Part shown: in pieces, positions 1-64,000 of the stretch | Layout of the letters: each line of letters opens with the position of its first letter | How positions within the stretch are numbered: position 1 is the stretch's first letter | Source of the DNA: Malachius bipustulatus | Taxonomy: Eukaryota; Arthropoda; Insecta; Coleoptera; Melyridae | DNA length: 64,000 nucleotides | Assembly: GCA_910589415.1 (NCBI GenBank) | Contig: OU342637.1 | Coordinates: 24,031,162 to 24,095,161, forward strand | Direction: 5' to 3' | Notes under the pieces: model-generated | What the model saw: the letters and a program-made list of their open reading frames with translations, nothing else | Told to the model about the DNA's origin: nothing | Database searches by the model: none | Made by a program: the position numbers and the translations under genes

Positions 1-264
1 CAGGAAAAGGAGTAACGTCTATTTTGTTTGAAATATAGTAGCCTACATTTAGCGTTCTTTCCGTCAGCCAGATTTAGTATTAGAGATTTTAATGACACGA
101 AAAACCTAAACGTCTTCTTTGTAATATCTTAATTGAACCCAAACATGCTTCACTTGTTTGTCGGAGGTATATTTCCAGTTTCAAAATCACTTGATTATAC
201 TCTTTTTAGTTAGGTAGATGAACAAGAGTCATGGACTAGTGGGCAACTAAGAATAGATGCTTTC

Positions 265-1125
265 TACAGCGTGTTCAGTTAAGGGTACGGAGCGGCCATA
301 TCTCGGTAACTATTGGTTCTAGAGTCTCAAATTAAAAATTTTCCAGACATAAGTGACCATGAGAAATTCAAGGAAAATATTTTCAAGATGGCCGCACTTC
401 CGGAAATACCGGAAGTTGACACCTAGTTCATTATTTTAACGGGAACACCCTGTAAAGTATTATATTTTTTAAATGTCTGAAGAAATCGAATACAGGTGGT
501 TTTCACCATTGGAATTTAGGTTGAATGGTTTATGAGTTATAAACAAGTGAAAATCGAAAATTTTCAACTTCAAAGCAGTGTAGAACTAGAACGGCTCAAG
601 ATATCTAAAAACTGTTTACATGTCCCTATCCTAACTTTTCACATTGTATCCTACTATGTGGTTTAAATTCTAATACAGAGGGTGATGAAAAATCGGATAA
701 TTTTCATCACCCTGTATTAAAATTTACTCTACATAGTGGGATAAATCATGAAAAGTTAGGATAGGGACATGTAAACCGTTTTTAGATATCTTGAGCCGTT
801 CTAGTTCTACACTGCTTTGAAGTTGAAAATTTTCGATTTTCACTTGTTTATAACTCATAAACCGCTCAATCTAAATTCCAATGGTGAAAACCGCCTGTAT
901 TCGATTTCTTCAGACATTTAAAAAATATAATTTTTTACAGGGTGTTTCCGTTAAAATAACGAACTAGGTGTCAACTTCAGGTATTTCCGGAAGTGCGACC
1001 ATCTTGAAAATATTTTCCTCGAATTTCTCATGGTCACTTATCACTGGAAAATTTTTAATTTGAGGCTCTAGGACCAATAGTTACCGAGATATGGCCGCTC
1101 CGTACCCTTAGCTGAACACGCTGTA
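265..1125. mobile_element. Foldback (palindromic) Tc1/mariner-style MITE
   Basis: Two arms of about 425 bp are inverted copies of each other around a centre near position 695, so the whole element can fold into one hairpin. The outer ends are CAGCGTGTTCAG and its inverse, each flanked by TA, which fits a Tc1/mariner-type TA target duplication. Arms differ by scattered substitutions, so the element is not brand new. Internal CACCCTGT and ACACCCTG motifs also occur at the ends of other elements in this window. No coding capacity is seen. Confidence 0.85.
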
Positions 1126-2870
1126 TATCTCTGTACGAATTGTCGCAGAGGTTTTGAGTAATAAATTGTTAGGAAAGTGACCCTGAAAAGTCACTGGCAA
1201 ATTTTCTTGTGCTTCTCAAACTACCGCTAGGGGGCGTAATATTCATGCCAGAATAGAAAATTGGTATTTCTGCATTTTTCTGCTTTAGGATGTATTTAAA
1301 ATACAAGTAAGTAGTTATAATCTTCAAACAATTTGGAATCGTTTTTATTTGGCTAGCATGACTATTATGATCCCTAGCGGTAATTTTAGAAACTCATAGA
1401 ATTTTTACTGCGATTTCTAAAGATCATTTTCCAAATGAACTTTTACCGTTCTTAGAGAGTTTTACTTCTCGGCCTGCATAGAAAGTTTAAGAAAGATGTG
1501 TTTCCTCTAAAATATAGTAACGCCGCTCGATTACCAGCAATGACGTTAGTAATAACTTATAGTAAAACATCGTATAGTGGCTGTATTGTATATATCTTGC
1601 AGTTACAAAAATTTAAAATTGTATTGTGTCAATCAATTTTCCAAATACTTCAATGTAAAAGGAAAAAAAGAACTGCATAATTTTCAACAAAAAACATCTT
1701 CAGTTCTTAGAGGTCCTGAGATACCAGAACACAAGTTATAAAAAATTCAGCTATTCAGCTCGACTCGTTGTACACAGGAATCTAGGACGTATTCATTATT
1801 GAAAGAATGGTGTCGTTTAAAAGATTTAAAACTTCTTCCTACAGTTAAAATTGTCATCTGAAATGGTCTCGCAAGAGTCGAAACGTTAGGGATTGTTCTG
1901 AAAAAACGTCATTTCTGAGTGCTTTTATATATTCATCTTCTTAATACCTCCATCATACTGATTCGCTGTGTCTTCGAAGAGTATAAGTGATTTTAGAGAA
2001 GGTCTCCTGGAAAAGGATTAAGACTTTTCAAATAATCGTCCTGTGCTGAGGATTCCAACTTTCGCAATGACCGATGAATGTAAAAGTTTATTTGGGGTTG
2101 TTGTACGTAGATGCAATGTTTTTAACGCAATTAGCAACTCCGCTTGTTTGAAACAATACCCTAACTTTTTATGTTCATTCTATAATTTCGATGCTCGCAA
2201 ATGCAATATAAATAAATTAAGTTTACGTGTGAGTATGAGTATAAATAGTCTTCGCTTGCGTTTCCTGGCAAACTTTCGGTAAATTGGAAAACATTAAACT
2301 ACTAATTCGCTCGAACTTTTAACGGGTTGTTCATTTTCCAGTAAAGTAATTCAGCAAATAGTATGTCCAGTGAAAAAACACTCTGAAATAGCAATAAAAA
2401 AAACTTAACAGTTCCTGAAAAGCTATGAAAATTATTAATTAAGAACTACTGTGCTATATTCGTAATTATTTTATTTGAATGTTTAACTTCATTTGCTTTT
2501 TGATAACAATTTCATCTCGTGAATCCGTAATCAGAGAAGTTATGTTGGGAGCAGAAACTTGTTGCTCTTGGGTAGCAAGGATTCAGTTAATTTAGAAACC
2601 CTTCAGTTTTCTTCTTTGAAATTCATATTACACAATAATTTGTATTTTAATAATCCACTATTTGACACCTGTAGAAAAATTCCAAGTAGCTGACTGCTGC
2701 TGGAGCAGAGTCCTGCTTCTTGGGAAACGCTTCCACTAAGACAGTCATCAGCCCGGAACCTTAATGATGAATATTTTTTATCTATCATTAATATCATGAA
2801 TAAGGTAATTTTTGAAAATGATCAACACTCATAGTTTACACTAACAGGGGTCATATTATAAAATTCCATG
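1126..2870. other. AT-rich non-coding sequence
   Basis: Only short chance reading frames are present. I see no conserved protein motif, RNA gene or clear repeat here. Confidence 0.6.
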
Positions 2871-2992
2871 GGTGGAGTGCTTAGAACGCTTATTAAAAAT
2901 GATTATCCAATGATGGTCCATCAACGGGAATTTTTCATGTAAAATAGCCGTTGATGGACCATCATTATAATAAGCGTCCTAGCACTCCGCAG
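2871..2992. mobile_element. Short hairpin MITE
   Basis: About 120 bp folding on itself: GGTGGAGTGCTTAG at the left pairs with CTAGCACTCCGC at the right, and AATGATGGTCCATCAACGG pairs with its inverse nearer the centre. The left arm has about 13 extra bases between the two paired blocks. A short palindromic element with no coding capacity is the simplest reading. Confidence 0.6.
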
Positions 2993-4330
2993 CATGACAT
3001 TTAAATTGAAATTACTTACAATTAAAGTCCTTCAGGAAATAATATAACCCTAAAAAATTCATTTCAATTTCTGCCTTGAATTATTTTTTGAAGCCCGATT
3101 GTTTGGAGGAAATGTATAAAAAAAAAATGATGAACCGGCTTTGCCCTGACTTAACTTTTTCAGCTTGGGAAGCAAAAACAAAAAGGGTTGGTCGAAAGAC
3201 CCCCTAAAAGCAGAACTGGACCTGATGCATCAAGTAAACACATAAATATATAAAACTTCCAGCTTGAGATTATAAGAAGTATACACATAGGTAAGAATAA
3301 GGAGGCTTATCTTCTATTCCACGTAAGCACGGCAACAAACGTTTTACAACGACAGGCTTATGACACGGATTCAATGATAAATAATATCTTGAATCCTGAA
3401 AAAACAAGAATTAATCTCCCCTAAAATAAACCATCAACAAAGCGCTAATAAAAATTTCGATTCAGTGCGTAACAATGATCAATCTGAGAAGCTTTCTCTC
3501 CCATCTTGGTAAACTGAGTTTTCTTTAGCCGGGATAAGTATTTTTTACATCGTACATGTGACAAAAAGAACAAACAAGCGGAGTCCTCGTGAAAGCGGCT
3601 AATCCTTAGGAGGATACTCTTCGGATGACTGCCTTCTGTTATGAAGATTAGCGTCAGAGTGAACCTGAGCTACAGGATAAACAGAGAGACTGCCGAGGAT
3701 GAGGATGAGGATGAGAGGCTCACCTCTCGTGCTGTTTTATCGCTAGTCGCTACTGTTGCTGCAGGGAAAAATCTCTATGTGTATGCAAACAAATCGATAG
3801 CTCGTTTTCTGCTTATTCCTTATAACATCCCTTTATAACATTATAGTTTGAAGGCAATACGTCTGTATGTGCTGTCACATTGATACGAGTATATAAGTTA
3901 TCATGTTTTGACTTTATGTTTGCATTGCTTTGATTAATTTTTCATAAAGCTACTGGCGTGTTTGTCTTCAAGTAAATATAATTAATATCTTGTCATTCAG
4001 TGTATTTAGTGGTATATTTAGGGGAAGTATTATTTACCGACCTCTATTCGTATGACAAAAACCAAGACTAGGGAAAATGCGGTATTAAACCTGCGATAAT
4101 CCGCATTTATAGCTTTTATACAGGGATCACTAAATTATTCAAAATCAGCTCCTTTCACCTGGTTTTGATCATCACTCAGTATTTTCAGATTATTTCTTGT
4201 TCACAACTGTCGGTAATTCAGTTTTGTTTATTTTAATTTATTGCAATATTTGATTTAGTGGAATATTTTAACCCTGCCGCCTCCTGTTCCCAAAGCAAAA
4301 ATGTTACGAGGACCACAATTAATAACTTGC
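2993..4330. other. Non-coding sequence with a small GATGAG repeat
   Basis: No gene recognised. A short (GATGAG)n run lies near 3698-3717 and gives an acidic chance reading frame. Nothing else is supported. Confidence 0.5.
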
Positions 4331-4339
4331 TTTGTTATC

Positions 4340-4830
4340 ATTGGCAAATACTCACCACTAATATTCTGAACAATGGTGGATGGCCTGGAAGAAACACATT
4401 GGATAGAAGAGGATAATTGGTTTGAAGACAAAGTGTGTGCCACCAGGAAAATGTGATCGTGATTTGAAGTTTCAGCAGGAACCGCGTAAAAATGTCACCT
4501 AATATCCTGAGCAATGGCGGATGTTCTAGAACAACCACATTCTCTATTGGGATCGACGAGGAGAATTGGTTTGAAGACAAACTCTGAGCGACAAGAAAAT
4601 AGAAAGGTGATTTAATGTTTGGGCTAGTATTCCATAAAAATTTCACCTATATTTGGACAATGGCGGATGTCCTGGAGTAACCCCATTGTTAACACTCTTG
4701 TTAACACGTTCTTGGAACATATTAAGATGATTCAAACTTTCAGCATTGGAGGAGAATTGGTTTGCAGACAATATCTCAGCGACAAGGAAAATGTGAAGGT
4801 GATTTGAAGTTTCAGCAGAACTGAGGGAAT
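4340..4830. repeat. Diverged tandem repeat, three units of about 150-190 bp
   Basis: Three head-to-tail units share the blocks CAATGGYGGATG, GGAGAATTGGTTTGAAGACAA, GCGACAAGGAAAATG and GGTGATTTGAAGTTTCAGC. The GAATTGGTTTG block begins near 4409, 4559 and 4749, so spacing is 150 then 190 bp; the third unit carries an extra insert of about 40 bp. Chance overlapping reading frames on the minus strand run through it and repeat the same peptide, which reflects the repeat and is not evidence of a gene. Confidence 0.75.
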
Positions 4831-5351
4831 AAGGTGAGAAATACTAGTAACCCTTTGGATCGCTATTGATAGAAGTGCATCCAACATGCAGATTGATTCC
4901 ATTTTGAACTTTTCTTTTAATAGCGGCGTATTTTTGTTACCTTTTTCCTATACCACACGAAGATAGCTGAGTAAGAAAAATGATAATTATTACAATTATT
5001 TATTTCAGTAAAATGTATTTTATTCTGTATCTTTCTTTAGACGCGAAATAAAATCATATATATTTTTTCTGAATCAGGACAATTATTACTTAGTTGAATG
5101 AATCAAAATTTTAGCTCACCTGTTCGTTATACCTGAGTTATCCTGAGCGTGGATACAAATTTAAACAAATTTAAACCTCTCTGTTATGGTACAAAAAGTA
5201 AACGAATCTTGGGTTATAAATTACTTGCTGCATCATCAAAAGTCTCATTAGACTACTGTACCTAAATAAATAGAACAATCGTACCTACCAGCGGTGTATC
5301 CTGTAGGTTGCTAGACGTATTGATGCATCCTCTCCCTGAGAGTATACTTTA

Positions 5352-5720
5352 TAGCCTGTAAGGATTGTTGGATGGGAATCCTGCGCGTTCGGGACATTGA
5401 CGGAACACTGAAAGAGACATTGCTCGGCGCTTGGCATCGGCGGCGCCTCTTCACGACCCGCCAGATGCGTAACGGCCTATATCACACTTCATTTACCTTG
5501 TATGAATGCATGTATGGGTTCGGAGCGTGTGATTTGCGCGGATATCCTTGCCAGTATATCAAGAGTCGGCTGTTTGGGATGTCAGATCACAGAGCCGCAA
5601 TTAACCATGGCTACCGATGGTCAAGTTCAATCCCTGAAAAAATGCGATCAGTTTGTTCCTATACCGGATCAATGCATGCAATTAAATATAAAAAACAGAC
5701 GTCGTAAACAGAATTTTATC
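5352..5720. other. GC-rich island just upstream of the Ig exon
   Basis: This stretch is clearly richer in G+C than its surroundings and contains CG-rich runs such as GGCGGCGCC. A 111-codon plus-strand frame (5372-5707) runs through it, but its product matches nothing I recognise and has no signal peptide, as would be expected of an upstream exon of the Ig gene. It could be a conserved regulatory element, an untranslated exon or an unknown coding exon. Confidence 0.35.
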
Positions 5721-5967
5721 AGACAAATAGCTGTTGATGCAAAGAAGCTTTTCTCAAGTTGTAAGCGAACATCTATAGACATTATATTAAACATCCAACA
5801 GTGTACTATGTACTATTATTACATGTGCGAAAACGAGACGATCGATAGCGATCTCCGGATCGTATATCAAGTCTAAAATCTAGCTATTCAAATTAACTTT
5901 ATCTGTGGGATTTTATCCCCGATTTAAGCTTTCTCCAATTTCTAAAAGTCGCTTATTCCTTTTTCAG

Positions 5968-6092
5968 AGGAGTGGTCAACAGCGAGAATCCTGGATGAAC
6001 CTGAATTCTTGGCTCCTATTCACAATCTAACGATCCCAGTAGGCCGAGAAGCCATATTATCATGCACTGTCAGCAATCTGGGCAGATACAAG
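5968..6092 (+). CDS. Internal exon of a DIP/lachesin-like Ig-domain cell-surface protein (start of Ig1)
   Basis: A pyrimidine-rich acceptor (TTCCTTTTTCAG) precedes, and a donor GTAAGAAA follows, a 125-nt exon. Two leading bases complete a split codon; 41 codons follow and the exon ends on a codon boundary. The peptide contains EPEFLAPIHNLTIPVGRE and then AILSCTVSNLGRYK. This matches the first strands of Ig1, including the B-strand cysteine, in insect DIP proteins (Dpr-interacting proteins) and lachesin. Those are GPI- or membrane-anchored IgLON relatives that mediate neuronal recognition by binding Dpr partners. In the family the next exon should start with V-A-W and carry the Ig1 tryptophan and second cysteine; I did not find it downstream, which implies a very long intron. 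Which DIP paralogue this is cannot be told from 41 residues. Confidence 0.75.
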
Positions 6093-6524
6093 GTAAGAAA
6101 TACTGTAAGCTCTGGAATTTCATTTCTTTGGCCGTTTCTATTATCAGGGATCGAGGATTTACTTGTACCTAGCTAGGGGTTTATAGATAAAAACCCCAAA
6201 TATGCATGTATCAACCGAAGGATAGGGTAACTAAATTGAATATTCCTTATTTTATTCGAAGAACATCAAAGGATAGAGAGAGATTATGTTTCAAAGAAAG
6301 GATATATGAACAAAATTCCTAGCATGGTTCGAATATGCTTGTTTTCTGATATAAGTATCATAAGAGTAAAAAAGTCGTCGAATAACTTTAACATTCTTCA
6401 AACTGGTGATGGTCGATCTTCTAGTTTCTAGTCTTATTCAGTTTATTCAACATTATTTATTACCCTGAATGTAATTTAATCTCGACTTGCTCGACATTTA
6501 GAAGGCTATAATGGTATATAATAT

Positions 6525-6660
6525 ACAGTGCGCGAGAAAAGTAAGGAATAAATTCCATAAAACGAAAAGCGCTGTTTTTTTGAAAAAAATGAAAAACAGG
6601 TCGATTTTGTTTTTAAGTTGTCCAACTTTTGACATAACATTCGAGTATATAGGGTGATGC
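6525..6660. mobile_element. Relic related to the 9455-10038 inverted-repeat family
   Basis: It begins TATACAGTGCGCG and shares AAAACAGGTCGATTTTGTT and spacing with the left arm of the element at 9455. The 3' side ends near TATATAGGGTG, another terminal-repeat-like sequence. Only one arm is recognisable. Confidence 0.4.
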
Positions 6661-6800
6661 GCTAATAAAATTGCGCTTTTATTTTTTGTGGAGGTTATTT
6701 TCTATTTCAGTTTATCTCTCACTAATTCGATATTGTAAGAAACAAATTGATACACAAAAAATGATATCAATTACAGCAATCCGTTTATTGAACAACAATA

Positions 6801-7275
6801 AAGTTTTTCTGAACGACACAACCCCAATGGTATACGGAAGATAGAGACATCGATGTTGGTTATTTCCAGCTCGTCAGTGTGACATATCGTCACCACCAAA
6901 GAATTGTGTCGAACAGAAAGAAAACCAATCTACATAAGTAAATTAATTTGTCGAAAACGTAGTGACTTGCCAGGAAAATGCCACTTAAGTTCCAATTTTT
7001 TTTCTGCTATTTCTGACTGTTCATTGGAAAGCAATTAACCTGCGAATCTCGATCAACAAATCAGAGATGGAGCTAGTCACAGAACGCTATTCCTAGAAAG
7101 GAATTAGTTTTCCAGAAGCAAATTGATTCAATATAAAATCATATAAATTAATAATGTTCGACACAATCCTCTAGTGGTGGTCATATGATGTCAGACTGAT
7201 GCCCTGGAAATAACCAGTGAAACATCGATGTCTCTGTTTTCACCCCACCATTAGGGTTGTGTCGTTCAGAGAAAC
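6801..7275. mobile_element. Inverted-repeat element with about 120-bp arms
   Basis: The left arm (6801-6916) and right arm (7154-7275) are inverted copies. Both contain CTGAACGACACAACCC, AGAGACATCGATGTT, GGTTATTTCCAG and ATTGTGTCGAAC. The roughly 235-bp spacer has no coding frame. The arms differ by small indels, so this is an old non-autonomous DNA transposon. Confidence 0.7.
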
Positions 7276-7276
7276 G

Positions 7277-9312
7277 TGAATTTTATATTGATAATTATTA
7301 TTAATGAAATTACATTAATACTCGTGACTAGCTAAAATAACACACATCTATATGAACAACATCTGACAACATTGCATAGAAACTTCATAATACCCTGACA
7401 TAAAGTATCCAATAACTACTAAATATCGTTGATTGTGATTTTATGTAATTAAAATTAATGTAGCGTCCTAAGCTATCCACCAACCTACAAGATAATAATA
7501 TCCAAATTTTTGTTTGTGTTTTAAAGATTCCTGCAGGTAGTTGTTCGCCCTAAACGCATGAATTACTGCCCGGGAATCCGGGAATCCCCTATCTTACTAA
7601 TAAAAACTCACGAGTATCCACGCCAAAGTGCATCAGCGTGGATAAGGTACACTGACTTTCTCGGTCGGTTGAGTTTTGAATGCTTGAAATCAGGGCAAAC
7701 TGCATTCTTAATTAAAATTTAATTAGAATTACCTAATTAGAATTAGAAACTTAATTAAAACAATTAAGTAGGTATACTCCTTATGTCGAATACTGCGAAA
7801 GTTAATCTTATGAGGGAACATGTGTAAAATTTTCCAACCTGTTATTATCGAGATGAGTGGCACCCTCAGTATTTTGTATTTATTTAACAATTGCGTCATA
7901 TAGTTATAGAAATTTAACAAAATTACAAAAAGAAATCAATACTTTTGATTTATTAGTTATTTATTGATATAGATTGACATTGACAATGTTATTATTTTTG
8001 AAATTTTTTGTTAACTGGAATATTTGATTATAAAACATCAAGAAGGACTATAATGCCAATTCTAGTAAACGCGCATGGAAACTGCTATTTGAAACATCTG
8101 ATTTTACTCTTTACAGTTTTACTCTTTAATATTTCAATACGTCATATTATTGGTTTCAATAGCTGATGTGTTGTGTCCGCCAAATCCAAGCTTAGCCCTT
8201 CTTGCCGTCTCGCAGCTATTTGAACGGGTGGTATAATACTTTCTGATATTCGCAGATTGAAAAAGTAAAATCGGTGTACTTTAATCTTTTAGGTTATTAG
8301 GTACAGTAGGACTAGGAGATTATTATCAAATATTAAATGAGTAAGATTGAAACTGAAATGACTACACCTTAAATAATAGCACAAACTAAAATACCAATGG
8401 GAAATAATTTACCCCAGAAGTCTAAAGAAAGAAAATAAAGAAGAATTAAATCCCCTTATTCAGAATTCAGATTACCTACTAGTCAATCTGAAAAATTAGG
8501 TGAGAAAGTTAGCTAGTAAAGTGGGTACATCATAGAATTCTTTGATTCGATATGCCATTGGGAGTAGATAAAGTATAGTACAATATCTCGAGTTGAAAGA
8601 CAATTTTGCACTTGCAGAAAATGTCACTTTCAACTCAACAAGGTTATATACAATTATTTTTTTTTTTTTTGTTGTCTCATAGAGAAGACGTGTCATAATC
8701 AAAATCATGGATAAGCTTATATTCTAGAATTTTAGGTTCTTATTCTTAAAAATTACAAAATTTTGATTAATTTCAATATCTATGATATGATTTAATAGAA
8801 ATTATTAAATATTTAATGACACTTATTTTGACAATAGAGGTTTGTGAATTTTATACGTAATTCATGATAATCTTGCGTTATTTATTTGACGTCATATCGG
8901 ATAAAATATGCATACTTGTTCATCTTCAATATTCTGTGGTTCTAAAACGGTGTTGTAACAAAAAAATTACAATACAGTTTCGAATCTCAATACACAATCT
9001 CAATCGCTGTCTGAATAGAGACAGAAGTTAATATCAATCCTTCAACCATCCAAAAAAAGCCCCTGTTATATAAGTAAAAGGAGTAAAATTGCACTTTTTC
9101 AATCTTGCTAAATCGTTCCAATAAATATTTCAAGGGAATGAGTGATTTCGCATTCTATTTTTTTGGTAAGAATTTTATATTAGATTGAAGCTCTCATGCT
9201 CTTATCTCGAAGAATATCTCCTGGTAGGCGAACCATATAAAGCTAAAGCCGAGTGACGTTGCTACGTTACATAAAATACTCATTGATAATATACCTATAC
9301 TCCTATACATTA
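7277..9312. other. AT-rich non-coding sequence with an ATTA-rich cluster
   Basis: No gene recognised. Positions 7705-7770 contain a dense run of TTAATTA/AATTAG motifs, which resemble homeodomain binding cores. A small hairpin (TATCCACGC with GCGTGGATA) lies near 7615-7645. Confidence 0.45.
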
Positions 9313-9447
9313 GTATGGAAATTGTGTACAGTAACTGACAGTACTAAAAAAGCAATTTCGAAGAAGCGGCAAGTGGAAAATTTTTGATTGCCGCTTCTCT
9401 GAAATTAGTTTTTTGGGAACGTCAGTTACTGCACACAATTGCCGTAC
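9313..9447. mobile_element. 135-bp hairpin element
   Basis: GTATGGAAATTGTGTACAGT at the left is the near inverse of the right end (GTCAGTTACTGCACACAATTGCCGTAC), and GAAGCGGCAA pairs with TTGCCGCTTC near the centre. It sits directly beside the element at 9455. No coding capacity. Confidence 0.65.
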
Positions 9448-9454
9448 CGATATA

Positions 9455-10038
9455 CAGAGTGGACCATCGAAAAGGTAACAAGACTAATAATTTGGAAACT
9501 GAAGATGTACGCGAAAAACGCCGAAACAGGTCGATTTTGTTATCAAAGTAGGCATATTTTCGTAACAAATTCAACTACCCAAGTTCACCCCCCTTGACAG
9601 GGGTAGCTAACCCTTTGCTTATCATCACAGGGAACAGGTATCAAGTGGTACATCATTTGAAAGCTACTTGAATTCTCTTTACAACGATATCCAACATTTT
9701 GGGTTTCGCTTACATACAGGGTGGCCTACATACAAGTGATTAAGGCGAGTTCCGTTTTCGTAGGGCCACCCTGTATGTAAGCAAAACCCAAAATGTTGGA
9801 TATCGTTGTAAAGAGAATTCAAGTAGCTTTCAATTGATGTAGCACTCGATAGCTGTAAGTACCCTATGATGATAAGCAAAGGGGTAGCTACCCCTGCCAA
9901 GGGGATGAACTTGGGTAGTTAAGTTTGTCACGAAAATATGTCCCCCTCGATAACAAAATCGACCTGTTTCGGCGTTTTTCACATGCATCTTCACTTTCCA
10001 AACTATTAGGCTTGTTACCTTTTCGATGACCCACCCTA
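9455..10038. mobile_element. Foldback MITE with TA target duplication
   Basis: Arms of about 260-280 bp are inverted copies around a centre near 9745. Terminal repeats read CAGAGTGG...CCACCCTA, each flanked by TA, again a Tc1/mariner-like pattern. Both arms carry ACGCCGAAACAGGTCGATTT and its inverse, and the inner edge repeats a terminal-like ACAGGGTGGCC / GGCCACCCTGT. Chance reading frames across the palindrome are mirror products, not genes. Confidence 0.8.
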
Positions 10039-10837
10039 TATAGTCGCTCTCATAATAGTGGAATAATTGATAGATCAATCTTGACAATACTTGGGATGCG
10101 ATGAGATCACATCAGGAATTACAAACAGAGAATCAAATTATCAAAGGAAATTATCATGTCGTATCTAGGTAACTATAAACATCTAATTTTGATCAAATTG
10201 CTTCGTTCACGATGTTATAATCTCGGTGTTTAGTATCAGTAGTATCAGCGTTTCTCAAACGGTTCTCTCTGATACCGATCGTAAAGTGTTATACAAGTTC
10301 ATTGTTGCTTTGAAGAGGTTTCTATTTGTTTGCTGTGAGTAAATAAATACAAGTGGATCCCTTCTTCTTCACAAAGTGTATTACTGCAGGTACCGGTGGT
10401 TAATATATCAAAATCATGAATGTGTTTCGTATAGGTAATCTTCAGTACACTTCAACAGGTCGGCGGTTAATTTAGAGCAAATTTATCTCATCTTCATACC
10501 ACCAATTTAATCTTCATACCACATGCAGGCTTCTATTTGGTTGTAGCTTAAAATTTGTCTCATATTATCATTGGTATCCATGAAGGATTAAATGGCAGAA
10601 AAGAACTCACAAATTTCTTGTAAAAAAAGAATTTGGATTGGAAAACTATGTTTACCTATTGTAAAATATGTACCTCAGTACCTAAAAAAATGCTATCGAT
10701 TAGAGTGGTCTGGGTCTGGATTGTTGCAGAGAGGGTGATTGCTGACTGGCACCTAGACCACCGTTGGGCCTTTTGTACCTCCTCTAGAGTGGACAGCTCC
10801 GTGATCCTCCTACACATCCTCAAAACATCGGACTGCT
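10039..10837. other. Non-coding sequence
   Basis: No gene, RNA gene or repeat recognised. Confidence 0.5.
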
Positions 10838-11541
10838 CAGATGTACAGAAGGACGAGCTTCGGCAAAGTGTCTTCGATTCTGGTCACATCAGGCCAGACT
10901 TCCCCCAATTGCCGATATTGACGGAACGCTGCACAATGGCAGTAGGGAACATTTTCTGCAGCTTCGTCTTCTTCTCCACATGTCTGCGCTTTGGGTCCCG
11001 TGTTAAACTAATTGTATGAAGGTGTTTATTTAGCCTGCAGTGGCTTATTGCCTATTCGGAGAGTCTAAGGCTTGTTCTTGATAGCTGCAGGAGATATTTA
11101 GCTAGTTTTGGGTCAGGGTTAGTGATTGCTAACCTACATTGGCGGCATATCTTTACGTTTCCCCATATCTTTACGTGTTCATGATATGTTATATCTTTAT
11201 TCAGGGCTCTGGTCGTAATTTATCAGATGTACAGAAGGACGAGCTTCGGCAAAGTGTCTTCGATTCTGATCACATCAGGCCAGACTTCCCCCAATTGCCG
11301 ATATTGACGGAGCGCTGCACAATGGCAGTATGGAACATTTTCTGCAGCTTCGTCTTCTTCTCCACATGTCTGCGCTTTGGGTCCCGTGTTAAACCAATTG
11401 TATGAAGGTGTTTATTTAGCTAGTTTTGGGTCAGGGTTAGTGATTGCTAATCTACATTGGTGGCATATCTTTACGTTTCCCCATATCTTTACGTGTTCAT
11501 GATATGTTATATATTTATTCAGGGCTCTGGTCGTAATTTAT
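10838..11541 (+). repeat. Tandem duplication, 386-bp unit, of unknown origin
   Basis: The first copy (10838-11223) and second (11224-11541) start with the same CAGATGTACAGAAGGACGAG and run in parallel to GGTCGTAATTTAT. The second lacks 68 bp between two ATTTAG repeats, which looks like a slippage deletion. Differences are few, so the duplication is fairly young. Each copy holds an open frame (through 11019 and 11405) with the shared peptide DVQKDELRQSVFDS; I do not recognise it. Downstream, GGCCCTGAAACGTTTCG near 11615 resembles text found near the 3' ends of some retroelements, but this is weak. Confidence 0.75.
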
Positions 11542-13374
11542 TAATTATAGTTTTTTAAAGTATTTTTAAGTTTTTTACATGTTTTTTACATTACGAGTGA
11601 ACAAGGGACCAATCGGCCCTGAAACGTTTCGTTTTTTATAAAAATCTTTTTATAAATACTAATTTCATTCCCAAGAACCCGATTCCCAATTAAATAAGAC
11701 AGAAATTCAACAATTACTAAGAAGGTTCAAGAAAAATTAACAAATAATTCTAAAGTGAGTAACTTCTGTCTATTCGGATGAATTTGGGGATAATGAAGAA
11801 TATTTCACATCGGTTGGTTTGAATAGATGGGAATAAATCCTTTGTTTGAGAAACACTGCTATAACATAAACCTAAAATCGCTTTCAGTTGTGAGAAATTA
11901 CGGTTTGTATCATAATTACCGCGTTTGATTTATATGAGACAATCTTATTGTTAGAGAGACGAAACAGCTTACAATTATGTAATGAAAGACGGTGATCAAT
12001 AAACAGGGAGATCCCGAGGGAAGGAAATTGTTCGTCTCTCGCCATCTCACACTCTTCGTTATAAAACCTTCCAAGCCATCGACAGCAAACAATAAACATT
12101 TCCTGCAGAGGAGAATAGCAACAAAAACTTGTTAATGTCAGTACAGAGCGAGCGGTAATCGTCGACCCTCTGGCAGGATCAGGCCGAAGCTCTTTTCAGT
12201 TTGCAGTTTTTATCAAGGGCGCTAAGTGTGCTAAGTATTCATTTATCATTGCAACAGCTAAAGTTTTATAGTAATGGCTTCTGTACTTTATGCGGCCTCA
12301 CCTCATAACTCCCTGAGAAGGGGTCTCATGTTATATGACAAAAACTACCGGAGATACATTCCCTGTAATGAATTAACGCCGTCCATATTTATTATCATAA
12401 TTATATGCCAGGGTAAATTATTATTCTTTTCGTTTAATTATCTAGGAAACTGCAATAATTATAACGTTCCTGTCTTAATCCCAACAACTAGACGTAGTTT
12501 AAGCGGTGTTGTTGAAGATTTTCTTAAGTACCCTGCGATAAATTTCGTGGGAATAGTTGCAAACTGGCTAAAACTAAGACAAAGTACCATGACGAAATGA
12601 GTTTTTTTTCTCAAACTAAACATCTTAGTTTCATGTTCAGAATAAAATATGGTAAAAACTTATCTTTCGCCTTCCATTTGTCTTGGAAGGGGAATTTTCC
12701 AATTACAATTTCAACTTTTATTGCCTGATAAATATCAGAGAACAAAAGCTATTTAAAAAATTTGCTATTCATTGCTTAAACATTTAGGTAGTAATTAACT
12801 AAAAAGAAAGCTAGAAGTTTTCAACATAATTTTTCCAATATAGGGTGTATACTGTATATATACACAGGTGTATTCTTTGGACCATCTCAAGTCGAAAATA
12901 AACGATGCCCTACATACATATCTCGTATCCAAATCTCGTTTGTTTTCAAGATCCAGGGTTGATCTACGAAAATACTTTCATATTTCGATTATTTTATAAT
13001 CGAAAAAGCTTGTTCACCAGAATACGACGTCACAATTTCCCCTGCTTCGGTGAGGCCCAAGGAATATTATTTTGAAAAAACTTTCAAAACACACGTACGC
13101 CAATGGCTTTCTTAAAATTTTATTTTTATTTTACAGATCAAGCAACTAAAAACAGCACTTTTATGCTTCTTGATTTCTCTTCGTACCTTGATTGGTTTTG
13201 GAAATAAAAAATAGAATCCACTTAATTGCAAATCGATGGAGCAGCCAAGAAACATGGCAAAAATGAAAAAATAAAATTCCTTAGTTTAAACGTAAGCAAT
13301 GTATTTAATTTTATGTAGTCGTACCAAAGCAGACTTTAGATTTTCTTTCAACTGTACCTTTTGATATTAGTCTT
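11542..13374. other. Non-coding sequence
   Basis: No gene is recognised. TATAGGGTGTAT near 12841 resembles a single end of the CAGGGTGT-type elements, but no partner arm was found. Confidence 0.45.
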
Positions 13375-14560
13375 TATTCGGCGGCTTCTTGGACTTCTCG
13401 CGAACTAAAGCATCTGATTTCGTTTCGATCGCTATGTTGCTGGATAAATTGGGGATGTAATGGATTTAGGGGTGTTGGTCACGTTCTGTTTCGGTCGTTC
13501 TTGAGTGACAGGTGTCAGTACGTAGAAGTTGATAATAAGGAGTCTAGTATGCTATCACAAATACATGGAGTCCCTCAAGGATCTGTCCTTGGACAATTGC
13601 TATTCCTCCTTTACGTAAATGATCATCCCAATTATGTCAAAGATTCTTCAACTATCTTATTCGCGGATGACACGACCCTGTTCACAGGCCATCGGGAGAG
13701 TGACGAGGCCGAGCTTAGAATGTCTCGGGCCATGAAGCAGGCAAGTGCTTGGTTTGCTGCGAACAAATTGACTCTGAAATCTGAATGGGGCAAAAACACA
13801 GACGATCACCATAGCAACCCATAGGAACACACCGGCGCGGGATCCTGTTTCCCTTTTGAGTGTGAGGAAAGACCAGCGACGTACTTGGTCCAGTCATGTC
13901 GACCAACTTTGTTCTACGCATTACGTATGTTGGTCGCGTTGGTTTCTCTAGAGCTAGAGGTCCGCAAAATATCATATTTTTCTCTTGTCCATTCGAATCT
14001 TGCTTATGGCTTGACACATTGGGGAGGTTCGTGTGACTGGATCTTGACTGGACTTGGATATACCGGACACTGTAAAGAATGGCCTTACCTTGCCGTCAAT
14101 GTTTATTTATGTGACTTGCTTGCGTATAAATTGAATGACTCCTGCGTTGCGGACCGGTGATGACTTGCATGACCACGATACTAACGACCACTGTCCAGAA
14201 CTAACACAGCTACCATCAGAAATAGAGTGAAAATTTCATTGTAAATACAACTCATTGCCGAATGAAATCAAATCACTCAACATGTATGAGTTTAGGAAAG
14301 CATTGAAGGATTTTTCATTGGATAAAGCATTCTGCAACTTGAATGTGACCTGACTACTGCACCTGACTCTGGTAATACATTGAGTGTGTATAGATACTGG
14401 ATATTGTGCATTATTATTCATGTTTATATCTATTTTGTAAATTTATTGCGAATTTTGTTGACGATGTATGTAGTGTAAATGAATGACTTGCCAAAGATAG
14501 AGTAGACTAATTTGGCCTGCTACATAAACTGGTGCTAAATAAATATTATAATATAGAAAC
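13375..14560 (+). pseudogene. Decayed non-LTR retrotransposon (LINE) reverse transcriptase and 3' end
   Basis: Read across frameshifts, the plus strand gives the fingers-palm order of a LINE reverse transcriptase. A degenerate FLDxSKAFD motif (GFLDFSRTKASD) lies near 13390, then MLLDKLG and, after a frameshift, GFRGVGHVLFRSFLSDR. GVPQGSVLGQLLFLLYVND follows, then the catalytic box FADD (about 13663) and ANKLTLK. After another frameshift come FSLVHSNLAYGLTHWG (about 13980) and a tail with LPNEIKSLNMYEFRKAL near 14260. The 3' end has AATAAATATTATAATATA near 14540. At least three frame breaks make it dead. The family is Jockey/CR1-like; I cannot place it more finely. Confidence 0.8.
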
Positions 14561-17500
14561 GTTATTAAAATTATCTGAATCGGAAGCACTTGAAGATAGG
14601 TAAACTTTCAAAGTAATCAATTTATATTACGTTTCGACGTTGAAACACTTCACAAGTTGCAATCTGATTCGCTAAATTGTAAATTGATTTAAAATCAGTA
14701 AACTTTAATAGAAAATTTTTCAAAGAAAATAGATAAGTCGAACTGGAGTAAAAAGCACCGACTTTGTGAAACTGATGAAGACGTTTCGAAGGATCGTTGA
14801 CAGAACAGTTCGCAGTCTTGCGTGCAAGAGTTTCGGATCCGAATTACATATTACGAGTTTGATTGAAACTAATTGGAGGGCAAAGCACAATTAATTTTCC
14901 AGATAAGTAATGGAAACGTCAGTGCGGAGCTCTGGCAACCACCAATTACATTTTATCGGTGTTACTGGCCTGCTGCACGATGCACGAATTCGAATCAGCT
15001 GTCCGACAACGAAACAATCCCGCCCTGCTGGAAATTCACAAAGCTTAAACTCGTCAGACAAAGTCTGGTTAGTTCGAGATTCGTATTTAACTTTGTTGAA
15101 TCTCTTTCACTCTGTTTCTGATTTGACTGTCTAGTAACTTTTGTGTGTTTAAACAATACCTATATTTGATTTCACATTCAGATAGATACGGGGTCGAGAA
15201 AAAGGGAATCAATTTTCAATAAAGGATTTACAAGAAGTCATTTCAGAAGAAAGAAACAATAAACTTCATGGCTGTCAAACAACAGTTAACCAGCTTTGAC
15301 TTACCAAAATCAGCAGAAACTTCTAATTGCAATTAAATCAAAGCTATAACCGGAGCAGAGACAAGTGATTCATTTTGAAACTGCTTTATATTTGCTAGTG
15401 CAGTCAGTAGTGGACTAACCCGACATTTAACATCTGAAAATCAGATAAGCAGCTTTTACATTGACCGCCACTATGGGAGAACTTCTCTGCTCAGTATCTT
15501 GATGAAATTATCCCACTTCTGTTGCTGAATTCAACGTGCGCTTTGGGTTTAGTAAGGGAAAAAAGTTATCCTTTGTCGCTATAAAGGTTTCTCTGTTGCT
15601 TTACCAATCCTAAACTAATTTCGTCTATAAAAGCGGTTACATCTACAGCTTCTCATACCAGCAAAGCTTTTAGTCCTTTCTTGTTAATTTCTAACCAGCT
15701 GGGTTGCTATTAGCATTGGTCTTGATTACTATTTGCCTGTTAAGCTAAATAAAAGGATAATTATACATTTAGGCTTAGTTTAGGTAAATACTTGGTCTGA
15801 TAGATAGCCGTATAGCACATTTTATATGACTAAATTTTAAATTAATCATTAAATATTAAATAAGAAAAACATGACGTGAGAGGATGAGGTCATTTGAAGA
15901 ACGAGTAACAAAAACTAAATGTTTGGTTGATATTGAAGAGAGTATAGTTTCAATCTGGGTAACAATATCGACCAGGGAAGCCGAGAATAATTTTTTTATT
16001 ATGGAATTGTAGGTGGTTTTATTTTCGGTTCTTGTGTTAGAAACAACCAATAATTAGTACTTAAAAAATGAGAAATGATATGCCAAGAAAAATAACCGAA
16101 GAAAGTTCTCCAGTTTTTGAATATTGGAGGCACCTTCGGCAGACAGCCTTTAACTGTCGTTCTATTTCTTTGTATTTCTTCTCAATTTCATCACAGTTTT
16201 TCACGGAATTTTGATTCGAAGCGTCTTAATACCACAAAATCTGAAGTTTTTCAACAGGAGCTATCGTACTTATTTGGTTTATAAATTTTTGAAATTTCTT
16301 AGATTTTTTTATATACCGTTTTCTTTTAAGGATCGATATGGAGAGTGCTTTCGGGTACCTACGATATTTTTTAATTCGAAAATGTTTCAATACAAGGAAT
16401 GAGCGTTAGTTAAAATATGCTCTCAGATAAAGTAAATGTCGCAATCGTCCCGTCTCTTCCCATCATAAGGATTGTTGAACTTGTGCCAATCAGTTGCGTG
16501 AGCCATAAGAATTTTAACTTCCCCGCTGATTATTTTTTGATTTAAAAATGACTCTAGACTAGGGTGGATATTAAAGTCATATCCAGGCCATACTGTAGGT
16601 GGAATCCAGAACCTGTTGCCAAAGTCGGGAAATCAAGTTTGGAATATTTCATTCGGCGGTATGGAAAGGACTACTTTTGGGATAGGTTCAATTTAAATTC
16701 AGTTTGCAGCTTCAAGTTTACCTTTAACGGTGATTTATAATCTTGCCGCTTGCTCCCTTATTGATTTTACGTTTAAGCACTGCTATTTTTGGGGTAATAT
16801 TTTCACCACAGTTTCGCTTTATATGTGTAGAGATACTAATGTTTTTATACGAGTTATCACTTGAGTATTTTTTTTTTTCTACAAACGTTGGTTGAGGGAA
16901 ATTTCACTCATAATTTCCCTAAAAACCGCACCTTCAAATGATTTGTAGATATCCAATTTAAATACTCAATTTATAAATCTTATACATCTTTTTATCAATA
17001 TCCATCTACTAAAGTAATAAGTAACAGAAATAGGAATCGAAAACGGGCTAACCCTCAAACTACGTTGGTTCATGTAATATTAGCCCGTCTGGAACTATAC
17101 TCAAGAGAGGGTAATTCGGTTCTATTCGGCTGGATACGCTCATAAATATGGTTCAGGGAAGTGGCTAGGGAAATATTTAGCTCACCTCTGCAGCAAGCTA
17201 CATAATAGATTATATCCTGATTGGCGGCTTTTGTTTGAGATTGGTCCTCTTAGATCCAAAGTGGCTTCGTCTGCATATATCTGTCACAATTCTGATTTCA
17301 AAACAAATATTTGATTATTTATTTATTTTATGAAAAATTCGTATTTAGCATCACTATCACAGTCTCCTATAATGTCTATGTTCTATTATAAACCACTTAA
17401 CTGTAAAATCTAGGATATGTTTTCTCCAATTTGGGGTCATATATATTAACGTTCTATAAAAGAAATGTGCAAAAATAGGTAAAAGAGTATTTTTACTGGG

Positions 17501-17882
17501 GGTAATTATTATTAGTAAAGCTAATAAAGTTTATATTTAGAAAAATTTATCTTATAAAAGGTAAAATTAAGGAATTCGGCAAATTTTGTATTGATAGATA
17601 GATGTTGATATTTATAGATTTGTTAGATGATGTTTTCTTGAATTATCTACAGTGTCACAGATAAATTAAGCATCATATGGGAAAAATTTTCTTGGTTTAG
17701 GAAACTTTTGACTTCGCAAATAGTTTGAGCTTTAAAAATTATGAAAACTGCCATGCACCCACCTGTCCCGTGTCATTTACAACTATCAGATTTGACATTT
17801 TTTGATAAAATAATATAATGCTAAAAATTTTCAAAATTTTGTAAAAATGTCACAAGAACAAGTTGTTTAATATTTAATTGTT
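14561..17882. other. Long AT-rich non-coding stretch
   Basis: Only short chance frames occur. No repeat, RNA gene or conserved protein motif was recognised on either strand. Confidence 0.5.
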
Positions 17883-17954
17883 CACCGATGTTGAACTGAG
17901 CGTTAGTGAGTTTTAAAAAACTTTTAAATTTTTAACAAAATTATTCCTACAGGA

Positions 17955-19512
17955 AGTATATCAAAGATGTTGGGTTAAAATTGAACGAGTGGTTCCTCTC
18001 ATAAATGTAAGTAAAAAAAAAAAAAATTTCAGCTTAAAATAACGTTTCGTTTAAAAGATACAGGGTGTCAAACTTTTAAAAAATATAAGAGTTTTTGGTT
18101 ATAACTCGTGTAAATTTACACCGATTTTGATGAAACTCGACAAGAACAATGAGCAAATAAAGCTCTTTTAATTTTTGTATTTTAGATTTTGTAGTTGTCT
18201 TCCAGTGGCGTAGATAGTCAGGATTGGAGTCACTTTTCCCTCCCTATATTTAATGCCACTGGCTTTATTGCAAATACAAAACCGTTGTGCAATAGCCCAA
18301 GCAGTTTATAATAAAAAACTATCCTTTAGGTTTTTTCATATGCCCCACCGTTTTTGAAATATTTCAAGTTTTCTCAGGTAATGTTGGGCAATTTACGAAA
18401 ACCATAGCCTCGGACCTAAGAAACCATCTCACGCAACTTATCACCAAACTCTGGGAAAACAACTGGAATAGCAAGGAGTCCATGCAAGCTACAGGAAATC
18501 ACCACAAGGCCACAGCACCCTCTCCCAGCCCCCTCACAACGAAGATCACAAGTTATCATTTCAAGACTGCGTATAGGGCACACTAGACTCACCCACTCCT
18601 ACCTCATAGCCAAGGAACACCCTCCCGTCTGTGATGTATGCAATGTAAGAATGACCATCAAACATTTGCTGATTGAGTGCAGTAAATACAGTCGCACCCG
18701 GACTTTCAAAGAAGATAACATAAGATCTCTCCTGGCCCACTCAAGAAACATCAGTGACATAGTGAATTTCTTAAAAGTTAACAAACTAGACACTTTAATT
18801 TAGTGATTAATATACTACTGAATATCTAGCAATGTTTCATATTGTGTGTATTCTATAACCTGTAAAAACTGTAATTTACCGCTAATGACCTCAATGGTCG
18901 ATGCGGTCCTTTTTAATAAAAAAAAAAAAAAAATTTACATTACATAAATATTTCAAAAATAGTGCGTCGTATGGGAAAAGCTAAATAATACTTTTTGGTT
19001 CTAAAACCCATAAGCTAATAAATAACGTTTTCGTATTTGCAAGAAAGTCGGTGGCGTGAAAGACAGGCAGAAAAAAATGGCTCCCACCCTGAATATTAGA
19101 TTAGTAACATTTTCTTGTGGAAACTTCAAATTAAAAATTAAGAAATGTTTTTTGTTCTAAAATGTATGGGCAATCGAATAACGGTTCTGTAATAAATTGT
19201 AAAAAAGTCAGCGGCATAAAAGATAAGGAGGGGAAAGACAGGAAAAAATAAAAAACTCTGATATCTACGCCACTGGAAGACATCAATAAAATCCGCGATA
19301 GCCAAATTAAAGGCATTTGTTTGTTTATTGCTCACGCCAAGTACCATCAAAATCAGTTTAAATTTACACGAGTTATAACCAAAAACTCTTATTTATTTTA
19401 AAAGTTTGACATCCTGTATCTTTTAAAGGAAACCTCATTTTGAACTGAAACTTTTTTTTTACTTTCATTAATGAGAAGAACCACCCCTTCAAGGCCCAAC
19501 ATCTCTGATACT
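17955..19512. mobile_element. Foldback element with about 400-bp arms, inserted in the outer inverted repeat
   Basis: Left arm 17955-about 18370 and right arm about 18945-19512 are inverted copies. Shared blocks include AAAGATGTTGGG, GATACAGGGTGTCAAAC, AGTTTTTGGTTATAACTCGT, TGTCTTCCAGTGGCGTAGAT and AAAACCGTTGTGCAATAG-like text. Part of the right arm near 19000-19130 is repeated again at about 150-bp spacing (TTTTGGTTCTAAAA / TTTTTGTTCTAAAA). A truncated LINE occupies the centre. No element-encoded protein is left. Confidence 0.75.
18397..18933 (+). pseudogene. 5'-truncated LINE 3' end with poly(A) tail
   Basis: The plus strand encodes the C-terminal end of a non-LTR retrotransposon polyprotein. 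LSRLRIGHTRLTHSYLIA is followed by the CCHC-like cluster CDVCN...HLLIECSKY, and the frame closes shortly before 18802. This matches the zinc-knuckle tail found after the RNase H of I/Jockey-type LINEs. The 3' untranslated part contains AATGACCTCAATGGTCGATG and a poly(A) run at 18918-18933. AATTTAC occurs just before the 5' break (about 18390) and right after the poly(A), a possible 7-bp target duplication. The upstream reverse transcriptase is absent. Confidence 0.75.
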
Positions 19513-20133
19513 CATAATCATAATCATCTTTTCAATGTTTTTTTTTTTTGTGATCAGTTGTTGTTTTAAATAACGTTTTCTAATAAAAATAAAAAACGCC
19601 AGCGAAAACTATCTAAAAATTGGTAACTTGGTGCAAATTTAATTTTATTTTTTTTTTAATTTTATTTAAATTTAATTCTTACAAAAAACTAAACAGGTAA
19701 ATGTGCCTAAGTCCAGCCAGGTCTAGTAGTCAGCCACTTGTGGTTAAAAAGCATTGTAATAGAGTACCCACTCAATAATTTGTTCATTATTTGCTTGTAT
19801 AATATTCAGCCACATTTCCCGCCATATCTGTAAAATTTTACGTATTATATCCTAAAAAGTTTACTTTGTGTGAACTTGTTAGTGTGCTGCCTTACAGTGG
19901 CTGAGATTTAGTACGAGAATCTTGTCATTTGGCTTGAGTTCAGGCTATTTAATAATAAGTCAGGAAGAAGTTATTATACATATATCCCTGTGATAAAGTA
20001 AGTGTTTTCTAACATTAATTATATATAATATATTTGATGAATTTTATTGGGATTTAGGTTCTAATTTAAATTTGCCACTAAAGATTCTTTACAGAACAAA
20101 TTAGAAAAACTTTCGTACAGCATGCGAGGAGAA

Positions 20134-20197
20134 GACTGAAGACATGGACGGTACCGTTTCGTCCTTATTATGGACTCATCAGCATATCATATCAGTC
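20134..20197 (-). ncRNA. Type I hammerhead ribozyme, left arm
   Basis: This is the exact mirror of the motif at 20440-20503, read on the minus strand: core CTGATGA, stem II with a 7-nt loop, GAAA, a minimal stem III and the GTC cleavage triplet. All core bases are present. Minus-strand transcription through the left arm would produce it. Confidence 0.85.
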
Positions 20198-20439
20198 AGC
20201 TCTAAACCACACATGCTATACGAAATTTGGAAGTTCTATCTATTCTAACTGGTGTTTTCGTTTTGTAGTGACCTTTAATTTTCAAATGAGTGAGCAGGCA
20301 ACCAGAGAAACGTGCGTGTCTTTTATCTTTTCTGGTTGCCTGCTCACTCATTTGAAAATTAAAGGTCACTACAAAACGAAAACACCAGTTAGAATAGATA
20401 GAACTTCCAAATTTCGTATAGCATGTGTGGTTTAGAGCT

Positions 20440-20503
20440 GACTGATATGATATGCTGATGAGTCCATAATAAGGACGAAACGGTACCGTCCATGTCTTCA
20501 GTC
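20440..20503 (+). ncRNA. Type I hammerhead ribozyme, right arm
   Basis: The core CTGATGA is at 20455-20461. Stem II pairs GTCC (20462-20465) with GGAC (20473-20476) around a 7-nt loop, followed by GAAA (20477-20480). Stem III is minimal: ACGG pairs with CCGT around a TA loop. The cleavage triplet GTC ends at 20490. Stem I pairs GATATG (20449-20454) with CATGTC (20491-20496), then after an internal loop GACTGA (20440-20445) with TCAGTC (20498-20503). An internal loop in stem I is expected for the loop-loop contact of fast natural hammerheads. A short stem III is typical of metazoan retroelement and satellite versions, which often act as dimers. Self-cleavage is inferred, not shown. Confidence 0.9.
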
Positions 20504-21058
20504 TTCTCCTCGCATGCTGTACGAAAGTTTTTCTAATTTGTTCTGTAAAGAATCTTTAGTGGCAAATTTAAATTAGAACCTAAATTCCAATAAAATTCAT
20601 CAAATATATTATATAATCAAATAAGTGGTTCAATAAAAATAATTATAAATTAATTATATATTATACTAACTTTTTTTTGCAAGTTATTGAGGTTAAAATG
20701 GTTTGTTTCCATGTATTTGTGGTGGCTGAGAAAAGGTTGCACAAAGCATCAAGATACCAATTGCCAGCCAGATGGCTGACTACTGGGTAAGTCACCAAAT
20801 ATTCAATTTTAAACCATATTTACTCTGAAATTAGAGACGTTTATGCACTTGCTTTTCACATACAAGAAATGATGGTTATAGCTTATTTATCCAGTAGTCA
20901 GCCACCTTTTATTGAAAGCTTGCTTAACTGGCTGACATGAGGACAGTATACGTTTAGTAGTCAGCCACCTTACAGTGTAGTATTTTCAGGTGGATGACTT
21001 TATGACACCGCACGCTCAGTGTTCAGCCGTCCTAAGTGTAATTTAATTTTTAAGGATA

Positions 21059-21610
21059 ATGGGACGCTACAAGAGTCATGCAGTTCATAAGTATCCTGAA
21101 GAAGCACTTTCTAAAGCCTTGCAAGCAATTCGTGAAGATAACATGGGCATCAGGGAAGCAAGCCGGACATACGGTGTACCGCGTGGTACCATACAAGATA
21201 GACTTCATGGTCGCGTTAAGGAGGCCCCCCGTAAAATGGGTCCTGATACAATTTTGTCAACCAGTGAAGAATCTGATTTGGAAAAATGTTTAATTGATTT
21301 GGCAAAATGTGGGTTTCCACAGAAGAAAAATAATTTATTTAATAGTGTTCAAAAAATAGTTGCAGCAAAAGGCAAGACAACTCCATTTAAACACAACAGA
21401 CCAGAAGAAAAATGGTATCGAGGTTTTATTAAAAGACATCCAACCCTAGCTTTACGCGAAACTGAAGGACTTACAAAAGCAAGAAGCATAAATAACAGAA
21501 GAATCGATAAGGAAATGGTTCCGCGAATTAGAACAATCTCAAAGAAATTGAGCCTGAACTGTATAACATCAACTCAAAGAAAAGTGAACCTCAAAATAAT
21601 ACTACAATAA
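21059..21610 (+). CDS. Pogo/CENP-B-type transposase N-terminal DNA-binding part (truncated)
   Basis: The 183-residue frame begins MGRYKSH. Residues about 12-55 form a psq-type helix-turn-helix (ALQAIREDNMGIREASRTYG, then VPRGTIQDRLHGRV). Residues about 75-150 match the second CENP-B-type DNA-binding domain (NRPEEKWYRGFIKRHPTLALR, shared with pogo/Tigger transposases). Full-length family members continue into a DDE nuclease of about 200 residues. Here the frame leaves the family after KARSINNRRIDKEMV and stops, so the catalytic domain is deleted, not merely frameshifted. It could still make a DNA-binding protein able to occupy the element's own ends or related copies; that is inference. Start choice: first ATG of the frame, just after the subterminal repeats. 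Confidence 0.75.
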   Translation: MGRYKSHAVHKYPEEALSKALQAIREDNMGIREASRTYGVPRGTIQDRLHGRVKEAPRKMGPDTILSTSEESDLEKCLIDLAKCGFPQKKNNLFNSVQKIVAAKGKTTPFKHNRPEEKWYRGFIKRHPTLALRETEGLTKARSINNRRIDKEMVPRIRTISKKLSLNCITSTQRKVNLKIILQ

Positions 21611-22440
21611 CTAAGATAGATAATGAGGATACAGGTTACGATAACATTAACCCTGTTGAACAAAAAACAGTGGTTAAACCAAAAAAAAATATGAAGAATC
21701 TGAAACAAATTACCTTGAACCAAACAAAATTATGAGTTCTTCAACTGGAAATAATGATACCGGGTTGAGAACATTAAATACCAAAATACGGATTTGATTT
21801 TGCAGGATATTACTATACCAATTTGTACTACAGAGAATGTGTTAGAAGTAAATAAAAACAAGGACACTATCTAAAATCATCTATTTTTTCCAGCTCCTAT
21901 CCTGACAAAAGGAAAGAGAAAAATTCAGGATCAACTACCACCTGCAATTTCTTCGGATGCCTTCAGGCAGCATCTGCAACAAAAATTGGAGATCAAACAG
22001 AAAGCTGAAAGAGAAAAAGAAAACAAAACACAAAAGAGGCCAGAATGTGCTAAGCAAAAAAATCAAACTGCTTCAAAGAAGAAAAGAATAGCAATGATGC
22101 TAATCAGAATGTTGCGACCACTTTATCAGCTTCAAGTAAGCAAGAAAAATCTTGTGAAGATAAACAAGAAAACTATGAAAACCAGCTTTTTGACAGCAAT
22201 AGCACCAAAAGTACACCTACAATGGATGAGCAGTTCAAAGTCAGTAAACTGAAGGAAATATGTGCAGCCTGCGATTTTTATCTGGATAGCGACACAGATA
22301 ATAACTTAAAAAATATAGGATGTGACACTTGTTCTAAATGCCATTTAGAATGTTCAAGCTTTCAAGGATGTAATTACGATGACATTCTGGAGGAAGAATT
22401 TGTTTGCTCGGCTTGTGTAAGGAAAAAGAACGAGAAATGA
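21611..22440 (+). pseudogene. C-terminal remains of the pogo-like transposase, with zinc finger
   Basis: Downstream of the 183-residue frame the sequence stays coding-like but in other frames. First comes an acidic/lysine-rich linker (EIEPELYNINSKK). PILTKGKRKIQDQLPPAISS follows near 21895-21950, then a lysine-glutamate-rich stretch typical of the region after the DDE domain in insect pogo proteins. A 72-residue frame (22222-22440) ends with a CxxC...C..C..CH..C...C..C zinc finger (CAACDFYL..CDTCSKCHLEC..CSACV), PHD-like. At least two frame changes separate the pieces; splicing could explain one of them, but I see no convincing sites. Confidence 0.6.
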
Positions 22441-23347
22441 AATATCTAATGTAATAATGTAAAATGTACCTAGAGGTATTGATATTGATTGCTTGAATAT
22501 TTTAATAAATGTTTCACTTTACCTATTAATAAAAAGTTCTTGAAAAAAGTTTTATATCTAAGCGGGTAGGTAGATACGGATTTATTGCTTAATCTACCTA
22601 GGTAGGTACCTATTTCCCAACTAACTACCTACTTTCTTGAGTTGTGGCTGACAACCAGATCAGTGCTGACTGACATAAGGTTTTTGGTGGCTGAATATAG
22701 GACTTTTAGGGATTTTTCTATAAATTTGTTTATTGTGTTTACACATTTAAACCTACATTGTAAAATTGTTAAAAATTCAAAAAATAAATTAGTCAGGTCA
22801 TACTTCAAAATAAAATTGCTCTTACATTTACAATCCTATATTAACTTAACGCCGAAATTAAATTATACTGAAACTTGCTGACTACTGGCGCATTTACCCC
22901 ATTTGACTTTCTTTTGGTTATTTACTAAGTAAGTAAATGCCTAAACCAAATTAAATAACAATTCCAATGAAAAATATTTATTTTTGCTTTTCCAGCACTT
23001 TTTGAATATAAAAAAATATTGTTTATATATTAATAAAGAATCTTATCAATGCAACACGGAACCACGAGTGCTGTCAAAGCAATTCAACAACGATAGTTTT
23101 CGTTGGGATTGTTATTTAATTCGGTATAGGTATGTATTTTTCGGTTCTCTGCTAAGTAGTAGAGAACTGAAACAAAGTCAAATTTTAGTTATTTGTAAAA
23201 ATTAAATCAACTTTGCATCAAATTTGTACCAATTTTAACATAGTTAAAAAAATTTAGCTGCCGTTTTCCATTTTTATAAGAAAACGTTATTTAGAACAAT
23301 AACGGGTCACAAAAAAAATATATGGAAAAGATGAATATGATATAAGA

Positions 23348-23431
23348 GAATAATTTTGTTTGTGTGTGGCTGAAGGAAATACATCCAGAGCCAGAGAATG
23401 AATGAATGAATGAATGAATGAATAATTTTGT
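23348..23431 (+). mobile_element. 60-bp retrocopy with (GAAT)n tail and 12-bp target duplication
   Basis: GAATAATTTTGT occurs at 23348-23359 and again at 23420-23431. The 60 bases between end in about six GAAT repeats (from about 23396). The mirror arm at 17940 has this site only once, so the insertion is supported independently. It is probably a heavily 5'-truncated LINE or SINE end. Confidence 0.65.
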
Positions 23432-24059
23432 GCAAGTTTCGAAAATTTTCTCAAAAATCAAAACTCAAAAATGCTCAGTTCAACAATTTTGGCTAGGGGG
23501 CTCAAAATTGGTACATAGGTGAAAAATTAAATTTCCAATTTGGGATCTAGCCAGATTAGAAATTTTTTAGGAATATTATTTCGTCTTAGAAAAATTTTGT
23601 AACATTAAATGGATAGCTTTTGATGACTTATGTACCTACGAAAATAATTTATTTAATTTCCAATAATAAAAAAGATATGGCTAAAATAAGGAAATTTTAT
23701 TTTTCAGTTTCTTCAGGATATTTCACCAACGAATAAAGTTTCCATAACTTTTATTTCAGATTTTAATTAATCATAAAATTTTGTAACTTTTCTTTAAAAT
23801 AACCGACTCTATATCTCCAATGGTTTAGGTTTAAGCAATCTCAATGATGAATCAGTTGAAAGTGACCACCAGTATAGAATGTCGTTCCCGCTACAAGAGG
23901 TTAATCATTTTCAATAATATAAAAAGACAATTTGTTTAAGAATCATCAAAATCGGTGCTGTTTCCAAGGACTTCCAACTATTACCTGTTTTATGTATCAT
24001 TGACTTGACTATAAACCTATCACTTGTTAAAGTTTGAATAATTCAATCGTCTTTAAAAA

Positions 24060-24425
24060 TTTCAAATATTTAGGTAGAGGGATACTTCACATTCCAGTAA
24101 ACTTAAATTCTTCAAAAATTTCTATAGGTACTGGAGTGATGAAAATTATAAGATTTTTCGTCATCCTGTATTAACATTTCACCTTCACAATAGGATTACT
24201 ACATAACAAGTTAAGAAAAAGACAATTAAACCGTTTTCCGATATCTTGAGCTGGTTTCAATATAGGCTGCCTTGCAAATGGAGAATCGCAATTTTCACTT
24301 ATTTACAACTGTTAAGTTACCTACTTATTGTTGAAAAATTCAACTGTGAAAAGCATTATAATTCAATTTTCTCATAAAATCTGAAAATGTGACAACAGGG
24401 TGTCCTATTTAAGATAACAAACTTG
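24060..24425. mobile_element. Diverged partial copy of the 265-1125 foldback family
   Basis: GAGTGATGAAAATT...CATCCTGTATTAA matches the palindrome centre of the first element. The sequence then follows its right arm in order: AACCGTTTTCCGATATCTTGAGC, TCGCAATTTTCACTTATTTA, AACAGGGTGTCCTATTTAAGATAACAAACT. The left arm is mostly unrecognisable and the right arm is shortened. Confidence 0.65.
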
Positions 24426-26214
24426 CAGGGCCTACAAAGATATTGCGCCACTAATTATAGGTATCTTAAAATAATTTTAAAAACTGCTCTTTGAGCTCAT
24501 ATAGGTATCAATTACCCAACCTTTATATTGTTTTTTATTAAGTAGTATCACTGCAAGGAAGATAGACGTAATAGTTGCTGCAGTAAACAGGTTAAATCGT
24601 CCGCATTTTTCATTACATTACAAGTACCTAGAAGTGTTGTAGGTTGCTCATAGCAGGTGGATTTCCGCATAAGGAATTTAAAGGGACGAAACTTGAAGAA
24701 AACTTCCGAAGTCAATTTCGGGGTAATGACAGCCTACCGCACGAAGGAAAGAAGTTTGTTTTTAGGCAGTGAGAAATTCAATAATTTTTATCTTGGGATT
24801 TCAGCTGGATTTATATTATAAGAACAAGTTTATATAAGTAATAAAAAATTCACTCCAAAAATATATAAAAAATAAGTACACCCTCGTGACAGATATTTTT
24901 ATTACCGCGTCCTTGAGTAGCTGTAAGTAACTCCAACTCCAGTTTCGCTAACTGCATGATGATTATGCTTTAAGCTATATTTATTTACAATGCTTCATGT
25001 GTAGCGATACTATTTTATAAAGTCTCGGAGGTACTAAAATTGCAATAAATTATGTTCAAAAAGGAAATGAAAAAGTTACAATTCCGGTCTTATTACAGGA
25101 AATTTTAAAGGTTTAAATTTGAAAGATATAAAAATTCCATAAGAACTGGGGACTAAGAATTATTACTATTATGAGTGTGTATAGAATTGAGAATGAATAT
25201 TTGTATGGAAGTGGTACCAAAGCTCACGCTTATAAAACGCCAAGACATCGTCAATAAACTTCAATAAATTCCTCACCCACGTCACGTTTACTTTCTTTGA
25301 GTCCATTCCGTAAGCCTTACGACATTTTACCTTGATCATGTGCCGCTGAAAGCGTTCCATATTGTGCTGAAAATCGTAATTGTTTACTATATTTCCAGTT
25401 ATTAAGCCCGTAACATCCAATAACGTTTTCTCAATTTCATCAAAAAGCGTGACATTACCGGCGAATCGGAATGAAAAGGAACTGCGTGGGTAATCAATTG
25501 GCAGCTCCGGCATGTATTTACAAGCAAACATTAAAGAGGAAAAAATCTCTTGTTAATTAGCAGTTGATGAAGCACTTTGTGTAACCGTTAAGTTTACGAT
25601 TCACGACCTGTAATCTTAAAAAGGCACTCCAATAAAAAGTTCAAAAATTCATAGGAAGGAATTAAAACATCGAGAGGCGAGCCTAAATTACCTCTTTAAT
25701 GTTAATTAAGGAGTGTAATTAGCGAAGAGCTGTTTTTCTCCCTACTTTGTTCTGAATGGTGAATGCAAAAGAATGCTTCTATTACAGTTCCATTCAGGCT
25801 TAATCCTCCCGCTATGGATGAATTTAGGACGCTGGCACTTTTCACAAGCATGTTCCGAATATAGCATACGACTTAGAGGCAAGACTTATTTAAGGGAGCT
25901 TTTATCTTATGAGTTCATCCCTTACATTTAAGAAACTCCTTAATCCTAGATTATAATTTGATTTACTTTAAACGTTTTTTAAAACACAAGCATTATCTAC
26001 GTGGATTAATAATACATTTGTATTGGAGCGAGTTGTAGAAGATTTTTCAATTATTTTCAAAATCAAAAAAAAAAGAGGAAAACTCTTCAAATATTCACCC
26101 CCCAATATTTATAAGTATCTTGTTTGAAATAGTTCTTAAGTTTACCCTAAATTTTCGATTCTTTTCAGTTGTAAGTTTTAAGATACCTACCGCATTAAAA
26201 TAACAAAGGATCTG
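24426..26214. other. Non-coding sequence apart from one weak reading frame
   Basis: Apart from the 120-codon minus-strand frame listed separately (25169-25531), nothing is recognised. Confidence 0.45.
25169..25531 (-). CDS. Unrecognised 120-codon open frame
   Basis: The frame is one of the longer ones outside transposons, and its product looks protein-like in composition: mixed charged and hydrophobic residues with two possible amphipathic helices (LLDVTGLITGN and VRNLLKFIDDVLAFYKREL). I recognise no family. No convincing splice site, signal peptide or promoter marks it as an exon or gene, and a frame of this length can occur by chance in a window this size. It may be a fragment of an unknown gene or transposon. 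Confidence 0.25.
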   Translation of the reverse strand: MFACKYMPELPIDYPRSSFSFRFAGNVTLFDEIEKTLLDVTGLITGNIVNNYDFQHNMERFQRHMIKVKCRKAYGMDSKKVNVTWVRNLLKFIDDVLAFYKRELWYHFHTNIHSQFYTHS

Positions 26215-26930
26215 GGGGGCTATTCTCGAGTTCGTGGGAGTCGATTCCCGCGTGAGAGTTCGCATGAAAACTGGTCAACCAAAGGTACCTGCATTACCGA
26301 CTGTTAAATTAACTCGAAAAATGTCAGTTTTTTCACGAGCGTACCACTGTCTAAAAATTCACACGCAATTTATTATTGAGTCAGCTTATTTGAAACTTAT
26401 GTCATCTGTCAATATTTACCTATTACTGGTATATTCTGGGAAAAAGACCATTCAGTAGGCGGTTATGATACGGCGCACCGAATTGCTATACACGAAAGTT
26501 TGTCAGGCAGGTTTTATTACACCTTGATGAACCTTATTTGAAGCCAAAGAATCGGATGAGAAGTTCTTATTTAGATCTCTCTATTATCCGTGTGTCAAGA
26601 GACATTTTCTCAGTAACTGTTTAAGATATCCAGTTGAAAATGATAGCAAATACTAAAATCTACAGCTTCTTAGGTCCGTAATATGTTTTTAATACCCACT
26701 AAGATACGATTCTTCGTTCTCTATAGTCGTGTTAATATTTTGTTTATCTTTTCCCACTTTGCTTTTTTCACTTGCTACCTACGCCTATGACCAATTGTGC
26801 CAAAAATATAACATCCAGCTGTTCAAAAATCTCCGTGTCAAGTTTGCACTTTGAATGGGAACGATCTCCGGTGATCCGAGATCTTCCCACAAAATCCGAT
26901 TTCATTCCCACGAACTCGAGAATAGCCCCC
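26215..26930. mobile_element. Element bounded by 25-bp perfect inverted repeats
   Basis: GGGGGCTATTCTCGAGTTCG continues to 26239, and its exact 25-bp inverse lies at 26906-26930. The roughly 666 bp between show no transposase. The two ends are too long and too exact to be chance, so a non-autonomous DNA transposon is likely. A clear target duplication was not identified. Confidence 0.6.
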
Positions 26931-27649
26931 GGGATGATCAGATGATCTGGTTTGTATAAAACTTCATCTTGCTTTCCTGAAAATAGTGTCAAATAAACTT
27001 TAAAAACTCGAGGATGATGTTGCAGACGTGCAGTATCACGTAATATTTTCATCCCAGGTCACTTCATACTTTCTCGAGAACTCACAGAAATATTTTACAT
27101 TGGCAGTCAAATGGTACTGAAGCTGAAGCTGCTTGGATTGATTTAATCTTCTCTGAATATGTTTGTAATTAAAGTTTAATCTTTTATCTATTAGTAATTT
27201 GATATGGAATTTACTGGTTCTTCTTTACGCGCTCATAAACGATCCCTTTCTAAAATCCCAAGTCGTCTGCCGTTCACAAACATCTAATTAACAAAGTACT
27301 TTGACTGTTCACTTTGACTCAAATCTCGTTGCCGTCTCTACTTGCAAGACTTTTGTTCTGATTCATCATTACTTTATCTTTCGAACACCTTCATAGTATC
27401 ATCAGAGTTGAAAAAATGTTAAAGGACATAGTAAAAATACCGTTCTGGTAGTTTCTAAACTTCCGACTTTTTCATGTATAATTTTCCAAGTCTACTAAGG
27501 CGGGAAATTATTTGATGCTTAAGAACGTGAACTTGTTTATAACGACCTAGAACCTGCTATGGGCAGTTACAGTACGATTAATTATTGTTCTACAGAATAA
27601 TCTACAGAAAAAGGTCGGAAATTGCACGTTTAAGGGAGACAATTGTATT
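26931..27649. other. Non-coding sequence
   Basis: Nothing recognised; a 94-codon minus-strand frame crossing the right inverted repeat appears to be chance. Confidence 0.4.
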
Positions 27650-28141
27650 GTAATAATTATTAAGGATTATTGAGTCACTGCGACCTAAGAGTCCCAAGAA
27701 TACTCTATTGTGTTCCCTATACTATGCTTCCCCTTGAATGGAATCCCATTAATGAAGCATCTTCTCCAAGTCCACTTCCTTGAGAAATTTGAGGATTTTG
27801 AGAGGATCAAGGTCGAGTAGATCCCCTGCCTCCAGCTGGTGTTAGCTCAAAGCGTTTCTTCTTTAGAAATCTAACACATCGCAGTTTAGCAGCAGGTGAG
27901 GAGGCGTCTCGTCTCCCTTTCTGAAAAATCTGCAGACGCCGTTCTCTTCTATGCCTAACTTCCTCAAAAGTTTCTTGAGCTTACAATGTCCCGCCAGGAA
28001 TCTCTTCAGTGTTCTGAGACGTTTCTGAGGTTGACGAGTATCTCCGACCACTCTGGGTTGAAGTTCCCGAAGAGTTATGACTTTTCTGAACCATGAGAGG
28101 TTCCTACGATTGATTTCTCTCAGTTTTTCTTCTTTCTCCAA
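27650..28141 (-). pseudogene. 3' end of a LINE (RNase H-distal zinc-knuckle tail)
   Basis: The minus strand reads RFLAGHCKLKKLLRKLGI, then CRFFRKGDETPPHLLLNCD. This is the tail after RNase H in Jockey-like LINEs, where the usual form is a CxxC...H...C knuckle; here the second cysteine is replaced (CRFF). After a stop the reading continues as LDPLKILKFLKEVDLEKML, the usual final helix. The 3' part carries GGTCGCAGTGACTCAATAAT, then an AT-rich end near 27650. Everything upstream is missing. Confidence 0.7.
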
Positions 28142-28954
28142 AGTTCTGCTTCAAAGAATGTGTATTCAAATCCACAGGATGGTTCTGACATCCTGAACAT
28201 GATTACATTAACCTAAATAAACATCCTCCACTAGGCATTCATAAACCATCATGGAGTTGATGGTCGAAGAACTCAGCGTCTTTATGTCGGCTTGACTATG
28301 TGTCAATAATTCTTAGTCAATACTGTCTTATTCAAGTAGTGTTGGTTCTTCATTAGTTTTTATTTATTAATGTAACTCCTTTAAATCTAACTTCTTCCTT
28401 CCATTCCAAATCAACGCTGCCTAAACGGATGATCTTGATTTCTGGAAGCTTGATCCTTTGTGTGAATGGTGCTGTTTTTGTAGGGTTCTTCTAAATGTGT
28501 TGTTCGCTGAGTGACACTGTTCCCTGAGCAATGCTCTTCGTCAATGCTTCGTGAAGTCTAGACGCTTCAGGTGTTGAGATGATGTTCCCACAGAAGTCCC
28601 TAAAATTCTTCCTTTTAGCTTTTTTTGTTTCCTTTGTGTAGGTTATTGTCATAGTCATGGTGTAGTGCTGCCAGTTTCCATCGCGCTTGGCTTTATTGGC
28701 CGTCGAGCTTCTGCCCGAAGTTTAGATAGGTGTTTGTTCCAGCATGATAATATTCTACAATTTTTTTTTCTGTCAGCACTCCGTTTAGAGATCCTACTAT
28801 TTCGTCTAATTCATGGGAGAGACTTTTCAATTTTAACTTATGGTCAGAGAGTGTGAAGGTTCATTTCATACCCTCCAGTCTGAGACCATATAAGCGTGGT
28901 TTAAGGGTAGGATTCCACTTGAAAAAGTATTCCCAAAAGTTCGTATAACATTCT
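28142..28954. other. Non-coding sequence
   Basis: No gene or repeat recognised. Confidence 0.45.
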
Positions 28955-29174
28955 TTCGGAGTGGTCGGTATTTCTGCGGTTTAAGCCGTTGACGCTGCCA
29001 CCATCTGGGTTCGAACCACAGCTCGTCATAGTTGTTTGCGTTCGTTAATTTTCCTATCTATATGATATAAAAGCTTCTGTTGCTATATGAGCTCGATATC
29101 GAAGTCAAATAAATTACCAGAGTCGATCGATTATGTCTTATCTACACAGTTAAGACCGATGCACCCTTTTTTTT
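28955..29174 (+). mobile_element. tRNA-like SINE, copy 1
   Basis: GCCGTTGACGCTGCCACC precedes GGTTCGAACCA (29008-29018), close to the RNA polymerase III B box. The 3' part, AGCTCGATATCGAAGTCAAA, and the T-rich end match the copy at 34722 in order and spacing. An A box is not clear. Confidence 0.6.
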
Positions 29175-29216
29175 AAATAAATCAAATTCTTACGAAAACT
29201 CACAAATAAGGTAAGT

Positions 29217-29590
29217 AGAAGGTAGGTGCCTACAGCCCCTTAATGGTTTTTTTTATGTAAATTAGCTCTATTGTTCTCAAGGTCATTGATCACGCCCACC
29301 TGTCATCGAAACAATGGGGTGTACTTGATTTATGGGCACACCTGCATCTGGCCCTTTTTTCGGAAACACAATAGCCTAATGAATTCTTTTGTTATCGGGG
29401 TCATTAATCAAGTACACCCCATTGTTTCGATGACAGGTGGGCGTGATTAATGACCTTGAGAACAATAGAGCTAATTTACATAAAAAACCCATTAAGGGGC
29501 TGTAGGCACCTACCTTCTAATGACCTTGATAACAATAGAGCTAATTTGAATAAAAAACCCATTAAGGGCTGAAGTGACCTACCTTCTACT
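29217..29590. mobile_element. Inverted-repeat element with a partial tandem copy of its right end
   Basis: Left arm 29217-29330 is the near-perfect inverse of 29406-29518; both contain AGGTAGGTGCCTACAGCCCC, CTATTGTTCTCAAGGTCATT and CATCGAAACAATGGGGTGTA or inverses. A further 70-bp copy of the right end (TGACCTTGATAACAATAGAG onward) follows to 29590. There is no coding capacity. Confidence 0.75.
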
Positions 29591-31076
29591 AAGGTAGTTA
29601 CAGGCCTTCAAATTTCATTTTTCAAATCATCATTTTGTTATTACTTGACACACTTATACCACTGAATTTCCTTTTCATCCTTGGTCCAAATTTAACTTGA
29701 CTCCATCAAAGCCGAAGAGCGTTAACTACCGTTGACCTACAAAAAAGGCCCATAACTCAAAAAAAAATTCAAGCATGTGTTTGGGATCCTACAAAATTGG
29801 TAGTTGCGGGAAAATGCAACAAAAACGAGACTGCATGTGGCTGGAGCGGATGAAATCGAATACTAATATCCATGGATAGAAAGTACATAATATCAGAAGT
29901 GGATCAAATTATTCAAAGAGTATAAAACTATACAATAAAATTAACACCAGAAAACAAAATACAAGAAATTAAAATATACTGAAAATTAATGCTTTTAGCA
30001 CTGTAATAATATCGATAGATGTTTAAACCCTTCCAAAATCTTCTCAAACTAACATAAATGAATGTGTCTGAAAATGAAGCGCAGGTAACTACGATTTTAT
30101 GAGCGCAGCAATATTTTCTTCGTATCTTACCTAAATAGATTAGACTATAAATTATAATAAAGAACGAAGATTAGCTACAGCATGAAATTACATAATTATA
30201 ATTAGTATCAAAAATAAATTGTTGATACTAAACGAACTCAAACTATTCCCTTTGCGCTTAAGACTTGCTCTGTAAACTCAACACTTCTTGTTGCGTTATT
30301 TTCACCGTTTTCATCCTCCAAACACCCGCAATAAGTCCGCAAAGTGAGCGTCTACTTATGTTATGGTCGTCCCTTTCGAGGAAAACTTCACCGCTATTCG
30401 TCCTTCGCTCCTCGAACTCTATAGCTTCTTTTAGAATTTTCTCGGTCTCCGAAGTTGCTATTTATACAAAATCCTTAAAGATACAAGCTCTTTACGATTG
30501 AACTTTTCAGCAGTACTTTAATTAATGCCAAGACGTCGGGAAGTTGGTTGGAGCATTTATGTTGTAGTCTTAATTAATTATTTTCTATTAAGTTAAGACA
30601 GTGGATACTCCCACAATTCTCGCAATAGCATTTCTTCATTCCGATTTATCCTGATTCTTCTCTGATAGTAAAACGAAAACGCAGTAAAAAAGTCCAGTAT
30701 AGTGTTATGATTCAGGAAAAAGTGGCATATAATAGCGGCTTAGTATTACTTACTTAAAGCTAACAATGACTGCTGGTAAATATTGCATTTGGTTGGAGCG
30801 ACAGAATTTTTCATTAATGCCTTGGTGTCACGATTCAATTTGGAAGCGCGAATTGTTTGAACATAAAGTAAACATTACCATTCAAGCGGATAACTAAACA
30901 GCATGGAAATGTGAATTCGGAAAATAAACCAGAGGAACTTGCAGCCGGTTTTTATTACGAAATAAAATCAGCGACTTGCATAATTCACTGGAGGTAATGA
31001 AACTTCCACTGTACGAAATTAACTGATTCCTGCGAGAGTTTCCTTTGGCAGGGCCCACAGTTCTTCGGTCCTAATA
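29591..31076. other. Non-coding sequence
   Basis: No gene or repeat recognised. Confidence 0.45.
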
Positions 31077-32353
31077 TATTTATTTTTATTTTTTTATTTA
31101 TAGAGTAAGGTCATCCAACAGATCACAATAATGACCCAATATAGGATGACACAACTTAACATTACAACAATACAAAAACATCAGTCTCAAAACAACAGAA
31201 ATGCTTGTATATAATAACAAGCAAAAATAACGTAAGCTAAACTAAACTAAACAAATAATAAATAATAAACAACAAGGAAGCTAAAAACCAAAAAGAGGAA
31301 GCAAGTTCCCGAACGAATTCTCGGTCACGTACAAAGCCTCAAAAAATGTGCGGCCTTTCTTTTAAATGACAGAAATGAAGAAGAAGAAGAAGCAGACCCG
31401 GCAGAAGCAAGTTCAACCTCATTGAAATGCCTGACACATCTTATCAAAGGTGAGTTCAAATAAAAATTTGTACTACAAGATGTCAGATCAGCATACAGCA
31501 TGTGTCTCCGACGTAAGGAATATGGAGAACAATTAAAATTTAAAAAGCTCAAGCACTCTTCACAGTCCACCATACTATATATTAATTTATAAATGAAGCA
31601 AACGCCACTTAAGGACCGCCTCAAGGACAACGAATCTACTCTGTAAAAAGATAAGTTCTGATCATAGGAAAAGGAGCCTCTGTTTTTATGGTACCTAAAA
31701 TTCAGGTTTCTAATCAGTTTTCTCTGAACCCTCTCCATCTGCTGTACGTATCTATCATACATTGGACTCCAGACCGCCGAGGCGTACTCCAAACGAGATC
31801 TCACTACCGAGAAGTACACTGCAATAACCGATTCTGATCTCCTGAACTCTCTCGTCGACCTCAACACAAAACCTAACATTTTATAGGCTTCCCGAACCAC
31901 ACCACAAATATGAGACTCAAACGTAAGTCTAGAGTCAAGTAGCACACCCAGATCTCTCACCTCATTTGCAATAGACAGATTGTGTCCAGAAAGAGACAAA
32001 TTATGACAAGGTGGGTCCCTCTTACGTGAGAAGGTTATTTGCTTGCATTTCAGAGGATTAAGTTTAAGTCTGTTCACACAGCAATAGGCATCCAATCGTT
32101 CAAGGTCGCTCTGAAAAAGTCTAAAGTGAGTCTCGTCCGACACCTCCATATATATTTTCATATCATCAGCATAAAGCTTGAAATTAGCTGATTTGAAGCA
32201 CTGTTCGATGTCATTTATGTACAGAGAGAACAGAAGGGGACCGAGATGAGAACCCTGGGGGACCCCTGACGTCACAGCCACGGTAGGGGATCGAGCACAA
32301 TTCAATTCAACAAACTGTTCCCTTCCACTTAAGTACGATGCAAGTAATGTCAA
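31077..32353 (-). mobile_element. 5'-truncated LINE
   Basis: The element consists of the 3' half of a LINE open reading frame (31325-32353), a 3' untranslated region of about 220 bp, and an A/T-rich tail (31077-31101, TAAATAAA-type on the minus strand). The break at about 32353 falls inside the reverse transcriptase, the usual outcome of incomplete reverse transcription. No clear target duplication was found. Confidence 0.8.
31325..32353 (-). CDS. LINE reverse transcriptase, C-terminal half (342 codons open)
   Basis: After ASYLSGREQFVELN come GVPQGSHLGPLLFSLYIND (residues about 30-48) and the catalytic box YADDMKIY (61-68). Then LNPLKCKQITFSRKR (thumb) and VRDLGVLLDSRLTFESHI follow, with the usual LEYASAVWSP and QMERVQRKLIRNL near residue 200. 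The C-terminus has no RNase H, which suggests the CR1/Jockey side of the LINE tree. The first catalytic motif (FLDFSKAFD-like) and the endonuclease are lost with the 5' end, so the frame cannot support retrotransposition even though it has no stop. The long open frame implies a fairly recent insertion. The start methionine is only the first ATG after the truncation. Confidence 0.85.
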   Translation of the reverse strand: MTLLASYLSGREQFVELNCARSPTVAVTSGVPQGSHLGPLLFSLYINDIEQCFKSANFKLYADDMKIYMEVSDETHFRLFQSDLERLDAYCCVNRLKLNPLKCKQITFSRKRDPPCHNLSLSGHNLSIANEVRDLGVLLDSRLTFESHICGVVREAYKMLGFVLRSTREFRRSESVIAVYFSVVRSRLEYASAVWSPMYDRYVQQMERVQRKLIRNLNFRYHKNRGSFSYDQNLSFYRVDSLSLRRSLSGVCFIYKLIYSMVDCEECLSFLNFNCSPYSLRRRHMLYADLTSCSTNFYLNSPLIRCVRHFNEVELASAGSASSSSSFLSFKRKAAHFLRLCT

Positions 32354-32369
32354 AAGATATTTGAATAAA

Positions 32370-32640
32370 AGAATATTGTTGTAAATGTAAATATATATCT
32401 ATATAAATGGCGCGACTGGTTGAGTAAGGTGTGTGTGTGAAGAACTGACAGATACGGAAGCACGAACGAAACACTATCGCGTCGCTTCTCCTATTTGATG
32501 TTGAAATGTAAACTGTTACCAGCAGCGTCCCTGGGGTAATTAAAACAATTCTCTCTTATTTGCATTTTATTATAATTTAACCCAACCGACCGTTAATATG
32601 CGACCTGGCTATAGGTTCGCAGAATATTGGTTCGGTTATT
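32370..32640 (+). repeat. Possible LTR-like or 5' fragment beside the LINE
   Basis: TGTTGTAAATGTAAATATAT is followed by a TATA-like TATATAAATGG, a moderately GC-rich middle part, and TTATTTGCATTTTATTATAA. That layout resembles a solo LTR. No second copy, primer site or target duplication was found, so this is tentative. Confidence 0.25.
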
Positions 32641-33224
32641 AATTTTATAAAATTAGATACATACCTATATTTATAATGTAATATACCTAGAAGATAATTC
32701 TCCCATAATTTATCAATTTTGCCCGATAATGGAAAAAATAATCATGAAATTAAGTCAAATGTGAAATGGAAATTAAAACTAAAAATATCAAACAATCCTG
32801 CTGTTAAATACAGCAGCCTGAAGCGTAGAATTACGTAGTCACTATTATAGCGACCTCTATTTTTTTATAAAATATTCTATTATAAATTCAAACATATTGA
32901 CAAAATGATGAGATAAAATTATAAACGAATTGTGACATCATTATCTCCTTTTGCGAAGCTTATCGATCTTTTCGTCATACCTATACTAAGTACCTATAGG
33001 ATAACGTTTACGGGTGATCAAGATCTATACTAGGATCGTCCAGAAATAAGAAAAATAAGTTACCAACATCGGTTGTTCCTTTATTTGGCAGTCTATTCTA
33101 ATTTATTTTGAAACACAAGTTATCTCGTTAAGTCGTACTTCGAGAGAAACGGCCGGTTAAGTTGCAGTCAGTTTCGATTTAAAGTTTGTCATCCAACTAT
33201 TTCTGCATTGACATGTTGGTATCA
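32641..33224. other. Non-coding sequence
   Basis: Nothing recognised. Confidence 0.4.
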
Positions 33225-33545
33225 CTCTGTATATGGCCTGAGCAAGGTCTCTGATCGTTTGCCTTACAGCTTACTGCTCGAGAAGCTTTACCGCTATGGT
33301 GTCAGGGCTACACCATTTTATCTCAACGGGCACAACTTATCTTTTAGAAAACAATGCATTTTGTTGAATTTTGATTCTGTATTCTGTATCAAGTAAGAAG
33401 ATTCTCAAGGGTGGAGTATCCCAAGGATCGATCCTGGATCCCCTGTTGTTCATCATTAATATTAATGTTCTGAGTTTTCAGCTTGAGCCGAACAAAATGT
33501 GTTGTCTCCGCTGATCACACCTCATTATTGTAGAGGAAATCTCAA
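33225..33545 (+). pseudogene. Decayed LINE reverse transcriptase fragment
   Basis: LSKVSDRLPYSLLLEKLYRY is a degenerate form of the LSKAFDxVxHxLLLxKL motif, followed by GVRATPFYL. After a frame change, LKGGVSQGSILDPLLFIINI near 33405 corresponds to the GVPQGSxLGPLLF box. The YADD box is not intact. Frameshifts and stops make it dead. Confidence 0.7.
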
Positions 33546-34721
33546 TGTTGAGCAACGCGATGCATGATTTATTAAAGCCGTTCATATATACACGTCATGT
33601 GCATTTAAATAACGCATAACCGATGGACTATACCGTTCTGAATTTTCTGGGGTGTTTGCACAGACAGACAGAGAGACAGAAAGGCAAGCAGAGAAGAAAG
33701 CAACTTAATAAAAGTGTGGTAAAATAGGGATTTTACAAGCATGGCCTTATATTTTATGAGATCGGCATGTATTGTTGATGGTATGCTTTTTTTCTCTCCC
33801 TAATAGTCATCTAAAGAATGAGCAGGTGATCTGTACTCTTGGAATTGAGCAGAACCTGCTCAGATTCATTCTAAACACTTATATCCAATTTCGTAAGTTA
33901 GCAATCAGGTACATCTGTCTAAACTATGTTTTGCCAAACTAAACATTTATTTTGGAATACTCCACCGGAACATTATGTACCTAGGTACATTTCATTTAAT
34001 TAAACATGATTAAACATGCCCACAATCTCAGTTTATATGACTCCCCGTCCAGCTTAATGGTAATTGCCATTACCTAGGAAACACTAACAAATATATCGCC
34101 TACTATACAGCAGATTTACATACATTGTTTACGTAGCGAGATAACAAACACGACTAGTCAATTAACAAAATAGAATTAGTAATTAGAGGAATAGAGTCTA
34201 GTACAAGTCCCGGCTATTTCTCTTCCTTCATGGAGCTTCCCGGTGCTGGCTAATATCGACCTGATATAACTTCTCTTTCGGACGTCGCGACCTCTTTAAC
34301 TATTCGCTTCGCCCCATAAAAGTGCTTGTGGCTGTGGTTTTATTTCTTATTATACACATACAAGAACCAGCTCGCTTTTATTTGCTTTCATTAATGATTT
34401 TCTACATCAACGAACAACATAACAATTATACAATCATGTTGAAGGAAGATCACGTCATAACCATTTCCTTGTTGTATTATTCTACGCGTGTGCTACTTCT
34501 TTTACCAAACCATTGTGTAGAAAACTTAACCTACCCATACTAAAAAAATTGCTTAGCAAGAAGATATCATCTGCACCGTAAACATGTATTCTCCTAAATT
34601 ACAGTCGATGTAGAAGACGGAGAGTGGAGAGAAGAATAAGATTCAACAGAAACGAATGATTCTTTCTAGGACGTCTTGTTGCTTGCTCTGGAGAAAATAT
34701 CGGATCTTGATCTTTTGATTG
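33546..34721. other. Non-coding sequence
   Basis: A short CAGA-rich run lies near 33660. No gene recognised. Confidence 0.45.
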
Positions 34722-34914
34722 GTCCATTGACTGAAGCCGTTGACGCTGCCACCGTCTGAGGTTCGAATCCCAGCTCAGAATGGTGGTGTTCGTTTATAAT
34801 ATTATTTATTTCTTTAAAATGTTTCTGTAGCTACGTGAGATCGATTCCGAAGCAAAAATTATCAGAGTGGAGCGACTATGTCGCGACCACACTTCTTGAA
34901 CCCTAACTTTTTTT
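34722..34914 (+). mobile_element. tRNA-like SINE, copy 2
   Basis: GCCGTTGACGCTGCCACC is followed by a perfect B box, GGTTCGAATCC (34760-34770), then CTACGTGAGATCGATTCCGA, AGCGACTATGTCGCGACCAC and a T-rich end. It matches the copy at 28955 through head and tail, which establishes a family. Confidence 0.65.
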
Positions 34915-37329
34915 CAAAATTCCAACCGAAGACCATTGAATAAAGACTCATAGTTTGGTTTCTTGCTCGATAGTAGCTTGACCTCAAGCGTTTTCTTCTC
35001 TACGGTTATTACTTTGTCGAGCATCCATCGAACCTTTATCCTTTCAACAACCAACATTGAGCTTCTGTCGTCGAACGTTGTCCTATAAAGTCAACTACCT
35101 TGTAGCCCTTTCTGCTCGCTTGATTTAAAATTTCGAATAAATATGCCAAAAGAAAAATGTCCGAGCAGAGGATGCTATTCCCACTGGCTCCGTTCGGGTA
35201 CTTTCAAATTTATTTGAACCCAAAGCGGAACAGAGGGTGTTAAAGATCTTAAAATGAAGTTACAAATTTTTCAGTGATCGTCTAGATCAATTTTGTCTCT
35301 AAAAAGTTTCCAAAAAGTTCCCAAAAAGCTTGACCTGCCCTACGTTGTGAATATTTAAATTACAGGCCACACAAACACTAAAATAAAATAAAAGGTACAC
35401 TAATAATTAATAGTTTACTGGAAAACTCCAATTAAATAATATTAAATTTCCCAGAACTTGATAGTAATGTATCGTGAGATTATATACTTAAAATTAGGAT
35501 TTTTCCACTTATCAACTAAACAATATACATAACATCAAAGATTAGACAAAGTCATTATTCATTTTAAAAGATAATTGGTCTATAAATGACCACCATACCA
35601 CCTTCAATAGGCATTCACTAAAATTTACACATCTAACCTTACTTAATTTGGCCAAATAATAACTTTACTAAATTAAAAATTCACCTTAATAAAAAAATGA
35701 CAACATTATACCGGCTTGGTATAATTAAGTTTGGCAATATACAAAATTGTAATATCAATTAGATATTCTTAAATTCCTTTAAAGGTAACAATGATCCACA
35801 TCAATCACTCCAATAACATCATTTGGTTGATGTGTTTCTCATTTTAGAGAACATAAAAGAATTACAATATAAATCTGATAAGGTACCTTCTAGTCCAAAT
35901 TGTACTTCAAGTTGAAAAGTGAGTGAAACGTGAAGATTCAAAAGCAGGATGGAAAGTGACGCTGACTCCTTCCACAACTGCTTACGTCATCCTCCTCGAT
36001 GTTCCAGACGGATAAACCCAAATCGAAAAAAATGGAAAGGCTTCGCTTTACCCAAGGGACGCCACTCATCCTAACTGCTCACATCAGCAAAACTCTTGAG
36101 TCAATGATGATCCCAGAACAGAAACTACAATCGGGACAATCCGAAACGAAAACGGAAAACAAAAGCAAAACCAAAAACCCTGAAATTAAATTAAAATAAT
36201 TATCATCTGAAATTTTATTAAACGCCATCTTTAAATTTACCGAAATGAATCCATTATCCAAATCGGGCTTCTTTATTCTTCATTTTCTGCTTCAATCTCA
36301 AAAACTACCTAATCAAGAACAACATAAAACATTAGCTTTGCTAAATAACCCCCAAACAATAACTTCATACCTGAGTTTTAAACAACCACTACACGAAACA
36401 GTAAGCTAAATAATTCACTTATTAAACCATGTTCACCCAACGGTATTTCAGACAACAAGGGCGGACCCAGCACCACTCTCGTCCGGTTCTCGATCTCACA
36501 ATTATTCCCCTACTCTCCGATCGATACATTCACGCATCCTCCTTTCCTCTACTGCTCTGACGTGTAGTCCTTCTGACTGACAGATGACAGGCTGGAACTG
36601 ACAGTCCCATCATTCGATCTCGCTACAATGACTCGGGGTATAAAACCAGTGAAGAGTAACATTCCAACAGGTCTATTTTCATGCGCCTTTTCTATTCGAA
36701 AAATTCATTCGAAACTGATGCGGAAAAGCGCACGCTACAACCTCAAGGCTTCATGAAGAAATATTATTTTTTAATGCTCCACTTTAGCTATATAGGTCTC
36801 ATACTGGATCCAGCTTTTTTCTTCAACTAAGAAACAAAAGAGAAAAGTTTTAAAAAGGAAACTCCTCAGAGGACTACCAATGTCACTTTGGTTGTTGCTA
36901 AGGAACATGTCTATTTTCCTGCTTCCATCCAACATCGCCCTTTTTGAGCCTTTCTCAAACTACATGGTCTCCGGCTCCTCTTTTACTTCCACGAGGAAGC
37001 TCTTCTTCAATCGCTATTGATTAAATTGATACGTCTTGATTAGATTACTTGTATCAAATTTTATTGTAATATTGTCGTTAAATTTCTTCTGATCAATTAG
37101 ATATCTCTGCGTCATAGCTATTAACTTTACAGGTTTATTACATTCCCGGTATAATTAGTGACCTCAATAACTTATCATATCCGTGGGTATTCTGCTTCAG
37201 GTGGGGCATATTTTTTCTCGAGATTTGGGTTGGGGACTCATTTTTCCCTAGACTCTAGGGAAACCCGGCCAGCCTCCGTGCGAAGTCACTGGTTAATTAT
37301 GTCACTGATGCATGTGCTCAATTTCAGTT
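34915..37329. other. Non-coding sequence; one GC-richer part with a TATA-like box
   Basis: 36430-36740 is GC-richer and includes GGGTATAAAACCAG near 36637. It starts with TG and ends with CA, but no second LTR copy was found. The rest is AT-rich with no recognised feature. Confidence 0.35.
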
Positions 37330-37650
37330 TAGCCGGAAACTTAGTGGAGGAATTAATGAAGCTTCACATGCAATGAGTGAACTATTTGACATGAATTTTC
37401 ATCCTGAGTCTAAAAGGGGAATGCTCCTTGTGGTCGCAAACTACGCTCTGAATTCAATAAATAGACATCTTGCATTAGGGCAAGCACGTATGTACTGGAC
37501 ACGATGCGCTAGGTTTTTATACAATACATGTCGAGGTCATTCTGAATTAACTGTAAGAGGTACGGAAAATCGAGTGTACAATGCGGAAGGAGTAACTCAA
37601 GGAGATCCCTCTAGAGATGCCTCAGTATGCTCTTACAACTTTACCTATTA
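37330..37650 (+). pseudogene. Reverse-transcriptase-like fragment (GVTQGDP type)
   Basis: The plus strand reads LSGGINEASHAM...MLLVVANYALNSINRHLAL...ARFLYNTCRG and then EGVTQGDPS. This parallels reverse transcriptases whose palm reads LLVDAKNAFNSxNR and EGVTQGDPL. The catalytic aspartate of the first box is lost (VVANYALN) and the frame ends soon after GVTQGDP. It is a dead fragment, of a different class from the other LINE relics here. Confidence 0.65.
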
Positions 37651-37839
37651 TAAAGAAGTTGAATTTAAAAAATTTATAAATTTATTTATAAATCTATAAT
37701 AAGCAATGCAAATTGAATTGCTTAACTTAATGAAACAGTTGGTGATGATCCCTGTCTCAAGAAGCGGGTTCAAGACAGCTCCACGAGGAAGCTGTTGAGT
37801 TCAAAGCACCCACAGCACCCATGCCTGAAAGCGCCTGTG

Positions 37840-37950
37840 AACGTTGGTGCTATTATAGTGCTGGTGGTGATGCTTGTGCTGCATGATGGTGTCGGTGCCA
37901 GCATGGTGTTGGTAGTAAATGGTGCTGGTGCTACTGGTACTGGTCCTTCA
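37840..37950. repeat. GGTGCT-rich low-complexity tract
   Basis: Imperfect GGTGCT/GGTGNTG repeats run for about 110 bp. Reading frames through it are repeat artefacts. Confidence 0.6.
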
Positions 37951-40311
37951 TGTCGCTTGAGTCCTGGTTGACATGACACCCAAGGAAAAAGGCGAGCTCC
38001 TTTAAAACAAATCAAAGGAATTCAGAACACATTATGGAAAAAAGCACAGTATGGAAACAAGCAGCGTGAATCATCGAGAGTACATGGTGTCGCAATAAGC
38101 AATTCGACCATTTCACATGATTTAACAAATTAAAAGATGAAGTTACTAAAGCTTCCAATGCTCTACAGGTCCCACCATGTTACACAATAATAAAGTAACA
38201 GTTTTAGTAGGAATTAACCACCCATACTGTCCTTCTTAAAGCCTTGAGCTTACCAGACCGGTAACCGAGAGCCGAACAGAATCGAGCCGAACGATAGCAT
38301 TATCGCCGTTCGGCGTACATACGCAATCGACAAAATTACTATACCGTGCGTCACAGAAATAATTAATAAGCAGGGTAATGACTGGAACGGTTATATCGTT
38401 AAAAAAAGAAAAGAAAAAGAATAGTAAGTTAGTCATGCTTCATGATATTGTAAGTTAGTTACTGTTAGTTACATTTAATATTTTTACCTCTTTCTAGGTT
38501 GTGATGGCTCAAGTCTCCACTTTGCTCCTATAATTAATTCAACACGAATCAAGGAATTTTGAGTCTCACAAGGGATTTAGGAATGAGTCATCCGATATTG
38601 TTAGTATAGTAATTCTATGTTACCTGTTAATAACGTTCCTAGATACCTACTTGAATTCGCGATTGCCAATTATGACCTCCTTAACGACAAAATGCAATGA
38701 GATTCTAGGGAAAAAGTTAGAAAAAGAAAGGCAAATTATATGAACTCCCTTTTCTCTAGATCTCTAAGATCTCGTTGAAGTAATAAAATACAATGTAAGT
38801 TATTTTATTATTCTCATTTCCTGCAAGTAGCTGCAATGAAAGTCGTTGTCGATAATAAGCAATCGAGTTTCATTTATCTGGATATTGAAGTTCATTTTAT
38901 ATGAAATGGAATCTTTAGATATCAGAAGCGTAAGATGCCTACTAAAATCCCGTTTCAGAGCTATAAAGTCTTTGAATCTTACTCGTTTGTATATCCACTG
39001 GAGTTATATAAGAATGGCAGGTATTCCTGCAAATAAAGAGGATTTGTATTGGATCAAAATGTGAGATTTGTAAAATTGTCTGTTATTATTGATTCATTTC
39101 GAACTATGTACGATAGTAACGAGGATTTTTGGGTATAAACAGCAAAATTAGGAATTCATTATGTTAAATAAATAGAGGTAGAGGTATTGGGAATTAATAA
39201 TGAATGAATTCGATTAAAACTTTCATGAATTTTAAATCCGAATCGAATAATACACGAATCCCCGTAAAACGAATACATATTTCATTATAGATAAAATTTT
39301 TAGAGGTGAACTTTTTTAAATTTAAACTATCATTCAGGTTTATGAGACATATCCCATCTGATAATCGTGCCTTACATAAAACCCCGCCGGCGGCTGCGGA
39401 TTAGGTTTACATCCCTATCAGTAACCGCCTGAAGAAATAACAAGCGACGTGATTCAGTGCTAAACTGCCCAAATCATGCCCATAAAAACCTGATGTATTA
39501 ACCAACCAGAGAGAGCTAGAACTTAGCCGGTTTAATGTCCGTTACTCCAGAGATTTCCTATCGCCAATTACTACCGTGTTGTCAGATTACAACAAATTCA
39601 CCAGGTTTAAACACTGACAATCTCCCATAGACATCTTCTTCTTTGACGTCTTCTTAGAAATCGTTTAGCCTCTACATATCAATTGAGAAAGTTGTACGAT
39701 TGGAATTGTTACCTATTTAATCACTTTTTCCGACCAGACGTTATAAGATCCAAGACAATCTTTGCTCCATCTCAGATTTTATAGGGAGATTGCGTCAGGT
39801 TCTTCAGAGTGTTCTTTCCTTTTTAATGACTTTTAACAGTAGCTAAGGAAATTGGGTAAAGGATACATAAGAGGAAGAGGCAAAAGTATCTTTGGTAGTT
39901 TTTCGCTTTTTTCGTACAGTCAAAAGACGAGCGACAAAATGTTGTTGTGATAAAAAAAAGAACTTTTTTGAAGATGTGAGCTGGGATAAATCTGACACGT
40001 TTAATTGTACAAGGTAGGTATTCAATAATCAGTTTGCATAAACATTTCTGTCACTTGTTGACAGAAGTGACTGAAACATTCCGAGTGAGCTCCGATTGTA
40101 ATGTTTAAGTTTCTCTACTGAAGCTACCATGAAACAAACAGGTGATCGGCATAATTGCAACGATTTATTATAATATTAGAGACAAGATATTATATCCACT
40201 CAGGTTACAGTTATTACAAGTAAGTAAGTGGATATAATAAGTTTGAAAAACAAATGTATACCTAGTTAAATAAATCACACAGCGGCAACGTAGCTTCCCT
40301 TTATCCCAAAG
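37951..40311. other. Non-coding sequence
   Basis: No gene recognised. A GC-richer patch (39375-39560) could be regulatory but has no specific support. Confidence 0.4.
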
Positions 40312-40402
40312 CGGTCATGTTCCTGATGTAGGTCCGCAGGACGAGGCGTTCCGTGGTCGAATGGCCGACGATCTCTCCCGTAGCGTCACCGGAATCGTTC
40401 CT
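40312..40402 (+). CDS. Candidate short internal exon of unknown gene
   Basis: A 91-nt GC-rich block follows an acceptor-like CTTCCCTTTATCCCAAAG and ends at a strong donor (CCT|GTAAGTGT). One leading base plus 30 open codons read GHVPDVGPQDEAFRGR then MADDLSRSVTGIVP. Composition stands out sharply from the AT-rich flanks. The reverse strand is also open across the block and has an acceptor-like CACTTACAG, so the strand is uncertain. The phase does not fit the exon that should follow 5968-6092. No family recognised. Confidence 0.3.
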
Positions 40403-41931
40403 GTAAGTGTCTTATATCTGTCTAGCGACGGGACACTAATTCAAATAATAAATCTGGAATGTCACCGGAGTGCCCACAGGCTATTCTCCCATTTGTCTCA
40501 TTCTGTCATACTTCATTGCCTCTCTCAGACCGCACACTACAGTGCCGGCGCTGCTGCTGGTACCGGTGCTCCAGTTACATTCAAATCAACCAGTGTCGGA
40601 CATGTTTTTTTTTCTTTATTTTTAAATTATTTAACGAGCAAAAATTTGAAAAGTAGGTCCTAGATCACTGACTTGAAAATGCGCACACGTCTTCCTCATT
40701 TGTTAATTCATCTGAGACGTGCGCGTGTTCTTAATTTATCAAACGGGTTATTTCCAGGAAGCTCAGCATCGTTATTAGAGTTATTAGACTCCTCTACTTC
40801 TTCTACGAGTTGGTGGAAATTAAGACTTTAACCCTTCAAGTTTATATGCGAGTTGTTAGGTGGGTATATACCGGATGTCATTAATGATTGCAAATTTTTT
40901 AAGGTTACACTAATTAACAATTTAATGAGATTACATATTGTCGAATAGTGTACTCTTAACATATTCATGGAAAGTGAGAAGTTTTTTTGGAAAAAAAGTC
41001 CAGCCACCACTGTTTTCTCTTTCATCACCCTTCTCGTAGGTATATTTATGACAGCAGGGTGATATCGGTTATCTAATGAATCCAATTTACTTACCGCCCA
41101 GGCGAATTCGGTTCCCCTTGATTCTGCTCTGATTCATTATAATAATGAGAGTACTCATCATCGACATTTCAAGATCAATAACCGCCGAATATGGCTGAGA
41201 AATGATGAATTGTGGCCGTATCAATCACAGAAACGTCAGCGCGCTGAAAATTGTCCATCACTTTGGGCTTTATACGTTTCCTCCTCTCCGATATCTCCTG
41301 TCTACGGTGGATGTAGCTGTCTGGAGGTGACAAAACAAAGGAAAGGAGCGGTTAAAGAGGGTTCGTTCACATTCGCACAGGCGCAGGCAAGAATACTCCC
41401 GATGATTTATTCCCGTGATAAGTGCTGTTTCTCAAATTTATTTCTTCCACCATTAATAGGTCACGATACGATGAATATTTATCCGCCGTAATGTATATCG
41501 ATATGATGGGGCTGCGCCCTAATATGATACCAAATATAATTATCTTCATTGGAGTTTTTTGTGGTAGCTAAAAAACTTGTATAATGACATTTATATCGGG
41601 TGGAACAATTTGTTCTATTTTGTTGATTTTAACGTTAAGTATCAGTAATTTTGCCGAGTGTATCAACAGGTTTGTAATCGGTTCCCTCTAGCTCATCCAT
41701 CATTATTTAATAGAATATATGATAGAGAAATTCGTGATAAACGCTACAATTTAAACATACCTCTCAGACAATTTATTTCGGGTAATCTTTAACATAGTGC
41801 AATAATCACTTTATACAAAGAATGTTTCTCTAACATTATCCATTTGATACATGTTTGCTACAATAAAACATTTGTAAATTAAAGGAAATAGTAATTAATA
41901 ATAATAATAATTTAAAAAAAAATGATTGAGA
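40403..41931. other. Non-coding sequence
   Basis: Nothing recognised apart from a GC-richer patch at about 41200-41400. Confidence 0.4.
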
Positions 41932-43114
41932 TGACTTTACAGGTCACTATACCAAAAGTTCCTCGGGTGAAACTAAATCGATTTAAGTCAACTTATCTCA
42001 GTTGCTTGGTTTGGCCACTAGAAGATGTCAAAGTGACATTATGAAATTGTTATTTGATTTAAAAACTTAAACCGCTTAAGCGATTTTGATGAAATTTGGT
42101 ATGACGTTAAGATTTTTATGAGACAAGAAGTGCAAAACTAAAATCACTCTCATGACGTTGATCATGCGATTTTATATCCAAAGGCGATTTTGAATGTTTG
42201 TGGTAAACAAGACTTGTAATAATCTGGGATGCTGTGATGTTATTGGGTAGCAGGATAATTAAAGAAGATTGGATTTTCCATTGGTTCATTGGTTAACACT
42301 TAAACACTACATAACGACGGTTGTCTATATCTAATAATTTGTTGACTAGTAATATTTACATAACTGTAACTAATAATCTAATTAATAATAATTCATTATT
42401 GATACTCTGACAGAGGGTCCATCTTCCTTGCTTCCCCTTAGTCAGCATTATTGCAAGGTCGGTATCGGGCAGGGTTACCGTCTTATTATTAAACATTATT
42501 TATGTGTGTCAGTATAAAATACTACAAATACTACTTGTTTTCATAACAAGATAGTTAATTAATTGACTTAAATTATTTACTTATTGAAAATAAGATTTCC
42601 TTGCTAATAATCTTAACTGGTCCACGACACCTGTCCATCACATGTTCAAGTATTGAAATGTAAATTAATTTTATTATTTTATGTGAATCAAAAAAATCCC
42701 GTGGGAAAAAATTCGAAATTTTCTATAAAAATCAACATTCAAATGTGATTATCCTCTAATACGATAAGGCTAGATGTCGTTTTTGTAGAAGATGAGTCGC
42801 ATAATCTATTTTCGGTAATTAAAATGTTTATTTCCATTGGCGTAGAAGTTCAAAGGGAGTGAAAGCTAAAAAACCCATAATAACGTCTTGAGGAATTTTG
42901 GTATGGCACTTTTTGTCTCACAAAAGCATCACGTCGTATTAAATTTCATCAAAATCGCTTCAGCCGCTTAGCTTTTATAATCAAATAACAATTTCAGAAT
43001 TGACCCTGTGACATCTCTACTAGTGGTCAAACCAAGCAACTTTGGACTGAAATAAGTTGACTTAAATCGATTTAGTTTCAACCGAGGAACATTTGATAGT
43101 AGGCTGTAAAGTCA
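41932..43114. mobile_element. Non-autonomous transposon with about 220-bp terminal inverted repeats
   Basis: Left arm 41932-about 42150 and right arm about 42870-43114 are inverted copies. Shared text includes TGACTTTACAG, AACTAAATCGATTTAAGTCA, TTGCTTGGTTTG, GAAATTGTTATTTGATT and GCGATTTTGATGAAATTT. The 700-bp centre is AT-rich without a transposase. Arms differ by substitutions and small indels, so the copy is old. Confidence 0.75.
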
Positions 43115-46100
43115 ATTCAGGACAGCCTTTGTATATGAAAATTTATTTAAAGCTTATTATCGAAGCTCGGCTTTTCGCTGAAAGAACAACAATCTACAAT
43201 TACAATTAATTGACTACAAGACAGATAAGAATCAAAATTAAGCAGCATCGCTTTATGAATTTTTTCTATTCGTTCTCCGACTCTTTTTGCTACATTAAAC
43301 AAAATAAGAAGTAATGGATCGTACGAATTCTTATATTAAAACAAAATAGGGGCGACAAATCTTCGAAGCGTATAATTTAGATGCAGAATCTGCAGAGAAG
43401 CGACAATAGTTATAAGAAAGGGCTCGCTTGAACATGACAAATTTACGAATAACTAGACCGTTTCGAGGGTGAAGGGATACGCTCTGCAAATATAAACATG
43501 GAGACGGAATATGACCCTTTAGGGTAAAGAATGGCTTGTCCATATACATTTAATATAACCGTTTTTGATGTTATATGGCTCTGAATAATAAGACGCTTTG
43601 TATGCAGCCGCGTTCGCTCTCGCCTAGAAAGATTCCGAGAGAAAGAAAGTTTGCGCTCCTCTGTTGCTATTCTCCATATTAAAACCAATTAGATGGCAAG
43701 CAATCAAGGGCAGTCGTGCGTGATGGCGCAGTCTTACTCACTATTATGCTAATGCAATGTGGAAAGGAACAATCACACTTTAGATTACGAAAGGATGTTC
43801 AACTGTCTAGCTCTATACGTACGTTTATCCTCGAGATCTAGATTTCTTCTCGTGCTAATGCCGGAGGATTGTGAGAAAAAAATGAATCTTTCTTCCACCT
43901 ACACCTGTTCTTAAATCCTCGCTAAATTTAGTTGAATTTAACAGTAATATGCATCACATAATAATGTATTACAAATTACCCTTAAAATTTACTCGAGCGC
44001 CATCAGCATTCCGGAATCCTACCTCAGTTTTTATTGGATTATTGGATCTTGGATCTACCTTATGAAGTTTCAGGTTGAGCCAACTTAGAGATGGTATCCT
44101 AAGGTTCAATTAATGAGAATCAACTCTTGGTTCATATGCAGGCTCGAGAAAATATAAAACTAATTGTATGTGAATATTCGGCCGTAAGACCATGTGCAGT
44201 TTAGGGTACGTAAATAATTATTCAGTCGCTTTCGGTTTCCGAAATCTACTTCGCTCTGAATAAATTTCCTCCACTCCACAACCGAAATTTTGAAGACACC
44301 GTTGTTGTTGATGCTCATCGAGCTTTAGCTATATCAGACCAACTGCAAGATAAGGATGGCGATCGAATGCTAGTCTTCTATCATGGGGAATTTTGTGGCT
44401 TATATGACTGAACGTCATCTAGCGGCCAGAAGCAGTAACCTATCATGTTTTGTGGTGAAACATTGACATTTTGTATCCTAAAATATTTTCAAATTTATCC
44501 GTCAATTATCAAAAAAAAAAATTATTTGACTATCAATGCCAACAGGTTGGCGTTCCATTTATTTACTCAGATCATCTTTGCTCTTTTATCTGCTCTTTTC
44601 ATATTAATTTATTGGCAGAGTCATACAGAAAGTTACACTACATTAATGTTTTTGTTTGGGTAAAATTTATCAGGACGCACGTATTTACTATCACTCCATG
44701 CGGTCGCAGTTAATTCCTCTTGTAAGACTTACACCCAGTATAAATTCTGGCGCATCAGCTGGAACGTCTCGTCGGCTTGGAACGTATCGGTGTGCGTAAT
44801 TAAGTTGTCGACGCGGTAGCATTGTAGCAACTAAATTAGCAAACAACGACCCAACATGGCGCCATGGAACATCGCCTCAGGGTGTCGAGCTGTTACTTGT
44901 ATATCACAAAGACTCGTCAATCGGAAGAATTATCTCCCAGTACGATATTATACGAAGCTACTGCCTTATATAGTGTACCATAAAGGGCCAACTAATCGAG
45001 AACTACTGACGAACATCTGCTCCCTTCGAGGCGTATATATTTTGATTAATGCCGGAGAGGGAGGAGTGGCGGCGGCGGTGGGGATGTTAGAATCATGTAT
45101 GAAGCAGGAAGACTCTTAGACGAAGGAGTTGTTTACTTCCAGGTTAATTCCCTCTGTTTGAGTATAGGAATATTAGGAGGATTTGCTTGGTTATGATGAC
45201 TATCAGTTATTAACGGGTACGTACACCTAACACAGTGGGGAACAAAGTTACCAGATTGCACATTTTGTTATAATATCTAATGATCTATCTAATATTGTTC
45301 TAAGGATTAAGCCTTAATTAATTTCAAGCCTTTTAATATCATGAGTTCTTTCACAGTATTTAACAAGTCTGCAATAGTCTGGTATATTTTTTTTTATAAA
45401 CTCATTAGTCTTCGAGCTCATATTTGAATTCTTGCTATGGTATACTTAATTATTATAAAACACATTATTCCATTCATATTACTTACATTCGCACAATTAT
45501 TCAGTTCAAATCGTTTTTTTCTCTTGTTATTCTCACGCCATCTTGACCATCAAATTTCTAGGATATCTAGGAAATTCCTAGGAACATATAAACTCTAGGA
45601 TATCTAGCAAATTTTGCGTTGTTAGCCAAGCTGCTTGTTGTGTATTTGTCATTACTATAATCCCGGGCGTTACAGAGGACATTTTGGATTTAACGCCCGC
45701 TATAATGACCTGGTTTATGTATCCCGTATTCTAGGAATCATTGAGGTATAATGAGTAATTTAAAAATAAAAGAATAAATAGTTTATTCATCAATCCAACA
45801 ATGAAAATATCAGCAAGAATATTTGCTGCCATGCATTTTGGTTATTTCAAAAATTCCGAGGAAAAAACCGGTCTGTCTGGGTTCGTCACTGAGACAAAAT
45901 GATAAAGCGATGGAGCTTACAACAGGCTGGTGCCTGAATTATAATTGAAGATCCAATGCAATTTTCTAATTTTTTGGCAATGAAAGCCGTCAATTTTGCT
46001 ACTACAGCGTCTTGCCAGTCTGTCAATAGCTTGTGCAATGAGAACTACGCCCATCAGCCGCCTTGAACGTCATTCTGGGACTGCAGCCATTTTCCATTGG

Positions 46101-46359
46101 GATAAAACACGAGACGATGGCAGCCTACGTATGCGAGCCCGAGACTCGCATTCTTACGTAGGCTGAGGCATTCTAACATGGAAAGGAGGAGGATACAAGG
46201 GACATACTGAGATATCCAGGGTCACCGAAATGGGGATTCCTATCTCAATCCTTAGAGTTGCCTCAGTCGCATGGCAAAATAAGAAAGATAGGAAATAGCC
46301 CCTTGGAATAAGAACGGTCACATTGAAGCGGAACTATATTGACAAGAATATTAACTGGG
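43115..46359. other. Non-coding sequence
   Basis: No gene recognised. A GC-richer block (44740-45120) contains several chance frames. Small hairpins occur at about 45661-45705 (GGGCGTTA / TAACGCCC) and 46121-46165 (CAGCCTACGT / ACGTAGGCTG). Confidence 0.4.
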
Positions 46360-47060
46360 GAGATTCTTTCCTATGGGGTCGACGACAACTCTCTTTCAAG
46401 CGGAGGTCTGCGCATTCCTGCAAGCAGCCAGAATTGAAAAGGTAACAGAAAGACTGCCACAAAATCGCTGGGTTCACACAAGATTCGCTCCCCTCTAATC
46501 CAGGAACGTGCCGAGACGCTAAACACGCTAGCCGACAAGAAATCGGTGCAGATCGTATGAGTTTCTGTAGATTCAGGAATATCACGCAATGAGCTGGCAG
46601 ATCACCATGCGAATCTCGAAACCAGGGACAATTTTCTGGGACCGAAACCTATATTTGATCTGCCCAAAGATCTTCTAAATGATGTAATTAAGAAATGGAC
46701 CCAAAATAGTCTGGAGAAGTATTTGGAGACAACACCATCTACAGAGAGGTCAGACTGTTACTGGCCGGCTCGAACAGAAACACTCTGACCAACTTGATCG
46801 AACTGCTTGTCGGGGTGCTCACCGGTCACAACAGTTTGAACAGACACTACTTACAACTTATGTGGTGGAGAAGGGACCTGCTCTAACCCAAATGTGGAAC
46901 AGACGACGACGACTCCTATTTCTACGTCCTATTGCTAATATCTTTGGGCTTCTCAAATATCCTCTCATGCAAAGAGCTTGTGGCCTTTATTAAAAGGTCG
47001 GGCGTCCCACACCATGGGGTAGCGACAAAAAAGGGTCCTTGATGGCCTTGGTACCTTCAA
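46360..47060 (+). pseudogene. LINE RNase H domain and zinc-knuckle tail, decayed
   Basis: GSTTTLFQAEVCAFLQAA near 46380 is the FQAEV box of LINE-encoded RNase H. After frame changes, DSGISRNELADHHANLETRD (about 46575) corresponds to the GHSGIxGNExAD box, followed by FLGPKP. Then come LVGVLTGHNSLNRHYLQL and CGTDDDDSYFYVL, the C-terminal knuckle region with cysteines partly lost. Several stops interrupt it. It is a Jockey/R1-like LINE remnant; reverse transcriptase is missing. Confidence 0.75.
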
Positions 47061-50000
47061 TATCGCGACATTTTTTATTCAAAAATAGACCACGGCTCAA
47101 CTACGAATTCCCAGGTGCCGCCGATAACCTAAGCGTAATCATTAAAAAGATAATTACTATTTACGTCGCTGAGTGGATGATGAAAAATAGCATGATGAAG
47201 TCATAGCACAGCTGCTATGACTTTTGACTTTAATAAAATTAATGAAAATAAAGAACTGGTGAACTGTTTTCTTGAGTGTTTAAATGGAAGGATAACGACT
47301 GGAACGGTTACTGAAATTGTTAAAATAATCGTTACAAATTACTATGAGTGTCCTTTTATTATGATGATAGTACCATGAAATCCAATTCATCGTGTAAACT
47401 CTTTCTGAAGAAGCGACTCTCATGACAGTAAGTATCGCGATAATTCCACGATTTTACTATTACATGAAAACGCATCATAACTGTCAGATATAAATAACAC
47501 TGGTGTTCTCTGGAAAATATATTTGTCACCTGGTGAAGTGCAAGTGATTCAAAATTGCATAATGTGGTCCAAGTATTATTTCGCCGAGCATCCCAAAAAA
47601 TTCTTCAGTTTATTCCGGATCTATTTCTTTAAAGTTTCAACTTTCAATTCTCTTTCTCTGAAACTTCCGTCTGCAACATATAAACTGAAGATGTGACAGT
47701 CATCTCTTTTGCTTTCACTTCGGTTGCAACGTACTTTTAAATTCAGTAGGTACTCGTTTAAATCTAACAACACGTTTCACCTCTTTTACCAGCTTTTCTT
47801 GGTATACTTATTTAAGTTTATGAAACAAATCGACCACATTGTCGCAAATGGATTTAAATTTGAATTACACCAATGCAATCACTTGAGAGTCATAAGACAA
47901 GATATTATATGCACATACCAAAGAGCTTCTTATCAGCTTTTCGGTTCGCTTTTTTATTATTATTTGTTAATATAGGTCGCTTGGATATCCCACAAAACTT
48001 CCATAAAGCTTTATATGCTCGTAACTTTTAAAAAGGTTAAAGAACAACTACCTGGTTATTGCACTAGCATCTGCTCTATTTGTGTAAAGTAATGACATAG
48101 GAATGGATATGAGATAAAAAGGGACGTTTATTAGATTTTGTTGCTCTTTGTAATGTTGTACGACGGGTTATTATTGTGAGCATTTTTTAATAAAAGATAA
48201 AAGGAGTGAAAGACAATAAAAGATCAGAGATGACTGATGGGAGTAACAGAAAGTTTAAATCTACTTTATTTACGATGCGTAATGATTGTGCAGTAAACGG
48301 AAGAATATAACATGTAATCCCCGCATCCTTCACAGAAGTTATTACTTTAAAAAAAAATCATCACGTCTTAAGAATAATTTTAAAAGACTACATCACATGC
48401 TTCCAAATCAAAAATAATGAATAAAAATACCCTTCGTCGCGTTCAGCGCGACTCGTCCGCAATCACACAAAAGCCTCGTTTTAGAAACAGATGGCACCGA
48501 ATTCCAGGCGCCGTGCTCCATATCCTTGAAGGCTGTCAGGATTTCTGCAAATCCTCCAAGTGGAGTGTGCGTGTGTCGACAGCCAAATAACGGGAAGGTA
48601 AGGCCTGTAAATACGACACTGACAGTAGACAGGATAATCGGTTAGCATAGACGTTGCTATTGTCAATATAGAAAAATTCCCTCTCTCTTTCAATATAATC
48701 ATCGAGCAAACATTTTTTGTGAGGGAGCATACAGTGAGGGCGTTTATAGTCCCCCACACCATTAACTTCTAAGCCGGATGAGATAGAACTTTTATATAAA
48801 AACTAAATGCTGATTTGTTAAAAATTACTTTTCATGAGATCTAATATGACCACTCCATGGCATTTAAAATTTGACAGGGTAAGTACATATTATGAATTGT
48901 GCTTCACAAAGCAGTAAAATTCATGTTGCTGAAATTATAAATAGTAAAAACGCTTTATCTCATTGGGCTCAGAATTTCTCAGAAAACAAGGGGGTGGGGG
49001 TATAAATATCCTCACTGTATAACTGTCTTTACGTTTCTTATAAGCTTGTCAATTGACTAGCACATTTTTCACCTCAAGAGTTTTTCCAAGAGAGTGGGTA
49101 ATAAGCTACAATTTGAAGTAGATGTTAACAGCAATGATATAATCACGACACCAGGAAGACATAATAATTACTTTTTGAATCTAATCTCAGATATTTGGGC
49201 ATTTTACTTGAGTCGTTGAAATGAAAAATAAGATTTTCTGTTATGTGGTATGTTTTTAGAGCTGGAGGTGTGTTCAGTTTTGCTTAGGTAAAAAAAAAAT
49301 TATCAAGATAAACCACAACAAGCTAGAGGTTAAAAAAATAGATAATCAAACTATAAGAGAACCAGTGAACTATTATAAGTCACATTTTAACGGAACATTA
49401 AAGGCTACAAGACGAACCATCATCTAACTATGGATGAAACGGTGGCTCACATCTAGTCGTGCTACATTAACCCTATAAGGTCAGCCTCTTTGAGGAATCT
49501 GATCGTCTTTAATGAAAAAACTATGAAAATGCTGGAAAAGTTTTTTCGATAAGGAGATAAATGTCTAATTAAAGGGAGGTAAATTTAGAAAAACGAAAAA
49601 TCTTTTCATCTTAAATATTCCATCACCATCCCTAGCTATTCCCGTGATTTCATCGAATCTTTCTTTTTACCTCGCCATCCAGCTTTACCTTATCAATATC
49701 TGGACGAAGACCTAGAACTATCTCAAATCAATATCTTCCAGCACAACTTTTTCCCGTAGATCTAATCTAGTGCGATGAAAATTTGATGAAAACCTCACCC
49801 CTCGGTGCACTTGCTCTGAGAGTACACGTACCGAGACAGGCGGGAGACAGTGTAGTTTGGGGGATTCCGGCTCACAATGGCGACTCGTGACGGGATTTAC
49901 AGAAGGTCTTCACATCTTATCTATTGAAGCGCATTGTGAAATATCGCGACGAATGTGTATATTTCGACCTTAATCTTTCAATCGCAATTTCAGATAGGTT

Positions 50001-51639
50001 TATAAATCGTGTGTGTCTGTGCATTGAAATGTAGATCTTAGACGAGACACCTGAGCGGCATGTTATTATTGAATCAAATCCTTATAGCGTGATTTAACGT
50101 AATAAATGTTTATCAGAGAATGTTGTTTATGTATTTGGAGAAGTCTGCTGTTACTTTGGTCGAAATAAAGACATATAAATATTTACAGAACAATGGTACT
50201 TGTTTAATAAAAAAACATAAAAATGTTGATCTTATAATTTTTTTACTTGCGCGTTATTTGTTCCTTTTATTATTATTATTTGTATTATTACTTTTTTTAT
50301 TTTATTATTATTATATTAGTCATATAGTTTCTTTACTATTGGTGGAAGTAGTGACGAAAATAAGGACTCATTTTGAGAAAAATGTCTTCTAAAACATGAT
50401 TAAGAACACTTATCACACCCCTCATGTCTTCTTCCTGAATATTTTGGTACTCGTGTTACAATCTTGACATATGAGTAATAATACAGCACTGAATCTGAAG
50501 CGAAATAACTAAGAGCGCCTACGCTGCTGATCAAAGTTATTATCCTGACAATTATCCCCAAGAATAATGATTATTAGACGAGCGCCTCAGCAGCAGTGCA
50601 TCCACCTCTGGTGTTAGTTGGTTGATTTTCAGTCACTGCGACCATCTGCCATTCCCGGCTCATGTCTAGAATTCCATTTCGATCGCTCTGAATCCCCGCT
50701 CGACTGCTTCTCCTTTCAATTAAATCCACATATCCCTCTGCCAGGCGATGATGAGCTCTGGAGAGGTGTCATAATCTTTCACATCGCCACCATCAGGACG
50801 TATCAATCAAGCTCGCGGTGATGAAAAACAAATTTCCTCGGCTTTCCGCGAAATTGTTTACCGGAGACGAAGAAATGTGCCGTGATGTGCAGATGGAATT
50901 GTTATCGACACTTCGTTGGATGTTTTTCGGGGTGGTTTTGACGTAATTGATTTTATGTGGATGAAGTGTCCCTGTTAGCTGAATTTTTCTCATTTATTCA
51001 GCTAAGACCCAGTGTCGTAACTACCGAGAGGGACACGGGGTTGACACCGGGCTCGGTAGTTTTGGGGTCCCTTAGGCTTAATAAGCGTTTTGTCATAAAA
51101 AATTCTTTTTTAGAGGCTTAGCATGGTTTAGAATATCATGTAGGCTCCCAGAGTTACATAACAAAGATTGCTTGGTTTGAAAACTTCCGAAGCAACCGAT
51201 TTAATGAAAGAGATCTGTGACGCTCGACTTATGTGTCGTAATACTCGCAATGCACCGATACCGTAGGCAGCCAGATTCTGCAAGCTTAAATGTGACTTTC
51301 TTTCTTTCCATGCATTTACATCGAGAATTCGATATTTTGTGTGAGACTGTTGACGAAGTCAAATCAAGTAATAGAGAGAAGTTTGTCGAGATAAACGATA
51401 CACCCGGCGAACAGTTACAGAAAGCCTTTAGTGGAGTGAGAAACCGTGTATTAAAATGTGTCCAGGAGAGTCCTTAAATGAACATGAATGAATATGTTAT
51501 GCGTTTTATAAACATTTCGATATAATAATTGTCGAAAGTAATAATTTTCAAAGTGAGTGCCTATTTTATTAACATACTTGAATGTTTTGACAACTGCCCT
51601 AACTTAACAAAATCAAAAGCTGTTAGTTGTAAAGAGTGG
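47061..51639. other. Non-coding sequence with a TTA-rich microsatellite
   Basis: 50262-50322 is a TTATTA-rich simple repeat. A hairpin pairs AACTACCGAG (51019-51028) with CTCGGTAGTT (51052-51061). An 86-codon plus-strand frame (51217-51477) looks protein-like (EFDILCETVDEVKSSNREKF) but is not recognised. GC-richer patches lie at 48480-48770, 49790-49930 and 50590-50900. Confidence 0.4.
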
Positions 51640-51870
51640 ATTAAGTTAATACAAACTTCTTTTTGTCAGGGCCTACTCCAAAACGGGTTCGTTTTGGAGC
51701 CAGTTGACCGGTTTTAATCTCAACTCTCACATTGGAATCGACTCTCTACTTTTTTAACGACTTAGGCCAATTCAATTTCTTACTTCACCTCTCTATGTGT
51801 TAACTATGTAGACGATACAGCCATCCTCATTAGGTTAAAAGCCAAAGACCACTCCCAAATGATAAAATAA
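51640..51870 (+). pseudogene. Very decayed reverse transcriptase fragment
   Basis: GLLQNGFVLEP (about 51670) is a plausible decayed GVPQGSVLGP. About 130 bases later CVNYVDDTAILIRLKAKD contains a YVDD catalytic box in good context. Stops and frameshifts lie between them. The spacing fits a LINE palm domain. Confidence 0.5.
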
Positions 51871-53198
51871 CTTCATCTTTGTAGCACCCCTTTTTGGGGA
51901 CACCTACATTTTATTTGTCTTTTTGATTATTTCTCAGGGAGGTTCTTTTGAGGATTACTTTGCATCAATTAAGGGAAGAGTTAATTAATAATACTTCGCT
52001 ATAATATTATATTATGACATAAAAAGAAAACAATTACAAATTTGTCACCAACAAATTATAACTTAAATTCTAGAATGAAATCAATAAAGCTCAATACGGT
52101 TAAAGACTCACGGTACCATCCAAGGTTGGGGCTCTTGACTGCCACTTTATAATTATTATTAAACTGAAGAATATATGCTGCTTTACAATTCTTGATAACT
52201 GACGATGAGGACTATAGATTCGGCACGAAGTATACCTAATTATACTGCTTTGTACACTTATCAATTATTATCAATATTAACACTCTGTATATTTATTATC
52301 AAAATTAACACTCTGTATATTATTTATTATCAAAATTAACACTCTGTATATTATTTATTCCGGAAACCTTTTCCAGTTGACCGGACCTTACACCACAGAT
52401 ACACGTAGGAGACACCAATCTGCCTGTCTTGCAGGAAAGGGTCTACACACCGTCGTCGAGCACTGCTAGTACCCGGCTCCCCTCTCACCATAGTGGAAAT
52501 TCGCACTTCCCTTACGTCATCCAGCTTCGTGGTGGTCCTTTTCTTAGTTTCACCCCCACCTCACATAATTCACTCTTAGTCTATAGGTACAATATCAGTG
52601 TCCAAATCATTGGCGTGCTTCATCTTCCACTGAAAGGGGCGTTTTTATGGGTCAGAGGGAATGAACTGAAACTGAACTTCACAAAAATCGAGCCTATTGA
52701 TAATAATAATAAACCTATAAATGTCTTTTTTTTGTCATTTTAAGACAAAAGGACGAAGTTCAGACTTCAGATATAAAACTTCAGAATGTTGAGGTAAATT
52801 CTGTTCTTTCCACTTATCATTCTTCCTCTTCTGGAAAACAGTAAATATACTTATATAGGAAGTGAAACATTTCCATGTTCTTCAATCAACGATTGCCGGT
52901 AAGCCAAAATGTCACGTATCTGAGTAGGTAGCTCTTAGATGTAGAGCCTACAACTGCAGAAGGAAGAAGATTTATAGAACGATCTTATATGAACTCGTAA
53001 ACTCGTAACGTTTGACGTCGACTTATTACCAGACTCGACCAAAGTAAAATGATTTATAACCTCCCTCACTGATGTTATTGGTAACAAGAGCCAATGGATA
53101 CCATTTTGGGTTATGGCTATGGTTATGGTTACCAATTACAAGAGTTATTGGTAACCATTCAATGATTCATCTTAAAATTGATTCATCTTTGCACCTTG
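51871..53198. other. Non-coding sequence around a small tandem repeat
   Basis: Apart from the repeat at 52262-52360, nothing recognised. Confidence 0.4.
52262..52360. repeat. Three-unit tandem repeat of about 28-31 bp
   Basis: ATTATCAAAATTAACACTCT followed by GTATATT recurs three times, with CACTCTGTAT at 52281, 52309 and 52340. Confidence 0.75.
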
Positions 53199-53712
53199 CT
53201 AATAAGCTTGTTTATCGCGGTACCTTGTTGCATCTTTGTTCACCATAGCAAAGATGCATACGACTCTGGTGTACACCCAGTGCACCATATGTGGTTTTAG
53301 TCCCACGTTTTCCCATAAGTTCGTCTGACTATCATGAGTCTGTAGGTTCCAGGTGAGTTTTGAGTCCAATATTACCTCAAGATACTTCACCTTTGCAGAT
53401 ATTTGTATGTTTCTGTCCCAAAGTTTTAGTGGTCCTGTGTCTTCAAATGGTTGATTTGCAGGAATTTATATTTAGTCCCTCTTCGTCCGTTTATTTTATC
53501 ACTACATTTAGGGCTCTTTGTTTGCAAGGCTTCATTGTGTCGTTAAATTTACCTTGGATTAGTATAACAACAAGGTCATCGTCATATCCTATGGTCTTGA
53601 TTCCCTCTTGTCCAGACACTTGAGAAGCTCATCCATGACAAGGTTCCATATCAATGGAGGCAATAATACACCTCCCTGTGGACACCCCCTTGCTACCTGA
53701 GCTACTATGGTC
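53199..53712 (-). pseudogene. Decayed LINE reverse transcriptase palm and thumb
   Basis: On the minus strand GCPQGGVLLPPLIWNLVMDE lies near 53690-53635. GYDDDLVVILIQGKF follows, where YADD has become YDDD. After frame changes KYLEVILDSKLTWNLQ and GLKPHMVHWVYTRVV appear. This order is typical of Jockey-clade LINEs that use CPQGGVLSPLLW. Stops and frameshifts interrupt it. Confidence 0.75.
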
Positions 53713-54075
53713 TCCCCCAATATGGCATTTCGCTTACTCTTCGATAATCTCTATCACTTTCCTGATTTCTATTTTATTTTATAAAATTACAATTAAGCCT
53801 CAAAACTGATAGATGTAAACAGAAAAAAATCTTTTTTTTCGTATAAAAAAGTTGAAAATAAAGCCAGGGCCAGAATGTTGTAATCGAATATTAAATTTAT
53901 TGTTTCTGAATCCTCTTAATGTCAAAGTTCTTCTGTTTTTTTCCGACTACATTTGGCGTTTTAAATAATCGAATGAGGTATCTAATATTTAAGCGATATT
54001 TAACTACCTAGTTTTAGAACGATTTGTCAGGTAGTTAAATGTGATGACTTTTTCACTGAAGTTAAAACTTTAATA
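53713..54075. other. Non-coding sequence flanking the BEL element
   Basis: Nothing recognised. This AT-rich stretch was the insertion target of the LTR element. Confidence 0.5.
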
Positions 54076-54080
54076 GTGGA

Positions 54081-54334
54081 TGTTATGGTTTCTTCTTAGT
54101 GGACTGTATCTTTTTTTAAAATGACTACACAAGCAGTAATTTGAATAGTATTTATTTTTATTGACATAAATTGAATTTCTTTTGTATGTGTCACACTAGC
54201 CACCTACGTAATATTGCTCGATCTAGGGAAAACAACCCTTCACACATTGTTGTCAAACAGTAGCGACAATGTCGAGCTTATAAACAATTTTAAATAAAAT
54301 AACATTCTTATAAAATAACATTCTTGCCCTAACA
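54081..54334 (-). repeat. 3' LTR of the BEL/Pao element
   Basis: 254 bp, identical by eye to the right LTR. In sense orientation it starts TGTTAGGGCAAG and ends ACCATAACA. It holds a TATA-like TTATAAG, an AATAAA polyadenylation signal (CAATAAAAATAAATA), and a short internal repeat (AAGAATGTTATTTTAT). Confidence 0.97.
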
Positions 54335-54440
54335 TACCGGGCGCCTTGAAATGTGTACTTTACACTTTCGAAAATAATTGAACATTACATTATAATAATA
54401 AAACAAATTTAATATTTCCTGACAATAAGAAAATAGTCAC

Positions 54441-57400
54441 TCATTGATCAATATCGTTTTCAACGTTTATAGGAAAAATGCAAAGTTTGGATACTGCACG
54501 TTTTGCGATAACTCGATTTACAAGAATCGATACAACACGCACTATTCCATCTTGTCCTGGATGAAGTTCCATTACTCGCCCCATACGCCATTGCAGAGGT
54601 GGAGTGTTGTCATCCCTCAACAAAACAATAGTACCGACCTTGATAGAAGATTGACTGTCTGTCTGCCATTTGTTCCTAGCTTGTAGTTCACACAAATACT
54701 CTCGATGCCATCTCGCCCAAAAATGCTGCACGATGCTTTGTAGACGTTCATATTGTTTTAGGCGATTTTCCGGAACATTCAAGTAACTTCTCTCCGGTAA
54801 GGCGGTTAAAGGTTTTCCAATCAAAAAGTGAGCGGGGGTGAGGGGATTTAATTGATCGGGTGATGTAGTCAAAGGACACAAAGGTCTGGAATTGAGAATC
54901 GATTCAATCTGGATCAATACTGTACTGAAGTCTTCAAAATTTAAATGTGCTTCCCCTACCACTCTCTTTAGATGAAATTTCGCACTTTTAATCCCAGCCT
55001 CCCAAATTCCACCAAAGTTTGGTGACCGAGCTGGTATAAAGTGCCAATTGATATTGTCCGACGACAAAGATGTCGCGATTTCATTGTTCTGTGATTGTAA
55101 AAAATTGTACAGTTTCTTTAGCTCAACGTTAGCACCAACGAAATTCAATGCATTGTCGGAGTAAATATTGAGAGGTTTACCTCTACGACCAATAAATCTC
55201 CTTAAACACGCTAAAAAACTCGCAGTTGTAAGATCAGAGACAACTTCCAAGTGAATGGCTTTGGTTGACATACATATAAATATACAAACATAACCCTTTA
55301 TCAACTTGCAGCCTCTAGTTTCACGGGTTGTCCTATCTTTTAATAGAAAAGGGCCGGCATAATCGCATCCCATGTTAAGAAAAGGTATTGACTGGCTTAC
55401 TCTGCATTTTGGGAGATTTCCCATTAAATATTGAGAACTCTTTGGAGGGTTTACCCTGAAACATTTTACACACTCGTGTACAATTGATTTGCAGAGATTG
55501 CGACCGTGTACAGGCCAAAACCGTTGTCGTACTGACGAAAGTAACATTGTGGGCCCGCAGTGAAATAGCTTATCGTGTTGTTCTTTTATAATTAATTTTG
55601 TTAATACGTGTTTGCTAGATAAAATGATTGGATGTTTTACATCGTACTTGGTCTCAGATTGTTGAATACGACCGCCAACTCGCAGTAATTGATTATCGTC
55701 AATGAAGGGATGTAACGTAAGAATATTACTCCTTTTATTTAATGGACTATTGTGTTTCAACTGATTATACTCGTTCGCAAATGATTGTTGTTGAGCCAAT
55801 CGAATTAAATTAATTTCAGAATTTTCTAATTCTTCGCATGTCAAATAACCTTTCTTTCTCATTGTTTGATTTTTAGTTTTAGCATTGAAAATAAATCTGA
55901 GAACAAATGCAAAAGTTCTTTTTAGTTTATTGTAAGATGAAAATTGACTAAATATTGGTATCTCTGTATTGATATTTATGCAGCTGATAGTACGCTGTTC
56001 CGGAATGTTATCTATATCTGATGGTAAATTTTCAGGCTCTATATTGAACGTGTCACAATTGAGAAAACTTGGCCCTAAAAACCACATTGAATTACCAATA
56101 AGATCTTTAACATTCATGCCGCGAGAGATTAGGTCAGCTGGATTGTCCTGTGACCTTACGTGGTTCCAACTTTCAATATTTGTTATACGCTGTATCTCAC
56201 TCACTCGATTAGCGACGTAGGTTTTCCACCTTGTAGGGGATCCTTTTATCCAACACAGAGTGATGGTCGAGTCAGACCAATAATAGATTTTATTAAATTG
56301 TATTTGTATAGACTCAGTGACTCTCTGTGCGAGCTGTGCACCTAAAAGGGCAGCGCACAACTCTAATCGTGGTAGTGTCACTTGTTTGATTGGCGCGACT
56401 CTAGATTTTGCTGTTAACAACCTACATAAAGTATTACCTGATTCATCTTTACAACGAATATAAAGACATGTCCCGAATGCCTTTTCACTGGCATCTACGA
56501 AAACATGTAATTCAGCATAATTGTAATTCAGCATGACCACCTGCCTGGGAAATTCTATGCTTTTTAATAGCGGTAAATCAGCGATGAACTGACACCAAAT
56601 TGTGTGTATGTTTTGAGGCACAGATTCGTCCCAAGTAATTTTTGCCTGCCATAATTTTTGTATCAGCATTTTGGCAATTATTATTATCGGACCTAGCATA
56701 CCCAACGGGTCGTATATTTGCGAAACAATTGACAATATTGATCGCTTGGTAACATTTTTATTGTTAGAAATTGAAATTGAGAACTGAATGCAATCTCGAC
56801 TAGGATTCCATAATATACCTAATGTCTTATTTGCTTCATCGTCACCGATTGACAATACGGGTACTTCCAAATTACTATTCACCAAGAACTGCTTTTGTAA
56901 TTGCATATCGTTAGAAAGCCATTTTCTTAAGTCAAAATTAGCCTTAGATAGTATGGAAGTTATGTCATGTTGTAATTGTAATAATTCGGATTTTGAATCT
57001 GCGCCCGTAAGAAGGTCATCTACGTAAAAGTCGTTTTTTATTGTACTACTCGCCTGGCTATTGCTTTCTTCACATTCAATTGCTAATTGGTATAGAGATC
57101 TAATTGCGAGCCACGGGGCAGAAGCTGTTCCGTATGTTACGGTGTTTAGTTTATAGCATTTTAGATTTTCAGAGGGGTTTTCCCGCCAAAATATTTTTTG
57201 AAATTGTCTTTGATCTTTATCGATAAGAACCATGCGGTACATTTTTGATATATCCGCTGCCATTACGTAATTATGTTTACGAAATCTTAAAGTGATTGAG
57301 AATAGATCATTTTGAATTGTAGGCCCTACATGCTGGACGTCATTTAGACTTACACCCGAGTCGGAATTCATACTCGCGTCAAATACTACTCTGACACGTG

Positions 57401-59774
57401 TGGTAGTTGATTCACGGACTACACAATGCTGTGCTATATAGCAGCCTGCACCATCGTCGTCGTCCACCCTGGTCATGTGGCCCAATTGTTCATACTCTTT
57501 CATGAAATTGAAGTACTCTCTCTTTAATACAGGATTTTTTATTAGCTTGCGCTCTAAAGTGTAAAATCTGTTTAAAGCTAGTTCTCTAGTTTCTCCTAAC
57601 TCATTAATATTTTCCTTAAAAGGAATTCGTACCATGAATTGTCCCTTTTGGTTACGTTTTAGATTGCTTTTAAAATGCTGTTCACAAAATTCATCGGATT
57701 GGGATTTAATTGCGTTAAGTTTTACTTCTTCTGTTTGCCAGAATTTTAAAATGCGTTTATCTAATGTCGAGTTATCTACCTGAATAGAGTGGCAATTTAT
57801 AGAATATGTTCGTTGATTGGGAAGTATACTTAATTTACCTGCTAGAATCCATCCTAATTGTGTTTTTTGCAGAGTCAGGTTATTATCATTTAATTGTAAC
57901 TGACCTACACATAAAAGTTGCCAGAATACAACAGATCCGAGCAACATATCGATCGGTCCCGTTTGATTGAAGTTGGGATCGGCTAGTTTAATATTAGATG
58001 GTATTTTTATTGTATCTTTCTTAAAAGAAATGCTAGGTAAATTCTCGGTTATTTTATTTAATACCAAGCAGGAAATTTCTGAATTGTAAGAGTTGTATTG
58101 TGAATATATCTTCACTTCTGTACAAAATTGTGCGTTTGTAATTGATTGACCAACTCCTGTAATTGAGCATTCAGTTTTTTTTAATGGTAACTTTAATTTT
58201 TTGCAGAAGTTTTCGGTCATAAAATTGCTCATTGAACCACTGTCTAGTAGTGCCCGACAGTAGTGAAATTTCCCATCTCGATCTTTTATTTTCATCATTG
58301 CTGTTGATAACAAAACTTGTGTGCTGAATATTGCAGCATTGTTTTCAATATATGTACCTAATTGTGGGTACCTGCATTCAATGTTTGATTGGGCAATATT
58401 TGATTGTACATTAAATTGTGAACTTGACTGCGCATTGTCTGGAGATTCACTATTGTTTGAATTATTGTTTATAGCTCTGAAATTGTCAATGTGCAATAGA
58501 GAATTGTGATGCCTACCGCATCTTCTACAATTTGAATATGTACATTGATTGGTACTGTGAAAAGGCCGCAAGCAATTTAAACAAAGTTTTTTATTTTTTA
58601 CAATATTAATTCTATCGTTGACTGATAATTTAAGAAACGCTTGACACTGAAATATTGTGTGCTTATTACCGCAATTGTAGCAAATCGGATACTTGCTTTC
58701 GACACTACCTTTTTCAGATTCATTCGACACATAGGCGTGCGATTGACCCTTACCTTTAGGATAATTGAATTTATCCTTTTTATTGTCATTAGAATTAATT
58801 GCTAATTTCTCCAGTACCTCACATCTCTGTTTCAGAAATTTATTCAAGTCTGTCATCAAAGGTATTTGATTTTCCTTCGGAAATAACTCCCACTGTTTCC
58901 TAGTCTCGGCAGCCATTTTAGAAGTGATAATATAGATAATCAAAGAATCCCAATGGTCAACTGGTTGATTGAGTGCTTTTAATGACCTTAAATGCTTTGT
59001 AATAGTGTCATAAAGAATTCGCAATTCTCCATGTGTTTCTTTATTAGACCCCTGGAATTCGAAAATTGCTTTTATGTGACTGTGAATAATTAGACCTGTT
59101 TGTTCAAATCGTTCTGACAGCATTTTCCAAGCGATTGGATAGTTATCAGAGGATACTTGTATGCATTGAATAATTTGAGAAGCTTTTTCAGTAAGAGACG
59201 ATTTCAAATAATAGAATTTTTGTACATCTGTCAATGTTTTATTGTCATCGACCATAGCTTTGAAGCCGTCTCTGAACTCACTCCATTGATCGTACTCCCC
59301 ATTGAACTTCGGAAGTGATATCGTTGGGAGTTTTATTGATTGACTAAAGGCACCAGATACATTGTCGATAGTATTGACTGTTGGTGGAATCTGGGTTGAA
59401 CTGGTTGAAGCTACAGGTTGAATTATATTTACTTTTTCGTAAAATTGATCGATAGTAACTTGCATGCTTGCAATTAGACTGTAATAATCCTTTTCAAAAT
59501 TGTTTCGTTCTAATGCTTCAACCGCAGCCTCAAAGGCAGTTTCTGATCTACTGATTGTCGTTTCTAATTCATTTTGAATTTCATCGAACCTTTCTAATAA
59601 AACCTCTGCGTTAAAGAATCTTTTTTTTAATTCAGTGATCGCTTGAGAGTTCAAATTGCTTTTGTCTAAATCCTCCCAATGGGTTTTTGCTCGTGCGAGC
59701 GATGCTTTAACGTAGTTTCTATTTACTTTTAATTGACTAATTGTCTCCTCCATTGTTTTTATAAAATTGTACAA
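54441..59774 (-). CDS. BEL/Pao Gag-Pol polyprotein, 1777 residues, intact
   Basis: Residues 1-140 form a coiled-coil-like Gag start. A DUF1759-type capsid region begins about 150 (LPKFNGEYDQWSEFRDGF). Zinc knuckles lie at about 365-420 (CYNCG, CLNC, CRRCG). The aspartic protease motif is LLDSGS, with the aspartate at 511. Reverse transcriptase has DISKMYR (D841) and YVDD (917-920). A Peptidase_A17-type segment lies near 1000-1080, and RNase H has FVDAS (D1094), LELCAALLGA (E1138) and WSDST (D1168). Integrase has an HHCC zinc finger (H1400, H1405, C1435, C1438) and DDE residues D1471, D1540 and E1592. A DUF5641-like C-terminus (HFWARWHREYL) closes the protein. No stop or frameshift is present. 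The polyprotein would be processed into virus-like-particle and copying enzymes. The first ATG of the frame is taken as the start; a second lies seven codons in. Confidence 0.97.
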   Translation of the reverse strand: MYNFIKTMEETISQLKVNRNYVKASLARAKTHWEDLDKSNLNSQAITELKKRFFNAEVLLERFDEIQNELETTISRSETAFEAAVEALERNNFEKDYYSLIASMQVTIDQFYEKVNIIQPVASTSSTQIPPTVNTIDNVSGAFSQSIKLPTISLPKFNGEYDQWSEFRDGFKAMVDDNKTLTDVQKFYYLKSSLTEKASQIIQCIQVSSDNYPIAWKMLSERFEQTGLIIHSHIKAIFEFQGSNKETHGELRILYDTITKHLRSLKALNQPVDHWDSLIIYIITSKMAAETRKQWELFPKENQIPLMTDLNKFLKQRCEVLEKLAINSNDNKKDKFNYPKGKGQSHAYVSNESEKGSVESKYPICYNCGNKHTIFQCQAFLKLSVNDRINIVKNKKLCLNCLRPFHSTNQCTYSNCRRCGRHHNSLLHIDNFRAINNNSNNSESPDNAQSSSQFNVQSNIAQSNIECRYPQLGTYIENNAAIFSTQVLLSTAMMKIKDRDGKFHYCRALLDSGSMSNFMTENFCKKLKLPLKKTECSITGVGQSITNAQFCTEVKIYSQYNSYNSEISCLVLNKITENLPSISFKKDTIKIPSNIKLADPNFNQTGPIDMLLGSVVFWQLLCVGQLQLNDNNLTLQKTQLGWILAGKLSILPNQRTYSINCHSIQVDNSTLDKRILKFWQTEEVKLNAIKSQSDEFCEQHFKSNLKRNQKGQFMVRIPFKENINELGETRELALNRFYTLERKLIKNPVLKREYFNFMKEYEQLGHMTRVDDDDGAGCYIAQHCVVRESTTTRVRVVFDASMNSDSGVSLNDVQHVGPTIQNDLFSITLRFRKHNYVMAADISKMYRMVLIDKDQRQFQKIFWRENPSENLKCYKLNTVTYGTASAPWLAIRSLYQLAIECEESNSQASSTIKNDFYVDDLLTGADSKSELLQLQHDITSILSKANFDLRKWLSNDMQLQKQFLVNSNLEVPVLSIGDDEANKTLGILWNPSRDCIQFSISISNNKNVTKRSILSIVSQIYDPLGMLGPIIIIAKMLIQKLWQAKITWDESVPQNIHTIWCQFIADLPLLKSIEFPRQVVMLNYNYAELHVFVDASEKAFGTCLYIRCKDESGNTLCRLLTAKSRVAPIKQVTLPRLELCAALLGAQLAQRVTESIQIQFNKIYYWSDSTITLCWIKGSPTRWKTYVANRVSEIQRITNIESWNHVRSQDNPADLISRGMNVKDLIGNSMWFLGPSFLNCDTFNIEPENLPSDIDNIPEQRTISCININTEIPIFSQFSSYNKLKRTFAFVLRFIFNAKTKNQTMRKKGYLTCEELENSEINLIRLAQQQSFANEYNQLKHNSPLNKRSNILTLHPFIDDNQLLRVGGRIQQSETKYDVKHPIILSSKHVLTKLIIKEQHDKLFHCGPTMLLSSVRQRFWPVHGRNLCKSIVHECVKCFRVNPPKSSQYLMGNLPKCRVSQSIPFLNMGCDYAGPFLLKDRTTRETRGCKLIKGYVCIFICMSTKAIHLEVVSDLTTASFLACLRRFIGRRGKPLNIYSDNALNFVGANVELKKLYNFLQSQNNEIATSLSSDNINWHFIPARSPNFGGIWEAGIKSAKFHLKRVVGEAHLNFEDFSTVLIQIESILNSRPLCPLTTSPDQLNPLTPAHFLIGKPLTALPERSYLNVPENRLKQYERLQSIVQHFWARWHREYLCELQARNKWQTDSQSSIKVGTIVLLRDDNTPPLQWRMGRVMELHPGQDGIVRVVSILVNRVIAKRAVSKLCIFPINVENDIDQ

Positions 59775-60120
59775 TATTAATTCAAGTTGAATAAATTCGT
59801 CAAAAAGGATCGAAAAGGAAATGGTAATTGTAATGGAATCGAAGGAATTTATTGGAACGGACTCACCCCGCTGTTATGATGTTTTTCTAACAATATCGGC
59901 TCGGCACCAGCTGCACTAGTACCTATCAGTACCAGCAGTTCTTTTTCGTCTCCTTGCTGAATGCTGAATATATCAATCGGGAAGTAGTAAGTAGTACCAG
60001 CGAATGTGGATTGCAGACACTTATTGACTTGTTTGCTCCTCTTCAACTGGAAGTTCGCGTGCACGTTTTGATTTACTAAATTGTAATAATTGTTATTGTT
60101 AAATCGTCTCTAAGCTTACT
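59775..60120 (-). other. Leader of the BEL/Pao element, with an upstream open frame
   Basis: The region between primer site and Gag start (in minus orientation) contains a 71-codon frame (60064-59849) ending about 75 bases before the Gag-Pol ATG. Whether it is translated is unknown; it could lower Gag-Pol translation, or be spliced or bypassed. I recognise no domain in it. Confidence 0.5.
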
Positions 60121-60138
60121 ATCCGGCTCGAAGGACCA
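60121..60138 (-). promoter_or_regulatory. Primer binding site for tRNA-Tyr
   Basis: Directly abutting the 5' LTR, the plus strand reads ATCCGGCTCGAAGGACCA. This equals the 3' end of insect tRNA-Tyr (acceptor stem TCGAAGG, discriminator A, CCA) as I remember it. The element's RNA therefore carries the 18-nt complement beginning TGG, the usual start of an LTR-element primer site. Confidence 0.85.
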
Positions 60139-60392
60139 TGTTATGGTTTCTTCTTAGTGGACTGTATCTTTTTTTAAAATGACTACACAAGCAGTAATTT
60201 GAATAGTATTTATTTTTATTGACATAAATTGAATTTCTTTTGTATGTGTCACACTAGCCACCTACGTAATATTGCTCGATCTAGGGAAAACAACCCTTCA
60301 CACATTGTTGTCAAACAGTAGCGACAATGTCGAGCTTATAAACAATTTTAAATAAAATAACATTCTTATAAAATAACATTCTTGCCCTAACA
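60139..60392 (-). repeat. 5' LTR of the BEL/Pao element
   Basis: 254 bp, same sequence as the left copy by eye. It would carry the promoter for the genomic RNA, which runs leftward. Confidence 0.97.
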
Positions 60393-60397
60393 GTGGA

Positions 60398-63300
60398 AGG
60401 CCAATAATTAGATATCAAATCCACATATTATTGAATGTATTGTTTTCCTACTTCGCAAATATTTTATTTTTTGTAATAGAGAAAATTTAATCCCAATGGC
60501 ACATGAGCATAGTTGGAGTCATTTGAACTTTTTTAGCTCAAATCGGCTCTCCAGGGCTTACAGCTTTAGGAAAAAATATCACAGCCAACTTGAATTTAAA
60601 AACATCTGGAATGGGATTTACGGCTAAAACTTGTCACTTGAAAATTAAAACTAAAATAGTAAGTGACCATCCCAGTTACTTCAAAGTATTAAAAAAGTCG
60701 CAGCGTAGAAACAGGTAGGCAATTAATATTTGATGAAAATGTAATTTTAAAGTTCCGGCACTGGCATGCTTAAAACTAGAAGAAAAACTAGACTACAGGT
60801 GATTAGGAATCGAACAATAATACAAATTATAATTACGTTTAAATCAGTAATTTTAAACGCTGATTCATTTCCAGGTGACGACGATTTATTAATGAGCATC
60901 TTTTCTTGATTTCCAACGATAAAATGAATGAGTCTAGGCAGCAAGTGAAGTCATTATTTCTAAGGTACAACGTGTTTTTTCGCTCTATTTTCAGATAAAA
61001 TAAGTCAGATATTTGATGTAAATTATTACCTAGAGAAGACATAGGCGAGAGAATACAGAAAAGAGCAAAACAGGCCTGAATTAACTCGAGGAATTAACAT
61101 TTTGTAATCTGGTAAACAAAGACCACCCTCTTTAGCTCTACTCAGATTTATTAAATAAGAAAAACAAGGCCTGCCGTTTCCTAAGCGCCTTAATATCATT
61201 TAGTTGAATTTAATTATGCAAATTCTGCTTCAAAAAATAAAAAGTGTTCACAAACTGCATTGTCTGGAGCGGTTGTTTTGCCCTTATATTGTTAACTTCT
61301 GTTTCACTATTATTATTTTTTCCTATTATTATTTCTTTATGTCGGAGATCCTCTTTTTGCGTATCCTGAAATTGGTAATAACCAATTGTATTTTTTTGAT
61401 TCGACATTGCTGTTTAGCTGCTTCATTGGTAAGCTTCCTTCAAAATTTACAATCATTATAAGCAGCTTTTCGTATAAAAATTAACAATAACTTTCGTATA
61501 CGACGTATGAATAAACTCTCTAGATCCATCTACATATTTTATACCGCATCAACTCCATTAAGCTACAACAATGGATCATTATAGCGGCCCCTAAGCATGT
61601 TCAAGAACTTCTCCATTATCATCAGACATCGAGTATAAATATTACTTCACTGTTTTTGACGAGTAATGGGCCTCTTCTCTAGAACACGATCGGTATAATT
61701 CAATTGTGATGGATTTGAAACAATCAATGACAGTCCGAGTGGCCGATTGAATAATTTATCGTGAATTGAACGCTTTATACAATTCAGTACCCACTGGTAC
61801 AAGCTACTGGTAATCAGTCAATAATGGAGCATAGAGTGTCGTTGGGACGAACTTAATTGACTTAATTAAACAACACACTGTGCTAGGCAGGGAGTGAACC
61901 GATGATCTATTGGGAACATTGAGTTAGATTTTTATTATTGCGTAAAATGTTTAATAATAGTGACGGGACATTGAAGCTACAAAATGAAGTGATCGTAATT
62001 TCGTTCAATATTAACGACGAGAATAATACTTTTTTAACGAACTTCACATTGCCACGTTTGCCTGGTTCGAGAGGTATTGTGAAATGTGCTGCTAATGAAA
62101 AGAAAACGCTCTTAACAAATTTTCTGAAAGAATCTCATCATGAAAAGTAGGTATTGAGAAGTCTTGATAGAAATTAATTAGGTCGTTGCTTGAGAAGGAA
62201 AGAAGGTCAGAAAAAGTAATCAGTATCATATAAAGGGTAGAGATAATCTTACCTTCCTAAGTTAAAATAAATATTAAGCAGGAAGTGTGGTCCCGGATTT
62301 TATTCTTACACTTCTCAAAGATTCTCTGTATTGCATGAGGATATAAACCAGAAGTTTCAAAATTCCATTGGTTGCTCGAAAAAAAAGCGTGGTGCGATCT
62401 GATCCAACGCAAGCAAAACTCGTCTTTAATCGCCCTCGAGCACCGTCTTCGTGAAAAATCCATAAACAATTAACAAAATATTCTAGCAACCAGTAAGGAC
62501 ATGAAAGGCAGGTAAATTTGTTAGCAGATTTGAAGCAATCCGTATTTTATACACTGTTATAAATCGAACGTTGTCTTTTATTCCAACTTTTTCACAAATT
62601 TAATCGGTAAGTTGGTCTTTGAAGTAATACAAGAACGTCCGTATCTTCCGCAGGATGTGTAAAAGAACTCTCGTATCAGCATCTTCGTAAGTAGAGGAAA
62701 AAAATAAAACTCCGCTGGTGACAAGTTTTAAGCTTGAATCACTGGACTGGAATACTCGTAGAATTGACGAGACAAAAAATTGGTTAATTGTTGCTTTTTG
62801 AATACCGAATGGATAAAGAGATGCCACTGTTGCGGTAAAATTGTAGAGCGATTGACGAAACTTTTCAATGATTCGATTTACGATATCCCTTTGCAAGGCG
62901 CTCTTTATTCGAGTGCAATCTTTAATGGACATTTCATGGTAGTGGTCCATGACTACTTCAACTCTTTCAGCATTGAATGAGTTTTTGAAAAACGTCTCGC
63001 TTAAAAGATAATAGTCCCCAAAAGTTGATGCAGTCGGTTTACCTGCTCAAACAATTATATGTTTGAGTTTTCTCAAACTCACTGGTAATATTGGTCGGAG
63101 TGTTAATTATTCCGGTAAGAGCAAATTTTCTTCTATTATCCTGAAGCAGTTCGTACATATGCCAAAATATGGACCTTTTCTTGTAATTTAATATGTCATA
63201 AATTGATTTTTGGTGCAGTTTTTATATTTTACCCCCTACAGCTTCCCCCATCCCCCGTACAGGACTACTTTTGACGCCTTCGGTAGAAGCATCACCTATG

Positions 63301-64000
63301 TCCACGTGACATCCAATGATATTCTGACCTGACACGATCTCTGATGATACCACAGCTGTAGACAAAGCAAAAGTAGCAAATTACAATTTTCAGACTCTAG
63401 GAGATCTATCCTAACTTCGAGAGACTCCAAAAATCAGTTTCTGAGTTCTAGTTTAACAAGCAAATCGTCGATTAAAACATTAGTGTTTTATTCATCATCA
63501 ATGGAATCGTCGATTTGTTTTTGGAAATAACCTACTGGCTTTAGAAGAACGAGTTAACGAGTTTTATTGTAAGTCTAATCATTTATAAGCCGTCGATTTT
63601 CAAGATCTTGAATCAGGAGAACTTCGCCGAGATTTTCTGTATCACTTGATTTCAGCATGTATCGAAAAAAATTTATGGATCATTCACAGGCTATTAGTCG
63701 CCAATTCTTAGACGATTCTTAAGCGGACGATCGTTGCTTAGTAGATTTGTAGACTGGATTTTCAGTAGCGCAAAAACCAAGCTGTTTACTAACCCTAGGT
63801 GAAAATTCCAAGAGACTCGAGACAATGTTTCTCTGAGTATTGTTTTTTCTTTACGTATCTACAATGAGAATAGTTTAGGTGACGAAAGGAATTACCTGAA
63901 GCGCTTTCTTTGCAGAGCAAAGCATATAATTTAAGATTGATATCTCAGAATTTCTATTAAAAATTCTTTGACAATTCAGTTATTTTAATGCAAGAAAATC
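60398..64000. other. Non-coding sequence
   Basis: No gene recognised. A 116-codon minus-strand frame (62600-62950) contains YEDADTRVLLH, faintly like the EEADTR-LLH motif seen in some transposon-related proteins, but support is too thin to call. The rest is AT-rich with chance frames only. Confidence 0.4.

Follow-up and report, generated by a model that had tools for sequence, protein, structure and literature searches.

Head-to-head copies of a hammerhead retrozyme family in the beetle Malachius bipustulatus, probably made by copying RNA from both ends of a target site

Results

A palindromic element with two hammerhead ribozymes

The window, i.e. the whole stretch of 64,000 nucleotides that was analysed, contains an inverted repeat (20022-20309 and 20328-20615) with arms of 288 nt that are 99% complementary and separated by 18 nt. 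These arms belong to an element (20027-20648) with a single ribozyme on each strand, a short representative of a family whose unit is 573 bp. Positions in this unit are given below with the prefix m, and the short and long outer ends of its copies are referred to as S and L. The features of the locus are:

20014-20026, no strand: left copy of the likely target-site duplication, ATTAATTATATAT, an exact 13-nt direct repeat with 20649-20661
20027-20323, minus strand: short-end (S) arm, antisense, running from m283 to m1 and then from m573 to m560 of the 573-nt unit
20141-20188, minus strand: type I hammerhead, RF00163 28.1 bits, predicted cut between 20147 and 20146
20324-20327, no strand: centre where the two copies meet, with ~4 nt of filler assigned by eye against the unit
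20328-20648, plus strand: long-end (L) arm, m1-m321 of the unit, 98% to unit m1-323
20449-20496, plus strand: type I hammerhead, RF00163 28.1 bits, predicted cut 20490/20491
20611-20648, plus strand: tail found at just one side, covering the unit from the S end at m283 to the L end at m321
20649-20661, no strand: right copy of the likely 13-bp target-site duplication ATTAATTATATAT

The S arm was assigned by alignment for m1-288 and by eye for m560-573. Since the latter 14-nt piece yields no BLAST match, the automated procedure gives a junction gap of 18 nt for the window copy. One side of the element is longer by 38 nt (m284-m321). Judged from its sequence, the 13-bp direct repeat that flanks the element is likely a target-site duplication. 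A shared repeat of at least 13 nt was present in none of 5000 simulated flank pairs of 25x50 nt, in 7 of 5000 pairs of 45x75 nt, and in 3 of 20000 real pairs taken from the window.

A read-through transcript of the element is predicted to fold as a single long hairpin, and no Pol III A or B boxes were detected in the element. Several miRNA families matched the centre of the palindrome; these matches were disregarded, as they are expected of any long hairpin. Long palindromes per se are not rare within the window: others are located at 265-1125, 9451-10042 and 29208-29527 (93, 85 and 83% identity, respectively), and none of the three matches the hammerhead element.

Several open frames lie elsewhere in the window. 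A Psq-type helix-turn-helix frame is located at 21047-21610 (plus strand), with named relatives in beetles, a psyllid and a moth, and the motif GTCAGCCAC is scattered upstream of it at 19729, 20897 and 20960. The frame at 54441-59873 (minus strand, 1810 codons) is of the BEL/Pao LTR retrotransposon type and matches Peptidase_A17, an integrase zinc-binding domain and, weakly, reverse transcriptase. Reverse transcriptase fragments (RVT_1), which we read as LINE-like, are present at 31325-32398 (minus strand) and 13309-13821 (plus strand).

The ribozymes were the starting point of the analysis, as the original prediction had described paired type I hammerheads on opposite strands of a palindrome. 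In agreement with it, both arms have the core sequences CUGAUGA, GAAA and GUC, a 4-bp stem II and all three stems in the predicted secondary structure, and the plus-strand cut falls at 20490/20491. The proposed check with a covariance model was borne out in part: both arms match RF00163 (Rfam Hammerhead_1), with an E-value of 0.0099 for the whole window and 1.6e-5 for 101 bases, but their 28.1 bits lie below the gathering score of 34, and a whole-window Rfam scan at that score gave no match. A loose hammerhead descriptor picked out just these two sites of the window; across 60 Markov-simulated windows it matched 6 times. Two details have to be revised. The arms, said to differ at one position, have two mismatches (20051/20586 and 20307/20330), and the stem III with a 2-nt loop is sterically unlikely. 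Because ACGGUACCGU is self-complementary, a stem of 3 bp with a GUAC tetraloop, or pairing in a dimer, would be more plausible.

The 573-bp family and its sampling

With the palindrome as query, the genome (544 Mb, 52 contigs) gave 218 matches (40 of 1498 candidates scored), and a first set of 40 loci, the window and 39 others, was chosen in this way. The further copies that the original prediction proposed to search for are thus present; they form an interspersed family in which full 573-bp units occur in tandem elsewhere. The unit was defined from a tandem array in locus L163, and its predicted ribozyme cut lies after m163. It is 573 nt long, has a GC content of 31.8% and is non-coding (longest stop-free stretch 71 codons), so that reverse transcriptase and GIY-YIG coding sequences are absent from it. 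This conforms to the non-autonomous nature proposed for the element, Penelope-like reverse transcriptase frames being present elsewhere in the genome (see below).

At least two ribozymes are present within one arm in 16 of the 40 loci, and these loci could release the unit; the window copy lacks such an arm and should not free a unit on transcription. Units of separate insertions differ at 1.25% of positions (23618/1886078). The copies are therefore young, as had been proposed. The ribozyme region m121-172 is identical in 88 of 95 units. Changes amount to 10.5 per 1000 in the ribozyme core, a figure inflated by one 10-nt deletion, versus 6.9 overall, and hence there is no sign of constraint on the core among these young copies. 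The ribozyme pattern of the family had no matches in viral contigs, in which a loose pattern occurs at no fewer than 80 loci, and prokaryote genomes gave no match to the ribozyme pattern.

As a control for palindrome bias we used m292-562, a region mostly absent from the window element, as query; this query favours long arms. It gave 45 matches (40 of 632 candidates scored) falling in 27 loci. Fifteen of these were already in the first set (13 head-to-head and two one-sided, L149 and L154), and 10 of the 12 new loci were examined with about 1 kb of flank.

Insertions are mostly head-to-head and have two preferred outer ends

In the first set, a minus block followed by a plus block, i.e. the head-to-head order, was found in 34 of 40 loci (43 clusters), and the tail-to-tail order in none. 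The other six (L141, L142, L147, L149, L154 and L161) are one-sided, L142 having a 10-bp repeat. With the control query, 18 of the 25 loci examined are head-to-head (13 prior and 5 new), 7 are one-sided and none is tail-to-tail. In contrast to the first set, for which a palindrome had served as query, only five of the ten new loci are head-to-head (L178, L179, L181, L182 and L185). All five have one S and one L end, and four are flanked by repeats of 12-15 bp, the repeat of L178 being an AT run. The other five, L180 (15-bp repeat), L183, L184, L186 and L187, are one-sided within the ~1 kb flank.

Of the 34 head-to-head loci in the first set, 32 combine one short outer end (S, ~m283) with one long outer end (L, ~m323; binomial p 3e-8). 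With the threshold set at m305 the automated count was 31, and L153 became the 32nd once a nested insertion was accounted for; L157 and L160 are likewise interrupted, and their true edges are S and L. The exceptions are L138, which is S+S, and L139, which is of unclear type. After trimming, for which a direct repeat was needed, and with L138 left out, the S ends map to m276-288 in 25 of 26 cases (one at m294), and the L ends to m319-325 in 24 of 26 (the others at m316 and m330).

Exact direct repeats of at least 9 nt, AT-rich in sequence, flank 27 of the 34 loci in the automated analysis, and 24 of these are 12-16 bp long; two of the 27 are doubtful, namely L138 (the element's own sequence) and L162 (an AT run). 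Closer inspection gave repeats of 14 bp for L153 and L157, 13 bp for L160 and 10 bp for L144, and no convincing direct repeat at L135, L136, L138 and L139. At L159, joining the flanks with a single copy of the repeat restores a 754-aa LINE frame across the site, i.e. an empty site, which shows that the entire inverted array at this locus is one insertion. At the outer ends, microhomology between target and RNA averages 2.67 nt, compared with 0.72 nt when sites are swapped (54 ends).

The centres of the insertions vary. At the inner junctions the arms either overlap, by at most 16 nt, or are separated by at most 40 nt, as expected from end joining. The longest arm of the first 40 loci is 1700 nt (L152, ~3.0 units), and the longest overall is 1966 nt (L179, 3.4 units). 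As the outer ends recur while the centre varies, synthesis presumably begins at the outer ends and has no fixed stopping point, so that two cDNAs would have grown inward from the two ends of the target.

The lengths of the two arms are correlated (Spearman 0.46 for 31 pairs, 0.39 for 29 and 0.35 for 34, the last including the five new loci). The set of 29 excludes the interrupted loci L153, L157 and L160 and the odd loci L138 and L139. In it, arm lengths lie within 42 nt of each other in 9 pairs versus 2.8 in permutations (p 0.0008), within 25 nt in 5 versus 1.5, and within 10 nt in 2 versus 0.7 (p 0.15); with thresholds picked post hoc, equality of arm lengths is suggestive only.

A second retrozyme family with the same anatomy

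A genome-wide RF00163 search gave 74 scored matches out of 73468 candidates, all above the cut-off, and 52 of them share a score of 58.7 bits; no matches above the cut-off were found in 14 control genomes. Among the 74 scored matches, all five pairs of opposite-strand neighbours within 1 kb are head-to-head by eye. The unit of this second, canonical retrozyme family (58.7 bits) is 319 bp, and the three loci examined, L188 (G000:C1:28694100-28695900), L189 and L190, are all head-to-head, with one end at m218-222, the other at m46-47, and repeats of 13-17 bp. The two-end rule thus recurs with a different spacing of the start sites.

Penelope-like elements of the same genome

A broken Penelope-like copy adjoins locus L162. 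Its reverse transcriptase frame scores 21.3 bits with RVT_1, below the cut-off, and has 19 relatives, three of which carry GIY-YIG (PF01541). The frame that follows it is, when its motif is read by eye, presumably GIY-YIG as well. A genome search with the reverse transcriptase frame gave 124 scored matches out of 1373 candidates, and by our own count 37 of the 124 have open frames of 820-865 aa. Penelope-like neighbours within 8 kb are head-to-head in 21 cases, tail-to-tail in none and in the same orientation in 18, of which 16 are spaced at 3.17-3.33 kb. Tandem Penelope-like arrays with a period of ~3.32 kb and frames of up to 841 aa were seen at G000:C2:60811815-60829378 and C3:53639815-53650727.

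Both ends were compared by eye for three Penelope-like families, a fourth pair (L168/L174) having given no resolved ends. In these three, one end has ~30 extra nt before a TA run, and short hammerhead-like motifs are present near the compared ends. When the 573-bp unit was compared with six Penelope 3' regions, the best match had E 0.025. Because their insertion anatomy matches that of the retrozymes in the same genome, the Penelope-like elements are by analogy the likely source of the enzyme for the retrozyme family, in line with the link to Penelope-like elements and retrozymes made in the original prediction. That prediction had also suggested that the palindrome may be a class of its own, and that pairing of the two arms could act as a built-in switch. 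Neither idea finds support. The inverted layout is common in the 573-bp family and is shared by the second retrozyme family (3/3 loci examined) and the Penelope-like elements; being so widespread, it more likely records an insertion mechanism.

Discussion

A proposed mechanism for head-to-head insertion

We propose that the locus is, with high probability, a non-autonomous animal retrozyme that arose when an apparently circular 573-nt RNA was copied from both 3' ends of a target site and the two cDNAs were joined. Genomic copies with at least two ribozymes in one arm would be transcribed, and two hammerhead cuts would free the 573-nt RNA, which a host ligase may close into a circle, as in the published retrozyme pathway. 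A Penelope-like protein would make a staggered cut in AT-rich DNA, the stagger being mostly 12-16 nt. The two 3' ends exposed in this way would then prime reverse transcription, one at S (~m283) and the other at L (~m323), aided by pairing of a few target bases with the RNA. Each cDNA would proceed antisense round the RNA and could reach ~3.4 unit lengths, as in L179. Joining of the two cDNAs end to end via microhomology or filler would give a copy that has a single tail, a target-site duplication and a centre that varies, and the order would be head-to-head because both cDNAs are antisense copies. If a single cDNA were kept, a one-sided copy would result.

We lean somewhat towards the more specific view that both 3' ends of the staggered cut are extended on the same ribozyme-made circle, each bound to a different start site. 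An asymmetric protein dimer might hold one circle and so fix one start site per end. If true, one mechanism would cover the tandem as well as the inverted arrays of retrozymes and Penelope-like elements.

Template and alternative explanations

Each insertion has nearly a single set of alleles. Units on one side of an insertion differ at 34 of 12987 positions (0.26%), and units across its two sides at 93 of 26669 (0.35%). Eight columns segregate inside the unit. Six have no mixed loci (of 31, 32, 34, 37, 23 and 23, respectively) and the remaining two have one mixed locus each (of 32 and 37); column m324, at the L end, was set aside (4 of 19 mixed). A linear monomer cut by the ribozyme would permit arms of just 120 nt (S) or 160 nt (L). 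The shortest arms in the 29 pairs are 147 nt (S) and 323 nt (L), yet the L arm of L178 is 46 nt. None of 68 inner ends lies within 5 nt of the ribozyme cut, with just 1.3 expected. From these sequence comparisons, repeated reading of one closed 573-nt RNA appears to fit best, although gene conversion, or a linear multimer of uniform units, could likewise leave one allele set per insertion.

Linear multimeric RNA might indeed replace the circle as the template for an otherwise identical two-sided priming. Tandem arrays exist that could yield uniform multimers, and the ribozyme, with 28.1 bits, may cut poorly. This alternative would however require RNA that has escaped the ribozyme, and units should be lost in each round, so that long arrays would not persist; we consider it rather unlikely. 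As a separate observation, L141, L186 and L187 are one-sided and comprise about one turn of the unit, as if synthesis had halted on meeting its own start; with a nominal p of 0.04 and a post hoc choice of loci, they point only weakly to a circle.

The inner ends bear on a different possibility, self-priming (snap-back), in which one cDNA folds back and copies its own arm, as has been proposed for Penelope palindromes in Adineta vaga (in the available text of PMC3846280). The window copy is nearly symmetric, and in L145 and L148 the inner ends are at an identical unit position. Snap-back nevertheless predicts that the two sides of the centre share a unit coordinate, and in just 4 of 34 loci are the inner ends no more than 20 unit positions apart, with 2.4 expected. 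It would also duplicate the tail on both sides, in conflict with the pairing of an S with an L end in 32 of 34 loci. As the general route it is therefore improbable, and it might account for a minority of events.

Long inverted repeats and target-site duplications would also suit a foldback or MITE-like DNA transposon that acquired a hammerhead, but the outer ends are unequal by ~40 nt, arm length and centre differ among copies and tandem units are present on either side, which makes this origin highly improbable. Palindromes can arise from missed adapters, but with 34 of 40 loci head-to-head, differing junctions and centres, own duplications at most loci and one empty site, an assembly artefact, which the original prediction had named as a risk, or chance has a negligible probability.

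Relation to known systems

Retrozymes, retrozyme circles and inverted copies of Penelope elements are already known. The animal non-LTR retrozymes described by Cervera and de la Pena (2020; PMC7229834, as far as its accessible text goes) resemble the present family in their canonical type I hammerhead, short AT-rich non-coding tandem units, duplications of more than 4 bp, lack of LTRs and co-existing Penelope-like elements; their units are 170-400 nt long, whereas the present one is 573 bp. Most of the present copies are head-to-head, and their outer ends fall at two preferred positions; the accessible text of that paper does not mention this for animal retrozymes, and the term 'inverted' has no occurrence in its main text.

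The head-to-head inverted copies and AT-rich targets are like those of the Penelope-like elements of Adineta vaga (PMC3846280) and of the Anolis element PAc (PMC11167929), and so is the one-sided tail of 30-40 nt; according to the available portions of these papers, their duplications are short (8-10 bp). The Adineta vaga families are described there with an inverted pLTR, a 31-bp tail at one end and a short duplication. According to the available text of PMC11167929, the Anolis PAc protein elongates both strands of the target and begins at two neighbouring sites inside the RNA, with which the present model of two start sites and two strands agrees. A 2020 review (PMC7761336) states, in its available text, that animal retrozymes lack any conserved motif that would reveal which element lends its machinery. 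The insertion anatomy supplies a clue of that kind, as it matches that of Penelope-like elements in the same genome, and it offers a simple explanation of the inverted Penelope-like copies.

Among the titles and openings of abstracts searched, in which subscription papers were scarce, none described head-to-head retrozymes or two-sided priming on circular RNA. The union of these known features, the rule of one short and one long end in retrozymes, and the evidence for one template appear new. Dozens of young insertions provide a natural record for testing two-sided priming and circular templates.

A partial parallel exists in twin priming by L1, in which the other end of the target also serves as a primer on the RNA of the element and an inverted segment results. 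In L1 this primer is placed at internal positions that vary, and the inverted segment does not amount to another copy. The retrozyme insertions are like this in that the second target end would prime on the element RNA, and differ from it in that their two start sites are recurrent and the two arms are copies of a common region.
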